This document shows positions 1 through 64,000 of a DNA stretch of 64,000 nt, one piece after another; the stretch's first letter is position 1, and the number at the start of each line of letters is the position of its first letter. Source of the DNA: Acidimicrobiales bacterium (GTDB lineage Bacteria; Actinomycetota; Acidimicrobiia; Acidimicrobiales; Iamiaceae). The DNA is taken from contig DASZTW010000007.1 in the NCBI GenBank assembly GCA_035547835.1, positions 262,955 to 326,954 of the forward strand, given 5' to 3'. The translations under genes were made by a program, and so were the position numbers. Below the pieces are notes generated by a model. It worked only from the letters and a program-made list of their open reading frames with translations, was not told where the DNA came from and ran no database searches.

Positions 1-1113
1 AACCGCGGGTGCGAGGTCGTGTTGCCCGCCGCGGTCGACCAGCGGTGGCGCCCAGGGAAGATCCGCGAGGCCAAGGCTGAGGGTGAGGAAGTCGGCGTGC
101 TCCGAACGGCGCTCCCACAGCCGGATGCTCGGCAGCACCGCGCGCCGCACGACCTCGCCCGGGTGCGGGTGGTCGGTGCGCAGTCGGGCCTGCTCGCGCT
201 GCGCGGCATCGTCCAAGCCGGTGCTGAACTGCTCGAGCTGCTCGTTGAACGTGCGCGTGCCCTTGCGCAGCGTGCGCCTCGACCGGTGACGGGTCTCCCA
301 CCAGTTCCCCAGCATCATCACGGGGCTCAGCGCGGTGAACATCAAGTACATGACGCTGTGCATCGCGGCGTACATGACGACGCCCATCGCCACGGGGGCG
401 GCGAGCGCTGCGAGGTTGAACGGCGCCTTGTTCGCCCTCTCGGGCGGCACGGGCACGGTGAGCGGCTCGATCGGGGGTGGAGGAGCGAACCGCGGCGGGC
501 GGTTCAGCGGCAGTGCGGCGGCCTTCGAACGAAAGCGGTCGAGATGGGCCGGCGCGTCGTCGGTGCGAGGCCACTCGGTCGTCAGCGCCACCGCACCCAC
601 CTCGATGAGGGCACCGGGGCTGGTGGTCACGGAGATCTCCACCTGGCTGCCGTCGACATGGGTCGGAACCGTGCCCGAGAGGTGGTGGACTTCGATCGCG
701 CCCGAGGGGTCGACGTCGATGCAGCACTGTCGCCGCGACACGGTCGGCGACGTGAGGCGCACGTCGCACTGCTCACCACGGCCGATCACGTGCGAACCGG
801 GGTCGAGCGCGAACCGCTTTCCGGCATCCACACCGGCGATCACCACGAGCTCGAGCAGACCACCGCTCACCGCACGTGGCAGCGCCGGGGGGTGCCCGGG
901 GTCGCTGACGATCGAGCCATCGTGCACGCCGGCCTCCTCGAGCGTCAGGTCGCCGGGAGCCGAGATGCCGTCGACGAGCAACGACGGAGGGGGCGGCGCG
1001 CTGGAGCTCGTGGGGTGGAGCGCGGTGGCGAGATCGAAGACGGTGACTTCCGGCCGGCGCAGCCGGACATCGAGATCGACGGCAGAATCGGAGGTCGCGC
1101 GGACGATCTTCAT
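1..1113 (-). CDS. Type VII secretion EssC/EccC-type FtsK/SpoIIIE ATPase with FHA domain, N-terminal part
   Basis: The reading frame is open from the ATG at 1113 to the window edge, 371 codons without a stop, so the gene is cut by the window. Residues 1-75 look like a small ubiquitin-like or FHA-like fold. Residues 85-175 form an FHA domain with the motif IGRGEQCDVRL followed by TVSRRQ, where the usual His after SRR is Gln. Two hydrophobic segments lie near residues 232-270, followed by NWWETRHR and a coiled linker, then WERR near 333 and DFLTLSLG at 341-348. That layout matches the N-terminal half of membrane ATPases (EssC in Firmicutes, EccCa in Actinobacteria) that pump WXG100 proteins. The ATPase modules themselves lie outside the window. 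A divergent WXG100 gene 130 bp away supports the call. Confidence 0.82.
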   Translation of the reverse strand, partial: MKIVRATSDSAVDLDVRLRRPEVTVFDLATALHPTSSSAPPPPSLLVDGISAPGDLTLEEAGVHDGSIVSDPGHPPALPRAVSGGLLELVVIAGVDAGKRFALDPGSHVIGRGEQCDVRLTSPTVSRRQCCIDVDPSGAIEVHHLSGTVPTHVDGSQVEISVTTSPGALIEVGAVALTTEWPRTDDAPAHLDRFRSKAAALPLNRPPRFAPPPPIEPLTVPVPPERANKAPFNLAALAAPVAMGVVMYAAMHSVMYLMFTALSPVMMLGNWWETRHRSRRTLRKGTRTFNEQLEQFSTGLDDAAQREQARLRTDHPHPGEVVRRAVLPSIRLWERRSEHADFLTLSLGLADLPWAPPLVDRGGQHDLAPAV

Positions 1114-1125
1114 GGGCAGCGATGG

Positions 1126-1131
1126 ACGCTA
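1126..1131 (-). promoter_or_regulatory. Putative -10 element of the T7SS ATPase gene
   Basis: TAGCGT on the minus strand ends 12 bases before the ATG at 1113, which would leave a leader of only a few bases. No convincing -35 is visible. Confidence 0.35.
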
Positions 1132-1242
1132 GTCAGATCGCGGGACGCGGTGCGGGGGACACGGTGCGTGGGCAAGCGCCAGGTTTATCCAGCCAGGCGG
1201 ATGGGAAACCGGGGCCGGCCCGACCCCACGCAAGGAGCTCAC

Positions 1243-1533
1243 ATGTCCACGGACCGCGTTCTCATCACGCCCGAGGCCAAGACGGCCATCACCAACATCC
1301 AGTCGATCATCAATGGTGGCCTCGAGCAGACCGTCACCTCGCTCAAGACAAATGGCGAGCACCTCGCGACGCCCACCGTGTGGGACGGAGGCTTGGCCGG
1401 CAACTTCCGGGAGCAGGTGTGGCCTGACTGCAAGTCGGCGCTCGACAAGACCACCACCGCCTTGAACGAGCTGCACCAACAGCTGCAGAAGATCTACAGC
1501 CAGATCATGCAGGCAGGCGGCAACGCAGCCTGA
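1243..1533 (+). CDS. WXG100 (ESAT-6-like) type VII secretion substrate
   Basis: This 96-residue protein has the length of an ESAT-6/CFP-10 family member. The turn motif is W47-D-G49, between two predicted helices (residues 10-40 and 52-90). The C-terminal stretch IYSQIMQAGGNAA could carry the secretion signal, although a clear YxxxD/E motif is not present. The start is the ATG preceded by AAGGAG at good spacing; a longer reading frame from position 19 is antisense to the ATPase gene and is not credible. WXG100 proteins are exported as helical hairpins, usually as dimers. The divergent FHA-bearing ATPase is the likely export motor. Only one WXG100 gene is visible, so it may be a homodimer or pair with a product encoded elsewhere. 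Confidence 0.88.
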   Translation: MSTDRVLITPEAKTAITNIQSIINGGLEQTVTSLKTNGEHLATPTVWDGGLAGNFREQVWPDCKSALDKTTTALNELHQQLQKIYSQIMQAGGNAA

Positions 1534-1609
1534 GACCGCAGTCCACCTGTCGTCGGTCGCCCGGTGCCACGTGACCGGGCGACCGGCGCGTTCTCGTCCC
1601 GACCTGGCC

Positions 1610-1615
1610 TAGCCT
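1610..1615 (+). promoter_or_regulatory. -10 element of prcB (leaderless)
   Basis: TAGCCT stands 8 bases before the GTG at 1624 and there is no Shine-Dalgarno sequence, so transcription should begin at or next to the start codon. Confidence 0.5.
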
Positions 1616-1623
1616 CACCCCTT

Positions 1624-2445
1624 GTGACGCTTCCCGTGTTTCCACCGGGCCAGGACCCGGGCCCCGACTTCGCCTCCCTAGCTGCACGCACCGGGCGCAG
1701 ACCTGCTCTTGCGCACGAGGCGCTGCGAGGTGACCTGGCCGTCACGCACGGCACCACGGTCGTGGCGATGCGCTACGTCGACGGCGTGATCATGGCCGGC
1801 GACCGTCGGGCCACTTCGGGCAACCTGATCAGCCATCGGCGGATCGAAAAGGTGTTTCCGGCGGACCGCCACTCGGGTGTGGCCATCGCCGGCGCCGCCG
1901 GCCCCGCCATGGAGATGGTCAAGATCTTCCAGCTCCAGTTGGAACACTACGAGAAGGTCGAGGGCTCCCAGCTGAGCCTCGAAGGCAAGGCCAATCAGCT
2001 CAGCCAGATGGTCCGCAACAACCTCCCCGCGGCCATGCAAGGCCTGGCCGTCGTGCCGCTGTTTGCGGGATTCGACACCCTCCGCCAGCAAGGTCGGCTG
2101 TTCCAGTACGACGTGACCGGCGGTCGCTACGAGGAGCACGACCGAGCCGCCACCGGGTCGGGCAGCCTGCACGCGGCGACCGTGGTGAAGCTCGGCTGGC
2201 GCGAGGGGCTCGAACGTGAAGCGGCGATCGATCTCGCCGTCTCGGCGCTGTTCCAGGCCGCCGACGAGGACTCGGCCACCGGTGGTCCCGACCTCGTCCG
2301 GCGCATCTTCCCGACGGTCGCCACGATCACTGCCGACGGCTTCCGTCGAGCGCCCGAGGCCGAAGTGGAAGAGCGCTTCCGCGGGTTGATCGATCAGCTC
2401 GAGTCGTCACCCGGCGCGGACAGCAGCGAGGGATCACCGTCATGA
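1624..2445 (+). CDS. prcB: 20S proteasome beta subunit
   Basis: This is the catalytic subunit of the actinobacterial 20S proteasome, which degrades pupylated proteins. From the GTG at 1624 the precursor has a 43-residue propeptide ending in THG; autocleavage exposes Thr44. In mature numbering Thr1, Asp17 (GDRR) and Lys33 (IEKVF) of the N-terminal nucleophile site are all present, as are GSGSLHA and the DSATGGPDLVRRIFP block typical of PrcB. An upstream in-frame ATG at 1564 is possible but would lengthen the propeptide and ignore the -10 box at 1610. The stop overlaps the prcA start as ATGA, so the two subunits are translationally coupled. In Mycobacterium pup lies directly upstream; here a WXG100 gene does. 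Confidence 0.97.
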   Translation: MTLPVFPPGQDPGPDFASLAARTGRRPALAHEALRGDLAVTHGTTVVAMRYVDGVIMAGDRRATSGNLISHRRIEKVFPADRHSGVAIAGAAGPAMEMVKIFQLQLEHYEKVEGSQLSLEGKANQLSQMVRNNLPAAMQGLAVVPLFAGFDTLRQQGRLFQYDVTGGRYEEHDRAATGSGSLHAATVVKLGWREGLEREAAIDLAVSALFQAADEDSATGGPDLVRRIFPTVATITADGFRRAPEAEVEERFRGLIDQLESSPGADSSEGSPS

Positions 2446-3206
2446 GCATGCCGTTCTACGTCGCGCCGGAACAGGTGATGAAGGACCGCGCCGACTACGC
2501 CCGCAAGGGCATCGCCCGGGGTCGCGCGCTGGTTGCGTTGTCGTGTGCCGGTGGCGTGGTGATCTGCGCCGAGAACACGTCCGACACGTTGCGCAAGGTG
2601 GCGGAGATCTACGACCGGATCGGGTTCGCGGGCGTCGGTCGTTACAACGAGTTCGATCAGCTCCGCATCGCCGGGGTGCGCCACGCCGACTTGAAGGGGT
2701 TCTCGTTCAGCCGTGAGGACGTCGACGCGCGGAGTCTGGCGAACGCCTACGCGCAGATGCTCGGCCAGATCTTCACGCACGAGATGAAGCCGCTGGAGGT
2801 GGAGATCCTCGTCGCCGAGGTCCAGGCCACCCCAGCCGCCGATCAGCTCTTCCACATCTTGTACGACGGGACGGTCATGGACGAGGGGGGATTTTGCGTC
2901 CTTGGTGGCGAGGCCGACGCCGTGACGGCGCGGGTCCAACAGGGTTGGGCCGAGGCGCTCGACCTCCAGGCTGCCGTGCGGCTCGCGGCCGAGGCGCTCG
3001 CCGGCCCGGCTCGCCAGCTCGACGCCGGCGACTTCGAAGTCGCCGTCTTGGAACGAGGGGCGGAACGGCGAGCGTTTCGCCGCCTCGACGACGCCGAGGT
3101 GGCCGACCTGCTCGGTGGCCCGGTCGGCGGCGGTGCAGCAGGTGAGGGCCAGGCCTCGGAGACGACCGAACCCGGCGGGGACGCCGCACCGGAGGCTGAT
3201 GCATGA
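2442..3206 (+). CDS. prcA: 20S proteasome alpha subunit
   Basis: The product forms the outer alpha rings that gate the proteasome. The N-terminus MSMPFYVAPEQVMKDRADYA aligns with known PrcA gating tails, which fixes the start at the ATGA overlap with prcB. Family blocks ARKGIARGRALVAL, ICAENTS, YDRIGFAGVGRYNEFD and IFTHEMKPLEVEILVAEV follow in order. The catalytic Thr of beta subunits is absent, as expected. The C-terminal tail (about residues 230-254) is Gly/Ala/Glu-rich and probably disordered. The stop overlaps the start of the following lipoprotein gene, again as ATGA, which makes a three-gene coupled unit. Confidence 0.96.
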   Translation: MSMPFYVAPEQVMKDRADYARKGIARGRALVALSCAGGVVICAENTSDTLRKVAEIYDRIGFAGVGRYNEFDQLRIAGVRHADLKGFSFSREDVDARSLANAYAQMLGQIFTHEMKPLEVEILVAEVQATPAADQLFHILYDGTVMDEGGFCVLGGEADAVTARVQQGWAEALDLQAAVRLAAEALAGPARQLDAGDFEVAVLERGAERRAFRRLDDAEVADLLGGPVGGGAAGEGQASETTEPGGDAAPEADA

Positions 3207-4015
3207 CCTCAGTGCGTCGTGGCGGTCCGGCGCAGTCGGTGATCGTGTTGGGTGCCGGCCTGTTGGCGACGGCTCTGCTCGCCGCCGGATGCAGCTCGGG
3301 CGGCACTGGTCTCGCGGTCGGCTCGACCGCCGCCACGACGACGACAGCCGCCGCGGCTTCCCACGTCGATCTCGCGTCGCTGCCGAGGGTCGGGGCCGCG
3401 GACTGGCAAGACGACATGTGCGCGGCGGCTCGCCAGTTCCTCGGCACGCTGAAGCTGATCGTGAACCCCGACCTCGGCAACCCGAAGGACACGGCCGGGG
3501 TCCGCACCCGCTTGATCGGCTACCTCGGGCTCGCGCGCCGCGGGCTGCAGCGATTGGTGCGGGGCCTCGCCGCGGCCGGGGTTCCCGACATCGACCAAGG
3601 TGACCTCCTCGCCGGCGACCTGATCACGCAGCTCGAGAACCTGACCTCGATCATGCAGCGCGACGAGGCACGGGCCGAGGCAACCGACGGCCACGACGCG
3701 CAGGCGGTCGTCGACCTACTCGATCGGACGGCCGACGACTTCGGCCGGATCGGCAACGTGTTCAGCGGCGTCATCGGCAACTTGACCGACAAGTACCCAC
3801 AGGCCGGTCGCATCCTCGACAAGGAGTGGTCGAAGTCGTCGGAGTGCCAGGCCCTCGACGACGCCAGCGAGGATCTGTCCAGGGCGACTGACAGCGGGAG
3901 CAGCAGCGCCAGCGGCGACCGTTCGGACAGTTCGGACCGCACCACCACGACCGCGACCCCCACGCCGACGACGACGAAAGCGGGCACCACCTCCTCGACG
4001 GCCGTCACCGGCTGA
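3203..4015 (+). CDS. Predicted lipoprotein coupled to prcA
   Basis: The protein of 270 residues starts with a basic N-terminus, a hydrophobic stretch (12-28) and a lipobox LAAGC with Cys30, so it should be lipid-anchored on the outside of the membrane. Residues 35-55 are Ala/Thr-rich. The middle part (about 55-225) is predicted helical with two Cys (near 70 and 212) that could pair. The C-terminal 40 residues are a Ser/Thr-rich tail. No catalytic motif was recognised and no family name can be given. It lies between prcA and pafA and shares an ATGA overlap with prcA, so its expression follows the proteasome, although it acts in a different compartment. Confidence 0.8.
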   Translation: MTSVRRGGPAQSVIVLGAGLLATALLAAGCSSGGTGLAVGSTAATTTTAAAASHVDLASLPRVGAADWQDDMCAAARQFLGTLKLIVNPDLGNPKDTAGVRTRLIGYLGLARRGLQRLVRGLAAAGVPDIDQGDLLAGDLITQLENLTSIMQRDEARAEATDGHDAQAVVDLLDRTADDFGRIGNVFSGVIGNLTDKYPQAGRILDKEWSKSSECQALDDASEDLSRATDSGSSSASGDRSDSSDRTTTTATPTPTTTKAGTTSSTAVTG

Positions 4016-4070
4016 CCGGGGTCGTCACCCGGTAGGGGCGGTATGGCGACCCGTGCGACACCCCGGCCGG

Positions 4071-4076
4071 TAGCGT
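4071..4076 (+). promoter_or_regulatory. -10 element of pafA (leaderless)
   Basis: TAGCGT is followed by 7 bases and then the pafA ATG; no ribosome binding site is present. Confidence 0.5.
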
Positions 4077-4083
4077 TCGGGAC

Positions 4084-5442
4084 ATGGAACGCCGGATCTT
4101 CGGCCTCGAGAACGAATACGGGGTCACGTGCACCCTGCGGGGCCAACGGCGACTGAGCCCCGATGAGGTGGCCCGGTACCTGTTTCGCCGCGTGGTGTCG
4201 TGGGGGCGTTCGAGCAACGTCTTCCTGGCCAACGGCGCCCGCCTCTACCTCGACGTCGGCTCACACCCCGAGTACGCCACACCCGAGTGTGACTCCATCC
4301 ACGACCTCGTGGTCCACGACAAGGCTGGTGAGCGCATCCTCGAGCAGCTGCTGTCGAGCGCCGAGCAACGTCTGCGAGAGGAAGGCATCCGCGGCACGAT
4401 CTACCTCTTCAAGAACAACACCGACTCTGCGGGCAACTCCTACGGGTGTCACGAGAACTACCTCACCAGCCGCCGTGACGACTTCTCGCACTACGCCGAA
4501 GTCATGATCCCGTTCCTGGTGAGCCGCCAGATCTATGCCGGCGCGGGGAAGGTGCTGCAGACCGCGCGGGGCGCGATGTACTCGATCAGCCAGCGCGCCG
4601 AGCACATCTGGGAGGGTGTCTCGTCCGCCACCACCCGCAGCCGGCCGATCATCAACACCCGCGACGAGCCCCACGCCGACGCCGAGCGCTACCGGCGGCT
4701 CCATGTCATCGTGGGCGACTCCAACATGAGCGAGTACGCCACGTTCTTGAAGGTCGGGGCAGCCAGCATCTTGTTGCGCATGCTGGAGGAACCGAACGTC
4801 GTGCTGCGCGACATGACGCTCGAGAATCCCATCCGGGCCATCCGTGAGATCAGCCACGACATCACCTGCACCCGCCGGGTCCGTCTCGCGAACGGTCGCG
4901 AAGCGAGTGCGTGGGAGATCCAATCCGAGTATTTCCAACGGGCCCAGCGCTTCGCAGACCAGCGCGGCTTGGCGCCGCTCGAGATGCAGGCCTTGAAGAT
5001 GTGGGAGCACTGCCTCACGAGCATCGAGCGCGACCCGCTGTCGCTCGAGCGCGAGTGTGACTGGGTGGCGAAGTACAAGCTCGTCGAGGCCTACCGCGAG
5101 CGTCACGGTCTGCACTTGAGCGACCCGAAGGTGGCGTTGCTCGACTTGCAGTACCACGACGTGAACCGTGAGCGCGGCTTGTTCCACCGCATGCAGGAAC
5201 GCGGCCTGATGGAACGGATGGTGACCGACGAGGAGATCGAGCTGGCCATCGACGAGCCACCGAGCACCACGCGGGCCCGCCTGCGGGGCGAGTTCATCCG
5301 CCGTGCCAAGGAGCGCAAGCGCGATTACACGGTCGACTGGGTCCACTTGAAGCTCAACGACCAGGCCCAGCGGACCGTGCTCTGCAAGGACCCGTTCCGC
5401 TCCCACGATGAGCGGGTCGAGAAGCTGATCGCGTCGCTGTAG
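4084..5442 (+). CDS. pafA: Pup--protein ligase PafA
   Basis: PafA uses ATP to join the C-terminal Glu of Pup to target lysines, marking them for the proteasome. The 452 residues match the usual PafA length. The glutamine-synthetase-like ATP site is visible: Glu9 in FGLENEYG, Asp57 in [13 protein letters not shown], then [41 protein letters not shown] and [20 protein letters not shown] at the C-terminus. The N-terminus [11 protein letters not shown] and the tail favour the ligase PafA rather than its relative, the depupylase Dop. It has its own promoter after the prcBA-lipoprotein unit. No dop, pup or mpa gene is in the window. Confidence 0.96.
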
Positions 5443-5463
5443 CGCCCGCGGGCCGATCGCACG

Positions 5464-6537
5464 ATGCCGTCCTACCGCACCGGCCGCGTCGTGGCCTTGC
5501 TCTCGGAACGACCGGGCCTCGGTCGCTATGAAGTGGAGTTCGACCCGCCGCTGCCCACCGGCCACCCGGCGATGGCCTCAGACCGTGCTTACGCCCTCGT
5601 CGACGTGAGCGGTCCTGTCACACCGGGGCACCGGGTGCTGTTGAACACCACTGCGGTCGAGTTGGGCCTCGGCACCGGCGGATGGCACGTGGTGGTGTGC
5701 GACCTCGACCAACCAGGCTGGGTGCAGCCCGGGCCCGGCCACATCATCAAGCTTCGCTACACCGGGCTGCAGGTCGACACGGGCGCGGTGGACGAGCACG
5801 AGCCCCCCGATGCAAGTGGGACAGGTCGGCGCCCGCACCTCGACGGGCTCCCGGTTGCCGTCGGCACGTTGCACAGCCAGGTGCCCACCATCGCCGCTGC
5901 CTTCCACGACGCTCGACCCGACGCTCGCTTGGCGTACGTGATGACCGACGGCGCCGCGCTGCCACTCGCCTTGAGCGACCTGGTGGTCCAGCTGCGCTCG
6001 CTCGGCTTGGTTGACCTCACGGTCACGGCGGGTCACGCCTTCGGTGGGGACCTCGAGGCCGTCAACGTGCCGTCGGCCCTCGTGGCGGCTGCCCGCCACG
6101 GTGCCGATGCGGTCGTGGTCGCGATGGGTCCGGGGGTGGTGGGCACGGGAACACGGCTCGGCACCACGGCGATCGAGGCCGCACCCGCGCTCGACGCGGT
6201 CGCCGCACTGAGGGGCCGCCCCGTGTTCTGCGCCCGGTACTCGTCGAGCGATGCACGCGCTCGCCACGTCGGTCTCAGCCACCATGCGGCGACGGTGCTC
6301 GACCTGGTTCGCAGCGCTGTCGAGGTGCCCGTCCCACCGGCGATCGTGGGTGACCTCGCGGGGGTGGGCGACGGCCGGCATGACATCGTGGCGGTCGAAC
6401 CCCCCGATGTCGCGGCGTTGCTCGACCGCCACGGCTTGCACGTGACGACCATGGGCCGCGGGCCCGAGCAGGAACCCGAGTTCTTCGCAGTGTGCGGTTC
6501 GGTGGGTCTCCACCTCGCGTCGGCCGTCCCCACCTAG
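5464..6537 (+). CDS. DUF3866 family protein
   Basis: The protein has 357 residues. The first 110 residues resemble a small beta-barrel (GRVVALLSERPGLGRYEVEF) and the rest an alpha/beta fold with Gly-rich turns such as VVVAMGPGVVGTGTRLGTT (near 220-240) and FCARYSSSDARARHVGLSHH. That pattern fits DUF3866, a family of unknown function often found between pafA and pafBC in Actinobacteria. No signal peptide or membrane segment is evident, so it is probably cytosolic. No Shine-Dalgarno sequence precedes the ATG, and only 21 bases separate it from pafA. The link to proteasome or stress functions is by position only. Confidence 0.78.
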   Translation: MPSYRTGRVVALLSERPGLGRYEVEFDPPLPTGHPAMASDRAYALVDVSGPVTPGHRVLLNTTAVELGLGTGGWHVVVCDLDQPGWVQPGPGHIIKLRYTGLQVDTGAVDEHEPPDASGTGRRPHLDGLPVAVGTLHSQVPTIAAAFHDARPDARLAYVMTDGAALPLALSDLVVQLRSLGLVDLTVTAGHAFGGDLEAVNVPSALVAAARHGADAVVVAMGPGVVGTGTRLGTTAIEAAPALDAVAALRGRPVFCARYSSSDARARHVGLSHHAATVLDLVRSAVEVPVPPAIVGDLAGVGDGRHDIVAVEPPDVAALLDRHGLHVTTMGRGPEQEPEFFAVCGSVGLHLASAVPT

Positions 6538-6540
6538 GCT
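6535..6540 (+). promoter_or_regulatory. -10 element for pafBC
   Basis: TAGGCT overlaps the stop codon of the DUF3866 gene and lies 24 bases before the pafB ATG, which has its own GGAGGAA site, so pafBC can be transcribed separately. Confidence 0.4.
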
Positions 6541-6564
6541 GGCCGGCTGACGGCGGAGGAAGCG

Positions 6565-7512
6565 ATGGCTGAGCGGGTCGACAAGTTCGAGCGGTTGATG
6601 AACCTCACCGCGATCTTGCTCGACGCCGAGCATCCACTGACCTGGACCGACCTGCGCCACCGCCTCGAGGGCTATCCCGACGACGCGGCCAGCGCGCGCC
6701 GCCAATTCGAGCGCGACAAGGACGACTTGCGGGAGCTCGGCGTGCCGCTGCGGATCGAGTCCGTCGCGGTCGGTCGGCGCACCATCGACGGCTACCGGAT
6801 CCTCAAGGATGAGTACTACCTGCCCGACCCGGGCCTGACCCGCGAGGAGCTCGCCGCGCTCCACTTGGCGACGTCGCTCGTTCGCCTCGAAGGGCTCCGT
6901 GGCCTCGAAGCGCTGTGGAAGTTGGGGGGCACCGTGGCCGAGGACGGCACCGGCGACGCCACCGCGGCGGTCCAGCCGCTGGTTGCCGACCCCGCCGTCG
7001 TGACGTTGTTCGGTGCCATTCGAGCTCGTCAAGCGGTGGCGTTCCGCTACCACGACACCGATCGCGAAGTGGAGCCGCATCGGTTGGTCAACGACAGCGG
7101 TCGTTGGTACGTCACGGGCTTCGACCGCTCCCGCGACGCCGACCGGGTCTTCCGTCTCGACCGGGTCGAAGGCGAGGCCCGCCTCGTGGGGGAGCCCGGC
7201 GCGTTCGAGCGACCCGCCGATGGTGGGGTGGCGCCGGCGCTCGAACCGTGGCTGGTGGGAGAGGGGTCCGCGATGGAAGCGCGCTTCGCGGTCGACGCCG
7301 CCGAGGCGCCGCTTGCCGTCCAACAGCTCGGTCCCGAAGCGGTCGAGACCACACGGCCGGACGGCTCGGTGGTGTTGCGGATGGAAGTGCGCAACCCCGA
7401 CGGGTTTCGTTCGTTCGTGCTGGGCTTCCTCGAACACGCCGAAGTGCTGTCGCCCCCGGAGCTGCGCGCGGCGGTTGCCGATTGGCTGCGCGAGATCGAA
7501 GCCGGCCCATGA
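6565..7512 (+). CDS. pafB: WYL-domain transcriptional regulator PafB
   Basis: The protein has 315 residues with an N-terminal winged helix (1-65; RFERLMNLTAILLD-like start), a linker, and a WYL domain around 150-225 carrying RYHDTDREVEPHRLV and WYVTGFDRSRDADRVFRLDR, then a WCX-type C-terminal region. In Mycobacterium PafB pairs with PafC to switch on the LexA-independent DNA damage response, probably by sensing nucleic acid through the WYL domains. The start at ATG 6565 has a GGAGGAA site 6 bases upstream. Its stop overlaps the pafC start (ATGA), so the two partners are made together. Confidence 0.93.
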   Translation: MAERVDKFERLMNLTAILLDAEHPLTWTDLRHRLEGYPDDAASARRQFERDKDDLRELGVPLRIESVAVGRRTIDGYRILKDEYYLPDPGLTREELAALHLATSLVRLEGLRGLEALWKLGGTVAEDGTGDATAAVQPLVADPAVVTLFGAIRARQAVAFRYHDTDREVEPHRLVNDSGRWYVTGFDRSRDADRVFRLDRVEGEARLVGEPGAFERPADGGVAPALEPWLVGEGSAMEARFAVDAAEAPLAVQQLGPEAVETTRPDGSVVLRMEVRNPDGFRSFVLGFLEHAEVLSPPELRAAVADWLREIEAGP

Positions 7513-8480
7513 CACGGCCAACGGCATCGGACCGACTCGCACGCATCCTCACCGTCCTTCCGTGGATCGCGGCGAATGACGGCCCTCTGATCGACGACGT
7601 GGCCGCTCGTTTCGGACTCGAGCGCGCCGGCCTTCTGCAAGACCTCAACGTCGCTTCGTTCGTGGGTCTCCCGCCCTATTCGCCGGACGAGCTGATCGAG
7701 GTGATCTTCGACGACGAGCGCGTGTGGGTCACGTACCCCCGAATGTTCGACCGACCCTTGCGGTTGACCAACCCCGAAGGGCTGGCGGTGGTGGCGGCTG
7801 GCGCCGCAGCGCGCTCGCTCCCCGGGGCCGACCCCGATGGCCCGCTGGCGACCGGCCTCGCCAAAGTCGCGACGGTCCTCGGGCTCGACCCGCAGGATCT
7901 CGACGTCGACCTCGGCGACGCGCCCACGGAGGCGTTCGACGCGGTGCAACGGGCCATCAGCGAGCAGCACCCGCTCGAGATCGAGTACTTCTCCTTCGGG
8001 CGCGACGAACGCACGACGCGGGTCGTCGAGCCGTGGCGCATGTGGTCCGACGAAGGGAACTGGTACGTGTCGGGCCACTGCCGCCTCGCCAACGGCGAGC
8101 GGGTGTTCCGGCTGGACCGGATCAGCAGCAGCCGAGTGCTCGACGAGGACTTCGAGATCCCGGCCGAGTTCGCCCCGGGGGTGGTGTTCAACCCCAGCCC
8201 CGACATGCCCCGCGTCACGCTCGATCTGTCGCCGCAGGTGCGGTGGGTGGTGGAGAACTACCCAGCCGATGCGTTCGAGGAGCGGCCCGACGGCTCGCTC
8301 CGGGTGGTGCTGGCGGTGACGGCACGACCCTGGCTCGAGCGCCTCCTGCTGACGCTCGGGCCGGACGCCACGGTGGTCGACATCGACGACCGTCTCGGCA
8401 GCCCGCACGTCGCCGCGGAGGCGGCCGCGCGGGTACTTCGCCGCTATGACGACGCGATAGCGTCCTCCGATCGTGACTGA
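7509..8480 (+). CDS. pafC: WYL-domain transcriptional regulator PafC
   Basis: The 323-residue product is the partner of PafB. Its winged helix (about 5-70) is followed by a WYL domain with EYFSFGRDERTTRVVEPWRM, WYVSGHCRLANGERVFRLDR and a WCX region ending in LRRYDDAIAS. The WYL core here reads W-Y-V, as in its partner. The start is the ATG sharing ATGA with the pafB stop; a longer frame opening at 6915 is only read-through of the other frame. Its last codons contain the -10 box and overlap the GTG of lepB by eight bases. Confidence 0.93.
   Translation: MTRPTASDRLARILTVLPWIAANDGPLIDDVAARFGLERAGLLQDLNVASFVGLPPYSPDELIEVIFDDERVWVTYPRMFDRPLRLTNPEGLAVVAAGAAARSLPGADPDGPLATGLAKVATVLGLDPQDLDVDLGDAPTEAFDAVQRAISEQHPLEIEYFSFGRDERTTRVVEPWRMWSDEGNWYVSGHCRLANGERVFRLDRISSSRVLDEDFEIPAEFAPGVVFNPSPDMPRVTLDLSPQVRWVVENYPADAFEERPDGSLRVVLAVTARPWLERLLLTLGPDATVVDIDDRLGSPHVAAEAAARVLRRYDDAIASSDRD
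8458..8463 (+). promoter_or_regulatory. -10 element of lepB inside the end of pafC
   Basis: TAGCGT lies within the last codons of pafC, 9 bases before the lepB GTG, giving a leaderless message. Confidence 0.45.
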
Positions 8481-9156
8481 CTTCGCGGGCACCGACCAAC
8501 CCCACGAGCCCGGCCAGGACCCCGACGCTCCGGCGGACGGAGCCGGCAGCACGTCCGGCGGCACGCCGCAGAAGCACCGGATGAGCCGAACCCAGCGAGC
8601 CATCGCCGAGTGGGGGATCGTCGTGGTCGGCGCCGTGATCGTGGTCGTGGTGGTCCGGGCCTTCTTGTTCCAGGCGTACTACATCCCGTCTGGGTCGATG
8701 GAGCCGACCCTCAAGATCAACGACCGCGTGCTGGTCAACAAGCTCAGCTACAAGGCGCACGGCGTGCACCACGGCGACATCGTCGTGTTCGACCGGCCCA
8801 CCTGCAAAGGCGCGGACGTGCCGGAGTGGGCGAGTTGCACGGAGTCCGACAAGATCAAGGACCTCATCAAACGGGTCATCGCGCTGCCCGGCGACACCAT
8901 TGCGTTCCGCGATGGTGCGGTCTATGTCAACGGGAAGCGCCTCAAGGAGTCCTACACGCACGGCAAGCCGAGCCTGGTGCTGTCGTGCGCCGCGTTCCCG
9001 GCCACGTACCAGATCCCCAAGGGTGATGTCTTCGTCATGGGCGACAACCGCACGAACTCCACTGACAGCCGCTGCTTCGGACCGATTCACAAGAGCAGCA
9101 TCGTGGGGCGTGCCTTCATCAAGGTGTGGCCGATCAGCCGGGTCGGCTTCTTGTGA
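8473..9156 (+). CDS. lepB: Signal peptidase I
   Basis: This membrane serine protease removes signal peptides from exported proteins. The 227 residues begin with a hydrophilic cytoplasmic stretch (1-45), one membrane segment (about 46-68), then the catalytic Ser75 in PSGSMEPTL and Lys133 in KRVIALPGDTI. The last signature GDNRTNSTDSR is intact near residue 194. Two Cys in the segment around 111-122 and another pair later might form disulfides outside the cell. The chosen GTG agrees with the -10 box 9 bases upstream; an internal ATG at 8581 would also keep the membrane segment and cannot be excluded. Next to tat genes it forms part of an export cluster. Confidence 0.95.
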   Translation: MTDFAGTDQPHEPGQDPDAPADGAGSTSGGTPQKHRMSRTQRAIAEWGIVVVGAVIVVVVVRAFLFQAYYIPSGSMEPTLKINDRVLVNKLSYKAHGVHHGDIVVFDRPTCKGADVPEWASCTESDKIKDLIKRVIALPGDTIAFRDGAVYVNGKRLKESYTHGKPSLVLSCAAFPATYQIPKGDVFVMGDNRTNSTDSRCFGPIHKSSIVGRAFIKVWPISRVGFL

Positions 9157-9279
9157 TCGCTGCGACCAGCCGGTCGACGTGGTCGCTGGACACCCTGTCG
9201 AGCAGTCGGCCGAGGGTCGAGGTCCGCTGAAAGTCCCAGGCGGGCACTCGACGGCGACGCGGGCCCTGAGGTGACCGAG

Positions 9280-9477
9280 ATGGCTCTGTGGTGGTGGATC
9301 CCGACCATCGTGGTGGTGCTGGCGGCCGGGGTCGGCTGGTGGGCGGCGCGGCGCTTCGACCGCCACGAGTCGGCGGTCGGGGAGGCGGTGGCGCGGGTGG
9401 CGCGGCGACGCCAGGCGCTCGACCGAGTCGACCAGGCGCTGCGCGCGTCGGCCAGGCGGCTCGACGACCGCCAGTAG
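9280..9477 (+). CDS. Small single-span membrane protein
   Basis: The product has 65 residues from the ATG at 9280, which follows GAGGTG; an in-frame GTG at 9271 would add three. Residues 2-23 are a Trp-rich membrane segment (WWWIPTIVVVLAAGVGWWAA), and the rest is a charged helix rich in Arg and Ala, probably a coiled coil in the cytoplasm. The family is not recognised. It sits between lepB and tatA/B, and its stop overlaps the -10 box of the next gene. A role in protein export or the envelope is only suggested by position. Confidence 0.6.
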   Translation: MALWWWIPTIVVVLAAGVGWWAARRFDRHESAVGEAVARVARRRQALDRVDQALRASARRLDDRQ

Positions 9478-9480
9478 GCT
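9475..9480 (+). promoter_or_regulatory. -10 element of tatA/B (leaderless)
   Basis: TAGGCT overlaps the preceding stop codon and is 6 bases from the GTG at 9487. Confidence 0.5.
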
Positions 9481-9486
9481 GCCATC

Positions 9487-9966
9487 GTGGGTTTCAACCT
9501 GGGTCCCGAGAAGATCCTCGTGGTCCTCGTGTTCGCGCTGGTGCTGCTCGGGCCTGACAAGCTACCGGAAGTGGCCCGCAAGCTGGGCGAGTGGCTCGGC
9601 ACCGCGCGCCGGATGTCGGGTGGGTTCCAGAGCGAGCTCCGCCAAGTGCTCGACGAGCCCATGAAGACCTTCCAGCGGGAGCTGTCGTTGGGGGAGCAAG
9701 CGGCGTCGTCTCCATCCGTGCCGCCGTCCTCGCCAGCCGCGTCGGAGAACGGAGCCGTCGAGTCGCCGACCGATGAGGTCGCGCCCGACGCGCCCGTCGC
9801 CACGGACGAACTGGGGGGCGTCGCACCCGAGCTCAACGAAGCACCGCCCCAGCCGCGACCCGCCGGCACACCGAACTCCGACCGTGGACCTTCCGCGGCT
9901 GGCCCGCTCCCGCCATGGGTGTTCCCGTCCGCGACCAGCGAGGCCGACCGGCCTGGCTTCCACTGA
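9487..9966 (+). CDS. Twin-arginine translocase TatA/TatB-type subunit
   Basis: The 159-residue protein has the Tat small-subunit plan: a short membrane helix (about 7-24, ILVVLVFALVLLGP), the hinge LGPDKLPEVARKLGE, an amphipathic helix to about 60, and then a long Pro/Ala/Glu-rich tail. The length and tail fit TatB or a long TatA; the hinge lacks the Phe-Gly of canonical TatA, which leans towards TatB. The partner tatC follows after 24 bases. Tat exports folded proteins across the cytoplasmic membrane. Which of the two roles this subunit takes cannot be settled without knowing whether another tatA lies elsewhere. Confidence 0.88.
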   Translation: MGFNLGPEKILVVLVFALVLLGPDKLPEVARKLGEWLGTARRMSGGFQSELRQVLDEPMKTFQRELSLGEQAASSPSVPPSSPAASENGAVESPTDEVAPDAPVATDELGGVAPELNEAPPQPRPAGTPNSDRGPSAAGPLPPWVFPSATSEADRPGFH

Positions 9967-9990
9967 CATCGCGCGCTCGCCTTGCCATCG

Positions 9991-10806
9991 ATGAGCTCCG
10001 TCATTCCGCAGTGGGCCCGCCGTCGCGCCCCCGACGCTGAGCCGTCGACGCCGGCCGGTGAGATGACCTTGCGAGAGCATCTGGTCGAACTGCGCGGCCG
10101 CCTCCTCAAGGCCTTCGTCGCCGTGGCCATCGGCGTGGTGGCCGGCTGGTTCCTGTTCGACCCGGTGATCCACTGGCTGATCCACCCGCTGCGCGAACTG
10201 TGCCACGGGAACGACTGCAAGAACTCGATCACCGGCGGCAAGCTGCTGTTCACCGACCCTCTCGAAGGCCTTCTGCTCCGGGTTCGGGTGTCCAGCTACC
10301 TCGGCTTGCTGGTGGCGATGCCCGTCATCTTGTGGCAGCTCTGGCGTTTCGTGGCCCCCGGGCTCTACAAGAACGAGAAGCGCTACGCGCTGGTCTTCGT
10401 CGGCGCAGGCTCGGTGCTGTTCGCCGGCGGCGCGATCGTGGCGTACTACACCCTCCCCGTCGCCTTGCAGTGGCTCGGGAACGTGGCCGGGAGCGGGTTC
10501 GTCACCGGTTACAGCGCTTCGAAGTACCTACGCCTGATCCTGTACATGATGTTGATCTACGGGGCCGCGTTTCAGTTCCCGATCATCTTGATCACGGCCC
10601 AGGGGGTCGGCCTGGTCCGTCCGCAGACCTTGTTCCGCCAATGGCGGTATGGCTTGGTGGTCATTGCGATCCTGGCGGCATTGATCACGCCGAGCTCTGA
10701 TCCGTTCTCGATGTTCTTCCTCGCCGTCCCGCTGTGGGTCTTCTACTTCGGGTCGGCCGCGATCGGGCTGTTGGTGCAACGCCGTCAGGCGAGAGCCGGC
10801 CGGTGA
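9991..10806 (+). CDS. tatC: Twin-arginine translocase subunit TatC
   Basis: TatC is the receptor for twin-arginine signal peptides. From the ATG at 9991 the product has 271 residues (an in-frame TTG at 9982 would add three). The N-terminal signature EMTLREHLVELRGRLLKA, the first periplasmic loop and six membrane segments are evident, with the conserved FVAPGLYKNEKRYAL after segment two and a Pro-rich end LITPSSDPFSMF before the last segments. A small extra loop CHGNDCKN near residue 70 contains two Cys, which is unusual. The stop overlaps the helY start. Confidence 0.95.
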   Translation: MSSVIPQWARRRAPDAEPSTPAGEMTLREHLVELRGRLLKAFVAVAIGVVAGWFLFDPVIHWLIHPLRELCHGNDCKNSITGGKLLFTDPLEGLLLRVRVSSYLGLLVAMPVILWQLWRFVAPGLYKNEKRYALVFVGAGSVLFAGGAIVAYYTLPVALQWLGNVAGSGFVTGYSASKYLRLILYMMLIYGAAFQFPIILITAQGVGLVRPQTLFRQWRYGLVVIAILAALITPSSDPFSMFFLAVPLWVFYFGSAAIGLLVQRRQARAGR

Positions 10807-13469
10807 TGGCACCGGTCAACCGCTTCCGTCACGACTTCGCACTCGACCCCTTCCAGGAGACGGCGTTCGCGGCGATCGACGCCGGGCGCTCGGTGCTGGT
10901 CGCCGCACCCACCGGTGCGGGCAAGACGGTGGTGGCCGAGCACGCCATCGACGTCGCCCTGAACGCGGGCGGAAAGGTCTTCTACACCACGCCGATCAAA
11001 GCCCTGTCGAACCAGAAGTTCGCGGACTTGCGCGCGGTACTCGGCGCGGACCGTGTCGGTCTGCTCACCGGTGACAACGCCATTCGGGGCGACGCGGACG
11101 TAGTGGTCATGACCACTGAGGTCCTGCGCAACATGATCTACGCCGGGTCATCGAACCTCGACGGCCTCGAGTTCGTGGTGCTCGACGAGGTCCACTACCT
11201 GCAGGACGCCTACCGCGGCCCGGTGTGGGAGGAAGTCATCATCCACGCACCACCGTCGATCCGGTTGGTCTGCCTTTCCGCCACGATCTCCAACGCCGAC
11301 CGTCTGGCCGCGTGGATCGAGACGGTGCGGGGCCCGACCGACGTGGTCACCGAGTGGCGGCGACCGGTCGCCCTGTACAACCACTACTTGGTGGCCGACC
11401 GGCTCGCCGACTCTCTGCAACAAGTGCCGACCCTGGTCGACGGCCGGCCGAACCCGCACGGCACCGAGTACGACTCCGACCGCCTGCGAGGCCCACGTGG
11501 CACGCGCGGTCGGCCCCGGCATCGCTTCCGCACGCCCCGCCGCCTCGAAGTGGTGGAACACCTCGACGACCGCGACCTCTTGCCGGCGATCTACTTCGTG
11601 TTCAGCCGTAACGGTTGCGACGAGGCCGCCCGCTCGGTGGTCGACGCGGGCGTGCGACTGACTTCCCCCGACGAGCGGCGACGCATCCGGGCGCTGGTCG
11701 AGTCCGCCACCGCCCACCTGTCGGATCACGACCTCGACGTACTTGGCTACGACCGTTGGCTGCACGGTCTCGAACAGGGCATCGCCGCTCACCACGCGGG
11801 CATGGTGCCGGCCTTCAAGGAAGCGGTCGAGAGCTGCTTCGTGCAAGGTCTGGCGAAAGCGGTGTTCGCCACCGAGACCCTCGCGCTCGGCATCAACATG
11901 CCGGCCCGCTCCGTGGTGATCGAGGCGCTCACCAAGTTCACTGGTGAGACCCACGAGTTCCTCACCCCAGCGGAGTACACGCAGCTCACCGGCCGTGCCG
12001 GGCGGCGTGGGATCGACGACGTGGGTCACGCGCTCGTGCTGTGGTCACCGTTCGTCGGCTTCGGCCAGGTCGCCGCGCTCGCGTCGAGTCGTGAGTTCGA
12101 GCTGCGATCGGCGTTCCGTCCCACCTACAACATGGCCGCCAACCTCGTACGTCGCTACGACCGTGGCGAAGCCCACCGTCTGGTGAACTCGTCGTTCGCG
12201 CAGTTCCAAGCCGACACAACGGTGGTGCAGCTCGAAGCCCGACGCGCGGATCTCACCCGCTTGCTCGCCCGGGCCGATGCCGAGGCCCAATGCGATCGAG
12301 GCGACGTCGAGGAGTACCGACGCCTGGTTGTGGAGGCCGCGGGAGACCACCGTGGCGCGACCCCGGCCCACATCGTCGACGCGATCGCGCGGATGAAGCC
12401 CGGCGACGTCTTTCGCGCTGCAGCGCCGCACGGACGCCTCGCCGTGCTGAGCGTGGGCTTTCGATCGGGCGGCGCGGTCAAGCTGCGCGCGGTCACCACC
12501 CAGGGACGCGTGCGCAACTTGACCGCCGACGACTTCGATCGGCTGCCCGATGTGATCGGGGAGATCACCCTGCCCACCCCTTACCGGCCGCACAGCGCCA
12601 GCTTCTGCCGGGAGGCTGCCGATGAACTGCGCCGCGCCCGGGTGCGCTCGGGCCGGCGGGGCGGTCCGCGTCCGTACGGCGGGAAGGGCCGTGGCGCCCA
12701 TCATCGACGCAGCCACGAAGACCAGCTGGACCATCCGGTGGCCCGTTGCCCCGACCGCGGCCGGCACCTCCGAGCGTTGGAGCGCGGCGATCGGCTCCGG
12801 CGCGAGCTGGCCGACCTCGACCGGCGCGTGGGCGGACACCACCAGTCGCTGTCAGCTCGCTTCGACCGGGTTCTCGAGATCATGGTGGCGCGGGGGTTCG
12901 CCGAGGGGTGGCAGCTCACGGAGCGGGGCGAGCTGCTGCGTCGCTTGTACCACGAGTCGGATCTGCTGGTCTGCGAGGTCCTCACCGACGGCATGCTCGA
13001 TGGTCTCGATGCCGACGACCTCGCCGGCCTCGCTTCATGCCTCACTTATGAGCACCGATCGCGGGTGCCGCCCGCGCCGCCCCGCTTTCCGAACGCACGC
13101 TTGCGTGACCGCTACGGCGAGATCGAAGCGCGGGCCAAGGCGCTGGTCGCTGAGGAGCTCACGCGCGACCTCCCCGCCACCCGACCACCGGATGCCACTC
13201 TGGTCGCCGCCACCCGCGCCTGGGCGAAGGGCGCACCGCTCGAACAGGTCCTCGAGCACGACGAGCTGTCGCCCGGTGACTTCGTCCGCAACATGAAGCA
13301 GCTGATCGACTTGCTCCGCCAAGTCGGCGAGGTCGCACCCGACGCCTCCACCCGCGACGCAGCCCGGGAAGCCAGCCGCCGCCTGTTCCGCGGGGTCGTG
13401 GCTGCCGCCGTCGCGCTCCCCGGCGGCGCGCACGACGATGAGCCCGATGCCGGGAGCGAGCCCGAATGA
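10806..13469 (+). CDS. helY: Ski2/Mtr4-like DEVH-box RNA helicase HelY
   Basis: The 887-residue protein is a superfamily 2 helicase. Walker A is APTGAGKT near residue 38, followed by TTPIKALSNQKF, the DEVH box near 122, motif III LSATISN, and motif VI QLTGRAGRRGID near 396. The middle and C-terminal parts (500-880) match the Mtr4-like winged-helix, stalk and helical bundle regions of mycobacterial HelY. Such helicases are thought to unwind structured RNA in decay or ribosome processing; the bacterial substrate is not firmly known. The ATG overlaps the tatC stop as TGATG, so the preferred start is 10806, not the 10734 frame opening. The tatC-helY order is conserved in Actinobacteria. Confidence 0.93.
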   Translation: MAPVNRFRHDFALDPFQETAFAAIDAGRSVLVAAPTGAGKTVVAEHAIDVALNAGGKVFYTTPIKALSNQKFADLRAVLGADRVGLLTGDNAIRGDADVVVMTTEVLRNMIYAGSSNLDGLEFVVLDEVHYLQDAYRGPVWEEVIIHAPPSIRLVCLSATISNADRLAAWIETVRGPTDVVTEWRRPVALYNHYLVADRLADSLQQVPTLVDGRPNPHGTEYDSDRLRGPRGTRGRPRHRFRTPRRLEVVEHLDDRDLLPAIYFVFSRNGCDEAARSVVDAGVRLTSPDERRRIRALVESATAHLSDHDLDVLGYDRWLHGLEQGIAAHHAGMVPAFKEAVESCFVQGLAKAVFATETLALGINMPARSVVIEALTKFTGETHEFLTPAEYTQLTGRAGRRGIDDVGHALVLWSPFVGFGQVAALASSREFELRSAFRPTYNMAANLVRRYDRGEAHRLVNSSFAQFQADTTVVQLEARRADLTRLLARADAEAQCDRGDVEEYRRLVVEAAGDHRGATPAHIVDAIARMKPGDVFRAAAPHGRLAVLSVGFRSGGAVKLRAVTTQGRVRNLTADDFDRLPDVIGEITLPTPYRPHSASFCREAADELRRARVRSGRRGGPRPYGGKGRGAHHRRSHEDQLDHPVARCPDRGRHLRALERGDRLRRELADLDRRVGGHHQSLSARFDRVLEIMVARGFAEGWQLTERGELLRRLYHESDLLVCEVLTDGMLDGLDADDLAGLASCLTYEHRSRVPPAPPRFPNARLRDRYGEIEARAKALVAEELTRDLPATRPPDATLVAATRAWAKGAPLEQVLEHDELSPGDFVRNMKQLIDLLRQVGEVAPDASTRDAAREASRRLFRGVVAAAVALPGGAHDDEPDAGSEPE

Positions 13470-14080
13470 CGATTCGCAGAGGCGAGCCGTGGGGGAGCGC
13501 GGTCGCCGAGGTGCCAGCCGAGGCCGTGGTGGTCACCGACGATCGGTCCGCCCGGCTGGCCGTCGAGGACGCGCTGTTGCGCGGCACGCCGCCGCCGCCC
13601 CTGGCGCTCCGTGCGGGCGATCTCGCCCGCACGATGGGTGCGCCCATGCCGAGTCACGCGCGACCCGACGGCGTGGTCATGCGCCTGCCACTGGATGCGG
13701 TGAAAGCGACGATCGACGGGCAAGAGCGCGTGTTCGTCGCCCACTTCGTGGCTCGGCGAGGTTGGTGGCGCGGTCCGGTGGTCGCGGCGATGAACGCCGA
13801 GTGGTTGGGGCGTTGGGACGTCGCGCCCCGATCGCACCCCGACGACGGCCTCGTCGACGTGCTCGAGGCGAACCTCCACCTGAACGACCGCCTCAAGGCG
13901 CGCTCCCGTCTGCCGACCGGCACGCACCTGCCGCACCCCTCCATCACGGTGCGCCGAATGGCGAGCGTCGACCTCGACTTCGCTCGCCCCCTCGACATCT
14001 GGCTCGACGGCGAGCGGCTCGGGCGCGCCACAGCTGCCTCCTTGACCGTCCTGCCCGACGCGCTGGTCGGCTACCTCTGA
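13466..14080 (+). CDS. Hypothetical protein with diacylglycerol-kinase-like C-terminal domain
   Basis: The protein has 204 residues and no Gly-rich kinase loop. The stretch from about 100 to 204, ending in DIWLDGERLGRATAASLTVL and PDALVGYL, resembles the C-terminal beta-domain of YegS/DgkB-type lipid kinases (the DGE and LP.AL patterns). The N-terminal 90 residues contain a stretch AVVVTDDRSARLAVEDALL but no recognised catalytic motif. It could be a lone lipid-binding domain. Coupling to helY through an ATGA overlap is clear. The assignment to the kinase-like fold is tentative. Confidence 0.6.
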   Translation: MTIRRGEPWGSAVAEVPAEAVVVTDDRSARLAVEDALLRGTPPPPLALRAGDLARTMGAPMPSHARPDGVVMRLPLDAVKATIDGQERVFVAHFVARRGWWRGPVVAAMNAEWLGRWDVAPRSHPDDGLVDVLEANLHLNDRLKARSRLPTGTHLPHPSITVRRMASVDLDFARPLDIWLDGERLGRATAASLTVLPDALVGYL

Positions 14081-14106
14081 GCGCGGGCGGGTCGTCTGCC
14101 CTCCGC

Positions 14107-14112
14107 TACCGT
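14107..14112 (+). promoter_or_regulatory. -10 element of the MDR oxidoreductase gene (leaderless)
   Basis: TACCGT lies 8 bases before the ATG at 14121; no ribosome binding site is visible. Confidence 0.45.
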
Positions 14113-14120
14113 CCGTTGCC

Positions 14121-15116
14121 ATGGACGCGTGGATCCTGGACGAGTCGCCCGGCACATACCGCCGCGGCTCTATCGAACTGCCCGGGCCCGCAACGGGGGA
14201 AGTGCAGGTCCGACCCGTCACGTCGGCGCTCAACCACATGGACTTGTGGGTGATGTCCGGCCAGCCGCGGCCGCACTTGCCGCACGTCCCCGGGTGCGAC
14301 GTGGCCGGTGTCGTCGAAGCCGTAGGTCCGGGGGTCGACGGCATCGCCATCGGCGACGAGGTGGTGATCAACCCGGCCGTGTCGTCGGTGGCCGACATCG
14401 TGGCGTACGGCAACGACGCACCGCTCGGGCGCAGCTTGCAGATCCTGGGCGAACAACGGTGGGGTGGCCACGCCGAGGGCGTCGTGGTCCCGGCGCGCAA
14501 CATCGTGGCCAAGCCCGCCATGGTCGGTTGGGAGGAAGCTGCGGCCTACCCGCTGTGCCACCTCACGGCCTGGCGGATGTTGCGTCGGGCGCGACTGCGC
14601 GCCGGCGAGACCCTGCTGGTCGTCGGCATCGGCGGGGGTGTGGCGTCGGCCGCGCTGGCGCTCGGCGCGCATCTCGGTGCCCGGGTGTTCGTGACCTCGA
14701 CGTCCGACACGAAGCTCACACGGGCCACGGACCTCGGAGCCGAAGGCGGCTTCCGGTCCGACGCCGACTGGCCCGTGCGAGCCGACGTCGTGGTCGAGAG
14801 CGTCGGGCCGGCCACGTGGGATCGTTCGGTCAAAGCGCTGAAGCCCGGCGGGCGGATGGTGGTCTGCGGCGGCACGTCGGGCCAGGACGTCACCCTCTCG
14901 TTGCCTCGCCTGTTCTTCAAGCAGTTCGAGATCATCGGGTCCACCATGGGCAGCTACGAGGAGTTCGCCCAGGTGACCGCCATGGTCGAACAGGGCCTTG
15001 CCGTGGTGGTCGACGAGGTGCTCGGCATCGACGAGTATCCCGCCGCCCTCGAACGGCTCCGGGCCGGACAGCAACTCGGCAAGATCGTGCTGCGCCACAG
15101 CGAGAGCGTGTCGTGA
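14121..15116 (+). CDS. Zinc-type alcohol dehydrogenase-like (MDR family) oxidoreductase
   Basis: The 331 residues have the medium-chain dehydrogenase layout: a GroES-like part with ALNHMDLWVMSG and LPHVPGCDVAGVV, and a Rossmann part with VVGIGGGVASAALALG at about 172. The Cys cluster that binds structural zinc in classical alcohol dehydrogenases is missing; that loop instead reads INPAVSSVADIVAYG. The likely cofactor is NADP(H) or NAD(H), and the substrate is unknown. The stop overlaps the GTG of an amidohydrolase gene, so the two probably act in one pathway. Confidence 0.85.
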   Translation: MDAWILDESPGTYRRGSIELPGPATGEVQVRPVTSALNHMDLWVMSGQPRPHLPHVPGCDVAGVVEAVGPGVDGIAIGDEVVINPAVSSVADIVAYGNDAPLGRSLQILGEQRWGGHAEGVVVPARNIVAKPAMVGWEEAAAYPLCHLTAWRMLRRARLRAGETLLVVGIGGGVASAALALGAHLGARVFVTSTSDTKLTRATDLGAEGGFRSDADWPVRADVVVESVGPATWDRSVKALKPGGRMVVCGGTSGQDVTLSLPRLFFKQFEIIGSTMGSYEEFAQVTAMVEQGLAVVVDEVLGIDEYPAALERLRAGQQLGKIVLRHSESVS

Positions 15117-16300
15117 CCGGCATCGACATCGAGCAGCTCAAGCACCGGGTGTGCGCCGCGGTCGACGAGCGAGCCGAGAAGTTGCGCGCCGCAGCCCGGG
15201 AGCTGCACGCGCATCCTGAGCTCGGTTTCGACGAGCACCACGCACACGACGTCTTGACTGATCTGCTCGAGGGGGACGGGCTCGAAGTGGATCGCGGTGC
15301 GTTCGGCCTGCCCACCGCGTTCCGCTCCCGGGCTGGCGAGACGGGCCCTTCGGTCGCCGTGCTGTGCGAGTACGACGCCCTCCCTGGCATCGGTCACGCG
15401 TGCGGCCACAATGTGATCGGGACCGCGGGAGTGGGGGCGGGACTGGCTGCCGCCGCGGTGGCGTCCCGCGCGGGCGGGCGGGTCGTGATCCTCGGCACTC
15501 CGGCGGAGGAGGGAGGCGGGGGCAAGCAGCTGATGGTCGACAAGGGCGCCCTCGAGGGGGTCGACGCCGCGATGATGATCCACCCGGCGGATGCCGACCT
15601 GACGCGCATGGACACCATCGCCGTCCACCAGCTCGAGGTCACGTACCACGGCCGGGCGTCGCACGCGGCAGCGGCACCGCACCTGGGACGCAACGCACTC
15701 GACGCAGCAGTGCTCGGCTACCTGAACGTCGCCGCGCTCCGCCAGCACATCGAGCCGGGCGAGCGGGTCCACGGGATCTTCACCGAGGCCGGCACCGCAG
15801 CGAACGTCGTGCCGGAGCGTGCCGCCGCCCACTGGTTCGTGCGCTCGCCGCTGGTCGCCACACTTCACCCCTTGAAGGAGCGGGTGCTTGCCTGCCTGCA
15901 GGCCGGCGCCGACGCGGCCGGCTGCACGATGGAACACAGGTGGATCTATCCGCCGTACGACGACATGGTCGACAACCCGCCGATGGTCGACTGCTACGTC
16001 GCCAACGCAGCACGTCTGGGCCGGACCGTGGTCGATCCCTCCGGGGCCGCCCGGGTGGTCGGCAGCACCGACATGGGCAACGTCAGTCATCTGGTGCCGT
16101 CGATCCACCCGATGATCGGCGTTGCGCCGTCGGGTGTGTCGATCCACACCGAGGAGTTCGCCACCTGGACTGGGTCTGAGCGGGCCGACGCGGCCGTGCT
16201 CGACGGCGCCAAAGCCATGGCGATGACCATCGTCGACTTGTGGTGCCGGCCCGACGTCCTCGCCGCGGCACGCTCCTCGTTCGGCGATTCCGTCAACTGA
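15113..16300 (+). CDS. M20-family amidohydrolase
   Basis: The protein has 395 residues from the GTG that overlaps the preceding TGA. Metal-ligand motifs of the M20 group are present: HAHPELGFDE near 35, CEYDALPGIGHACGHN near 83, and TPAEEGGGGK near 127. The dimerisation insert starts at about 180 (YHGRASHAAAAPHLGRNALDA). The closest functional types are aminobenzoyl-glutamate or N-acyl-amino-acid hydrolases, which cleave an amide with one or two zinc or manganese ions. It is probably cytosolic, since no signal peptide is seen. A longer frame reaching back to 14129 is read-through in the wrong frame of the upstream gene. Confidence 0.88.
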   Translation: MTGIDIEQLKHRVCAAVDERAEKLRAAARELHAHPELGFDEHHAHDVLTDLLEGDGLEVDRGAFGLPTAFRSRAGETGPSVAVLCEYDALPGIGHACGHNVIGTAGVGAGLAAAAVASRAGGRVVILGTPAEEGGGGKQLMVDKGALEGVDAAMMIHPADADLTRMDTIAVHQLEVTYHGRASHAAAAPHLGRNALDAAVLGYLNVAALRQHIEPGERVHGIFTEAGTAANVVPERAAAHWFVRSPLVATLHPLKERVLACLQAGADAAGCTMEHRWIYPPYDDMVDNPPMVDCYVANAARLGRTVVDPSGAARVVGSTDMGNVSHLVPSIHPMIGVAPSGVSIHTEEFATWTGSERADAAVLDGAKAMAMTIVDLWCRPDVLAAARSSFGDSVN

Positions 16301-16356
16301 CGGAACTCGGCCAATCAGACCGGGGCCGGATCCGCGGGCTGGTGAGGGGCAGATCG

Positions 16357-16362
16357 TAAAGT
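16357..16362 (+). promoter_or_regulatory. -10 element of the double ThyX-like gene (leaderless)
   Basis: TAAAGT lies 8 bases before the GTG at 16371. Confidence 0.5.
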
Positions 16363-16370
16363 CGGCCGCC

Positions 16371-17975
16371 GTGGCTGTCTACGTCGCCGAGGAGTACACC
16401 GCAGAAGAAGCCGAAGTCCTCCGGCGGTACTTCACGAACCTCGACGGCCCGGTGTTCGCGCTCGTGAACCTCCCCGAAGTCGTGAAGGGCGCGCTCTTCG
16501 CCCGGTACGCCCGCTCACCGAAGAGCCTCCGTCGCCTCTTCCTCGATGAGTTCGTAGGCGACCTCGACATCAGCGGCGACCAGGGAGTCGATGCCACTGT
16601 CGGGCTGCGACGGGCCGAAGAGCTGTACGACCGTGTGTTCCTCGAGTACGGCGACGACTCGGTGGCGCAGCTCGGCGGCGTGCATCTCGCCTGTGAGCAG
16701 GCATCGAACTTGCTCACGAAGGTGCTGGAGTGGGGGCGGCTCATGTCGTACCTCGAGCAGTCCACTCGCTACATCGCTTACGACGCCCGCCTCGGTGGCC
16801 GGTACCGCTTCTATCGAGACCCGGCTGTGCTGGCCTCACCGCTCGGCACCCGCTACGTGGGCGACATGGATCGCATGTTCGACACGTACGCGCAGCTCCT
16901 CGCACCGATGCAGGAGTTCTTCCGAGCGGAGTTCCCCAAAGAACCCGGGGAGTCCGACTTCGTGCATCGCCAGGCGATCCGGGCGAAGGCGTTCGACTCC
17001 TTGAGGGGATTGTTGCCCGGGGCATCGCTGTCGAACGTCGGGATCTACGGCACGGGTCAGGCGTACGAGCAGCTGCTGCTCCGGATGAGGGCGCACCCGC
17101 TCCCTGAGGCCCGGCGCTACTGCGAGCTCATGCTGATCGAGCTCCGCAAGGTGATCCCGTCGTTCCTGAAGCGAGTCGACCTGCCCGAACGTGGCGGTCG
17201 GTGGAGCGAGTACTTGCACGACACACGTCAAGCCACCGAGGACGTCGTGGCGGCGATGTTTCCCGATGAAGGCACCCCAGGCGAGCAGGGTGTGCGCCTC
17301 GTCGACTTCGACCCCGACGGCGAAGTGAAGCTGGTGGCGGCGATCGCGTTCGCGTCGTCGCATCTGTCGCAGGCCGATCTGGAAGCACGCGCCCACCGCC
17401 TCACCATCGACGAGCGGCGCGCCGTGATCGAGGCATACGTGGGGGAGCGGGTCAACCGGCGCCACAAGCCCGGCCGGGCACTCGAACGCCTGCACTACCG
17501 CTTCGACGTGGTGGCTGACTATGGAGCCTTCCGCGACCTGCAACGGCACCGGATGCTCACGTTGGAGTGGCAGCGTCTCAGCCCGCGACACGGCTTCGAG
17601 CGACCCGATGCCATCGACGCCGCCGGCCATCGGGCACCCTTTGACCAGTCGATGGAGCGAGGCGCCGCGCTGTATGAGGCCCTGCACGTGTCGTTCCCGG
17701 AGGAAGCGGCCTACGCGCTGCCACTCGCCTACCGAGTGCGTTTCGTGCTGGATCTCAACGCCCGCGCCGCGCTGCACCTGATCGAGCTGCGTTCCGGCGC
17801 TGAGGGCCACCCCAGCTACCGAGCCGTCGCGCAGGACATGTGGCGCTTGATCCGGGACCAGGCAGGCCACCATGCGGTGGCCGCGGCCATGCAACAGGTC
17901 GACCTGCGCGCAACTCCGGTGCTCGAACGCCTGGCCCCGGAGCGCCGCGGTGCGGCGCGCGGGAAGGGAACCTGA
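16371..17975 (+). CDS. Fused double ThyX-like protein
   Basis: The protein has 534 residues, about twice the length of flavin-dependent thymidylate synthase ThyX (about 220-250). Two ThyX-like halves can be read. In the first (about 1-260) the signature region is EWGRLMSYLEQSTRYIAY, which keeps the S-x2-EQS-x-RY part but lacks RHR. In the second (about 300-520) it is LQRHRMLTLEWQRLSPRHG, which keeps RHR but loses the rest. Neither half has the full RHR-x2-S-x-NE-x-S-x-RY motif. ThyX makes dTMP from dUMP with FAD, NADPH and methylene-folate. Whether this protein keeps that activity is unknown. Its message appears leaderless. Confidence 0.8.
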   Translation: MAVYVAEEYTAEEAEVLRRYFTNLDGPVFALVNLPEVVKGALFARYARSPKSLRRLFLDEFVGDLDISGDQGVDATVGLRRAEELYDRVFLEYGDDSVAQLGGVHLACEQASNLLTKVLEWGRLMSYLEQSTRYIAYDARLGGRYRFYRDPAVLASPLGTRYVGDMDRMFDTYAQLLAPMQEFFRAEFPKEPGESDFVHRQAIRAKAFDSLRGLLPGASLSNVGIYGTGQAYEQLLLRMRAHPLPEARRYCELMLIELRKVIPSFLKRVDLPERGGRWSEYLHDTRQATEDVVAAMFPDEGTPGEQGVRLVDFDPDGEVKLVAAIAFASSHLSQADLEARAHRLTIDERRAVIEAYVGERVNRRHKPGRALERLHYRFDVVADYGAFRDLQRHRMLTLEWQRLSPRHGFERPDAIDAAGHRAPFDQSMERGAALYEALHVSFPEEAAYALPLAYRVRFVLDLNARAALHLIELRSGAEGHPSYRAVAQDMWRLIRDQAGHHAVAAAMQQVDLRATPVLERLAPERRGAARGKGT

Positions 17976-17985
17976 GGCGGGGATC

Positions 17986-18014
17986 TTGCATGAACCTCTA
18001 GTAGAGATTACAAT
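17986..18014 (+). promoter_or_regulatory. Sigma-A type promoter of the LysM transglycosylase
   Basis: TTGCAT (17986-17991) and TACAAT (18009-18014) are separated by exactly 17 bases, the best vegetative promoter in the window. Start of transcription would be near 18021, leaving a leader of about 135 bases before the GTG at 18156. Confidence 0.7.
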
Positions 18015-18034
18015 GATGTAATTCTCCACTAGAG
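17996..18034. repeat. Operator-like inverted repeat over the promoter
   Basis: The left arm CTCTAGTAGAGATTACA and right arm TGTAATTCTCCACTAGAG pair almost perfectly around a 4-base centre ATGA. The left outer part CTCTA-G-TAGAG is itself a palindrome. The repeat covers the spacer, the -10 box and the expected start of transcription, the position of a repressor site. The binding protein is unknown. Confidence 0.6.
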
Positions 18035-18135
18035 ATGGAGTATCAGTGATGCTGAGGTGGAGATCGAGAAATCTTCGCCTCGCGCTTGCGCGTACCCGGA
18101 TCGAGGCTCTACGGTCTGGCGTCCTGGCGGGCGGA

Positions 18136-18150
18136 GAACCCGGGAGGTTC
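18136..18150 (+). promoter_or_regulatory. Hairpin containing the ribosome binding site
   Basis: GAACC, loop CGGGA and GGTTC form a small hairpin that holds the GGGAGG element (18142-18147), 8 bases before the GTG at 18156. Folding would partly hide the site. Confidence 0.4.
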
Positions 18151-18155
18151 TTCGC

Positions 18156-19067
18156 GTGTCGCTGTCAACGTCTACTTCACCTCGATACAAACGCGCCGGG
18201 CGGCGTATGGCGGTGGCACTGGTCGTGGTCACGACCGTGCTCGCCGTGCTGGCCCCCGCAGGTGTGGCGGCAGCAGACGCAAGCCGCTACCTCGTGCGCC
18301 GCGGCGACACCCTGAGCGACGTCGCCGCTCGCTTCGGGACCTCGGTGCGTGCACTGGCCACGGCCAACGGCATCTCCGACGTCGACCGCATTTATGCCGG
18401 GACGTACCTCACCATCCCGAGCGGGTCCGGCAGCGCGGGAGGGGGTGGCGGCAGCTACCTGGTGGCACCGGGCGACAACCTGTCGACGATCGCCCACCGC
18501 TTCGGGGTGTCGGTCTCGGCCCTCGCCGCCGCCAACGGGATCCACAACCCCGATGTCGTGTACGCCGGCAAGCGCCTCACCATCCCGGGCCAGAGCGTGA
18601 GCTCGGCGGGAACGGGCGTGCCGATCTCTTACACCGTCGGCAGCGGCTTGCCGTCCCGTCTGCGCAACGACCCTGCCCGGTATGCGCAGTACCACCCGAT
18701 CTTCCAGAAGTGGGCCTCGTACTACGGCGTGCCACTCGACTTGATCGAGGGCCTGTGCTGGCTCGAGTCGGGCTGGCAGCCGGCGGTCGTGTCGAGCACC
18801 GGAGCGATCGGTATCTGCCAGTTCATGCCGAACACGACGGCGTTTGTCTCCGCCATGATCGGCCTGCCGATGAACCCCTGGAGCCCCAACGACAACATCC
18901 GCATGTCGGCCAAGTACCTGCACTATCTCCTGGGGCGGGCAGGCGGCGACGTACGGACCGCGGTCGCGTCCTACTACCAGGGCTTCGACTCGGTCACGAG
19001 CCGGGGGATGTACAACGACACGGTGGCTTACGTCGAGGGTGTGCTCGCCTTCCGTCAGCGCTTCTGA
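18156..19067 (+). CDS. Secreted LysM-domain lytic transglycosylase
   Basis: From the GTG with GGGAGG upstream the protein has 303 residues. A signal peptide spans about 1-40 (basic start, hydrophobic core, APAGVAAADA). Two LysM peptidoglycan-binding domains follow at about 44-88 and 100-144, each with RRGDTLSDVA or APGDNLSTIA type starts and a closing LTIP. The C-terminal part (about 195-303) is an SLT-type lytic transglycosylase with the catalytic Glu in WLESGW and the GAIGICQFMP motif. It should cut glycan strands in the wall, as resuscitation or remodelling enzymes do. Alternative starts are an ATG at 18207 and an upstream ATG at 18057; the latter would place the signal peptide far inside the protein. 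Confidence 0.9.
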   Translation: MSLSTSTSPRYKRAGRRMAVALVVVTTVLAVLAPAGVAAADASRYLVRRGDTLSDVAARFGTSVRALATANGISDVDRIYAGTYLTIPSGSGSAGGGGGSYLVAPGDNLSTIAHRFGVSVSALAAANGIHNPDVVYAGKRLTIPGQSVSSAGTGVPISYTVGSGLPSRLRNDPARYAQYHPIFQKWASYYGVPLDLIEGLCWLESGWQPAVVSSTGAIGICQFMPNTTAFVSAMIGLPMNPWSPNDNIRMSAKYLHYLLGRAGGDVRTAVASYYQGFDSVTSRGMYNDTVAYVEGVLAFRQRF

Positions 19068-19102
19068 GCCACGTGGCGCGCCCGCGGGCGGAGACTGCGG
19101 GT

Positions 19103-19141
19103 CATCGGGGGTCGGGTCATCCGGCCCCCGATGCCAGTTTT
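19103..19141 (+). terminator. Terminator after the LysM transglycosylase
   Basis: CATCGGGGG (19103-19111) pairs with CCCCCGATG (19125-19133), followed by a short T run at 19138-19141. A second hairpin, CCCCGCGC-CA-GCGCGGGG, follows at 19145-19162. Confidence 0.6.
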
Positions 19142-19239
19142 GAGCCCCGCGCCAGCGCGGGGGTGGGCCCACGGCCTCGCCGCAGTGGAAGGTTCGCCGG
19201 GCCACACGGCGAATGCTCATGGGTGCGGTGCGACATTGC

Positions 19240-19245
19240 TACGGT
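19240..19245 (+). promoter_or_regulatory. Extended -10 element for the mce operon
   Basis: TACGGT is preceded by TGC, giving an extended -10 pattern. The leader to the GTG at 19348 would be about 95 bases. No -35 is obvious. Confidence 0.4.
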
Positions 19246-19347
19246 TCCGGGGCGGCGAATCCGTTGCAACCGGAACAAGTCGGGCACAGGTCAGGTAGGG
19301 GACCCGGGTCTCCGCTCCCAATCGTGCCCGCGGGGGTGAACCCGAAC

Positions 19348-20226
19348 GTGAGCGACACCACAACCGACGCAATCATCTCGCTCCGAGGGGTCACCAAGTC
19401 CTTCGGTTCGCACACGGTGCTCCAGGACATCAGCTTCGACATCCCTCGCGGCAAGATCAGCGCCATCATGGGCCCGTCCGGCACGGGCAAGTCGGTCCTC
19501 CTCAAGAACATCATCGGGCTGCTGCGTCCCGATCGGGGTGAGATCTGGGTCGACGGCGAAGAGACCGTCCGCATGCGGGAGAAGGACATGTACCGCGTGC
19601 GCCGCAAGTTCGGGGTGCTCTTCCAGGACGGCGCCCTGTTCGGATCCCTCAACCTCTACGACAACATTGCGTTCCCGCTGCGCGAGCACACGAAGAAGAG
19701 CGAGAAGGACATCCGCGAAGTGGTGATGGAGAAGGCCAGCCTCGTCGGCCTGCTCGATCACATGAAGAAGCTGCCCGGCGAGATCTCCGGCGGCATGCGC
19801 AAGCGCGCGGGGCTGGCGAGGGCCCTCGTGCTCGACCCCGAGATCGTGTTCTTCGACGAGCCCGACTCCGGGCTGGACCCGGTGCGTGTGTCCTACCTCG
19901 ACGAGCTCACGCGGCTGCTCCAAGAAGAGGTCAACGCGACCTTCTTCATCATCACCCACAACATCCCGTCGGTGATGCGGACCGCCGACTACATCGGTGT
20001 GCTCTTCCGGTCGGGCCTCGTGCGCTTCGCCACCAAGGACGAGATGGTGGCGAGCGACGACCCCATCATCCGACAGTTCCTCGCGGGTCGAGCGGCAGGA
20101 CCGATCGGTATGGATGAGCTCGCGACCGACGAGACGGATGTCGAGCGGGAGCTGGTGGCCCGGTCGCTGGCCCGTGCGGAGGAGGTCCGCAAGGAGTCAG
20201 AGGCTCGGGGCATCATGACGGTGTAG
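19348..20226 (+). CDS. Mce/Mla transporter ATPase (MceG/MlaF type)
   Basis: This ABC ATPase powers lipid import through YrbE permeases. From the GTG at 19348 it has 292 residues. Visible are Walker A GPSGTGKS, the Q-loop VLFQDGALFGSLNLYDN, signature SGGMRKR, Walker B IVFFDEPDSGLDP and the switch His in IITHNIPS. The C-terminal tail (about 240-292) is the helical extension seen in MceG. In-frame GTG codons at 19324 and 19336 are alternatives, and an ATG at 19213 precedes the proposed promoter. In Mycobacterium mceG is unlinked to mce operons, while here it heads the operon. Confidence 0.92.
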   Translation: MSDTTTDAIISLRGVTKSFGSHTVLQDISFDIPRGKISAIMGPSGTGKSVLLKNIIGLLRPDRGEIWVDGEETVRMREKDMYRVRRKFGVLFQDGALFGSLNLYDNIAFPLREHTKKSEKDIREVVMEKASLVGLLDHMKKLPGEISGGMRKRAGLARALVLDPEIVFFDEPDSGLDPVRVSYLDELTRLLQEEVNATFFIITHNIPSVMRTADYIGVLFRSGLVRFATKDEMVASDDPIIRQFLAGRAAGPIGMDELATDETDVERELVARSLARAEEVRKESEARGIMTV

Positions 20227-20228
20227 CC

Positions 20229-21020
20229 GTGGCAGTTGCGATCCCTGGCGTCTCCAGGGTCAAGAACCTGCTCCGGGAAACCGGGACGATGGGCGGGATC
20301 GGCCTGGAGGCCGTCCGCCAGACGATCTCACGACCCTGGCCGGTGGCCGAGTTCCTCGACCAATGCTGGTTCATCGCGAAGGTCACCACGCTGCCGGTGA
20401 TCTTGATCTCCATCCCCTTCGGCATGGTGATCTCCCTCGAGGTCGGCGACCTCCTCAATCAACTCGGCGCCAGCGCGCACCTGGGCTCGGCCATGGTCCT
20501 GGCGTGCGTTCGTGAGCAGGCCCCGATCGCGACGGCCCTGCTCATCGCCGGCGCCGGTGGTTCCGCCATGACGGCCGACCTCGGCGCGCGCAAGATCCGT
20601 GACGAGATCGACGCGATGCGCGTGATGGCCGTCAACCCGATCCAGCGTCTGGTGATGCCCCGCATCTGGGCCGCTGTGGTCATCGCCGTGCTGCTCGACG
20701 CCGTCACCACGGCGGCAGGTCTGGCTGGCGGCTGGTTCTTCGGCGTGAACATCATCGGCGTCACCTCCTCGAGCTTCTTCGCCTCCTTCAACGAGCTGTC
20801 GCAGCTCGCGGACCTGTGGATGGCGCTGATCAAAGCCGCCATCTTCGGCTTCATCGCGGGCGTGGTGGCCTGTTACAAGGGGCTGACCTGCAAGGGCGGT
20901 CCCAAGGGTGTCGGCGACGCGGTGAACCAGGCCGTGGTCGTCACGTTCGTGCTGCTGTTCTTCGTGAACTTCGTGCTCACGGCCATCTACTTCAACTTCG
21001 TCCCGCAGAAGCTGGCCTGA
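20229..21020 (+). CDS. yrbEA: YrbE/MlaE-family permease A
   Basis: The 263-residue integral membrane protein has five to six membrane segments. The MlaE core is visible in REQAPIATALLIAGAGGSAM and ARKIRDEIDAMRVMAVNP, the coupling region that docks the ATPase. It starts at a GTG two bases after the ATPase stop. With the following permease it should form the membrane channel of the Mce importer. Confidence 0.93.
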   Translation: MAVAIPGVSRVKNLLRETGTMGGIGLEAVRQTISRPWPVAEFLDQCWFIAKVTTLPVILISIPFGMVISLEVGDLLNQLGASAHLGSAMVLACVREQAPIATALLIAGAGGSAMTADLGARKIRDEIDAMRVMAVNPIQRLVMPRIWAAVVIAVLLDAVTTAAGLAGGWFFGVNIIGVTSSSFFASFNELSQLADLWMALIKAAIFGFIAGVVACYKGLTCKGGPKGVGDAVNQAVVVTFVLLFFVNFVLTAIYFNFVPQKLA

Positions 21021-21021
21021 C

Positions 21022-21963
21022 GTGGCGCTGACGACCGAAGAACCGCTCCTGCCACCGGAGCCGCCCCGCGCGGCCTTCCGGGAGGCGGAGTCGAAGGTCG
21101 TCGGTCGTGTCGCCCGGCCCGTCGAGCGAGCGGCCGGCCCGCTGGCACAGGTCTACGACCACTTCGTGTTCTACGGCCGGATCCTCAAGTCGCTGCCCCG
21201 GGGACTGCGATATCGCAAGGAGATCGTCAACCTCATCGCCGACATGACCATCGGGGCGGGTGCCTTGATCGTCGGCGGCGGCATGTTCTTCGTGATCGTC
21301 TTCATGGCGTTCTTCACGGGCACCGAAGTCGGCCTCCAGGGCTTCGCCGCACTCCAACAGATCGGCGCCGAGGCCTACACCGGCATCATCTCAGCCGTCG
21401 CCAACACCCGGGAGATCACGCCCCTGATCGCGGGCGTGGCGCTGGCGGCGCAGGTGGGCGCAGGGTTCACCGCCCAGCTCGGTGCCATGCGGATCTCCGA
21501 CGAGATCGACGCGCTCGAGGTCATGAGCGTCGACAGCTTCGTGTACCTGGTGACCACCCGCGTGTGGGCGTCGATCATCACGATGATCCCGCTGTACCTG
21601 GCTGCGCTGTTCTCCAGCTACCTCGCCACCAAGCTGATCGTCACCAAAGTGGTGTTCCACCTGTCAGCGGGCCAGTACAACCACTACTTCCGCTACTTCT
21701 TGCCGGCCCAGGACATCTTCTACTCGTTCCTCAAAGCGATGTTGTTCGCCGTGGCGGTGACGCTGATCCACTGCTACTACGGCTACTACGCGAACGGCGG
21801 ACCGGCTGCGGTGGGTCAGGCCGCCGGCCGCGCGATCCGCTTGTCGATCATCGTCGTAACGCTGTTGAACCTGCTCTTGTCGATCGTGTTCTGGGGCAAC
21901 ACCGAGACGGCGCGCATCGTGGGTTGGATGCCGGCGTTCCGAGTCTTCGGGATCCACACATGA
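21022..21963 (+). CDS. yrbEB: YrbE/MlaE-family permease B
   Basis: The second permease, 313 residues, has a longer hydrophilic N-terminus (1-65) than its partner. The MlaE core reads TREITPLIAGVALAAQVGAG and MRISDEIDALEVMSVDSF. Five or six membrane segments follow. It starts at a GTG one base after the preceding stop, and its own stop overlaps mceA, so the whole operon is coupled. Confidence 0.93.
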   Translation: MALTTEEPLLPPEPPRAAFREAESKVVGRVARPVERAAGPLAQVYDHFVFYGRILKSLPRGLRYRKEIVNLIADMTIGAGALIVGGGMFFVIVFMAFFTGTEVGLQGFAALQQIGAEAYTGIISAVANTREITPLIAGVALAAQVGAGFTAQLGAMRISDEIDALEVMSVDSFVYLVTTRVWASIITMIPLYLAALFSSYLATKLIVTKVVFHLSAGQYNHYFRYFLPAQDIFYSFLKAMLFAVAVTLIHCYYGYYANGGPAAVGQAAGRAIRLSIIVVTLLNLLLSIVFWGNTETARIVGWMPAFRVFGIHT

Positions 21964-23249
21964 GGGGCGGCAGCGACCTTCGCAAGGCGTATCGCGTGAT
22001 CGCCGCACTGGCCGTGACGGTGCTGGTCGTGGCCGGTGTGACTGTCGCGCTGCGCGGCGTCTACGGCTACTTCAGCGACGACATGATCGTGTCGGGCACC
22101 TTTCCCCGCGCCAGCCAGGCGCTGAAGAAGGGGAGCGACGTCAAGTACCTCGGCGTCACGGTCGGCAAGGTCAAGAGCATCAAGCTCCTCGACGACCACC
22201 GCGTGCAGATCAAGCTCGCGATCGGCAAGAACCGCAAGATCCCCTCGAACGTGAAGGCGGTCATCGCGCCGAACACCTTCTTCGGCGACAAGTTCGTCGA
22301 CCTCCAGGCCCAAGACGGGCGCCATGATCAGCCCTGGCTCGGCAACGGATCGCACTTGGCGGCCACCAGCTCCGGCGAAGAGGTCGAGCAGCTCATCGGG
22401 ACGGCCAACACGCTGCTGAGCGGCATCAACACCGACGACCTCAAGACGCTGATCAACGAGCTCGCCCGGTTCAACCGCGGCGAGGGCGACAAGATCGCCC
22501 AGAACCTCGAAGTCGGCGTGCAGGCCGCCAACTCGTTCGGTCAGACGATCGACGCGCAGCTCCAGGCGCTCGACGCGTTCGCCCGGTTCCAGTCGTCGAT
22601 CAAGAACCTCGGCCCGGCACTCAACACGATCAGCAACGACCTCAACGTCGCCCTGCCCACCTTCAACGATGCGCGGGCCCAGTTCGAAAAGGCCCTCACC
22701 ACCTTCCGGCCGTTCGCCAACGACCTGGCCAGCCTCATCTCGGTGAACCGTCCCGACCTCGACCGCATCTTGGCCAATGGCGACAACATCTCGCGGGTCG
22801 TCCTCGCGCAGCACGACCAGATCGGCCAGACGATCTACGGGCTGTCGCGCTACTTGTACAAGTTCGGCAGTGGCGCCAGCGAGGACACCCTCCCGGACGG
22901 CACGAAGTTCGCCTACTTCAAGCAGATCGCCGACTTCAAGGACATCGCCACGCTGCTGTGCGGCGTGATCGGCCCGCCCGAGGCGCCGATCGAAGCGCTC
23001 CAGAACCAGCTCCTCGGACTGCTGGCCACCGCGTCGGGCGGCAAGATCGACTGCAGCGCGTACGCCAACCCGACGACCGTCGCCCCTGCGGTGTCGGCGC
23101 CGGCCGCTACGGCATCGCCCTCCACGTCGTTGCAGGCGACGGCACCGAACTTCCAAGACAAGGTGTACGGCGCGATCGGCACACCCGATCAAAGCAAGCC
23201 GGCACCGTTGTCGAGCTTCATCTCGCGCCTGCTCGGCGGTGGCTCGTGA
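21960..23249 (+). CDS. mceA: Mce family protein A
   Basis: The 429-residue protein is anchored by one N-terminal segment (about 9-30). An MCE domain follows at about 40-115 (GTFPRASQALKKGSDVKYLG, VGKVKSIKLL). A long alpha-helical region to about 345 probably forms the tunnel of the Mce hexamer, and the C-terminal 85 residues are Ala/Ser/Thr-rich. The start shares ATGA with yrbEB. Six different Mce subunits A-F are needed to build one complex, and all six are present here. Confidence 0.92.
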   Translation: MRGGSDLRKAYRVIAALAVTVLVVAGVTVALRGVYGYFSDDMIVSGTFPRASQALKKGSDVKYLGVTVGKVKSIKLLDDHRVQIKLAIGKNRKIPSNVKAVIAPNTFFGDKFVDLQAQDGRHDQPWLGNGSHLAATSSGEEVEQLIGTANTLLSGINTDDLKTLINELARFNRGEGDKIAQNLEVGVQAANSFGQTIDAQLQALDAFARFQSSIKNLGPALNTISNDLNVALPTFNDARAQFEKALTTFRPFANDLASLISVNRPDLDRILANGDNISRVVLAQHDQIGQTIYGLSRYLYKFGSGASEDTLPDGTKFAYFKQIADFKDIATLLCGVIGPPEAPIEALQNQLLGLLATASGGKIDCSAYANPTTVAPAVSAPAATASPSTSLQATAPNFQDKVYGAIGTPDQSKPAPLSSFISRLLGGGS

Positions 23250-24424
23250 GGATCCTGAGCCGCATCCGCAAGGCCTTGGTGGGTCACACCGGCCGCATCG
23301 GCCTGCGGCTGGTCGTCTACGCCATGGCCTGCCTGGCAGTGCTCCTCTATCTGATCTCGCTGATCGGCAACATCCACTTCCTCGAAAAGACGCACTCGTA
23401 CAAGGCCCAGCTCTCTGATGTCACGGGATTGCTCGACAACGACTCCGTGAAGATCGCCGGTGTCGAGGTGGGCAAGGTCACCAGCATCAAGCTCGACCAC
23501 GGCCACGCGGTGGTCACGTTCCAGGTGAAGTCCAACGTGAAGCTGCGCAAAGGCACGCAAGTCGCCGTGCGCTGGCGCAACCTGCTCGGCCAGAAGTACC
23601 TCTACTTGTACCCACCGACCTCCGGTCCCGCCTTGAAAGGCGGTAGCACGCTGTCGTCGTGCCGCAATGCCCACTCGGGTGGCCGCTGCACCAACGAAGT
23701 GAGCTCGGCCGAGATCGGCCAGTTCCTGAACACCGTCGGACCCGTCCTGCAGGCCATCGACCCGGAGAAGGCCAACCAGTTCGTCGACGCGCTCAACCAG
23801 GCCCTCGACGGCAACGACGTGCGGGTGCGCGACCTGCTCACCAACGCCTCGAAGATCGCCAACACCGTGGGTGGTCTCGACACCGACGTCGGCACGGTGA
23901 TCGACAACTTGCACACGGTGGTGGGTTCGCTGGCGTCACGGAACCAGGACCTGGTGGCCACCATCGAGAACTTGCGCAACCTCAGCGGCACGCTTGCCGA
24001 CAACAGCAACACGATCACCTCGCTGCTCGATGACTTCACCACCTTGAACCAGCAGGTCCAGTCGCTGCTGAACAAGAACGAGGGCGATTTCACGCAGGCG
24101 ATCACGAACCTGCAGACCATCGTGAACACCCTTGCGAAGCACCACTCCGACCTCGATGCCGGCCTGTCGACGCTGCCGCAAGGCGCGCTCGGCTACTTCC
24201 GGATCTCCCGCAGCGGGCAGTGGTTCCAAGTTCGATCCATCGTGACGTGCATCGCGGGTGACAGCCCGAAGGGAGCGCTCGTCAGCGCGCCGTGCACGAT
24301 GGCCGACCTGCTGTCATCGGCGCTGCCCAGCAGCTCAGCCGGCGCGGCGGCGAAGTCGAGCGGGTCGAGCGACTCCATCGGTCTCGGCCAGGTGGTCGGC
24401 GCCGTCGCGGGAGGAGCCCGGTGA
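23246..24424 (+). CDS. mceB: Mce family protein B
   Basis: The protein has 392 residues from the GTG that overlaps the mceA stop. A membrane segment (about 20-42) is followed by an MCE domain (SYKAQLSDVTGLLDNDSVKI, VEVGKVTSIKL) and a helical region with repeated N/Q/L-rich heptads to about 315. Paired Cys lie in SCRNAHSGGRC and later in TCIAG and APC, which could form disulfides outside the cell. Its stop overlaps the mceC start. Confidence 0.9.
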   Translation: MRILSRIRKALVGHTGRIGLRLVVYAMACLAVLLYLISLIGNIHFLEKTHSYKAQLSDVTGLLDNDSVKIAGVEVGKVTSIKLDHGHAVVTFQVKSNVKLRKGTQVAVRWRNLLGQKYLYLYPPTSGPALKGGSTLSSCRNAHSGGRCTNEVSSAEIGQFLNTVGPVLQAIDPEKANQFVDALNQALDGNDVRVRDLLTNASKIANTVGGLDTDVGTVIDNLHTVVGSLASRNQDLVATIENLRNLSGTLADNSNTITSLLDDFTTLNQQVQSLLNKNEGDFTQAITNLQTIVNTLAKHHSDLDAGLSTLPQGALGYFRISRSGQWFQVRSIVTCIAGDSPKGALVSAPCTMADLLSSALPSSSAGAAAKSSGSSDSIGLGQVVGAVAGGAR

Positions 24425-25590
24425 AGGCGTTCACCGAGCGGAACCCGTACATCATCGGCGGCCTCGTGGTGCTGTTCATCGTGGTCGGCACGGGTGCGGC
24501 GCTGCTGCTGAACGGCGGCTTCTTCAAGTCGCAGTACACGGTCTACGGCGACTTCTCCGACGCAGCCGGGATCCAGCCGAACAACCGTGTGAAGGTGTCG
24601 GGGATCGATGTCGGCACCGTCGCGTCGGTGAAGGCCCACGGCTCGAAAGTGCGCATCAAGCTGAAGGTCGACAACGGCACCGAGCTGCCGGTCGACACCC
24701 GCGCCGCGATCCAAGTCGACACCCTGCTCGGCTCGAAGTCCGTGACGTTGGTGACCGGCAACGATTGGAGCCACCTGCTGAAGTCGGGTGCGGTCATCAC
24801 CAAGACGGAGACGCCCATCGACCTGCTCGACCTGCAGGACATCAGCACACCGCTGCTCGAAAAGAGCGATGCCAAGGGCCTCAACCAGCTCATGGCCAAC
24901 TTGACGGCGGTCTCGCAGGGCAAGCACGACGAGGTCGCGCAGCTGCTCGACGGCCTCGACCGCCTTACCACGGTGGTGAACTCCCGCCAGGGTGAGGCCC
25001 GCCAGCTCATCGACTCGGCCCGCACGCTCACCTCCACGCTCGCCGACCGGGACCAGGATCTCGTCGGTGCCGTGCAGCAACTCGACAGGGTGGCGACGCT
25101 GCTCGTCGAGCGCCGCGACGAGCTCGCCACCTTGCTGGCGAGCACCGCCGACACCACGCAGCGGCTCACCAAGCTGGTCAAGGAGAACCGCCCTGACCTC
25201 GACAACGTGCTCGACGAGCTGCACAACGACCTGGTGATCTTGAGCCGCCATCAGGGCGACCTGGCCGAGTCGGTGTCGTTCCTCTCGGACGCGATCAAGG
25301 GCTTCGCGTCGGTCGGCTACTCGGGCGCCGACGACTACTCGAACCATTGGGCCAACATCTACGCGCAGCTCCTCGGCCCTGCCGACCCTGACGCGCTGTA
25401 CGGGGCGTGCGGCCTGATCGACCGCGCCCTCGACTTGGCCGTCGGCAACGACCCGCTGCCGTGCAACCAGCGGACCGGGCCCGTGCCCGGCGGCGTGCAG
25501 TCCAATGCCACCGGCGGCGCCGCCAGCGCAAAGATCAACGGCTCCGCCGTTCCCTTGTCCGCTGCTTACGCCCCGATGCTCACGCCATGA
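24421..25590 (+). CDS. mceC: Mce family protein C
   Basis: The 389-residue subunit has a membrane segment (12-33), an MCE domain (DFSDAAGIQPNNRVKVSGID, VGTVASVKAH), the long helical tunnel region, and a C-terminal globular part with two Cys (YGACGLI and LPCNQ). It starts at a GTG overlapping the mceB stop. Nothing in it departs from the family. Confidence 0.9.
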   Translation: MKAFTERNPYIIGGLVVLFIVVGTGAALLLNGGFFKSQYTVYGDFSDAAGIQPNNRVKVSGIDVGTVASVKAHGSKVRIKLKVDNGTELPVDTRAAIQVDTLLGSKSVTLVTGNDWSHLLKSGAVITKTETPIDLLDLQDISTPLLEKSDAKGLNQLMANLTAVSQGKHDEVAQLLDGLDRLTTVVNSRQGEARQLIDSARTLTSTLADRDQDLVGAVQQLDRVATLLVERRDELATLLASTADTTQRLTKLVKENRPDLDNVLDELHNDLVILSRHQGDLAESVSFLSDAIKGFASVGYSGADDYSNHWANIYAQLLGPADPDALYGACGLIDRALDLAVGNDPLPCNQRTGPVPGGVQSNATGGAASAKINGSAVPLSAAYAPMLTP

Positions 25591-27143
25591 CCGCTTCTGT
25601 GACGCGCTCCCACCATCGGGGCACTCGTGCACGGCGACACCGCGGCGCGACGCGGCTCGCCATCGCGCTGTTCGTCGTCGTCGTGGCCGCGTTGGTGCCG
25701 GCCTGTTCGCTGAGCTCGCCGCCGAAGGGCTACGACGTCACTGCCACGTTCTCGCGGGCCATCGGCCTGTACCCGAACTCCACCGTCCGGGTCCAAGGCA
25801 TTTCCGTCGGGCAGGTCACCAAGATCCGCAACGTCGGCGACCAGGTCGTGGTGACGTTGCGCGTCAAGTCCGGCACCAAGGTGCCGGCCGACGCGACGGC
25901 CGCCCTGGTGCCCGCCTCGCTGCTCGGTGAGCGCTACGTCCAGCTGGCCCCCGTCTACACCGGAGGCCCGGCGCTGCAAGCAGGCGATGAGATCCGCCAC
26001 ACGAAGGTCCCCGCCGAGTTCGACGAGCTGTTGCGGAGCTTGCAGGACTTCACGGGTTCCATCGACCCGAAGACCGCCTCGAACTTGGTCACCAGCCTGT
26101 CGAGCCTGCTCGCGGGCCAGGGTGAGTCGCTGAACCGGCTGATCGACAGCGGCGCCGGCACCTTGCAGCTGTTGGCCGACAAGAGCGGTGAGCTGGGCGA
26201 CATCCTCGATTCGCTCAGCACGCTGACCACCGCGCTCCAGGGGCACACAGGTGAGATCCAGAAGCTGATCAGTGACTACAACCTGCTGGCCGGTGTGCTG
26301 TCCGACAACCAGGGCAACTTGAACACGACGATCACCAACACCGATGCGCTGGCTTCGGAGGTCACCGACCTGCTCCAGCAGCACGCCGCGAAGCTGCCGT
26401 TCGATGTCGAGCAGCTCACCCACGTGACCCGCACCGTCGACCGGAACTTCGACTCGCTCCAAGTCCTGTTCAGCTCGACCGTTCGCCTGTTCGACGCGGC
26501 TGGCCGCGCATACGACTCGCAGCACAACGCGCTGACGCTCAACACCCAGGTCAGCGCCGGCTACACCAGCGAAATCATCGCCTACCGCCTTCGCGACCGG
26601 ATCTCTGGGCTGTGCCGCCGGTTGCAGATCGCGACCTGCTCCGACCCCGCCACGTCACCGTTCAACTCGATCATCAGCCAGATCCCGGGCCTCCTCGGCA
26701 AGCTGCCCGGCGTCAACGGCACCCAGCCGGCGAGCACGACGGCTGCGGCGACCACGTCGACCCCGGCTGCCTCCACCACCTCGCCCGCGAGAGCAAGCGC
26801 GTCGGCCACCTCGGGCCTGGACCTGTCGTCGCTCGGCCTCAACGCCGATCAGCGCGACGCCTTGTCGCACCTGACCAACGACGTCATGCCAGTGATCAGC
26901 TCGCTGAGCTCCGACCAGCTCCAGGCGCTGATGACCCTCACGCCAGAGCAGATCCTGGCGCTCGGCAAGCTTCCGGTCGCGCAGATCCCTGACAAGTTGA
27001 ACCAGATCCGCGCCGGCTCGCTGGCGCCCGACGCGCTGCTGCGCACCGCGCGCCCGCTGCTCACCGGTACCAGCTCGAACTTGGCGCTGGAAGGCCTGAC
27101 CGACTCCCTCGTCAACGCCCTCGGCACGCTGGGGGGCTCGTGA
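25587..27143 (+). CDS. mceD: Mce family protein D with lipobox-like N-terminus
   Basis: This is the longest Mce subunit here, 518 residues. The N-terminal segment ends in LVPACS, a lipobox with Pro at position -2, so it may be a lipoprotein, which is not usual for MceD. The MCE domain (SRAIGLYPNSTVRVQGISVG) and helical region are standard. The extra C-terminal part (about 385-518) has a Thr/Ala/Ser-rich linker and then a helical stretch with LSSDQLQALMTLTPEQIL, which has no counterpart in its neighbours. Start and stop overlap mceC and mceE. Confidence 0.9.
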   Translation: MTASVTRSHHRGTRARRHRGATRLAIALFVVVVAALVPACSLSSPPKGYDVTATFSRAIGLYPNSTVRVQGISVGQVTKIRNVGDQVVVTLRVKSGTKVPADATAALVPASLLGERYVQLAPVYTGGPALQAGDEIRHTKVPAEFDELLRSLQDFTGSIDPKTASNLVTSLSSLLAGQGESLNRLIDSGAGTLQLLADKSGELGDILDSLSTLTTALQGHTGEIQKLISDYNLLAGVLSDNQGNLNTTITNTDALASEVTDLLQQHAAKLPFDVEQLTHVTRTVDRNFDSLQVLFSSTVRLFDAAGRAYDSQHNALTLNTQVSAGYTSEIIAYRLRDRISGLCRRLQIATCSDPATSPFNSIISQIPGLLGKLPGVNGTQPASTTAAATTSTPAASTTSPARASASATSGLDLSSLGLNADQRDALSHLTNDVMPVISSLSSDQLQALMTLTPEQILALGKLPVAQIPDKLNQIRAGSLAPDALLRTARPLLTGTSSNLALEGLTDSLVNALGTLGGS

Positions 27144-28192
27144 TGCGCCGACCCGACCTGCACCGCCTGCGGCGGTTGCGCCCGCTGGCGACCCTCGTGG
27201 TCCTCTTGCTCGCGTGCGTCGGGCTGACCGCGTGCTGGCCGATGGGTGGTCCGGCCACCGTGAAGGTGTACGCGACGATCGGCGACGATCCGAGCGGCGG
27301 CAACGGTGGGGTGGGTGACATGGCGAGCGGAGCGCCGGTCGAGATCTCCGACATCCCTATCGGCAACGTCACCAGGATCTCGCTCGACAAGACCCAGACC
27401 AAGGCCCGCCTCACGTTGTCGGTCAAGAAGTCGGCGAAGGTGCCTGCTGACGTGAGCGTCCGCATCCGCCGCTCCACTCCACTGGGCGAGAAGTTCGTGG
27501 AGCTGGTGCCGGCCAACGGCGCCGGCTCAGAGCTGTTGCACGACGGGCAGGAGCTCTCGGGTGTCGCCGTCCCCGACGTCGAGGAGCTGGTCTCCTCGGG
27601 GACCGACCTGTTCGCCGCCCTGTCCGCTGACCAGATCGCCGTCCTCATCGACGAGGGCGCCAAGGCGTTCGGTGGGCGCGGACCGCAGCTCCGCCAGATC
27701 CTCGACGACTTCGACACCGTGGCCAAGGGCTACGTGACGCGCACAGGCACGATCACCAACCTCGTTCACGACGTCAAGACGTTGACGGACTCGCTCGCGC
27801 CCAACTCCGCGGCCAATGCCCAGCTGTTGACCAACCTCGCACAGACCACCCAGATCCTGTCGGACCAGTCGAACCACTTCCTCGATCTGCTGTCATCGCT
27901 CAACAACTTGGCCCGCCAGAGCACCAGCCTCATCCGCGACAACTTCGATCGGATCGTCCTCCAGACGCACACCTTGCGGGTGCTCACCGACGAGGTCGCC
28001 AAGCAACAAGACGCCCTCGGCAACATCTTGAAGTACCTGCCCGCCCACAACCAGACGCTGATCAAGGGCGTCGACGGCCAGGACTTCGCGCAGACCATGA
28101 ACGACTTCGTGATCTGCGGCCTTCCCGGCGGCGGCGAAGATCCCAACGATCCCGTGAACAGCTGCGGGCCATATCAGGGAGCCACCAAGTGA
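27140..28192 (+). CDS. mceE: Mce family lipoprotein E (LprK type)
   Basis: The protein has 350 residues from the GTG overlapping the mceD stop (an ATG follows at once). The signal ends in GLTACW, a good lipobox, as in mycobacterial MceE/LprK. The MCE domain is slightly altered at its start: an insert DDPSGGNGGVGDMASGAPVE stands where other subunits read a short loop. The helical tunnel and a Cys-containing end (VICGLPGG, NSCGP) follow. Its stop overlaps the mceF GTG. Confidence 0.9.
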   Translation: MMRRPDLHRLRRLRPLATLVVLLLACVGLTACWPMGGPATVKVYATIGDDPSGGNGGVGDMASGAPVEISDIPIGNVTRISLDKTQTKARLTLSVKKSAKVPADVSVRIRRSTPLGEKFVELVPANGAGSELLHDGQELSGVAVPDVEELVSSGTDLFAALSADQIAVLIDEGAKAFGGRGPQLRQILDDFDTVAKGYVTRTGTITNLVHDVKTLTDSLAPNSAANAQLLTNLAQTTQILSDQSNHFLDLLSSLNNLARQSTSLIRDNFDRIVLQTHTLRVLTDEVAKQQDALGNILKYLPAHNQTLIKGVDGQDFAQTMNDFVICGLPGGGEDPNDPVNSCGPYQGATK

Positions 28193-29544
28193 TCTCCCGT
28201 CGCATCGCCATCAACTTGGCCGCGTTCTTGATCGTCGCGGTCCTCTTGGTCCTGTACGGGATCGTCGACCTCTTCGGCAACCCGCTCGAGCACCACCGCA
28301 AGGCGGTCGCCACGTTCCCGTCGGCCGGCGGCCTGCACCCCCACTTCCTCGTCAGCCTGCAGGGTGTGCCGGTGGGGGAGATCACGTCGATCAAGCTCGG
28401 CGAGAACGGCGTGAAGGTCTCGATGTCCTTCGACAAGGGCACCCACGTGCCGGCCGACGTCGTGGCACGGGTGATCCGCTCGAGCCCCGTGGGTGAGCAG
28501 CGCATCGACCTCACCACGACCGATGGCGGCAGAGGCGAACTGCCCAACGGCGCCGACATCCCCATTGCCAAGACCGACGCCGTCCCGCCCGATGTCGGTC
28601 AGGTGCTCGACGACGTGCGTGGGCTGCTCGACAACCTCCCGACCGGCGACCTGAACCAGCTGATCCACGAGACCGCGGTGGGATTGAGCGGCCGAGCCGA
28701 CGATCTCAAGTCGATCGTCGACTCGTTGACGACGCTCTCCCACGCGTACCTGCAACATCAAGATTCGTTCCGTCAGCTCCTGGCCACCTCGCCCACCTTG
28801 TTGAACGGGCTGGCCGACAGCGGCGCGCAGCTCCAGTCGGGACTCGAGCGCACCCACGCCCTCACCCAGCTGCTCGCCAACCGTCGCTACGACTTGGTCA
28901 AGCTGTTCGACGACCTCACGAGCCTCGGCACCGTCGGCGACAGCGTGATCCAGGCAAACCGCACCAACCTCACCTGCATCCTCTCCGACGTCGCCGACCT
29001 CAGCCAGTTCCTGCAGGGCAGCACGCTGGCCAACCTGTCGACGGGGCTGCGGCTGAACCTCCAGTTCTTCGGGTTGGTCGACAAGATCTCCCCGCAGGGC
29101 TACGCGAAGGACTTGGGTCTCAACGCGCCGACCCGCGACGACCAGACGTGGCTGCGGGTCCGGACCTTGATCCCACCTGCGCAACCACCGGCGGCGTCGT
29201 ACTCGACGAAGTTGCCGGTGTCGCCGATCAAGATGGGGGCGGCGTGCCGCAACGTGTACGGCAACGGCGCTCCGGCCGTGAGCCAAGCCGGCTTCAAGCC
29301 CCTGTACGGCGCGCAGGTGATCCAGCCCACCGAAGCCGACGCGGAAGCGCCCAAGGCAGCTCTCACGGGCCCGGCTGGGGCGAGCAGCGCCACCCCGGCG
29401 GCGCTGGCTTCGATCCAGACCGGTGCGCCGGCGCCCCGTGCCACGAGCGGTGGCGCGGATCTTGCGCTGCTCCTGCTCGGTATCGTCACCATCGGCCTGT
29501 TGGTGATCGCGGTGCCGTACTTCCGCTATCGCTGGAGAGACTGA
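28189..29544 (+). CDS. mceF: Mce family protein F with C-terminal membrane segment
   Basis: The last Mce subunit has 451 residues. An N-terminal segment (about 8-30), MCE domain (FPSAGGLHPHFLVSLQGVPV, GEITSIKL) and helical region are followed by an Ala/Pro-rich stretch and a second membrane segment at about 424-445 (LALLLLGIVTIGLLVIAVPY) ending in YRWRD. Both ends therefore sit in the membrane. The GTG start overlaps the mceE stop. Confidence 0.9.
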   Translation: MISRRIAINLAAFLIVAVLLVLYGIVDLFGNPLEHHRKAVATFPSAGGLHPHFLVSLQGVPVGEITSIKLGENGVKVSMSFDKGTHVPADVVARVIRSSPVGEQRIDLTTTDGGRGELPNGADIPIAKTDAVPPDVGQVLDDVRGLLDNLPTGDLNQLIHETAVGLSGRADDLKSIVDSLTTLSHAYLQHQDSFRQLLATSPTLLNGLADSGAQLQSGLERTHALTQLLANRRYDLVKLFDDLTSLGTVGDSVIQANRTNLTCILSDVADLSQFLQGSTLANLSTGLRLNLQFFGLVDKISPQGYAKDLGLNAPTRDDQTWLRVRTLIPPAQPPAASYSTKLPVSPIKMGAACRNVYGNGAPAVSQAGFKPLYGAQVIQPTEADAEAPKAALTGPAGASSATPAALASIQTGAPAPRATSGGADLALLLLGIVTIGLLVIAVPYFRYRWRD

Positions 29545-29550
29545 GGGTTC

Positions 29551-30333
29551 ATGGCACCTGACGACGAGGAGACCCCGGACGACGTGAAGGTCGTCGGGGG
29601 AGCTGGGCCTCGGCAACGGCGGCGTTCCGACGACTTGTCCTCGATCCGGTCCCGATCCCGCAGCGAGGAGCGCCGAGGCACCGACGTTTCGGCCGCGGGC
29701 TCGTCACCCGCTCCACCCCGGCCGCCGGGCAGCGCCGAGGTCGCTGCGGTGGTCGACCGACGGTCCTACAACTTGCTTGTCGGCATCACCGCGCTGCTCG
29801 CCGTGATCGCCATGGTGTTCGCCCTGGCTTGGGGTTTCGGGTGGGGCCACTCCCGTACCCGCAAAGTCGTCCTGTCGGCAGGGTCGAAGGACGTGAAGGA
29901 GATGTCGGCCGTCGCCCGATCCTTCGCCTCCAATTTCACGAACTACGACCCAGAGAGCATCGACCGCATCTTCAACCAGATCAACGATCTCGCCACCGGT
30001 CAGTTCGCGCAGGACTGGCCGACCAAGGACATGCCCAAGTCCGCACGCGATTCGCTTCGGTCGGGCCGTGCGCAGATCCGGGGCGAGATCAAAGACCTGT
30101 TCGTGCAGAACTTCAACAGCTCGAGCGGCGAAGTCTTCTCGGTCGTCGACGTCACGTACACCAACAACAGCAACCCCCAGCCCATCCCGGACACCTTGCG
30201 CTTCGACATCCACCTCGTGAAGGTGAACGGCGACTGGAAGATCAACAGCGTCGAGTTGCTGAACAGCCCAGGGGCCGATTCCGCTGCGGGCCTCGTGCCT
30301 GGCGAGTCGACCAGCACGACCACAGCTGGCTGA
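29551..30333 (+). CDS. Mce-associated membrane protein
   Basis: The 260-residue protein has a charged cytoplasmic N-terminus (1-68), one membrane segment (about 71-95) and an outside domain of about 150 residues resembling the Mas/Mam family (NTF2-like; KDVKEMSAVARSFASNFTNY, FSVVDVTYTNNSNPQP). Such proteins stabilise or assist Mce complexes. It closes the operon six bases after mceF. Confidence 0.85.
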   Translation: MAPDDEETPDDVKVVGGAGPRQRRRSDDLSSIRSRSRSEERRGTDVSAAGSSPAPPRPPGSAEVAAVVDRRSYNLLVGITALLAVIAMVFALAWGFGWGHSRTRKVVLSAGSKDVKEMSAVARSFASNFTNYDPESIDRIFNQINDLATGQFAQDWPTKDMPKSARDSLRSGRAQIRGEIKDLFVQNFNSSSGEVFSVVDVTYTNNSNPQPIPDTLRFDIHLVKVNGDWKINSVELLNSPGADSAAGLVPGESTSTTTAG

Positions 30334-30384
30334 TCTGCCACCCCGGCCGTGACGACCATCACGTCAGGTCGGGCGGATGTGGCG

Positions 30385-30412
30385 TTGCACGGTGCCCGCG
30401 CTTGCGTATGAT
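30385..30412 (+). promoter_or_regulatory. Promoter of the DUF4193 gene
   Basis: TTGCAC (30385-30390) and TATGAT (30407-30412) are 16 bases apart. The leader of about 70 bases carries AAAGGA before the ATG. Confidence 0.6.
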
Positions 30413-30487
30413 CCGGCCGCGGACCTGTGCCGCCACCTCTGATCCCCCGAAACGTCACCAGGGCTCAGCCCGAAGACAAAGGACGAA

Positions 30488-30982
30488 ATGGCTGACGACG
30501 AACTGAGCGACGACCAGCTCGACGACGAACTCGACGAAGACCTGGACGACGAAGATCTCGACGACCTCGATGAGGAGGACGTCGAGGATCTCGACGACGA
30601 CGACCTCACGGTCCCAGAGGGTGACGAAGACGACGCTGCCGTCGACGTCGAGGAAGGCGGCGGGGACGAGGACGAGGCGGGCCCGGCGCCCACCACCTCA
30701 CGTCACCGCGGCTCGGGCGACGAAGACGAAGACGAAGACGACATCGACGCCGACGACGTCGAGGAGGACCTCGACACCATCTTGCGGGATCGGATCGCGG
30801 CGACCGACGACGAAGAGGACGACGAGGAGGACGACGCTGGCAGCAGTGACGACCGTGCCGAGGGCACCGGGCGCGTGCAACCGAAGAAGCCCGGCGAGTT
30901 CGTGTGCCAATCGTGCTTCTTGGTGAAACACCCCAGTCAGCTCGCTGATGCGAAGTTGCAGTACTGCACGGACTGCGTCTGA
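30488..30982 (+). CDS. DUF4193 acidic zinc-ribbon protein
   Basis: The protein has 164 residues. The first 130 are extraordinarily acidic, mainly Asp and Glu in runs such as DDEDLDDLDEEDVEDLDDDD. The C-terminal 35 residues are the DUF4193 core, with CQSC and CTDC pairs (EFVCQSCFLVKHPSQLA) that should bind zinc. Typical DUF4193 proteins are about 100 residues with a shorter acidic part, so the acidic region is expanded here. The function is unknown; the family is common in Actinobacteria. It has its own promoter. Confidence 0.88.
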   Translation: MADDELSDDQLDDELDEDLDDEDLDDLDEEDVEDLDDDDLTVPEGDEDDAAVDVEEGGGDEDEAGPAPTTSRHRGSGDEDEDEDDIDADDVEEDLDTILRDRIAATDDEEDDEEDDAGSSDDRAEGTGRVQPKKPGEFVCQSCFLVKHPSQLADAKLQYCTDCV

Positions 30983-31006
30983 GCGCGGTTCCAAAGGAGG
31001 GCGAGG

Positions 31007-31477
31007 GTGACCTACACGACAGTGGTCGTCGGGACGGACGGTTCGGAGACGGCACAGGCAGCGGTGCTGCAAGCCGCCCAGCTGGCGGCGGCGGACCACG
31101 GCACGGTGGTGGTGGTCAGTGCCTATGAACCCGCTGCCGAGCCGGCAGCGAACCCTGACCGGCTTCCCGACGACATCAGGTGGATGCTCACCGACGTCGC
31201 GCAGGCAGAGGGCCTTGCCGCCAAAGGCCGAGAAGTAGCGCGTGAACAAGGCGCGAGTCGAGTGATCGTTCGCGCGGAGAAGGGGGATCCCGCCACCGCG
31301 ATCTTGGAGGTGGCCGAGGAGTTCGATGCGGAGCTCATCGTCGTCGGTTCGAAAGGCCTCGGCTCACCGGCGCACTTCCTGCTGGGGAGCGTGGCAAGCC
31401 GAGTCGCACACCATGCCCCGTGTGATGTCCTTGTCGTCCAGACCGACCGCCCTGCGGCGGGTTCGCGAGGCAAGTGA
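31007..31477 (+). CDS. Universal stress protein (UspA family)
   Basis: The 156-residue single-domain protein has the start VVVGTDGSETAQAAVLQAA and the ATP-binding pattern GSKGLGSPAHFLLGSVA near 118-134. This ATP-binding subgroup responds to stress or energy status. The GTG follows a strong AAAGGAGG site. Confidence 0.93.
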   Translation: MTYTTVVVGTDGSETAQAAVLQAAQLAAADHGTVVVVSAYEPAAEPAANPDRLPDDIRWMLTDVAQAEGLAAKGREVAREQGASRVIVRAEKGDPATAILEVAEEFDAELIVVGSKGLGSPAHFLLGSVASRVAHHAPCDVLVVQTDRPAAGSRGK

Positions 31478-31527
31478 GTGGTTCGTCCACTTTTCGCCGG
31501 CCTGGGCCATCGGTCATCATTGCGTCT

Positions 31528-32046
31528 GTGACTGACAACAAGACGCCCGCCGACAGGGCCCTGGACCTGTTCGTCTACGCCCCGCTCGGCTTCCTCCTCG
31601 AAGCCCGCGAAGTGCTCCCGAAGCTCGCCGAGCGCGGGCGCGGCCAAGTCGACAACCAGGTCAACATGGCAAGGATGGTCGGCCAGTTCGCGGTCAACAC
31701 CGGCAAGAGCGAAGCACAGAAGCGCTTCGGCGCCGTGCAGGAGCAGGCGGTGGCCGCTCTCGGCGAGTTGGGCTTGTGGCCGGCACCCGACACCGCGCCT
31801 GCCGCCAGCGAAGCCGCCGCTCCGGCCACCCCGGCGCCGTCTGCCGACGGCGCTGCCACCGATGACGACGCTCCCGCCGTCGACACGCTGGCGATCCCCG
31901 ACTACGACGGACTCGCTGCATCACAGGTGGTGCCACGCCTCGAAGGCCTCGCCGACGGAGAGCTCGAGGCCGTCCGCAGGTACGAGGCCAGCCACCGCGG
32001 ACGCAAGACGGTCCTCGGCAAGATCGCACAGCTCCAGTCCGCGTGA
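31528..32046 (+). CDS. Uncharacterised actinobacterial protein, C-terminal DUF8129-like motif
   Basis: The protein has 172 residues from the GTG at 31528. The N-terminal part (ALDLFVYAPLGFLLEAREVL) is a moderately hydrophobic helix resembling those of lipid-droplet-associated actinobacterial proteins. A Pro/Ala linker (90-125) leads to a C-terminal motif, DYDGLAASQVVPRLEGLADG with RYEASHRGRKTVL, seen in several actinobacterial families. No enzyme motif is visible. An earlier in-frame start at 31474 would overlap the stress gene. Confidence 0.65.
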   Translation: MTDNKTPADRALDLFVYAPLGFLLEAREVLPKLAERGRGQVDNQVNMARMVGQFAVNTGKSEAQKRFGAVQEQAVAALGELGLWPAPDTAPAASEAAAPATPAPSADGAATDDDAPAVDTLAIPDYDGLAASQVVPRLEGLADGELEAVRRYEASHRGRKTVLGKIAQLQSA

Positions 32047-32062
32047 GCTGACACGCTCGTCG

Positions 32063-32572
32063 ATGGTCACCGAGGGCGCCCGGCCCGGCACCACGGCCGA
32101 TGTGGCACGTCTGGCCGAACTGGTGGCGGCCAGCCGCGGTGAGCTCGCCCCGGCACGCGGCGGCGAGATGTGGGTGTCGCGCGACGCACCGGCGCCCCCA
32201 CACGACCAGCGGCTGCGCGATGCCCTCGACGACGCGACCGGCGCCGGAGTGTGGTGCGGCACCCTCGATGACGTGATCGTCGGCCTGGCGGTCGCCAGGA
32301 TCGAGGTCGGGCGCGACGGCGTGGCGCTGGCGGTCATCGACGAGCTCTACGTCGAGCCCGGCGCACGTGGCATGGGGGTGGGCGAAGCCATGATGGACCT
32401 GCTGGTGGCGTGGGCCGGCTCGGCTGGGTGTGCGGGGATCGACGCAGCGGTACTTCCCGGCAACCGCATCGGGAAGAACTTCTTCGAGCGCTACGGGCTG
32501 ACCGCCCGCGCGATCCGGGTCCACCGCGCCCTGCCCGACAGCTCCGATGACGACGAGCAGGCGACGCCGTGA
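32063..32572 (+). CDS. GNAT-family N-acetyltransferase
   Basis: The protein has 169 residues from the ATG at 32063. The acetyl-CoA loop is seen in LYVEPGARGMGVGEAMMDLL, followed by NRIGKNFFERYGL. The substrate is unknown. Its stop overlaps the Nudix gene (GTGA). Confidence 0.85.
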   Translation: MVTEGARPGTTADVARLAELVAASRGELAPARGGEMWVSRDAPAPPHDQRLRDALDDATGAGVWCGTLDDVIVGLAVARIEVGRDGVALAVIDELYVEPGARGMGVGEAMMDLLVAWAGSAGCAGIDAAVLPGNRIGKNFFERYGLTARAIRVHRALPDSSDDDEQATP

Positions 32573-32982
32573 GCGCGCCGCCCGTGCCGCAGCTCGCCGT
32601 CGGCGCGGTGGTTGTCGATGACGAGCGCCTGCTCATGGTGCGCCGGGGTCACGGGCCGGCCGCAGGCGCATGGTCGGTTCCCGGCGGGCGACTCGAAGTC
32701 GGCGAGAGCATCGTCGAGGCGGTCGTGCGCGAGCTGGCCGAAGAGACCGGGCTCGAAGGGGTCTGTGGTGCGCTGGTGGGCTGGACCGAGGTGATCGAGC
32801 CCACCAGCCACTACGTGATCTTGGACTTCTGGGTCACGCTGTTGGAAGGACGTGACCCGGTGGCCGGGTCCGACGCTGCGGAGGCCCGCTGGGTGCCGCT
32901 GGGTGAGATCGCCGGGCTGCAGCTCGTGCCGGGCCTCGCCGAGTTCCTGCACGAGCACGGCGTGCTCGACACGATCGCCTGA
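32569..32982 (+). CDS. Nudix hydrolase
   Basis: The 137 residues contain a complete Nudix box, GGRLEVGESIVEAVVRELAE followed by ETGL, which binds the metal and hydrolyses nucleoside diphosphate derivatives. The tail is short. The GTG start overlaps the upstream acetyltransferase gene. Confidence 0.92.
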   Translation: MSAPPVPQLAVGAVVVDDERLLMVRRGHGPAAGAWSVPGGRLEVGESIVEAVVRELAEETGLEGVCGALVGWTEVIEPTSHYVILDFWVTLLEGRDPVAGSDAAEARWVPLGEIAGLQLVPGLAEFLHEHGVLDTIA

Positions 32983-33007
32983 GCGAACGGGGCCGGTCCG
33001 GGGACGG

Positions 33008-33781
33008 TCAGCGGCCCTTCCACTCCGGGGCGCGCTTCTCGATGAACGCAGTGAGGCCCTCGCCGATGTCCTCGGTCTGCATCATCCGCATCATGCCTTC
33101 GCCCGAGAGCTTCCAGCCGACCTCGTCCGGCTCGTCGGTGGCCGCGAGCACGATCTTGCGGCTCTCCTGCACGGCGAGCGGCGCGTTGGCGGTCACCCGG
33201 GCCGCTAGCTCCTTGGCCTTCTCGAGCGCTTCACCTTCCTTGCACAGCACGTTGACCAGGCCGAAGTGCGCGGCCCGCTCGGCCGAGATGGGGTCGCCGG
33301 TCAGCGCGGCTTCCATGGCGATGTTGCGCGGGATCTTGCGTGGCAGGCGGAACAGACCGCCGGCGCCGGCGACCAGGGCGCGCTTCACCTCGGGGATCCC
33401 GAAGGTGGCGGTGTCGGAGGCGACGACGAGGTCGGTGGACAGCACGATCTCGGTGCCGCCGGCGAGCGCTGGGCCATCGACCGCTGCGATGATCGGCTTG
33501 GCCCGCTCCCGCTGGGTGATGCCGCCGAACCCCCCGCGCCTGGTCTGGAGGCCGCCCGCGTTACCGGAGTTGATCTCCTTGAGGTCGGCGCCGGCACAGA
33601 AGATGTAGCCCTTCTCGGTGCGTGCGCCGGTGAGGATTCCGATCCAGGCGTTGGCGTCGGCCTCGAGCTTGTCGATCGCCTCTTCGATGCCCGTCGCGAC
33701 CGCACCGTTCACCGCGTTGCGCGCCTCGGGGCGGTTGATCGTGATGACGGCGATGTGACCTTGCAGTTCGTATTCGACCAT
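33008..33781 (-). CDS. Enoyl-CoA hydratase/isomerase (crotonase family)
   Basis: The 257-residue protein has the crotonase oxyanion-hole blocks: NRPEARNAVNGAV, IFCAGADLKEI, and AAVDGPALAGGTEIVLSTDL. The catalytic Glu in GIPEVKRAL, just before LVAGAGGLFRLPR, supports hydratase activity in acyl-CoA beta-oxidation. Its message looks leaderless, with TAGGGT 8 bases before the ATG. Confidence 0.93.
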   Translation of the reverse strand: MVEYELQGHIAVITINRPEARNAVNGAVATGIEEAIDKLEADANAWIGILTGARTEKGYIFCAGADLKEINSGNAGGLQTRRGGFGGITQRERAKPIIAAVDGPALAGGTEIVLSTDLVVASDTATFGIPEVKRALVAGAGGLFRLPRKIPRNIAMEAALTGDPISAERAAHFGLVNVLCKEGEALEKAKELAARVTANAPLAVQESRKIVLAATDEPDEVGWKLSGEGMMRMMQTEDIGEGLTAFIEKRAPEWKGR

Positions 33782-33789
33782 GGGTCGGC

Positions 33790-33795
33790 ACCCTA
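33790..33795 (-). promoter_or_regulatory. -10 element of the crotonase gene (leaderless)
   Basis: TAGGGT on the minus strand, 8 bases from the ATG at 33781. Confidence 0.5.
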
Positions 33796-33813
33796 CCCGG
33801 GGTGCGCGCCCGG

Positions 33814-35298
33814 TCAGGAAGTCGCCGGGCCCGCCGCCTCGGATGCCGCATCGGCGGGGGCTTCCTCGACAGGGGCTGCCTCGGCCACCGGCGCCTCTGC
33901 AGGGGGAGTCTCCTCACTCGATGACGAGCTTCGCGCGCCGCCGTCGAGCGGTGGCGGGGGAGGGATGCGCGGGGCACCGGTGGGAGCGGCGGGGGTACGA
34001 GCAGCGGGCGCGCCACCGCCGGCGCGGGAGCGCCCACGGCTCCGCCCCCCAGGGGCTCGCGGGGTTTCGGCCGGTGCGGTCACGCCGAATCGGGCGGCCA
34101 GCTCCGGCAGGCGGCTGGCCACCTTGCGGACGACGGTGAGCAGCTCTTCGTTGGGCTGCGCGGGGATCTCCGCGGGTTGCACCTGGCGGCGCACGGGTGA
34201 GAACGACAGGGCGTCGAGCAGCGCGGCCCAGCGGTCCTGCGCCACGTCGGTGGTGAGGGCGGCGGTCGCGGACTCGGTCAGCCGGGTCGCGAGATCGGCA
34301 GGCAACGGCGCGCCGGCCTTCGGCGGTCGGGAGCTGAGCCGAAGGGCCCGGACGGTCCGGCCTTCGTCGAGCAGCTGGGCCAGGTCGGTCAGCCACCGCT
34401 GCTGCTCCTGCTCGAGCCGGTGGTTCAGGCCGTCGCGGAGCTTGTCGGCCAGCGCGCGGGCCCCGGGGTCGCGGGCGTTGTCCTCCGCCGCGACCACGAC
34501 AGACCGCAAGTCGCGCAAATCGACTTCGTCGAGGCTCTCGACCGCGGCCTCGGCGCGGTCGTGCCACTCTGCGACGCGAAGGCGAGGAACGAGATCCTCC
34601 GCCAGCGCCAGGATCGGCCCCGGCTGGACCTCGGGCCGGCCCTCAGTGCGGGCCTGCTCGTTCTGCTTCTCGATCGCCTGGCGGACCGCCGGGATGCCGC
34701 CGCGGAGCACCTGCTCGGCGACCGGCTGTTGTTCGGCGGGCAAACCGGCGAGGATCTCCTTGCGGTGCGACCGACCGGGCCGGAGGCGCTTGGCCTTGGG
34801 TCGTGCGGGGACCGCCGACGGCTCTGTTTGCGGCCGCCGCTCGCGGCGCGGGCCCTCCCGGCGGTCGCCACGGTCCGTCCGTCGCTCGCCGCGCTCGCGC
34901 CGGTCGCCTCGTTCGTCGGGTCGGCGACCTGGGCCGCGCTCACGCCCGTCCTGGCCACGCCGGTCGCCCCGGTCACGATCGGATCCGCGCCGGTCGCGCC
35001 CACCGCCGCGCCGCCCGGCGAGCTTGGTCGTCACCAGCGGCTCGTCGTTGCCAGAGCCCAGCAGCTCGAGTCGTTCAGGTTCTTTGCGCTGGCGTGCCGG
35101 TCCGGCGTGCAGGGCGAGGATGGCGACACCCTCGATGTCGATGTCGACATCGGCTCGCAGGACCTCGCCCACACTGGCGCCGGCCGGCACCAAGGCGCCC
35201 TCGACCACGCCTCGCGGCTGGCGTGCGCCAGCTGCCCGCCAAGTCCAGGTTCCGTCGTCGCGGGAACTGGTGAGCTCGACTTCGATCCTGCGGGACAT
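33814..35298 (-). CDS. Basic low-complexity protein with Arg/Gly/Asp-rich linker
   Basis: The protein has 494 residues and no family was recognised. The N-terminal 95 residues look like a small beta fold (SRRIEVELTSSRDDGTWTWR, EGVAILALHAGP). Residues about 95-165 are a repetitive linker rich in Arg, Gly and Asp, of the kind seen in RNA-binding proteins (GDRRGQDGRERGPGRR). A helical domain follows at about 170-420 with the stretch RRQVQPAEIPAQPNEELL. The tail (420-494) is Pro/Ala/Ser/Glu-rich. RNA or ribosome binding is a guess. The gene runs opposite to prmA, 63 bases away. Confidence 0.8.
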   Translation of the reverse strand: MSRRIEVELTSSRDDGTWTWRAAGARQPRGVVEGALVPAGASVGEVLRADVDIDIEGVAILALHAGPARQRKEPERLELLGSGNDEPLVTTKLAGRRGGGRDRRGSDRDRGDRRGQDGRERGPGRRPDERGDRRERGERRTDRGDRREGPRRERRPQTEPSAVPARPKAKRLRPGRSHRKEILAGLPAEQQPVAEQVLRGGIPAVRQAIEKQNEQARTEGRPEVQPGPILALAEDLVPRLRVAEWHDRAEAAVESLDEVDLRDLRSVVVAAEDNARDPGARALADKLRDGLNHRLEQEQQRWLTDLAQLLDEGRTVRALRLSSRPPKAGAPLPADLATRLTESATAALTTDVAQDRWAALLDALSFSPVRRQVQPAEIPAQPNEELLTVVRKVASRLPELAARFGVTAPAETPRAPGGRSRGRSRAGGGAPAARTPAAPTGAPRIPPPPPLDGGARSSSSSEETPPAEAPVAEAAPVEEAPADAASEAAGPATS

Positions 35299-35307
35299 AG
35301 GGTTCTC

Positions 35308-35313
35308 ACCCTA
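35308..35313 (-). promoter_or_regulatory. -10 element of the basic protein gene (leaderless)
   Basis: TAGGGT on the minus strand, 9 bases from the ATG at 35298. Confidence 0.45.
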
Positions 35314-35361
35314 CTTCGTGCTGCCGAGCGCTCGAACCGGCCCGATCGCAGGGAACTTCGC

Positions 35362-36279
35362 ATGGAACCCGCACCCGCCACCTTCCCAGGTGTCCCGCGC
35401 CGCTGGTGGCAGTTGACCGTCCGCGTGCCCGCCGAGCGTGGCGGATGGGCCACCGATGTCATCTGGCGCCACGGGCCCGCCGCGGTGCGCGAGATGGAAC
35501 ACGACCAGACAGCGGTGGTCCTCGAAGCCGGTTTCGAGGGCGGGGAGGCAGCCGACACCGCCGCACGAGAACTTGGTGCCGCTGGCGCGTGGGTCGACCT
35601 CCAGGTGGTGGGCGACGAGCGGTGGCTCGACGAGTGGCGGCGGCACGCGAGGTCGGTGGTGATCGCCGATCGCATCGTGGTGGTGCCGGCGTGGCTGGCC
35701 CCGGGCGCCGGCGCGACGACGTTGCAGACCGTACGTCTCGACCCTGGCCGCACGTTCGGGCATGGCGGCCATCCGACCACCGTGCTGGCCGTCGAAGGGA
35801 TGCTGCCGTACGTCACGACCGCATCGACGGTGCTCGACGTCGGTTCGGGATCCGGCGTGGTGGCCATCGCGGCCCTCGTGTCGGGTGCTGCGGAAGCCAC
35901 GGCCGTCGACATCGACCCCGACGCCGTCGAGGTGACTCGATCGAATGCGGCGCTGAACCACGTCGAGGATCGCCTGACCGCGATCGTCGGTGGACTCGAC
36001 CAGGTCGCCGCCCGCTACGACCTCGTCGTCGCCAACATCGGGGCTGGCGCGCTGATCGGGCTCGCCGCCGAGGTCGCACAGCACACCAGATCCGGCGGCC
36101 GGGTCGTGCTCGGAGGGTTCCTCGCCGATCGGTGCGCCGAGGTGGAGGGGGCGTACCGGGCCTGTGGCTACTCGGTCCTGCTGGAGCAGCGCGCAGAGGG
36201 GTGGGCGGGCCTCGTGCTCGGGCGCCGGCGGCCGAGGCCACGGAGGCTGATCAGGCCAGCGCGACCTCGAGGTGCTTGA
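35362..36279 (+). CDS. prmA: Ribosomal protein L11 methyltransferase-like (PrmA)
   Basis: The 305-residue protein has the PrmA pattern DPGRTFGHGGHPTT, the SAM-binding loop VLDVGSGSGVVAIAA, the acidic residue in AVDIDPDAVEVT, and VANIGAGALI in motif IV. PrmA methylates lysines of ribosomal protein L11; the N-terminal 120 residues act as the substrate arm. The ATG at 35362 is preferred, as the upstream frame is antisense to the basic protein. Its last 29 bases overlap the 3' end of the convergent P450 gene. Confidence 0.85.
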   Translation: MEPAPATFPGVPRRWWQLTVRVPAERGGWATDVIWRHGPAAVREMEHDQTAVVLEAGFEGGEAADTAARELGAAGAWVDLQVVGDERWLDEWRRHARSVVIADRIVVVPAWLAPGAGATTLQTVRLDPGRTFGHGGHPTTVLAVEGMLPYVTTASTVLDVGSGSGVVAIAALVSGAAEATAVDIDPDAVEVTRSNAALNHVEDRLTAIVGGLDQVAARYDLVVANIGAGALIGLAAEVAQHTRSGGRVVLGGFLADRCAEVEGAYRACGYSVLLEQRAEGWAGLVLGRRRPRPRRLIRPARPRGA

Positions 36280-37489
36280 TCCCGTTGATGAAGCTCGACC
36301 GGAGCTGCTCGGGCTCGCCGGTGACGTGGAGGTCCGGGTAGCGGCGGTACAGCTCCTGGAGCATCACCGTGATCTCGCGGCGGGCGAGGTGTGCACCGAG
36401 GCAGAAGTGCGGGCCGGGCCCGCCGAAGCCGACGTGCGGGTTGGGGTTGCGCCGCACGTCGAACCGGTCGGGGTCCTCGAACACGGCTTCATCGCGGTTG
36501 GCGGAGTTGTAGTACAGCAGGACCTTGTCGCCCTCGTGGTACTGCTGGCCGCCGACCTCGACATCGCCGGTGACCGTGCGGCGCATGTTGATGACCGGTG
36601 TGGCGTAGCGAACGATCTCCTCGACCGCCGTGGGCGTGACCTCGTCGAGGTCGTCGAGCCAGATCTTGCGCTGATCCGGATGCTGGTCGAACAGCCACAC
36701 CCCGTGGGAGATCGCGTTCCGGGTGGTCTCGTTGCCCGCCACGACCAACAAGATGAAGAACGACGCCAGCTCCTCGTGGGTGAGCCGTTCGCCGTCGATC
36801 TCCGCGTGGATCAGGGCGGACGTGAGGTCGTCGGTGGGATGCTCCATGCGCTCGGCGGCAAGGCTGACCATGAGCTGGTTCAAGTCGCCGCCCGCTTCCA
36901 TGAACGCCTGGATGGGGTTCACGTCGTCGGGGACGTACTCGGGATCGCCCATCGACAAGATGATGTTGGAGGCCTCGAAGACCCGCTGGTGCTCGGTGGC
37001 AGGGATCCCCATCATGTTGCAGATGAAGACCAGCGGGAGCTTGGCGGATATCTCCTGCACCAGGTCGACGCGGGGTTTCGCGTCGACGCTGTCGAGCACT
37101 TGATGGGTGATCGCCACGACGTCGTCCATGGCCCGGGCCAGCATCCGGGGCGTGAACGAGGCCGACACGATCTTGCGCTGCCGGGCGTGCTTGGGGTCGT
37201 CCATGTTGATCATGCCGCCGAAGAACTCGAGCATGAACTCCGGCATGTCGATCACCGCGGTGGCGCCTTTGCCCGAGCAGAACAGCTCCGGTCGGCGGCT
37301 CATCTCGATCACGTCGGCGTGGCGGCAGATCGCGTAGTAGCCCGGCCCACGCGGCATCCCCTCGAGCTCGGGCTCCTCGAAGAAGGCGGTCGGGCGCTCG
37401 CGGCGCAACGTCGCGAACGCGGCGTCACGCTCGGCCCACGGCAGCTCCCAGAACTCGAGCTCGGACAAGTTGATGTCGTCGACCAGCAT
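36251..37489 (-). CDS. Cytochrome P450
   Basis: The 412-residue soluble P450 has the I-helix AGNETTRN (the oxygen-binding Thr), EEIVRY for the ExxR motif, and the haem loop FGGPGPHFCLGAHLAR with the Cys ligand. The pattern GGMINMDDPKHARQRKIVSA and FTPRML is close to the CYP125/CYP142 group, which oxidise sterol side chains in actinobacteria, though the substrate cannot be fixed from sequence. The start agrees with a leaderless -10 box 6 bases upstream. Confidence 0.93.
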   Translation of the reverse strand: MLVDDINLSELEFWELPWAERDAAFATLRRERPTAFFEEPELEGMPRGPGYYAICRHADVIEMSRRPELFCSGKGATAVIDMPEFMLEFFGGMINMDDPKHARQRKIVSASFTPRMLARAMDDVVAITHQVLDSVDAKPRVDLVQEISAKLPLVFICNMMGIPATEHQRVFEASNIILSMGDPEYVPDDVNPIQAFMEAGGDLNQLMVSLAAERMEHPTDDLTSALIHAEIDGERLTHEELASFFILLVVAGNETTRNAISHGVWLFDQHPDQRKIWLDDLDEVTPTAVEEIVRYATPVINMRRTVTGDVEVGGQQYHEGDKVLLYYNSANRDEAVFEDPDRFDVRRNPNPHVGFGGPGPHFCLGAHLARREITVMLQELYRRYPDLHVTGEPEQLRSSFINGIKHLEVALA

Positions 37490-37495
37490 GCGCCG

Positions 37496-37501
37496 ACTCT
37501 A
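37496..37501 (-). promoter_or_regulatory. -10 element of the P450 gene (leaderless)
   Basis: TAGAGT on the minus strand, 6 bases from the ATG at 37489. Confidence 0.5.
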
Positions 37502-37592
37502 CTGACGCCGCCGTCAGGTGGCAGCCGCCACGGCATGCGCCACGCCAGATGCAGCCGACGGTCCGTCCCGCCGGTTCAATGGCGCCGATGCG

Positions 37593-39161
37593 TCAGGTGT
37601 CGGGGTAGCGGTGGTAGTTCGGGAAGTTGCCGTGCAGGCGCTCGTCGGCCGGACCTTCCGTGACCGCGTGCACCAGCAGCTCGCCACCCACAAACGCGCC
37701 TTTCCACGACGCCCCGCGACCACCGAACGGCTCTTCGCGGTCGCCACGCGAGCGTGGCTTGTTGACCCCGACCTTGAAAGCTTGCAGCTCGCCGGCCAGG
37801 CGTTTGGCCAAGTTGGCGTCGTCGCAGGCGAGGGACGCGACCAGCGCACCGTTCGACGCGTTCATGCCGGCGAGCAACTCGGCCTCGGTGTCGACCACGA
37901 TGACGGTGTCGACCGGGCCGAAGGGCTCGGCGTGGTACAGCGGCGACGAGCGCGGCGGGTCGAGGATCGCGACCGGTGCCACGTACGACGAGGTGTCCTG
38001 GCCCGGCAAGAACCAGCCGTCGGTGAGCTTGCCCCGGTACAGCGGCATGCCGCCCCGATCGATCGCGTCGTCGACTTTGGCGTTGAGGTCCGCTGCCTTG
38101 GCGGCGTTGATCACCGGGCCGAAGTCGAGCGCGGGCAGGTCGTCGTCGGGATGGGCCACGGCGAAGGGGTGGCCGAAGCGCAACTCGCCGAGCACCGGCA
38201 GGTACATGGCGAGGAACTCGTCGAACAGCTTCCGCTGGACCACGTAGCGGGGATATGCCGTGCAACGCTGCTTGGCGTACGCGAAGCCCTTGCGGAAGTG
38301 CGTCGCGAGGGCGTCCCAATCCGTGTATTCCCAGATGCCCCAGGTGTTGAGGCCTTCCTGCTCGAGCATGTGGCGCTTGTTCGTATCGACGAGCTGGGTG
38401 GCGATCTGGCCGCCCGTGTCACGCCCGCCGACAAACGCCAGGCAGCCGATCTCGGGCGAGTTGACCAGGACCGGCGACAGCTCCCGTCCCGCCCCGCTCA
38501 CGAGGCTGAACGGCAGGCCCTCACGTGCGGCCAGGGCGACCGAGAGCGTGAGAGCGCAGACGCCGCCGTCGGTCGGTGACTTGGCGATCACGGCGTTGCC
38601 GGCCAGCGCCTGCACCAGCATCGAATGGACCAGGACCGAGAGCGGATAGTTCCACGATGCGATGTTGGACACCGGCCCGGCGAGCGCGCGCCGGTCCTCG
38701 AGCATGCTGTCGATCTGGTCGACGTACCAGGCCGCGCCGCTGATGGTGCGATCCACCGAGTCGAGGGCTTGTGCCCACGTCTTGCCGATCTCCCACACCA
38801 GCAGCAGGGCAAGCAGCTCGCGGTTGGCCTCCAGTCCGTCGATCGCGGCGCGGACCCGACGCTTGCGCTCGTCGAGCGGGACCGTCGCCCACTCGTCGTG
38901 ATCGGCGACGCACGCCTGCAGGGCTTCGGCAGCTTCCTGCGCGCTCAGCATCGGCGGACCGACGATGGCCGAGCGGTCGACCGGTGACGCGGCACGTTGG
39001 GGTTGGCCGGCGTCGCGCCATTCACCGCCCCAGTAGTTGCGCACCCGGGCGATGTCGAAGGCCTCGGGCGCGGCGGCCCGCGCACGGGCGTAGACGTCGG
39101 GCCAGCTGGTGCCGGGCTTGACCAGCAAGACGGGCGACGATGACACGGCTGCGTCGTTCAT
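37593..39161 (-). CDS. Aldehyde dehydrogenase family protein
   Basis: From the ATG at 39161 the product has 522 residues. The catalytic Cys300 lies in YAKQRCTAYPRY and the general base Glu267 in MLEQEGLNTWG; the cofactor region reads NIASWNYPLSVLV. The sequence diverges from SSADH-type enzymes at the usual LELGGK position, so the substrate may differ. An in-frame ATG at 39197 is possible. No good ribosome site is visible. It is divergent from a second aldehyde dehydrogenase 115 bases away. Confidence 0.85.
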   Translation of the reverse strand: MNDAAVSSSPVLLVKPGTSWPDVYARARAAAPEAFDIARVRNYWGGEWRDAGQPQRAASPVDRSAIVGPPMLSAQEAAEALQACVADHDEWATVPLDERKRRVRAAIDGLEANRELLALLLVWEIGKTWAQALDSVDRTISGAAWYVDQIDSMLEDRRALAGPVSNIASWNYPLSVLVHSMLVQALAGNAVIAKSPTDGGVCALTLSVALAAREGLPFSLVSGAGRELSPVLVNSPEIGCLAFVGGRDTGGQIATQLVDTNKRHMLEQEGLNTWGIWEYTDWDALATHFRKGFAYAKQRCTAYPRYVVQRKLFDEFLAMYLPVLGELRFGHPFAVAHPDDDLPALDFGPVINAAKAADLNAKVDDAIDRGGMPLYRGKLTDGWFLPGQDTSSYVAPVAILDPPRSSPLYHAEPFGPVDTVIVVDTEAELLAGMNASNGALVASLACDDANLAKRLAGELQAFKVGVNKPRSRGDREEPFGGRGASWKGAFVGGELLVHAVTEGPADERLHGNFPNYHRYPDT

Positions 39162-39276
39162 CGGAGAAGGTTCATCGACACGGGGTGCCCCGTGCAAGGG
39201 CCTGACGGGGCGTCAGCCTCCGGTCAGCGACCTTCCGTGGCTACGGTCGACGTTGGAACACGTGAGAGGAGTCGCC

Positions 39277-40752
39277 ATGGCGCGCACAGTGACCGACGAG
39301 CGGGAGCAAGCTGCGCTCGATCTGGCGCCCACCGGGCTCTACGTGGCGGGGGAGTGGCGCGCCGCCACGGGCCGGGGCGAGTTCCCCGTGGACGACCCGG
39401 CGACCGGTGCCCCGCTCCGGCAAGTGGCCGACGCGACGGCCGACGACGCGACGGCGGCGCTCGACGCGGCAGTTGCGGCGCAGGCCGAGTGGGCCGCCAC
39501 CGCGCCGCGCGAGCGAAGCGACATCCTCCGCCGGACGTTCGATGCGGTGACCGCCCGCGCCGATGAGCTCGCCTTGTTGATGACCCTCGAGATGGGAAAG
39601 CCGATCGACCAGTCGCTCGCTGAGATCAGCTACGGAGCAGAGTTCCTGCGGTGGTTCAGTGAGGAGGCGGTACGCATCGATGGTCGCTACACGGTCGCGC
39701 CGGGAGGTTCGGGCCGCTTGTTGGTGATGCACCAGCCGGTGGGGCCGTGCCTTTTCATCACGCCGTGGAACTTTCCGATGGCGATGGCCACCCGCAAGAT
39801 CGGCCCCGCCATCGCGGCCGGCTGCACGATGGTCGTGAAGCCCGCGCAGCTCACGCCGCTGTCGACCCTTGCGCTCGCTGCGATCTTCGAGGCGTGCGGG
39901 CTGCCGCCCGGCGTGCTCAACGTGGTGACGAGCTCGTCGGCCTCGCGGGTGTCCGAGCCGCTGCTGGCCGACCGGCGCCTGCGCAAGTTGTCGTTCACGG
40001 GCTCGACCGAGGTCGGCAAAGCGCTGGCCCGCGCCGCGGCAGGCGGGCTGTTGCGGGTCTCGATGGAGCTCGGCGGGAACGCGCCGTTCGTCGTCTTCCC
40101 CGACGCCGACCTCGACGCGGCCGTCGACGCCGCCATGGTCGCCAAGATGCGGAACATGGGCGAGGCCTGCACATCGGCAAACCGATTCCACATCCACGAG
40201 TCCGTGGCCTCGGCGTTCACGGAGCGCCTCGTCGCACGGTTCAAGGCGCTGCGCGTCGGGCGGGGCACCGAAACCGGTGTCGACGTCGGACCGCTGATCG
40301 AGCAGAAGGCCCGCGACAAGGTCGAAGGGCTGGTCCGCGACGCGCTGTCCCGCGGCGCGACGGCCGCGGTGGGCGGCTCCGTGCCCGACGGGCCCGGCTG
40401 GTTCTACGAGCCCACCGTCTTGTCGGGCGTCGCACCGGGGTCCGGGGTGCTCACCGAAGAGATCTTCGGGCCGGTCGCGCCGATCGTCACGTTCCGCGCC
40501 GACGAGGAAGCGGTCGCCGCAGCCAACGACACCCCCTACGGCCTGGTGGCGTACCTGTTCACCCGCGACATGGAGCGGGCGGTGCGCGTGTCAGAGGCGC
40601 TCGAGGTCGGCATGGTCGGCCTGAACCAAGGCCTGGTGTCGAACCCTGCTGCCCCGTTCGGCGGGGTGAAGGAGTCCGGCTACGGCCGCGAAGGCGGCCA
40701 CGAGGGCATCCACGAGTACCTCAGCCCCAAGTACGTGGCCGTCGCCCTCTGA
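39277..40752 (+). CDS. gabD: Succinate-semialdehyde dehydrogenase-type aldehyde dehydrogenase
   Basis: The protein has 491 residues. Cys298 (MGEACTSANRF), Glu264 (SMELGGNAP) and FITPWNFPMAM define an active aldehyde dehydrogenase; GSTEVGKAL and EEIFGPVAPI fit NAD(P)-linked succinate-semialdehyde dehydrogenases. The ATG follows GAGAGGA at good spacing, and TACGGT at 39242-39247 could be its -10 box. Confidence 0.88.
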   Translation: MARTVTDEREQAALDLAPTGLYVAGEWRAATGRGEFPVDDPATGAPLRQVADATADDATAALDAAVAAQAEWAATAPRERSDILRRTFDAVTARADELALLMTLEMGKPIDQSLAEISYGAEFLRWFSEEAVRIDGRYTVAPGGSGRLLVMHQPVGPCLFITPWNFPMAMATRKIGPAIAAGCTMVVKPAQLTPLSTLALAAIFEACGLPPGVLNVVTSSSASRVSEPLLADRRLRKLSFTGSTEVGKALARAAAGGLLRVSMELGGNAPFVVFPDADLDAAVDAAMVAKMRNMGEACTSANRFHIHESVASAFTERLVARFKALRVGRGTETGVDVGPLIEQKARDKVEGLVRDALSRGATAAVGGSVPDGPGWFYEPTVLSGVAPGSGVLTEEIFGPVAPIVTFRADEEAVAAANDTPYGLVAYLFTRDMERAVRVSEALEVGMVGLNQGLVSNPAAPFGGVKESGYGREGGHEGIHEYLSPKYVAVAL

Positions 40753-40770
40753 GGGGCTCGGGCGCGGGTT

Positions 40771-40820
40771 GCCCTGGCCTGCTGGGCGCCGGCGGGAAGG
40801 CGACACCAGGAGGCCAGGGC
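40771..40820. terminator. Bidirectional terminator-like hairpin
   Basis: GCCCTGGCCT (40771-40780) pairs with AGGCCAGGGC (40811-40820) between two convergent genes. The loop is 30 bases and there is no T run. Confidence 0.5.
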
Positions 40821-40847
40821 CGAACGACCCGCCCTCCGTGCAGCAGG

Positions 40848-41795
40848 TCAGGCGACCGTGAACGGGCGGACCATCCCGAGCATGTAGTGCGGCTTCATCG
40901 TCTTGGGGTCGACCACAAAGCACGCCAGCAGGTACGAGCCCGGTTTGAGCTGGGGTGTGAACACTTGGGTCATCCCCGGCGGAATGGCGCCGACGCCCCC
41001 GTGCTCGGTGAACGGCGGTGGGCCCTGCAGCTCCGTCTCGAGGGCCTGCTCCACGTCGCTCACCGTCTTGCCCTGGGCTGGAGCCAAGATGGCCAGCTCG
41101 TGGGGTTCAGAGCCGTGGTTGACGACGGCCACAGGGTTCGACCAGTCGATGCCCTCGGGCACGTGGAAGGCGAAGTCCGACAAGGTGATCGTCGACGCAG
41201 CCTTCGGCGCGGCGGCACCTCCTGAGGTCGAGCTCACAGTGAACTGACCGATCATGCCGTGTGCGTAGTGCGGCTTGCCGTCGGCCGCGGGGAGGGCGCA
41301 CACGACCATGTACGTCGCACCGGGCTTCAAGTCGACCACGACGCTGGAGCGCTCACCTGGACCCACGGCGTTCGGTCCACCCGCAGGGTCCGCAAGCGGT
41401 ACGACGGCACCTTCGCCGGCTGGCGACAGCAGTGCCTTGGTGAACTGATCCACCGTCACCCCCGGGTGGAGCACGAAGAGCTGTGCCTGGTGCGGGAGTG
41501 CCTTGTCCTTGTTGACGAACGTGACGGTGACGTTGCCGGAGGGGGCGGTGGGCTCCGGGAACGAGTACGCCATGTCGGCGCCGTCGATCTCGAACGTTGC
41601 TCGATGCGCGATCTCGGCGGGTGCCGCCCCACTCCCCGAATCACCGCTCCCACCTGTGGTGGTCTCCGCCTTCGAGCTACCTCCGCTGCTGCAGCCGCTG
41701 GCGACGAGCCCTGCCACCGCCAACATCGCCACGAACCACAGCGCCCACCGCCCCCGCCGAGATGTTCCGCCCACTCCTCTGACCGCCTTTCGCAT
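40848..41795 (-). CDS. Lipoprotein with two cupredoxin-like domains
   Basis: The protein has 315 residues with a lipobox VASGC (Cys35), so it is anchored outside the membrane. Two tandem domains of the plastocyanin/azurin type can be read. Each has a His (102; 232), a Cys (166; 292), a second His (176; 303) and a Met (181; 308), the four ligands of a type 1 copper site. The last His-Met spacing is identical in both (five residues). The Cys-His loop is longer than in plastocyanin. It may carry electrons or bind copper; the assignment rests on ligand pattern alone. It is divergent from the LuxR regulator. Confidence 0.75.
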   Translation of the reverse strand: MRKAVRGVGGTSRRGRWALWFVAMLAVAGLVASGCSSGGSSKAETTTGGSGDSGSGAAPAEIAHRATFEIDGADMAYSFPEPTAPSGNVTVTFVNKDKALPHQAQLFVLHPGVTVDQFTKALLSPAGEGAVVPLADPAGGPNAVGPGERSSVVVDLKPGATYMVVCALPAADGKPHYAHGMIGQFTVSSTSGGAAAPKAASTITLSDFAFHVPEGIDWSNPVAVVNHGSEPHELAILAPAQGKTVSDVEQALETELQGPPPFTEHGGVGAIPPGMTQVFTPQLKPGSYLLACFVVDPKTMKPHYMLGMVRPFTVA

Positions 41796-41849
41796 CGTCT
41801 GTGACCAGCATGGGACCGGACGGACCGGCGCGGTATCCGACGACCTACG

Positions 41850-41855
41850 TATCCT
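41850..41855 (+). promoter_or_regulatory. -10 element of the LuxR regulator gene (leaderless)
   Basis: TATCCT lies 9 bases before the GTG at 41865 in the short divergent region. Confidence 0.45.
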
Positions 41856-41864
41856 CGCAACACG

Positions 41865-44822
41865 GTGAGTGTGCAGAGTGGGTCCACCGCGGCGACAGGG
41901 GACAGGTCGAGCCCGACCGACTTGATCGGACGCGACGCCGAGGTCCGTTCGCTCCGGGCGCTGGTCGCGGCGGTCGAGGCGGGCCATCCGGGTATCGCGC
42001 TCATCACCGGGCAGGGCGGGATCGGCAAGTCTCGCCTTGCCGGCGAGGTGCTCGCGGAGGCTGCCGCGGCCGGCTTCGCGGTGTTGCGCGGCGCAGGTCA
42101 CGTGATCGGCCAGCAGCTTGCGTTCGCGCCGGTCACCCAGGCGTTGGCTCCCTTCCTGCACGACCTGACCGCGAGCGAGCGGCTGCACCTGGGAGCCGGG
42201 CTGTCACATGTCGGCGCAGTGCTGTCGAGTCTCGGCCTCGAGACGCCGCCACCACTGAACGATCCCCAACTCGAGCGTGCCCGGCTCGTCGACGGGCTCG
42301 CACAGCTGTTGTGGCGGATCGCCGAGCGCCAGCCGGTGGCACTCCTGATCGACGATCTCCATCTCGCGGACCGGCCCACGTGGGAGCTGGTCCACCACCT
42401 CACCCGGGCGACTCGGGAGGTGCCCCTGCTGGTCGTCGTCGGGGCGCGGCCGGTTCCAGATCCTGGGAGTGCGTCACTGCTCACTGCGACGGCGCTGCTC
42501 GAAGGGTTGCAGAGCTCGGAGTGGCACGTGTCGCACTGTGCGCTCGGCCCGCTCGCGCCAACCACGCTGCCGGCCTTCGTCGAGGCGGTGCTGCGGGCAC
42601 CGGCGCACCCCGCGGTGGTCGAGGCGGCCGTCGCCCGCGGTGGTGCGGTTCCCTTCCTTCTCGAGTCGCTCGTCCGCACGATGGCCGACTTCGGCCAACT
42701 CGCCGAGCGAAACGGGCGTTACGAGCTGGCCGGTCCCGTCCCGCCACCCGTGCCCGAGGAAGTCCGGGCTCACTTGCGCGCGCGGCTCGCCACCTTGCCC
42801 GACGACGAGGACCTGCTCGTGTCGTTGTTGGCGGTCGCGCCCGAAGGCGTGGCGAGCGCGGTGCTGACGGAGGCTGCTGAGGTCACCCCTGTCGAGCAAG
42901 CAGCCGCGGTCGAGCGGCTGTGCCGCCGCTCGCTCGTCGTGGTCGATTCGGGGCCCGGCGCCGTTCGACACCTGGCGCACGATCTGCTGCGTGAGGCGGC
43001 CGCGGCCGAACTGGGGCTGGTGGCCACGCGCCGACGCCATCTGGCGCTCGCCCGGGCGCTCGCCGCGGTGGACCCGGACAGTCCGCATCTCGCCGAGCAC
43101 CAAGTCGGCGCTGGTCCACTGTGCCGCGTCGAAGAAGCGCTGCACGCACGGCGAGCGCTCGCAGCCCGGGAACTTCAGCTCGGCCATCCAGAACAGGCGG
43201 TAGCCCACCTCGAGGCCTACCAATCCCGCGCCCGTCACGACCGTCGCCGAGCCGACCCCGACTTGCTGGTCGACCTGGCCGACGCGCGCGAACGCGCGGG
43301 TGATCTGCTCGGCGCGGCGCGCGACTTCCGAGCCGCGGCGGCACCGCGCCACATCGGTGAACGAGTTGCCCGCGCGGGCGCCCTGCGGCGCCTCGCGCTC
43401 GTCCAGTGGGAACAGGCCGAGTTCGCATCGGCCGAGCGGACCCTCCGCCACGCCATGTCGGTCTTGGCCACCGAAGCCCCCTCGCCGGAGCAAGCGGAAG
43501 TCCTGCTGACGCGGGTCTCGTTCGCGTTGCGGCAGGGCGACCGCGAGGAAGTCCGCCGACACGTGCCCGCCCTGTCGTCGCTTTCCAGCGCCGTCCACTC
43601 GCCGAGCGTCACGGCGCGGGCGTTGGTGGCCGTCGCAGGCCAGGAGATCGCCGACGGTGAGTACGAAGCGAGCCACGCGACGCTCGACCGGGCGCTGGTC
43701 GTCGCGAACGCCGCCGGTGACCCCCTCATCGAGCAGCACGTCCTGGGTCAACAGGGGCTCCTGGCGGCCACCGTGGCCGACGTCGACACCCTCGTCAGGG
43801 TGAGCAGGACGAGCCTGGCGTTGGCTCGCCGCGTCGGGGCCCCGCTGCTCGAGCTGCGCCCGCGCGGCCGTCTCGCGCTCGGACTCCTGCTGGGGGGTGA
43901 GTGGAGCGAAGCCGTCGACTTGGCGGACGACAGCGTGCGCCTCGCGCGTGAGCTCGAGAGCCGGCGCGCACTGCCGGTGCTCGCAGCCATCTGGGCCATG
44001 GTGTTGACCCGTCTCGGAAAGTACGAGGACGCCCAGGCCGCCTTGACCCTGGCGGCTTCCGGCAAAGCCGCGCACGGCGACGATCGCAATGCTGGCGGGT
44101 TCGTCGATCTCGCAGAGGCGGAGCTGCTGCTGGCGACCGATCGGGCGGCTGACGCCCCGTCGCTCGGTGGGCGACTGGTGGAGTGGGTGTTCGGCTGGAC
44201 CCCACTGGTGGCGCTTGCCGTCGCCGCGGATCTGCACCTCGCTCGGGGCGAGGAGGATCCGGCGGCGGTGCTGGCCGGCCGCCTCGAAAACGTCCGTGGC
44301 CCGCACCCGTTCGCCGGCCTGACGGCACGGTGGATCCGCGCTCGCCTCGACCCTTCGGGGTGGTCAGCGGATGCGTTTCGCGCCCTCGCCGACGGCTACG
44401 AGGCGGCGAAGATGCCGTATGCCGCTGCTCGGTGTCGGCTGTTCGAGGCCGGCGCCACCCACGACAGGGACCCGGTGTCTGCAGCCGCGGCAGGAAAGGC
44501 TGCGCTCGCCGGGTTCGAACGGCTGGGTGCGGCAGCCGACGCCGAACGCGCCCGGTCGCTGCTGCGGGAACACGGCGTCGTTCCCTCGCGGGGCAGGGCA
44601 CGGGTGGAGACCGGAACCGCTCTGACGGTCCGCGAGCTCGAAGTCGTCCGCCTGGTGGCAACGGGCCTCACGAACGCCGAGGTCGCCAAGCGGCTCTTCG
44701 TCAGCCCGCGGACGGTGACCACCCACTTGAGCCACATCTACCGACGGCTCGGCATTTCCTCGCGCGTCGCCTTGGTGCACTACGCGACCCGCGAGCGGCT
44801 CCTGGATCCCACGCCGGACTGA
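41865..44822 (+). CDS. Large AAA-ATPase LuxR-family regulator (LAL type)
   Basis: The 985-residue protein begins with an ATPase domain: GRDAEVRSLRALV, Walker A TGQGGIGKS near 48, and Walker B ALLIDDLHLAD near 160. The middle part (about 400-900) is rich in helical TPR-like repeats. The C-terminal 60 residues are a LuxR helix-turn-helix (LTVRELEVVRLVATGLTNAE). Such proteins (MalT-like) use ATP and a ligand to activate genes. The divergent cupredoxin lipoprotein gene is a natural candidate target. Confidence 0.93.
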   Translation: MSVQSGSTAATGDRSSPTDLIGRDAEVRSLRALVAAVEAGHPGIALITGQGGIGKSRLAGEVLAEAAAAGFAVLRGAGHVIGQQLAFAPVTQALAPFLHDLTASERLHLGAGLSHVGAVLSSLGLETPPPLNDPQLERARLVDGLAQLLWRIAERQPVALLIDDLHLADRPTWELVHHLTRATREVPLLVVVGARPVPDPGSASLLTATALLEGLQSSEWHVSHCALGPLAPTTLPAFVEAVLRAPAHPAVVEAAVARGGAVPFLLESLVRTMADFGQLAERNGRYELAGPVPPPVPEEVRAHLRARLATLPDDEDLLVSLLAVAPEGVASAVLTEAAEVTPVEQAAAVERLCRRSLVVVDSGPGAVRHLAHDLLREAAAAELGLVATRRRHLALARALAAVDPDSPHLAEHQVGAGPLCRVEEALHARRALAARELQLGHPEQAVAHLEAYQSRARHDRRRADPDLLVDLADARERAGDLLGAARDFRAAAAPRHIGERVARAGALRRLALVQWEQAEFASAERTLRHAMSVLATEAPSPEQAEVLLTRVSFALRQGDREEVRRHVPALSSLSSAVHSPSVTARALVAVAGQEIADGEYEASHATLDRALVVANAAGDPLIEQHVLGQQGLLAATVADVDTLVRVSRTSLALARRVGAPLLELRPRGRLALGLLLGGEWSEAVDLADDSVRLARELESRRALPVLAAIWAMVLTRLGKYEDAQAALTLAASGKAAHGDDRNAGGFVDLAEAELLLATDRAADAPSLGGRLVEWVFGWTPLVALAVAADLHLARGEEDPAAVLAGRLENVRGPHPFAGLTARWIRARLDPSGWSADAFRALADGYEAAKMPYAAARCRLFEAGATHDRDPVSAAAAGKAALAGFERLGAAADAERARSLLREHGVVPSRGRARVETGTALTVRELEVVRLVATGLTNAEVAKRLFVSPRTVTTHLSHIYRRLGISSRVALVHYATRERLLDPTPD

Positions 44823-44879
44823 CGCCCTGGCCGCCCCGCAGCCGCGAGATGGGGGAGGCTCGCGACCGCGGGACGGCAG

Positions 44880-47264
44880 TCAGGCGGCGGTCGACAGCGT
44901 GGGGTCGGCATCCACCTGCGCCGCGAGGGCGAGGCGGAGGACGTCGGCCACGTCGTGGACCGGGTGGAAGGTCATGGCGTCGCGAACCTCGCTCGGCAGA
45001 TCCTCCAAGTCGCCCTCGTTGCGGGCCGGCAGGATCACTTCCGTGAGCCCGGCACGGTGTGCCGCGAGGACCTTCTGCTTGAGCCCGCCGATCGGCAGCA
45101 CCCGGCCCTGGAGCGTGACCTCACCGGTCATGCCCACTTCGGGTCGAACCGGGCGGCCGCTGAGCAGGCTCGCCAAGGCGGTGGTCATCGTGATGCCCGC
45201 CGACGGACCGTCTTTCGGGACGGCACCGGCGGGGAAGTGGATGTGCACCGGCTTGCGGTCCGCACCTTCAGCGAGGCCGATCGCGTCGCGGTGGCTGCGC
45301 ACGTACGACAGCGCGATCCGAGCCGACTCCCGCATGACGTCACCGAGCTGGCCGGTGACGGTGAGGCCCGGCTCACCGCCGGGCTGGTCGCCGCCGGGCA
45401 GCGCGGTGGCTTCGACGAACAACACGTCGCCACCGGCACCGGTGACCGCGAGGCCGGTCGCCACGCCGGGGGTCGCCGTGCGCTCCGCGATCTCCTCGGC
45501 GTGGAACCGCGGCCGACCGAGGTAGCTGGTGACCTCGCCCGCGTCGATGGTGACGGTGAGCGACCTGGCGCCGTCGTCGTCACCCTCGACGTCGCTGGCG
45601 ATGGTCGTGGCGGCCTTGCGGATGACCTTGCCGAGCTGGCGCTCGAGGCCACGCACGCCCGCTTCGCGGGTGTAGCCGTCGACGATGCGGTGCAAAGCCG
45701 CGTCGGTGACCTCGACTTCCCCGGGTTTCAGGCCACTTCTGCCGTTGACCCGCGCCAACAGGTGATCGCGGGCGATGGCGACCTTCTCGTCTTCGGTGTA
45801 GCCGTCGAGCTGCACGATCTCGAGCCGGTCGAGCAGGGGAGCGGGGATGGTCTCGAGGACGTTGGCCGTCGCGATGAACAACACGTCGGACAAGTCGAGG
45901 TCGACTTCGAGGTAATGGTCGCGGAACGAGTGGTTCTGCGCGGGGTCGAGGACCTCGAGCAGGGCGGCAGCAGGGTCGCCGCGCCAGTCGTTGCCGACCT
46001 TGTCCAGTTCGTCGAGCAGGAAGACCGGGTTCATGGTCCCGGCCTCGGTGAGGGCCCGGACGATGCGTCCCGGCTGCGCGCCGACGTACGTGCGGCGGTG
46101 GCCCCGGATCTCGGCCTCGTCGCGCACGCCACCGAGAGCGACCCGGACGAACTCGCGGCCCAAGGCGCGGGCGATGGACCGCCCGAGGCTGGTCTTGCCG
46201 ACCCCGGGGGGCCCGACGAGGGCCAAGATGGTGGCCCGTGGTGCTTCGGCCTCCAACTCGCCGGCCCGCTCGCGGCGCAGCTTCCGGACGGCCAGCTCCT
46301 CGACGATGCGATCCTTCACGTCGTCGAGGCCGGTGTGGTCGGCATCGAGGATCCCGCGCGCGTGGTGCAGGTCGAGCTGGTCATCGGTGACCACGTTCCA
46401 CGGCAAGTCGAAGATGGTCTCCAACCACGTGCGGATCCAGCCGTGCTCGACGGCTTGCGGGTTCGTGCGCTCGAGCCGGTCGAGCTCTCGCTCGATGGCC
46501 TTGTGGGTGGCTTCCGGCAGTTCGAGGCCGGCCAGCCGCTCGCGGTAACTCGCGGCGTCGCCTTCGCTGTCGTCGTCGCCCAGCTCCTTGCGGATCGCGT
46601 CGAGCTGTTGGCGGAGCAGGAAGTCGCGCTGGGTCTTTTCCATCCCGTCGCGGACATCGCTGCTGATCTTCTCGGCCAGCTCGCGTTCCGCCAGGGCCTC
46701 TTTGGCCCAATCGGTGACCAGCTCGAGGCGGTCCGTCAGGTCGACGGCTTCCAGCAGCTCGACCTTGCGCTCGATGCTCAGGTCGGGCCACCAGCCTGCC
46801 GAATCGGCGAGCGCGCCGGGCTCGTCGACGCCAGCGAGCAGGTCGATCAGGCGCGGGTTGCCGATGCTGTCGAACAGGGCGCGCAGGGTGGCGCGCAGCT
46901 CGCCAGCCAGCTCGCGATGGTGCGAGGTGGGTTCGGGGTCGTCGATTGGCGAGGCCTCCAACCAGAGACCGTCGCCGGTGCCGATGACCCCCACGCCGAC
47001 GCGGGCGCGATGCAGCGCTCGGACGACCACCGCGCGCTGGCCGTTGCGGAGCGTGACCGTGGACTCGATCGACGCGATCACACCGACCGCGGCATAGCGG
47101 TCGTCGGTCTTCGGCACCAACAGAAGGTGGCCTCCCTCGCCGGCCGATGCCGCGGCGGCCTTGGCCTCCGCGCTCTCGAGCGCGATGGTGACCACCATCT
47201 GGGGGAGCACGACTCCGGTGTGGAGCGGCAGGACGGGATACGTCTGTGTCGTGAGCTCTGCCAT
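44880..47264 (-). CDS. lon: ATP-dependent protease Lon
   Basis: The 794-residue protein has a LonB/LonN-type start (YPVLPLHTGVVLPQMVV), Walker A GPPGVGKT, Walker B FLLDELDKVG, and the catalytic dyad Ser688 (PKDGPSAG) and Lys731 (GGLKQKVL), exactly 43 residues apart. Lon degrades misfolded and regulatory proteins. The ATG at 47264 follows a leader of some 70-90 bases that contains a CCCGTC/GACGGG hairpin. A second ATP-dependent protease in a window with a proteasome suggests strong investment in proteolysis. Confidence 0.96.
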   Translation of the reverse strand: MAELTTQTYPVLPLHTGVVLPQMVVTIALESAEAKAAAASAGEGGHLLLVPKTDDRYAAVGVIASIESTVTLRNGQRAVVVRALHRARVGVGVIGTGDGLWLEASPIDDPEPTSHHRELAGELRATLRALFDSIGNPRLIDLLAGVDEPGALADSAGWWPDLSIERKVELLEAVDLTDRLELVTDWAKEALAERELAEKISSDVRDGMEKTQRDFLLRQQLDAIRKELGDDDSEGDAASYRERLAGLELPEATHKAIERELDRLERTNPQAVEHGWIRTWLETIFDLPWNVVTDDQLDLHHARGILDADHTGLDDVKDRIVEELAVRKLRRERAGELEAEAPRATILALVGPPGVGKTSLGRSIARALGREFVRVALGGVRDEAEIRGHRRTYVGAQPGRIVRALTEAGTMNPVFLLDELDKVGNDWRGDPAAALLEVLDPAQNHSFRDHYLEVDLDLSDVLFIATANVLETIPAPLLDRLEIVQLDGYTEDEKVAIARDHLLARVNGRSGLKPGEVEVTDAALHRIVDGYTREAGVRGLERQLGKVIRKAATTIASDVEGDDDGARSLTVTIDAGEVTSYLGRPRFHAEEIAERTATPGVATGLAVTGAGGDVLFVEATALPGGDQPGGEPGLTVTGQLGDVMRESARIALSYVRSHRDAIGLAEGADRKPVHIHFPAGAVPKDGPSAGITMTTALASLLSGRPVRPEVGMTGEVTLQGRVLPIGGLKQKVLAAHRAGLTEVILPARNEGDLEDLPSEVRDAMTFHPVHDVADVLRLALAAQVDADPTLSTAA

Positions 47265-47334
47265 GGTCAGGTCGGTCCTCCCGATCTCGCCCGTCCCGCG
47301 ACGGGGTTATGTCAGGGTAAAGGTGACTGGGGAA

Positions 47335-47360
47335 AACCCGACCCAACAGGTCGCTATTCC
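47335..47360 (-). promoter_or_regulatory. Possible SigH/SigE-type promoter of lon
   Basis: On the minus strand GGAAT (47360-47356) and GTT (47337-47335) are separated by 18 bases, the spacing of stress sigma factor promoters in Actinobacteria. It lies about 70 bases upstream of lon. Heat or oxidative induction would fit, but the match is short. Confidence 0.3.
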
Positions 47361-47518
47361 GTCCCGATGGGCCGCGTGACAGGTGCCATGCCCTGACCCG
47401 GCAGGGGCGTTGCCGCCGCATCCGCCGGCGGTGCTGCCGGCCCCGGTCCCGCGTGGGTTCATTGTGAGATCCCGCGCAGGGCACCGGCCTCGTGGACGGC
47501 ACATGGCACGATCGGGGG

Positions 47519-47986
47519 GTGACCCACCCCGCCCGGGACGAACGTCGCCGGGCACAACTCGTGTGGCTCCGACGCGTGCGCGACCGCATCGACCGCGAGT
47601 ACGCCCAGCCGCTCGACGTCGAGGCGCTGGCCCGAGGAGCCCACATGTCAGCCGGTCATCTGAGCCGGGAGTTCCGCAAGGCCTACGGCGAGTCCCCGTA
47701 CTCGTACCTCATGACGAGACGCATCGAGCGGGCGATGGCGCTGCTGCGGGTGGGGGAGCTGAGCGTGACCGACGTGTGCTTCGCCGTGGGCTCCTCGTCG
47801 CTCGGCACGTTCAGCACCCGCTTCACCGAGCTCGTCGGGATGTCGCCGAGCGCGTACCGCAACGCCGCGCATGACGGCGAGGGAATCCCGCCCTGCGTCG
47901 TGAAGCAGGTCAGCCGCCCGATCCGGGCCCGAGCGACTGCTGGATCGGTCAGGAATCGAGAAGTCTGGCCAGAGGGACGGACGTAG
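47519..47986 (+). CDS. AraC-family transcriptional regulator
   Basis: The 155-residue protein from the GTG at 47519 has two helix-turn-helix units: QPLDVEALARGAHMSAGHLS (about 29-48) and LSVTDVCFAVGSSSLGTFST (about 81-100), ending in MSPSAYR. There is no sensor domain, so it is a short AraC type. An in-frame GTG at 47492 is an alternative. The VOC gene 10 bases downstream is a probable target. Confidence 0.9.
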   Translation: MTHPARDERRRAQLVWLRRVRDRIDREYAQPLDVEALARGAHMSAGHLSREFRKAYGESPYSYLMTRRIERAMALLRVGELSVTDVCFAVGSSSLGTFSTRFTELVGMSPSAYRNAAHDGEGIPPCVVKQVSRPIRARATAGSVRNREVWPEGRT

Positions 47987-47989
47987 CGT
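47984..47989 (+). promoter_or_regulatory. -10 element of the VOC gene (leaderless)
   Basis: TAGCGT overlaps the AraC stop codon and is 7 bases before the ATG at 47997. Confidence 0.5.
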
Positions 47990-47996
47990 CGGGCGC

Positions 47997-48407
47997 ATGG
48001 ACATCGCCATCCACTCGAGCATCCTTCCCCACGAAGATCCCGAGGCGTCGCTCGCGTTCTATCGCGACATCCTCCGGTTCGAAGTCCGCCTCGACGTCGG
48101 CAGAGGGGCCATGCGCTGGATCACGATCGGCCCGCCCGATCAGCCCGACGTCAACATCGTGCTGTCGCCACCTGCCGTCGACCCGGCCATCACCGACGAC
48201 GAGCGCCAGATGATCGCCGACATGATGGCGAAGGGCACCTACGCCATGTTGCTGTTGGCCACCAAGGACCTCGATCAGACGTTCGCCGAGATCCAGCGTC
48301 ACGACGTGGAGATCGTCCAGGAGCCGATCGATCAGCCCTACGGCCTTCGCGACTGCGCGGTGCGGGACCCCGCCGGCAACCTCATCCGCATCCAGCAGAC
48401 CAGCTGA
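47997..48407 (+). CDS. Glyoxalase/bleomycin resistance (VOC) family protein
   Basis: The 136-residue protein has the paired beta-alpha-beta-beta-beta units of VOC metalloenzymes: HEDPEASLAFYRDILRFEVR and later CAVRDPAGNLIRIQQ. The substrate is unknown. AraC-VOC pairs of this kind are common in Actinobacteria. Confidence 0.88.
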   Translation: MDIAIHSSILPHEDPEASLAFYRDILRFEVRLDVGRGAMRWITIGPPDQPDVNIVLSPPAVDPAITDDERQMIADMMAKGTYAMLLLATKDLDQTFAEIQRHDVEIVQEPIDQPYGLRDCAVRDPAGNLIRIQQTS

Positions 48408-48488
48408 TCGGCTCGGACCGACCCGCCGGCGGAACCGATGTCGCAGGTGGAGCGCTGCGACCGAGCCGTGCCCCGCTGGTCGGCTTCG

Positions 48489-48503
48489 CCAGCGCAGCGC
48501 TGG
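48489..48503. repeat. Perfect 15-base palindrome
   Basis: CCAGCGC-A-GCGCTGG, 20 bases before the dif-like site. It could end the VOC message or bind a protein. Confidence 0.45.
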
Positions 48504-48522
48504 ACGTTCAGCCGTTCCCACC

Positions 48523-48550
48523 ACCGCCGATAATCTACGTTACGTAAAGT
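48523..48550 (+). other. Candidate chromosomal dif site (XerCD recombination)
   Basis: The 28 bases split into a left arm ACCGCCGATAA, a 6-base centre TCTACG and a right arm TTACGTAAAGT. This follows the actinobacterial dif pattern as I recall it: CCGATAAT, two variable bases, ACA, then TTATGTCAAGT. There are about three mismatches in the conserved positions. dif resolves chromosome dimers near the terminus through XerC and XerD. The site lies in a long intergenic region. Confidence 0.45.
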
Positions 48551-48711
48551 TATGCGTGCGGAAGACCGACGGCAGTCCCGGCTGCCGTCCCCGCTCCACC
48601 CCCGCGACAACCGGAATCTTGCCAGTGGTCGACGAGGCCCGAGGTGGATCGACCTCTGGCGACCTCGGGCGACCTGATCCCCCTGAGACCCGGCATTCGC
48701 GCACTCCTCGC

Positions 48712-48742
48712 GCAGAAGTGGCGACTATGCAACCACTTCTGC
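48712..48742. repeat. 10-bp perfect inverted repeat
   Basis: GCAGAAGTGG and CCACTTCTGC flank an 11-base centre. There is no T run close behind, so a protein-binding or recombination site is as likely as a terminator. Confidence 0.55.
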
Positions 48743-48808
48743 ACGAATCGGAACGTTTTGACGGAAAAGCCGGTCGAGTCCCCCGCACCGCTCACCCCTC
48801 GCTTGTAA

Positions 48809-48820
48809 CGTCAAGTGACG
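48809..48820. promoter_or_regulatory. CGTCA-N2-TGACG box downstream of the zinc-finger gene
   Basis: CGTCAAGTGACG lies 21 bases past the stop of the small zinc-finger gene and matches the box at its start. Confidence 0.45.
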
Positions 48821-48841
48821 AAATACATGCTCGGGTGGCGA

Positions 48842-49249
48842 TCAATCGGCGGTCGTGCGGGGCTCGATCCAGGTCGATGCGAGCGGTCGCCCGTTCTCGA
48901 GCAGCCAGCGCACGGCGTCGCGATAGTCGGCCTTGGTGGGTGTGCCGGCGAGGTCCCGGTCGACGTCTTCGATCGCCGCCTGCAGGCAGTACAACAGTCC
49001 CTGCAGCTCTTCGAGCGCGTCCCGGTCGACGATCACGTCGTCGTCGCCGAGGCCATGGGCGTTGGCGAGCTTGCGGGCCAGGTGGGCTTGTTGGCGACAG
49101 CCTTGGCGGCAGTACCGCCGCGGCCGGCCGCGGCCAGCAGGCGTCGGGAGCAGCCGGCCGCACCAACGGCATCGATCCCGACCCGCCGCGCTGCGGGTCG
49201 AACCCATGCTGGTGGTGTCCTCCGGTGTCGCCGCGTCGCTTTTCGTCAT
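48842..49249 (-). CDS. Small Cys4 zinc-finger protein
   Basis: The protein has 135 residues from the ATG at 49249. Cys27, Cys30, Cys47 and Cys51 form a zinc motif (CRWCGRLLP, RGRPRRYCRQGCRQQAH) with an Arg-rich loop like those of actinobacterial DNA-binding domains. The rest is helical, with no known domain. The start codon sits within a perfect 16-base palindrome, which suggests self-regulation. A longer frame from 49318 is less likely. It is divergent from a DHA2 exporter. Confidence 0.72.
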   Translation of the reverse strand: MTKSDAATPEDTTSMGSTRSAAGRDRCRWCGRLLPTPAGRGRPRRYCRQGCRQQAHLARKLANAHGLGDDDVIVDRDALEELQGLLYCLQAAIEDVDRDLAGTPTKADYRDAVRWLLENGRPLASTWIEPRTTAD

Positions 49250-49257
49250 ATGACGAA
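49242..49257. promoter_or_regulatory. Perfect 16-base palindrome over the zinc-finger start codon
   Basis: TTCGTCATATGACGAA contains the same CGTCA-N2-TGACG core as the downstream box and covers the start codon. It lies between the zinc-finger gene and the divergent exporter gene. Confidence 0.6.
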
Positions 49258-49423
49258 TTGTGCACGCTCCTGCCCCGCAGCCGGCGGATCCCGGCACCAA
49301 CTTCGGGCCCACCCCCATCGACCAGGAGGTCGCGGACGGGCCTGGCCACTAGCGTCGGAGGACTTCGGCCGCCACGCGGCCCCACACCCAGCGCGAACAC
49401 CACACCCTCGGGGCGTGCCATCC

Positions 49424-51046
49424 ATGACCCTCACCGCAGAACAGGTTCACGCCCGCCGCTGGTGGTCGTTGGGCGTGCTGTGCCTGTCGCTCACGGTCAT
49501 CTCGATCGATAACACCATCCTGAACGTCGCGCTGCCGAACATCGTCGAGACGGTGGGTGCCACGGGCTCGCAGCTGCAGTGGATCGTCGACGGCTACGTG
49601 ATCGTCTTCGCCTGCCTGTTGCTCACGTCGGGGTCATTGGGCGACAAGTTCGGGCGCAAGCGGGTGCTCACCGCCGGCCTCTTCCTGTTCGGTCTCTTCT
49701 CGGGCCTGGCGGCGTTCTCTGGAACCGCGTGGACGCTCATCGCGTTGCGGGCGCTGCAAGGCATCGGCGGCGCCGCGATCTTCCCGAGCACCTTGTCGAT
49801 CCTGACCAACTTGTTCACGGACCCCTCCGAACGAGCCCGGGCGATCGGCATCTGGGCCGGCGTGTCGGGACTCGGGATCGCCACCGGCCCGCTGCTCGGC
49901 GGTTTCCTCCTCGGACACTTCTGGTGGGGGTCGGTGTTCTTGGTGAACGTGCCGCTCTGCGCGGCCGCCATCTTGTTGGGCCACTACCTCGTGCCCGACA
50001 CGGGCGATCGCGACGAGACGAAGCTCGACTTGGGCGGCGCGCTGCTGTCGGTCCTCGGCCTGTTCTCGCTCCTGTTCGCGATCATCGAAGCTCCGGACAA
50101 GGGTTGGACCAGCCCCGAAGTCGTCATCGGCGGCGCGGCCGGTGTGGTGCTCCTCGGTGCGTTCGCGGTCTGGGAGCTGCGGTCCTCGCACCCGATGCTC
50201 GACGTCAGCTTCTTCAAGAACCCCCGCTTCTCGGGCGCGTCGGCCACCATCACCTTGACGTACTTCGCGCTGTTCGGCTCCACGTTCCTGCTGACCCAGT
50301 ACTTCCAGTTCGTGCTGCTGTACAGCCCGCTCGAAGCCGGCATGCTCACCGCGCCCGTGGCGTTCGGGATCATGCTCGCGGCGCCTCGAGCGCCCCGGCT
50401 GGTCGAACACATCGGCACGAAGCGGGTGGTCGTGGTCGGTCTCGTCATCACGGGATCCGTGTTGCTCACGTACGCGTCAGACACCGTGATGTCGTCGGTG
50501 ATCGGCGGCGGAGCGGTGCGGTTCGTGTTCGGTCTGGGCATGGGCCTCGTGGTGGCGCCCGCCACGGAGTCGATCATGGGATCGGTGCCACGCGCCCGGG
50601 CCGGCGTGGGCTCGGCCGTGAACGACACGACCCGCCAGACCGGCGGCGCGCTGGGCGTGGCCGTGATCGGCTCGATCTTCGCCCTTCGCTACCACTCGAC
50701 GATCCGCGTCCCCGACGGCGTGCCGGGTCGGTTCCGCCCCGAGGTTCACGACTCGATCGGCAAGGCGCTGAAGGCGGTCGGCGACTGGGCCAGGCCCGCC
50801 CACGGCAAGCCCGACCCCGAGCGGCTCCGGTTGGCGAAGGAAGTGCACGACGCGGCCAGCACGGCGTTCCTGAACGGTATGCGCACGGCGGTCGTCGTCG
50901 GCGCAGCGTTCATGGGGCTGGCGGCGTTCGTGGCGTACAAGTACCTGCCGGCCCGCGCGCCCGTGGAGGTCGAGCCTGGCGCCGACGAGCGACTGGTCGA
51001 GGCGGAAGGCTCACTCGCCGCTGTCGACGACGGCCTGCTCATCTGA
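49424..51046 (+). CDS. DHA2-family (14-segment) MFS exporter
   Basis: The 540-residue protein has about 14 membrane segments. The A-motif is GSLGDKFGRKRVL and motif C is GPLLGGFLLG, as in EmrB/QacA drug exporters driven by protons. An Asp in the first segment (SIDNTILNVALPNIV) is typical of the family. It has no visible ribosome site at ATG 49424. TAGCGT near 49350 could be a -10 box. Confidence 0.92.
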   Translation: MTLTAEQVHARRWWSLGVLCLSLTVISIDNTILNVALPNIVETVGATGSQLQWIVDGYVIVFACLLLTSGSLGDKFGRKRVLTAGLFLFGLFSGLAAFSGTAWTLIALRALQGIGGAAIFPSTLSILTNLFTDPSERARAIGIWAGVSGLGIATGPLLGGFLLGHFWWGSVFLVNVPLCAAAILLGHYLVPDTGDRDETKLDLGGALLSVLGLFSLLFAIIEAPDKGWTSPEVVIGGAAGVVLLGAFAVWELRSSHPMLDVSFFKNPRFSGASATITLTYFALFGSTFLLTQYFQFVLLYSPLEAGMLTAPVAFGIMLAAPRAPRLVEHIGTKRVVVVGLVITGSVLLTYASDTVMSSVIGGGAVRFVFGLGMGLVVAPATESIMGSVPRARAGVGSAVNDTTRQTGGALGVAVIGSIFALRYHSTIRVPDGVPGRFRPEVHDSIGKALKAVGDWARPAHGKPDPERLRLAKEVHDAASTAFLNGMRTAVVVGAAFMGLAAFVAYKYLPARAPVEVEPGADERLVEAEGSLAAVDDGLLI

Positions 51047-51081
51047 CCGTAGGATTGGTGGGGCGACAAAGGGGAGGCCTC

Positions 51082-51855
51082 ATGGTCAGCGATCGTCAGC
51101 CGCTCAACCCGTTCGTCGAACGGTCACCCGAAGAGGAGCGAGTCCACCGCAAGCAGCGCCTCGCGGCCGCGTTCCGCATCTTCGGCCGGCTCGGTTTCAA
51201 CGAAGGGGTGGCCGGCCACATCACCGCGCGTGATCCCGAGCAGCTCGACCACTTCTGGGTGAACCCGTTCGGGATGAGCTTTCGCCACATCCGGGTCCGC
51301 GACCTGATCCTCGTCAACCACCAAGGCGACATCGTCGAGGGCAACTGGCCGCTCAACCAAGCGGCCTTCGCCATCCACTCCCAGGTCCACGCCGCACGGC
51401 CGGACGTCGTGGCAGCGGCCCACTCGCACTCGATCTACGGCAAGGCCTTCTCGTCGCTGCACCGGCCGCTGCGCGCCCTCACGCAGGACGCGTGCATCTT
51501 CTACGAGGACCACGGCCTGTACGACGGGTACGGCGGGGTGGCCGACGACCTCGAGGAAGGCAAGCGGATCGCCGCCGCGGTCGGCGACACCAAAGCGGCC
51601 GTGCTGGCAAACCACGGCCTGATCACGGTCGGCAAGACCGTCGACGAAGCCTTGTTCTGGTTCGTCACCATGGAGCGCACCTGCGAGGCCGAGCTCCTCG
51701 CGATGGCCGCCGGCGACCCCGTCGAGATCGACCCGGCTGTTGCCAAGGACACGCACCGCAAGGTCGGATCGTCGATCGCCGGCTGGTTCGGCGCGCAGCC
51801 GTTGTTCGACTGGATCCTCACCGAAGAACCCGACTGCCTCGACGACGGCTCCTGA
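51082..51855 (+). CDS. Class II aldolase/adducin family protein
   Basis: The 257-residue protein has the zinc-site histidines of class II aldolases: AAAHSHSIYGKAF (His-x-His) and LANHGLITVG. The fold fits fuculose-phosphate aldolase relatives, but many members act on other substrates. GGGGAGG lies before the ATG. It is followed by the SnoaL-like gene. Confidence 0.9.
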   Translation: MVSDRQPLNPFVERSPEEERVHRKQRLAAAFRIFGRLGFNEGVAGHITARDPEQLDHFWVNPFGMSFRHIRVRDLILVNHQGDIVEGNWPLNQAAFAIHSQVHAARPDVVAAAHSHSIYGKAFSSLHRPLRALTQDACIFYEDHGLYDGYGGVADDLEEGKRIAAAVGDTKAAVLANHGLITVGKTVDEALFWFVTMERTCEAELLAMAAGDPVEIDPAVAKDTHRKVGSSIAGWFGAQPLFDWILTEEPDCLDDGS

Positions 51856-51863
51856 CCTGGCCT

Positions 51864-52292
51864 GTGGCTGTCGTCGCCATCGACGAGCACTTGCGCCGCC
51901 GGCGCGAAGCGGCGCTTCAAGCGCACCTCGACGCCGAGGCCACCGGGGACACCAGCCGCATCCTCGCCACGTTCGCCCACCCGCGCTACGAGCTGATCGG
52001 AGGCACCGGGCGGGCCTTCGAGGGCGTCGAGCAGGTGCGGGGGTACCTCACCCGGCGTCATCAGGCCTTCCCCGATCTCCACACGGAAGTCATCGCCCTG
52101 CACCACGCCATCGACTCCATCGCCGCGGAGCTGTGGCTGATCGGCACGTACACCGGCACCGTTGACGAGGTGCCCGACGGCGCCAAGCCGTTCCGTTGCC
52201 GGGTCGCGTCGTTCTTCGAGTTCCGCGAGGCCGATCTGGTGGGGATCCGGACCTACTTCGACATGGCGACGATCGCCCGTCAACTCGCCTGA
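51864..52292 (+). CDS. SnoaL-like (NTF2 fold) protein
   Basis: The 142-residue protein from the GTG at 51864 has the SnoaL pattern: EATGDTSRILATFAHPRYEL, VEQVRGYLTRRHQAFPDLHT, and a beta-rich end RCRVASFFEFREADLVGIRT. Such proteins are cyclases, isomerases or hydrolases. Its last 13 bases overlap the convergent membrane gene. Confidence 0.78.
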   Translation: MAVVAIDEHLRRRREAALQAHLDAEATGDTSRILATFAHPRYELIGGTGRAFEGVEQVRGYLTRRHQAFPDLHTEVIALHHAIDSIAAELWLIGTYTGTVDEVPDGAKPFRCRVASFFEFREADLVGIRTYFDMATIARQLA

Positions 52293-52708
52293 GCCGCCTC
52301 CGGCGCCTCGGCCGCGCGCGCCTCGTGGCGGGCGACGGTGAACGCGATGAGCACGGGTACGTGCACCGCGTAGACCACCAACGACAAAGTCAGGACCCAC
52401 AGGGGGCCGCCACGGAGGTGGTCTCGCACGAACGCGTACTCGATCATCCCTGCCGTGATGAAGTACGCCAGCAAGGCCCAACGGCCCACTTGGAAGAAAC
52501 GCGACCAGTTGAAATCGCGATGGCGAGCGAGCAGCGCCAAATTGACCGCCAACAACACCGCCGACGCCACCAACAGACCCACCGCCGGCGCGAGTGGCAC
52601 TGTCTCGGGCAGGTGGGCGGCGAGGTAGATCCCGCCGATCACGATCAGCGCCAGCGAGGCCATCCCGACCTCGGTGACCGGAGGCAACGAGTCGTGCTCG
52701 GCGCTCAT
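52280..52708 (-). CDS. Small four-span membrane protein
   Basis: The 142-residue protein has four predicted membrane segments (about 11-31, 39-60, 75-93, 105-127). The family was not recognised. It starts at the ATGA overlap with the upstream membrane gene. Confidence 0.68.
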   Translation of the reverse strand: MSAEHDSLPPVTEVGMASLALIVIGGIYLAAHLPETVPLAPAVGLLVASAVLLAVNLALLARHRDFNWSRFFQVGRWALLAYFITAGMIEYAFVRDHLRGGPLWVLTLSLVVYAVHVPVLIAFTVARHEARAAEAPEAAQAS

Positions 52709-53337
52709 TGGAAGCCCGCCACCTTCGTCATGATCACCAGCGTGGCGATCTGCATGAGGCCGGTCGCGCCGGCCGTGAAGATGAACCGCTTCATCAGCCG
52801 CTCGATGACCTCCGGGTTGGGCTGGGGCTTCTTGAGCTCGAACAGCACCGCCACGTTCGCCGGCTCCAGCAGCCCCAGGGCGATCACGGCCATGATCCCC
52901 ACGATGATGTAGCTCGCCACGATCCAGCTGTGCGCGGGCGACGCCGAGTAGACGGTGCCCTTGATCGTGCCGAGCTGCCAGCCGCCGGCGAGGGTCAACG
53001 TCACGACAGTCGGCATGATCAGCAGGAGCTTCGGCATCAGGCGGGTGGTGAGCTCGATGCGCGCCGGCACCGACAACTTGCCCAGGATCGGCCCGATGAT
53101 CAGGCCCATGAACAAGTCGAGGATCGTCCACGCCGCTCCCCCGCCGACGTGCGCCAGCTCGACAGGCCACGTCTTGTTCGCCGCGATCGCCCACACCAAC
53201 AACGCGAAGATCACCGCAACGATGACCACGCCTCGCCGGGGGACGATCTCGAAGGCGGGCCGCTCGATTGCCGGAGCGCCCGGTGGTCCTGCCACTTCAG
53301 CGGCTCCCCGCGTGGGCGCCGCAATCGCCTCCGCCAT
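52705..53337 (-). CDS. Membrane protein of unknown family
   Basis: The 210-residue protein has a 35-residue cytoplasmic start and about four or five membrane segments, with FMGLIIGPILGKLSVPARIE, LLLIMPTVVTLTLAGGW and VASYIIVGIMAVIALGL. It resembles a heme- or DUF2269-like membrane family only weakly. A GGGGAGG site precedes the ATG. With the following gene it forms a two-gene unit and may be a heteromeric complex. Confidence 0.72.
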   Translation of the reverse strand: MAEAIAAPTRGAAEVAGPPGAPAIERPAFEIVPRRGVVIVAVIFALLVWAIAANKTWPVELAHVGGGAAWTILDLFMGLIIGPILGKLSVPARIELTTRLMPKLLLIMPTVVTLTLAGGWQLGTIKGTVYSASPAHSWIVASYIIVGIMAVIALGLLEPANVAVLFELKKPQPNPEVIERLMKRFIFTAGATGLMQIATLVIMTKVAGFQ

Positions 53338-53435
53338 TGCTTCCTCCCCTCTGGCGGCCTGCCCGGGCCGCGCTTCGCCACCCTACCGCTCGGCCCCGCT
53401 TGACGACCGGCTTCGCCCCGACGACGCTGCCAGCC

Positions 53436-54638
53436 ATGCCTGATCTCGGTTGGCCGCTCAAGTTCGGTGTCTTCCTCGCCCCGTTCCACCCGCCCGGCCC
53501 GAACCCCACCTTGTTCCTCGAGCGCGACCTCGACCTCGTCGCGCACCTCGACAAGGTCGGCTACGACGAAGCTTGGATCGGCGAGCACCACTCGGCGGGC
53601 CACGAGATCATCGCCTCCCCCGAGGTGTTCATCGCCGTGGCCGCCGAGCGCACCCGCCACATCCGTCTCGGTACAGGGGTGAACTCGCTCCCCTACCACC
53701 ACCCGCTGATGCTGGCCGATCGCATGGTGCTGCTCGACCACCTCACCCGCGGCCGGGTGATGCTCGGTTGCGGGCCGGGCTCACTGCCGAGCGACGCCTA
53801 CATGATGGGCATCGAGGTCGCTCGCCAGCGCGACCGCATGGAGGAAGGGCTCGAGGCCATCACCCGGCTCCTCGCGGGGGAAACGGTCACGATGGAGACC
53901 GACTGGTTCACGCTGCGCGACGCCCGCCTCCAGCTCCGGCCGTACAGCCAGCCCTGCTTCGAGGTCGCCGTGGCCGCGATGGTGTCGCCGTCGGGCCCCC
54001 GCGCGGCAGGCCGCTTCGGGCACTCGCTGCTGTCGATCGGCGCCACCCAGACGCAAGGGTTCGACTTGCTCGGCATGTCATGGGGCGTCATGGAGGAGCG
54101 TGCCGCGGAGTTCGGCACTTCCGTCCGCCGGCAGGACTGGCGGCTGGTGGGTCCGATCCACTGCGCGCCGACCAAGGCCGACGCGTACCGCGATGTCGAG
54201 TTCGGGCTGGCCGGCTGGGTCGACTACTTCAAGAACGTCGCGGCACTGCCGCTGGCCCCCGACAGCGACGACACGAAGGTGCTCGCCGACGCGATGAACG
54301 AGGCCGGATTCGCGGTGATCGGCACGCCCGACGACGTCGCCGCGCAGATCCAGCGGCTGATCGACCAGTCGGGCGGCTTCGGCACGATGCTGTTCATGGT
54401 CCACGACTGGGCCGACGTCGAGGCCACCAAGCGCTCCTTCGAGTTGGTGGCCCGCGAGGTGTTCCCCCGCTTCCAGGGCTCGGCCGGGTCGCTGCGCGAC
54501 TCGCGCGACTGGGCGGCTGCCAACCGCCCCACCTTCATCGGTCAGACCACCGACGCCATCATGGCCGCCTACGCCAAGCACCAGGCCGAGCACGACGACG
54601 CGTCAGCCGGGAGCGGCGAAGCGACCGACGCCGGCTGA
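53436..54638 (+). CDS. LLM-class flavin-dependent oxidoreductase
   Basis: The 400-residue protein has a luciferase-like fold: LKFGVFLAPFHPPGPNPT, GYDEAWIGEHHSAG, IRLGTGVNSLPYHHPL and RVMLGCGPGSLPSDAYMMG. The pattern fits the alkane, limonene or bacterial luciferase-type monooxygenases that use reduced flavin. The substrate is unknown. It is divergent from the membrane-protein unit. Confidence 0.9.
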   Translation: MPDLGWPLKFGVFLAPFHPPGPNPTLFLERDLDLVAHLDKVGYDEAWIGEHHSAGHEIIASPEVFIAVAAERTRHIRLGTGVNSLPYHHPLMLADRMVLLDHLTRGRVMLGCGPGSLPSDAYMMGIEVARQRDRMEEGLEAITRLLAGETVTMETDWFTLRDARLQLRPYSQPCFEVAVAAMVSPSGPRAAGRFGHSLLSIGATQTQGFDLLGMSWGVMEERAAEFGTSVRRQDWRLVGPIHCAPTKADAYRDVEFGLAGWVDYFKNVAALPLAPDSDDTKVLADAMNEAGFAVIGTPDDVAAQIQRLIDQSGGFGTMLFMVHDWADVEATKRSFELVAREVFPRFQGSAGSLRDSRDWAAANRPTFIGQTTDAIMAAYAKHQAEHDDASAGSGEATDAG

Positions 54639-54785
54639 CCTTTCAGCGCTCCGTCGCGCCCGTCCGGCCGCGACCCTCTGGGCGAGGGCTCCCGCACCTA
54701 TCGCCATCGCCGACTCCCGCGGTCGGCGACCTGCGAGGCCGCGCCGGGCAGGCTGGTGAACCGCGTGGCGCGTGCAGGCACGGTG

Positions 54786-54791
54786 TAGCGT
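54786..54791 (+). promoter_or_regulatory. -10 element of the riboswitch-gcvP transcript
   Basis: TAGCGT precedes the first riboswitch helix by 16 bases; transcription would begin near 54798. Confidence 0.5.
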
Positions 54792-54807
54792 GGCGGGGCC
54801 GCAGAAG

Positions 54808-54995
54808 CCGTGCGGGAGAGTCCTCCACAGCGTCGTGGAGGCGCCGAAGGAGCAAGTTCCTCCCCGGAATCTCTCAGGCCCCCGAACCGCACGGACGAGG
54901 TGTCGCTGGAAAGCGGGTCGCCGGTTCGCCGGGTCCCCACCCAAGGTGCAAACCCTCCGGGGTGAACCTCTCAGGTGCCGATGACAGCGGGGAGG
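54808..54995 (+). ncRNA. Tandem glycine riboswitch
   Basis: Two glycine aptamers lie head to tail. In aptamer 1, CCGTGCGG (54808-54815) pairs with CCGCACGG (54887-54894), and the core motifs GGGAGAG, GCCGAAGGAGCAA and AATCTCTCAGGCCC are in place. In aptamer 2, CGCTG (54904-54908) pairs with CAGCG (54985-54989), with CACCCAAGGTGCAAACC and AACCTCTCAGGTGCC. Glycine binding turns on downstream degradation genes, here gcvP. A Shine-Dalgarno GGAG is 7 bases before the gcvP ATG. No T-run terminator is seen between the riboswitch and the gene, so control may act on translation. Confidence 0.93.
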
Positions 54996-55029
54996 CCATC
55001 CGAAGTCCGCTACGCACCCGGAGCCCCCG

Positions 55030-57945
55030 ATGGCCGACCATCGCCGACCTCTCGCCGACCTCGAGCAGGCGAGCCCGTTCGCCGAGCGCCACATCGGGCC
55101 GCGGCCCGAGGACGAAGCGAAGATGCTCGCCGCGCTCGGCTACGCCACCCTCGACGACCTCTTGGCCGACGCGGTTCCGGGCGACATCCGCTCCGCGGGC
55201 CCGCTCGCCTTGCCGGCCGGGCGCACCGAGGCAGAGGTGCTCGACGAACTCCGGGCTCTGGCGGCGCAGAACCGGCCCATGGTGCAGATGATCGGCCTCG
55301 GCTGGAGCAACACGATCACCCCGCCGGTCATCTTGCGCAACGTGATGGAGAGCCCGGCTTGGTACACGGCCTACACGCCGTACCAGCCCGAGATCTCCCA
55401 AGGTCGCCTCGAAGCGCTCCTCAACTTCCAGACCATGATCGGCGACCTCACCGGCCTGCCCGTCGCCAACGCGTCGATGCTCGACGAGGCGACCGCCGCG
55501 GCCGAGGCCCTCACCCTCACGCGCCGGGCATCCAAGGCGCCCGACGATGCCGTTTTCGTGCTCGACGCCGACTGTCACCCCCAGACGAAGGCCGTGGTCG
55601 AGACGCGGGCCACCCCGCTCGGGCTGGAGCTGGTGGAGATCGACCTCGACGCCCACTCCCCCGACGAGTTGGCAGCCCTGGTGGGCCGGCCGGCGTTCGG
55701 CGCGCTGTTCGCACTGCCCGGCAGCTCCGGAGCGGTGCGCGACCTGCGGCCGTGGATCGCTGCCGTGAAAGACGGCGGCGGCTTGGCGGTGGTGACGGCC
55801 GACCTGCTGGCGCTGACGCTGCTGACGCCCCCCGGTGAGCTCGGCGCCGACGTCGCGGTGGGGTCCGCGCAGCGCTTCGGGGTGCCGCTCGGCTTCGGCG
55901 GGCCGCACGCGGGCTTCATGGCCGTCCGCGACGACTTGAAGCGGTCGCTGCCGGGCCGCCTGGTGGGCGTGTCCGTCGATGCCGAAGGAGCGCCCGCCAC
56001 CCGGTTGGCCCTGCAGACGCGCGAGCAGCACATCCGCCGCGAGAAGGCCACCTCCAACATCTGCACCGCGCAGGTCCTGCTGGCCGTCATGGCGTCGATG
56101 TACGCCGTGTACCACGGGCCCGAGGGCCTCACCGCCATCGCCGAGCGGGTGCACCGCCTCGCCACGGTCTGCGCCGCCGGTGTGGAAGCGGGCGGCTTCG
56201 AGGTGCGGCACACCAGGTTCTTCGACACGGTCTGCGTGGCGGCGCCAGGGCGAGCTGCCGCGCTCGTGCAGGCCGCCGCGGAGGCCGGCATCAACGTGCG
56301 GCTGGTCGACGGGGACACCGTCGGCATCGCCGTGGACGAAGTCACGACCCGCGCCCACCTGGAGGCGCTGTGGGAAGCCTTCGGTGTCCTCGAAGCGGTG
56401 GAGACCGGTGGCGGTGTCGACGCGCTCGACACCACGACGGCCGACGCGCTCGACGGAGCCGACCGGCGCACCAGCCCCTTCCTCACGCACCCGGTGTTCC
56501 ACCAGCACCGCTCGGAGACGGCGATGTTGCGCTACCTGCGCCGCTTGGCCGACGAGGACATCGCCCTCGACCGGTCGATGATCCCCCTCGGGTCGTGCAC
56601 CATGAAGCTGAACGCCACCGCGGAGATGGAAGCCGTGACGTGGCCCGAGTTCGCCGCCATCCACCCGTTCGCCCCGCTCGACCAAGCGGCGGGGTACCGC
56701 ACGCTGATCGGCGAGCTCACCGACGCGCTGGTCGCGGTCACCGGCTACGACGCCGTGTCGCTTCAGCCCAACGCCGGGTCCCAAGGTGAGCTGGCAGGCC
56801 TGCTCGCCATCACGGGCTGGCACCAGGCCAACGGCGACCTCGAGCGAAGGGTCTGCCTGATCCCGTCGTCTGCGCATGGCACCAACGCCGCCTCCGCCGT
56901 CATGGCCGGCATGCGCGTGGTCGTGGTGGCGTGCGACGACGACGGCAACGTCGATCTCGACGACCTGCGCGCCAAGCTCGACGAGCACCGCGCCGACGTG
57001 GCCGCGCTGATGGTCACGTACCCCTCGACGCACGGCGTGTTCGAGGAGGCCATCGTCGAGATCTGCGCGCTGGTGCACGACGCCGGCGGGCAGGTCTACC
57101 TCGACGGCGCCAACCTCAACGCCATGGTCGGGCTCGCGCAGCCCGGCAAGTTCGGCGCCGACGTGTCGCACCTGAACTTGCACAAGACCTTCTGCATCCC
57201 CCACGGGGGCGGCGGGCCCGGCGTGGGACCCGTCGCGGTGCGCGCCCACCTCGCGCCGTACCTGCCGAACCACCCGCTCGTGGCCGAAGCGGGCCCTGCC
57301 ACCGGGCCAGGACCGGTCTCGGCCGCGCCTTGGGGCTCCGCCGGCATCTTGCCGATCTCGTGGGCGTACATCCGGTTGATGGGCGCGGAAGGTCTCACCC
57401 GGGCCAGCGGGCTGGCCGTTCTGAACGCCAACTACGTCGCCCGCCGCCTGCAGGACCACTTCCCGGTCCTGTACCAGGGCGGCCACGGCCTGGTCGCCCA
57501 CGAGTGCATCCTCGACCTCCGCGGCCTCACCAAGGACACCGGTGTGACCGCCGAAGACGTCGCCAAGCGGCTCATCGACTACGGCTTCCACGCCCCCACC
57601 CTCAGCTTCCCGGTGGCCGGCACGCTCATGGTGGAACCCACCGAGTCCGAAGATCTCGGCGAGCTCGACCGCTTCTGCGACGCGATGATCGCCATCCGCC
57701 GCGAGATCGATCGGGTGGGCGCCGGCGACTGGCCTGCCGACGACAACCCGCTGGTGCAGGCGCCGCACACCGCCGCGTGCCTCGCGGGCGACTGGACGCA
57801 CCCGTACACCCGCGAGGAAGCCGCGTATCCCCTGCCGGGCATGCGACGTCACAAGTACTGGCCGCCCGTCCGCCGCATCGACGGCGGCTACGGCGACCGC
57901 AACCTGGTGTGCGCCTGTCCCCCACTCGACGCCTACGCCGACTGA
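55030..57945 (+). CDS. gcvP: Glycine dehydrogenase (decarboxylating), P protein
   Basis: The 971-residue full-length protein releases CO2 from glycine and passes the aminomethyl group to the lipoate of GcvH. The PLP lysine is Lys719 in [15 protein letters not shown]. Other blocks are FIGxGW-like [16 protein letters not shown] near 95 and [12 protein letters not shown] near 519. It is a single chain, not the split GcvPA/GcvPB type. Its start is controlled by the glycine riboswitch. Confidence 0.97.
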
Positions 57946-58040
57946 CCACCACCCGCGCGGCCCCCCACCCGTGCTGTGAGCACTTGACCACCCACCCGCG
58001 CGTCCCCCCCACCCGTGCTGTGAGCACTTGACCACCCACA
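57943..58040. repeat. Tandem repeat between gcvP and gcvT
   Basis: Two near-identical units, 57943-57984 (42 bases) and 57985-58028 (44 bases), are followed by a partial third. Each begins TGACCACC, contains a C run and ends with the hairpin GTGCT-GTG-AGCAC. The first unit contains the gcvP stop codon. It could be a duplicated terminator or a protein-binding array. Confidence 0.7.
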
Positions 58041-58099
58041 CGGTGGCTCCCTGCTCACACCACCGGAATTGGGCGACGCACCGGGGCGGCGCGCGGGGG

Positions 58100-59173
58100 T
58101 CAGGCGTGCTTGGCCACGAACGGCGTCGGCACGACCTTGGCGGGCACCGGGGTGCCGCGCAGGTCGATGGCGACCTCGGTTCCTTCGGCCGTGTCCGGCG
58201 GAAGGAACCCCAGCGCGATCCCGGCCTCGAGCGTCGGCGAGAAGTTGCCGCTGGTGACCACGCCGACCGGCGAGCCGTCGATCAGCACGGCCTGCTCGGC
58301 GCGAGGGGGACGACGGCCTTCGACCACCATGCCGCACAGCTTCCGGGCCACACCTCGCTCGCGCTCGGCCTCCAGCGGCTCCCGGCCCCGGAACGGCCCT
58401 TTGGTCCAGCTGACCACCCACCCGAGTCCGGCCTGCAGCGGGGTGATCCCGGCGCCGAGCTCGTGGCCGTGCAGCGGCAGTCCCGCCTCCAGCCGCAGCG
58501 TGTCACGGGCGCCGAGCCCGGCCGGCTCGAACCCGGCGGCCACCACCGCGTCCCAGAACGCGGGCGCTGCCTCGGCGGGCATGGCGACCTCGACGCCGTC
58601 CTCACCCGTGTAGCCGGTGCCGGCCACGATGGCGTCGACCCCCTCCCACGTGAACCGTGCGACGCGAAAGCGCCCGATGTCGGCGGCGTCCGGCGCGACC
58701 GGCCGGAGGAGCTCACGCGCCGAGGGGCCTTGGAGTGCCAGCACCGCTCGTGTGCCCGTGATGTCAGGGGCCTCGCCCCCGAGGGCGGCTTGGATGCGCG
58801 AGGTGTTCGACGCGTTCGGCATGACGTGGAACGACTCGTCGTCGAGCCACCACACGATGATGTCGTCGAGCACCGAGGCATCGTCGGGGTCGAGCAGGTG
58901 CGTGTACTGCGCACGGCCGGCCTCGACCTTGTCGAGGTCGTTGGTGAACGCCTGCTGCAGCCGGTCGTGGCTGCCGGGCCCGGACACGTCGAGGGTGCCG
59001 AGGTGGCTGACGTCGAACACGACGGCACGCGCCCGACAGGCGCGATGCTCGGCGAGGGTGCCGCCGGCGTACTGCAGCGGCATGTCCCAGCCACCGAACG
59101 GGACCATCTTGGCGCCGAGCGCTCGGTGGGCAGCGTCGAGGGGCGAGTGGCGGAGAGGCGCGTCGTCAGTCAC
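58100..59173 (-). CDS. gcvT: Glycine cleavage system aminomethyltransferase, T protein
   Basis: The 357-residue protein moves the methylene group from the lipoate arm to tetrahydrofolate. The folate and catalytic pattern includes MVPFGGWDMPLQY near 23, VFDVSHLGTLDV, GTGYTGEDGVEV and ARDTLRLEAGLPLHGHEL. Length and order are standard. The GTG is leaderless, with TACGAT 8 bases upstream. It is convergent to gcvP, so the P and T genes are not co-transcribed. Confidence 0.95.
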   Translation of the reverse strand: MTDDAPLRHSPLDAAHRALGAKMVPFGGWDMPLQYAGGTLAEHRACRARAVVFDVSHLGTLDVSGPGSHDRLQQAFTNDLDKVEAGRAQYTHLLDPDDASVLDDIIVWWLDDESFHVMPNASNTSRIQAALGGEAPDITGTRAVLALQGPSARELLRPVAPDAADIGRFRVARFTWEGVDAIVAGTGYTGEDGVEVAMPAEAAPAFWDAVVAAGFEPAGLGARDTLRLEAGLPLHGHELGAGITPLQAGLGWVVSWTKGPFRGREPLEAERERGVARKLCGMVVEGRRPPRAEQAVLIDGSPVGVVTSGNFSPTLEAGIALGFLPPDTAEGTEVAIDLRGTPVPAKVVPTPFVAKHA

Positions 59174-59181
59174 GGACGGCG

Positions 59182-59187
59182 ATCGTA
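59182..59187 (-). promoter_or_regulatory. -10 element of gcvT (leaderless)
   Basis: TACGAT on the minus strand, 8 bases before the GTG at 59173. Confidence 0.5.
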
Positions 59188-59227
59188 GGCCGACCCCGGG
59201 TCATCCCGGAACGGCTCGTGGGCTGCC

Positions 59228-59695
59228 TCAGGCGTGGGCGCGGCGGCGGGTGGTGGGTGCCGGCGCGTCGGCCTCACCGTCGTGTGCCTCACGCAGGTCG
59301 ATCACGGTGTCGAGCTGGGCCTTCACCGACTCGATCGACAGCAGGTTGAGCACACCCTGCCCTTCCTTGACCAGGTCGATGATCTCCTCGTCGCGCACGA
59401 GCATGGCAGTCGAACCGTCGATGACGAGGTTGGCCGAGGCAACGTCTTCTCCGAGATGGTCGCGCAGCATGGTGAAGACGGTACGGACCGACTCGAGGCG
59501 GATGCCGGCGTCGAGCAGGCTCTTGATGACCTTCAACTCGAGCAGGTCGCGGTAGGAGTACGAGCGCCGCGACCCGCTGCCGTGCGCGTCGGCAAGCGAC
59601 GGACGGACGAGATCGGTGCGTGCCCAGTAGTCGAGTTGGCGGTAAGTGATGCCGACGATGTCGGCCGCTCGGCGGCCGCTGAATCCTTCGCGCAC
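59228..59695 (-). CDS. MerR-family regulator, Rv1830/ResR type
   Basis: The 155-residue protein from the GTG at 59695 (GGGAG upstream) has the MerR helix-turn-helix and wing: IVGITYRQLDYWARTDLVRP and SGSRRSYSYRDLLELKVI. This pattern is nearly the same as mycobacterial Rv1830, a regulator linked to growth recovery. The C-terminal part (VLNLLSIESVKAQLDTVI) is the dimer helix. The gene order gcvH-garA-MerR-DUF151-MerR matches Mycobacterium. A longer frame to 59782 is not needed. Confidence 0.9.
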   Translation of the reverse strand: MREGFSGRRAADIVGITYRQLDYWARTDLVRPSLADAHGSGSRRSYSYRDLLELKVIKSLLDAGIRLESVRTVFTMLRDHLGEDVASANLVIDGSTAMLVRDEEIIDLVKEGQGVLNLLSIESVKAQLDTVIDLREAHDGEADAPAPTTRRRAHA

Positions 59696-59806
59696 GGTAG
59701 CTCCCGAATGCCTCAGGGTGACAGGAGTGAAACTACGAGCTTGTGACCCATCAACCGTACGGCACCGCGCGCGCGGCGTCAACGGGAGGTCACGTCCCGA
59801 TCGCGC

Positions 59807-60307
59807 TCAGGCAGTTCCGAAGTCCTCGGGGTTGACCGAGTCGAGAAAGTCCTTGAACTGCTCGACAACTTCCTCGGCTTCCTCCGGCTCTTCGTCCTCG
59901 TCGTCGGCCGCGAGGTATGCGGCCTCGTCCATCACCGCTTCGTCGGCGAAGATCGGCGACCCGGTGCGGGCCGCGAGTGCGATCGCGTCGGAAGGCCGGC
60001 TCGACACGACATGCACGCCGTCGGCTCGTCGCAGGACCAGTTCGGCATAGAACGTGCCGTCTCGGAGCTCCGTCACGACCACCCGCTCCACCGCGGTCTC
60101 GAGCTCGTCGAGCAGGAGCTTCATGAGGTCGTGGGTCAGCGGTCGCGGCGTCACGACCTCGTCGAGCGCGAACGCGATCGCGGCTGCTTCAGGCCCGCCG
60201 ATGAGGATCGGCAGCATCCTGCGTTGACCCTCACGCTCGCGGAGGAGCGCGATCGGGGTGTTCGTCGGAAGCTCGACACGGACGCCGACCAGTTCCATCT
60301 CGACCAC
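59807..60307 (-). CDS. DUF151/bifunctional nuclease family protein
   Basis: The 166-residue protein has the DUF151 pattern: VRVELPTNTPIALLRE, LPILIGGPEAAAIAFALD, PRPLTHDLMKLLLDEL, and DGTFYAELVLRR. The acidic stretch DDEDEEPEEAEE and the end QFKDFLDSVNPEDF match Rv1829. The GTG at 60307 agrees with the Rv1829 start and with a -10 box 7 bases upstream. Activity on nucleic acid has been claimed for relatives; here it is not tested. Confidence 0.9.
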   Translation of the reverse strand: MVEMELVGVRVELPTNTPIALLREREGQRRMLPILIGGPEAAAIAFALDEVVTPRPLTHDLMKLLLDELETAVERVVVTELRDGTFYAELVLRRADGVHVVSSRPSDAIALAARTGSPIFADEAVMDEAAYLAADDEDEEPEEAEEVVEQFKDFLDSVNPEDFGTA

Positions 60308-60314
60308 GGTTTGC

Positions 60315-60320
60315 ACCCTA
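60315..60320 (-). promoter_or_regulatory. -10 element of the DUF151 gene (leaderless)
   Basis: TAGGGT on the minus strand, 7 bases from the GTG at 60307. Confidence 0.5.
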
Positions 60321-60410
60321 CCGCCCACCCGCCCGAGGTCGGTGGGCGTCGTCGCCGCGGCGCCCCGCTCGAACAAGGCCGCTCGGGTCACATCCAGGTG
60401 GCGCCGGGCC

Positions 60411-61415
60411 TCACTGCTCCCGGGTCGGGTGCGTCCACTCGAACGTGTTCGGGAACGCGAAGTTCGTGAACGACACCGAGATGGACGGCTCGAGCGAGCG
60501 GACCGTGTGCCACCACCCCACGGGGATGAACAGCACCTCGCCGGGCTCGAGCACGAACTCCACCGGCTGCACCTCCCGGTACGACGGGAACCGGTCGAGG
60601 TCGGGGGCCGCGGCGTCGACTGCGCTGAACACGCCGATGTCGTTGTAGAGCAAGGGCGTCTGCGACGGCGAGATCAGCCGGATCGCCTTCCGGCCGGTGA
60701 CCTGGCACAACAAGATGTTGGCCACGTCGTGGTGCAGCGGCGTCACCGTGCCCGCCGGGCCGTACCAGAGGAACACCTGCCCCTTGGCCTTGGCCGGGTC
60801 GAGCAACCCCGGGAACTGCACGATGTCGTCGAGCAGCACCTCCAGCGGGCCGCCGGGGTCGAGGTTCTTGTTGTTGGCGACCATGTAGCAGTCGTTGCTC
60901 TCGCCGACGGAGGTGACCAGGTCGACGTAGTCCGACAACGCCATCGAAGTGCGGTGGTGGTCGAGGTTGCGCTCGTACAGCGGGTCCGACGCGCGCCCCT
61001 GTTGCACCTCGACGATGGCGTCCCCGGCGACCTTCTTGAAGTACGCCGGCCCCCAGTGCGCCATCGCCGGCCAGTCGTTCAGCATGTCGGTCAACACGAG
61101 CGGCTGGTTGCGGCAGTAGTAGCGCTCGAGGAACAGGTCGGCAGCGATGGTTGGGCGGCATTCGATCTCGCCCGCATGGCCGGACAGCGCGGCCACCTGC
61201 TGCTGCGCCCGCAGCACCGACGCCAACTTCGCCCGCTGTGCCTGGACGTCGCGTGCGCCGAACACGTAGGGATGCTGGTCGGCCTCGCGGACCTCGGCCG
61301 CCGCCTCGAACGGGTCGACGCCACGCGCGACGAGCACCTCGACCAAGGTGGGCACCGTCGCGCCCATCGCCAGGTTCTCCGCGACCCACCGCCGCCACCT
61401 CGGATGAATGCCCAT
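60411..61415 (-). CDS. JmjC/cupin-8 type Fe(II) and 2-oxoglutarate hydroxylase-like protein
   Basis: From the ATG at 61415 the product has 334 residues (a GTG at 61478 would add 21). The core is the JmjC type: QPLVLTDMLNDWPAM near 100, then HHDVAN with the HxD metal ligands, GRKAIRLISPSQ with the 2-oxoglutarate Lys, and FIPVGWWHTV with the second His. The N-terminal 90 residues are helical. Relatives hydroxylate ribosomal proteins or RNA in bacteria. The gene interrupts the MerR-DUF151 order known from Mycobacterium. Confidence 0.83.
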   Translation of the reverse strand: MGIHPRWRRWVAENLAMGATVPTLVEVLVARGVDPFEAAAEVREADQHPYVFGARDVQAQRAKLASVLRAQQQVAALSGHAGEIECRPTIAADLFLERYYCRNQPLVLTDMLNDWPAMAHWGPAYFKKVAGDAIVEVQQGRASDPLYERNLDHHRTSMALSDYVDLVTSVGESNDCYMVANNKNLDPGGPLEVLLDDIVQFPGLLDPAKAKGQVFLWYGPAGTVTPLHHDVANILLCQVTGRKAIRLISPSQTPLLYNDIGVFSAVDAAAPDLDRFPSYREVQPVEFVLEPGEVLFIPVGWWHTVRSLEPSISVSFTNFAFPNTFEWTHPTREQ

Positions 61416-61491
61416 CGCCTCGCTGCCGTCCGCTCGTCCTGCCCTGCCGCCATACCGCCATGGGGGGCGCCCACTCACCCCAGATCTTGCC

Positions 61492-62454
61492 TCAGACGGG
61501 CGGGTGGAGGTAGTCGTGCAGCGAGTGGCGCAGCAGCGCTCCGTGGAGCGCGTCGCCCAGCTCGATCAACTCCCCGAGCAGGTCGACAGCTTGTTGGCGT
61601 GCGCCCGGGTTGCGTTGCTTGAGCAGCGGGGTGACCACCTGCTCGAGGAACCCGGCCTCGCGCTCGGCCGCGACTTTGAACATGCGCAGGTGCCGCGCTT
61701 CGATGCCGCGCGCCAAGAACGCCGCCGAGCGTTGGGCGACCAGCACCGTCTCGCCGTCGTAGAGCAGCTCCGGCCCGACTTGGCGTCCCTTGACCAGGCC
61801 GAACTGCTCCAGCGACCGCAGCTGCGCCTCCGTGAGGCCGGCAGCCCGCAGCAGCTCCTCCTGATTCAAGTTCATGGTGGACACCTCTGCCCCCACTGGC
61901 GTCGATGGTGAGGCGGCAGGCGGCCTGGTGGCCGCCGGTTCGGCACGGCGCGCGGCTTCGTCCCCACCCCGTGCCGCGACCCGCCGTGCGTGGTCTTGCA
62001 TCCAGACCGGTTCGTCGTGCGCGGTCGGCGGTGCGGCGGGCGGTGCCGAGCGAGACGACGGAGCCGGAGCCGGCGGGGCCGCTGCGGGATCGACGAACGG
62101 CTGCGACCCGGTGGTCGGGCCGGAGGGACCGCCGGCCGGCGTCAAGCGCTCTTCGGGCATCAGCTCGAGCTGGTCGGGACCGAAGTCGTCGTCGGGCGGG
62201 ATCGTTCCGCCGTTGCGGTCGAGTCGCTCCTTGATCACTTTCAGGGGCAGGAAGTTGTCGCGCTGCTGGCGCAGCACCCACCGGAGCCGATCGATGTCGG
62301 CCTCGTAGAACTTCCGGTACCCCGAGGGGGTTCGCTCAGGGTCCATGAGGCCCTGGCTCTCGAGGAACCGGATCTTGGAGATGGTGACATCAGGGAAGTC
62401 GTCCTGCAGCAGGCTCAACACCTCACCGATGGAGAGGTGGGACCGGTCGGTCAC
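61492..62454 (-). CDS. MerR-family regulator, Rv1828 type with long linker
   Basis: The protein has 320 residues. The N-terminal MerR helix-turn-helix (LSIGEVLSLLQDDFPDVTIS, KIRFLESQGLMDPERTPSGY) and the C-terminal effector-like domain (QEELLRAAGLTEAQL, RHLRMFKVAAEREAGF) match mycobacterial Rv1828, about 250 residues long. The extra length is a Pro/Ala-rich linker (about 100-190), which is unusual. Its start overlaps the stop of the FHA gene. Confidence 0.9.
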   Translation of the reverse strand: MTDRSHLSIGEVLSLLQDDFPDVTISKIRFLESQGLMDPERTPSGYRKFYEADIDRLRWVLRQQRDNFLPLKVIKERLDRNGGTIPPDDDFGPDQLELMPEERLTPAGGPSGPTTGSQPFVDPAAAPPAPAPSSRSAPPAAPPTAHDEPVWMQDHARRVAARGGDEAARRAEPAATRPPAASPSTPVGAEVSTMNLNQEELLRAAGLTEAQLRSLEQFGLVKGRQVGPELLYDGETVLVAQRSAAFLARGIEARHLRMFKVAAEREAGFLEQVVTPLLKQRNPGARQQAVDLLGELIELGDALHGALLRHSLHDYLHPPV

Positions 62455-62927
62455 TGGTCGCCCCCCGCGTCGCCCTCGAAGAACACCAGCTTGAACTTGC
62501 CGACCTGGAGCTCGTCGCCGTTGCGGATCGCCGCCTCTTCCATCGGCTGGCGGTTGAGGTACGTGCCGTTGAGCGACCCCACGTCGCGAGCCTGGTAGCC
62601 GCCCTCCACCCTCTGCACCTCGACGTGGCGGCGCGACACGGTGACGTCATCGAGGAAGATGTCGCTCTCGGGGTGGCGACCCACCGTGGTCAGATCCTTG
62701 TCCAGGTGGAAACGAGAGCCGGCGTTGGGGCCACGCGTGACGACCAGCACGCCGCCCGGAGGGACCTCACCGAGATCGAGCCGCACCTCGTCGTCGACGC
62801 TCGGGTCGAGTTGGAAGGTGACGGTCGTGTCCGAGGTGGAGCTGGTCAGCGCTTTGCCGCAGGACGAGCAGAAGTTCGACCCGAGCGGGTTCCGATGACC
62901 GCAGTTGTTGCAGTACACGTCGGACAC
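62451..62927 (-). CDS. garA: GarA-type FHA protein with zinc ribbon
   Basis: The 158-residue protein begins with a zinc ribbon (CNNCGHRNPLGSNFCSSCG, residues 6-24). It then has the SDTTVTFQLD region near 33, where GarA carries phosphorylated threonines, and an FHA domain (VGRHPESDIFLDDVTVSRRH, GSLNGTYLN). GarA switches 2-oxoglutarate metabolism between catabolism and glutamate synthesis when phosphorylated by Ser/Thr kinases. The zinc ribbon is an addition; mycobacterial GarA lacks it. The GTG has a strong GTAGGAGG site. Confidence 0.88.
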   Translation of the reverse strand: MSDVYCNNCGHRNPLGSNFCSSCGKALTSSTSDTTVTFQLDPSVDDEVRLDLGEVPPGGVLVVTRGPNAGSRFHLDKDLTTVGRHPESDIFLDDVTVSRRHVEVQRVEGGYQARDVGSLNGTYLNRQPMEEAAIRNGDELQVGKFKLVFFEGDAGGDQ

Positions 62928-62935
62928 GCGGCCTC

Positions 62936-63316
62936 CTACCCCTCGATCAGCTGGCGGTAGCCGTCCGCGTCGAGCAGGCCGTCGACCGCAGCAGGCCCAC
63001 CGACCTCGATCACGCACACCCAGCCTTCGCCGTAGGGATCCTCGTTCAGGCGCTCGGGTGTGTCCGCGAGGTCGGCGTTGACCTCGACCACGGTCCCCGC
63101 GACGGGTGCGTAGAGCTCCGACACCGACTTGGTGGACTCGATCTCGCCGATCTCACCGCCCGCCTCGACCGAAGCCCCGACGTCGGGAACCTGCACGAAG
63201 ACCACGTCGCCCAAGGCGTCTTGTGCGTAGTCGGTGATCCCCACCCGCACCCGGTTGCCCTCGAGGCGCGCCCATTCGTGGTCCGACGAGTACCGAAGGT
63301 CATCGGGGATGTGCAT
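62936..63316 (-). CDS. gcvH: Glycine cleavage system H protein
   Basis: The 126-residue carrier protein holds a lipoyl group on Lys63 (IESTKSVSEL), which shuttles the aminomethyl group between GcvP and GcvT. The YAQDALGDVVFVQVPDVG and EDPYGEGWVCVIE blocks are typical. The message appears leaderless. It heads the minus-strand cluster that continues with garA eight bases later. Confidence 0.96.
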   Translation of the reverse strand: MHIPDDLRYSSDHEWARLEGNRVRVGITDYAQDALGDVVFVQVPDVGASVEAGGEIGEIESTKSVSELYAPVAGTVVEVNADLADTPERLNEDPYGEGWVCVIEVGGPAAVDGLLDADGYRQLIEG

Positions 63317-63323
63317 GGCGCCG

Positions 63324-63329
63324 ACGCTA
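63324..63329 (-). promoter_or_regulatory. -10 element of gcvH (leaderless)
   Basis: TAGCGT on the minus strand, 7 bases from the ATG at 63316. Confidence 0.5.
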
Positions 63330-63368
63330 CCCCACCTGTCGAGGCCCTGCCCCGAGACCCCGCGCCGC

Positions 63369-63391
63369 CTCTACCTCGCCTTGAGGTAGAG
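63369..63391. terminator. Perfect hairpin between the phosphomannomutase-like gene and gcvH
   Basis: CTCTACCTC and GAGGTAGAG form a 9-bp perfect stem with a 5-base loop. It lies 20 bases after the stop at 63412 and before the gcvH promoter. There is no T run, so it may be a factor-dependent terminator or an operator. Confidence 0.45.
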
Positions 63392-63411
63392 AGAGCTGGG
63401 CTGCCGGCGCC

Positions 63412-64000
63412 TCAGCGGACGAGCTGGCGGATGCGGCGCGCGTACTCCTGTGCCAGGCGTCGTGCCTCCGCGTCGGAGTCGGCTTCGGCCCAAAGGTGCG
63501 TCACCGGCTCCTCCGTGTCGGGCAACGTGAGCACCCAGGCATCGCCGTGCCACACCTTCACCCCGTCGATCAGGTCGATCGGTCGGCCGCTCGACTGCTC
63601 CATGAGGCTGCGCATCACGAGCCCCTTGCGTTCCCATGGCGTCACCACCGTCTCGTGCACCATGTGCACGCGAGGTAGCGACGCCACCACCTCGCTGAGG
63701 CGGACCTGTTCCTTGGCGAGCAACTCGAGCAGCTTGACGAGCGCCGCAGCGGCGTCGAAAGCGGGCAGGAAGCCGGGCAGGATGAAGCCGCCTTCGGGAC
63801 CCGCGGCAAAGCCGACTCGCTCCTCGCTGCTCGCGGCCATCAGTGCCGCCGTCGACGTCTTGGTCCACAACACGGTCACGCCTCGTGGCTTCACGAGGTC
63901 CTGGACACTGCGAGTGGTCGACACGGGCACGGCCACGTGGTCGCCGAGCAGGTGGCCGGACACCAGCGTGCACATCGCGAGCAGCGACTCGGTGTCGGTG
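63412..64000 (-). CDS. Phosphomannomutase-like C-terminal part of a bifunctional nucleotidyltransferase/mutase, truncated by window
   Basis: The frame is open from the window edge to the stop at 63412, about 196 residues. The sequence AGPEGGFILPGFLPAFDAAA, LSEVVASLPRVHMVHETV and a C-terminal domain with DGVKVWHGDAWVLTLPDTEE fit the last third of alpha-D-phosphohexomutases, in particular the actinobacterial mannose-1-phosphate guanylyltransferase/phosphomannomutase fusions. The catalytic Ser lies outside the window. It probably makes sugar nucleotides for the envelope. Confidence 0.75.
   Translation of the reverse strand, partial: TDTESLLAMCTLVSGHLLGDHVAVPVSTTRSVQDLVKPRGVTVLWTKTSTAALMAASSEERVGFAAGPEGGFILPGFLPAFDAAAALVKLLELLAKEQVRLSEVVASLPRVHMVHETVVTPWERKGLVMRSLMEQSSGRPIDLIDGVKVWHGDAWVLTLPDTEEPVTHLWAEADSDAEARRLAQEYARRIRQLVR

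Follow-up and report, generated by a model that had tools for sequence, protein, structure and literature searches.

Results

The analysed window, 64,000 nucleotides long, corresponds to G000:C7:262955-326954 in a 3.70 Mb Acidimicrobiales draft genome of 22 contigs that is 96.7% complete. The 28-mer ACCGCCGATAATCTACGTTACGTAAAGT (Table 1) lies there in an intergenic stretch of about 430 bases, and the genes around this stretch are ordinary, encoding Lon, an AraC-type regulator, a glyoxalase and an MFS transporter. The 28-mer consists of two partly inverted 11-bp arms separated by a 6-bp centre, which is the structure of a dif site, and the 11-6-11 layout reported in the initial annotation is present exactly as described there. 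The other symmetrical sequences that had been noticed close to the site are likewise real. The proposal that the site occupies the longest gene-free region of the window was not confirmed, since several longer gaps appear in the gene call, which is itself crude and unreliable.

Table 1. Features at and around the 28-mer, in window coordinates.
Feature	Position	Strand	Remarks
Glyoxalase-family gene	47997-48407	+	Left-hand neighbour of the site
Probable dif site, 28 bp	48523..48550	+	Only copy in this genome; single-copy motif across the order; lies opposite dnaA in five relatives with single-contig chromosomes
Left arm ACCGCCGATAA, putative XerC-binding arm	48523..48533	+	Arm assigned tentatively by alignment with known dif sites
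Central region TCTACG, putative strand-exchange region	48534..48539	+	Conservation in 27 related sites
Right arm TTACGTAAAGT, putative XerD-binding arm	48540..48550	+	Most conserved arm in relatives
Inverted repeat with 14-nt arms, GCAGAAGTGG-11 nt-CCACTTCTGC	48708-48746		Dispersed repeat
ORF of 136-158 aa	from 48842 (stop end)	-	Right-hand neighbour of the site; without Pfam match
Perfect 16-base palindrome TTCGTCATATGACGAA	49242-49257		Overlaps a putative start codon of the ORF above

Two of the neighbouring features merit description in their own right. The inverted repeat forms a hairpin that occurs in 12 copies in the genome, versus one for the control (at most three mismatches), and is also enriched in the relatives G021 and G014; with its partly conserved loop, it looks like a REP-type element. 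The palindrome, for its part, could be a self-regulatory operator of the minus-strand ORF that it overlaps.

The 28-mer is unique by two approaches. A degenerate 24-base core matched the window once, even with three mismatches allowed, and was found in none of 100 shuffles; in the whole assembly it again gave one match, at the 28-mer itself. A profile derived from 53 sites in relatives, with this site left out, recovered it with a score of 28.9 bits (E = 5.3e-6, 26 of 26 positions matched), and no second profile match was present in the 3.70 Mb assembly at E <= 1. The expectation that a dif site should be single copy per chromosome is thus borne out in an assembly of 96.7% completeness, and the profile search returned no better dif match elsewhere in it. 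The full actinobacterial dif consensus had no match in the genome with three mismatches or fewer, which explains why the initial annotation had to record deviations from that consensus; the known motif alone would miss the site that the 24-base core finds.

We scanned 119 genomes, this one included, with the motif CGCCSATAATNNNCGTTMYGTMAAGT, allowing at most three mismatches and using the reversed pattern as a control. The motif was matched in 71 genomes, this one among them, with exactly one copy in 69 of those, and the control yielded no match in any of the 119. In an alignment of 27 sites, the conserved block spans positions 3 to 28 and ends there, the flanks being unrelated between genomes. 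Positions 3-6 and 10-11 of the left arm are nearly invariant, the first base (T) and the last two bases (CG) of the centre are conserved at 93-96% while its other three bases vary, and the right arm has the consensus TTMYGTMAAGT, with the reservation that conservation within the core partly reflects selection, because the aligned sites were picked by positions 5-28. Positions 3 (C) and 4 (G) lay outside this first search pattern and are nonetheless conserved at 93% and 100%, respectively.

Relatives across the order thus carry the same motif as a conserved single copy. Many of the order's sites have a centre ending in CG, and TTACGTAAAGT and TTATGTAAAGT often occur as right arm, so that the supposed mismatches to the actinobacterial dif pattern, ACG for ACA in the centre and TTACGTAAAGT as right arm, are the lineage's own form.

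The motif is not universal. At up to three mismatches, 48 of the 119 genomes gave no match, the single-contig genome G054 among them, and the profile search found no site resembling this one in eleven of the relatives it covered, among which are G054 and several well-assembled genomes. Parts of the order must therefore use a diverged or different site, or lack one. The exact order-consensus motif was also scanned over 84,980 species; among the matches listed, no contig has more than one copy, and most belong to Acidimicrobiia, Acidimicrobiales or unresolved Actinomycetota, the others to Brachybacterium, Dermabacter, Kocuria and Arthrobacter as well as to a small number of records with the label Acidobacteria. 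The named relatives, too, are for the most part Acidimicrobiia or Acidimicrobiales, in agreement with the lineage supposed in the initial annotation.

The position of the site relative to the origin could be determined in five relatives whose chromosome is assembled as a single contig (the main contig of G010 being 5.14 Mb). There, the motif lies opposite dnaA, at a distance of 0.507 (G004), 0.452 (G010), 0.486 (G028), 0.497 (G016) and 0.509 (G110) of the circle. All five sites fall within 0.048 of the antipode, which by our own arithmetic has a probability near 1e-5 if positions are random. In a further relative, G033, which is assembled in two contigs and was left out of this count, the position is compatible with the terminus. 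The terminal location anticipated in the initial annotation is thus seen in the five relatives, at 0.45-0.51 of the circle from dnaA; the dnaA of the present genome is on another contig, and in this draft the placement comes only from the GC skew, whose sign changes within some 40 kb of the site.

On C7, the contig of 375 kb that carries the site, most of the first 270 kb has a positive skew, with a mean of +0.03 up to about 265-273 kb. From 310 kb onwards all 10 kb bins are negative, the site itself being at 311.5 kb. The cumulative skew reaches its maximum at 272.7 kb and the best single change-point falls at 264-273 kb, that is, 39-47 kb from the site rather than at it, a distance of about 1% of the genome. 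In the sampled relatives G004 and G028, and around the site of G110, the skew has no clear sign change; because it marks the terminus weakly or not at all in these genomes, it was given little weight. The proposed skew check shows an inflection near the site on its own contig and is uninformative in these three relatives. Motifs of the FtsK-orienting GGGNAGGG type had no usable polarity in contig C7.

The genome encodes the expected recombination machinery. In the family search, a 314-aa protein scored above the NCBIfam cut-off for XerD, and a second recombinase of 353 aa had XerC as its best family, at 296 bits against a cut-off of 335; the ORF directly preceding the latter is one that we take, from reading it by eye, to encode a DprA-like protein. 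An FtsK gamma domain was found at 94.9 bits. As judged from these family assignments, XerC, with its score below the cut-off, XerD and FtsK-gamma make up the classical two-recombinase setting. The xerD gene is at G000:C7:354120-354656 (L058), no more than about 43 kb away from the site; a recombinase gene of the xer type with a strong match is also found near dif in G004, G010 and G028, at distances of 87-115 kb.

One genus of the order, represented by two draft genomes, departs from the single-copy pattern, with about 12 dif-like sites in G094 (loci L088-L094) and at least six in G042 (L095-L100); the two other genomes of the same family have one or two dif candidates. The extra sites of G094 have longer shared flanks, nearly fixed arms and varied 6-bp centres. 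At L089, inverted dif-like sites at 5861 and 6898, about 1 kb apart, enclose a toxin of the Gp49/HigB-like type together with an HTH antitoxin, and next to the site at L088:5374 is a degenerate copy of the antitoxin end. On contig C67 of G094, the probable main dif (L091:11035) is placed between inverted repeats of ~430 bp (7788-8209 and 13080-13520) with segments 84-95% alike; each repeat arm ends in a dif-like site and carries a small coiled-coil ORF.

Discussion

The dif site lies near the end of chromosome copying, and it is there that daughter chromosomes which have become fused are separated by XerC and XerD. The uniqueness of the 28-mer, its conservation across the order, its position opposite dnaA in relatives and the presence of the recombinase and ftsK genes indicate that it is almost certainly the chromosomal dif site of this bacterium. 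By analogy with known dif/Xer biology, the left arm would be bound by XerC and the right arm by XerD. FtsK would bring both dif sites of a chromosome dimer to the septum at division, where its gamma domain could activate XerD; the exchange of strands over the 6-bp centre would then resolve the dimer into two monomers.

Two other readings of the 28-mer deserve consideration. If it were a dif-like target of an integrative element or plasmid-type cassette (IMEX/pdif) and not the working chromosomal site, the genome would need a second, better dif, and none was found in the 97% complete assembly. One genus of the order does have such additional dif-like sites, but here the 28-mer is single copy and has ordinary genes for neighbours, and we regard a mobile-element target as highly improbable.

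We give slightly less credence still to the idea that the 28-mer is a palindromic operator or a promoter element whose likeness to dif is accidental. Such an element might well be intergenic and partly symmetrical, as the 28-mer is, and other palindromes do occur within 700 bases of it; however, shuffles predict 0 chance resemblances, and the motif is conserved once per genome in dozens of genera among unrelated flanks, which in the relatives reveal no linkage to any one gene. An operator, moreover, would track its gene and not the terminus, whereas this motif lies opposite dnaA. The identification as dif is thus preferred, and the conclusion that this is an ordinary housekeeping dif, new only as a record for the lineage, is well supported.

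That record has some use. As dif, the 28-mer puts the window at the terminus of replication, and CGCCSATAATNNNCGTTMYGTMAAGT provides a usable dif consensus for a large and mostly uncultured order, by which dif can anchor and orient draft genomes and which exposes the odd genus with a multiplied site. A dif site for Acidimicrobiales has apparently not been described, as our search of the open literature found no paper pairing 'dif site' with 'Acidimicrobi'.

Modules flanked or marked by dif, one of them dif-higA-higB, are known from both the chromosomes and the plasmids of Acinetobacter (PMC12907356), and the multiple dif-like sites of G094 and G042, with their HigBA-type pair, resemble these. 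A plausible but tentative reading is that the order keeps a lineage-specific dif with a centre ending in CG, and that in this genus the motif may have been multiplied into chromosomal XerCD-type modules, one of them with a HigBA-type toxin-antitoxin pair. If true, this would be an Acinetobacter-like dif-module system in Actinomycetota.

The putative system described here is like the proteobacterial dif/XerCD system of the E. coli type (PMC2731167) in having two Xer recombinases, FtsK-gamma and one 28-bp terminus site, and unlike it in the sequence of the left arm and centre. The closer comparison is with the predicted dif of Frankia alni, CACGCCGATAATGCACATTATGTCAAGT, the actinobacterial seed of Kono et al. 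2011 (PMC3025954). Both sites are 28 bp long with an 11-6-11 layout, single copy and terminal, and they share CGCCGATAAT in the left arm and the start of the centre as well as the right-arm pattern TTA.GT.AAGT. They differ in the end of the centre, which is CG here and CA in Frankia, and in the right arm, TTACGTAAAGT here and TTATGTCAAGT in Frankia; both differences are common or dominant among the relatives within the order.
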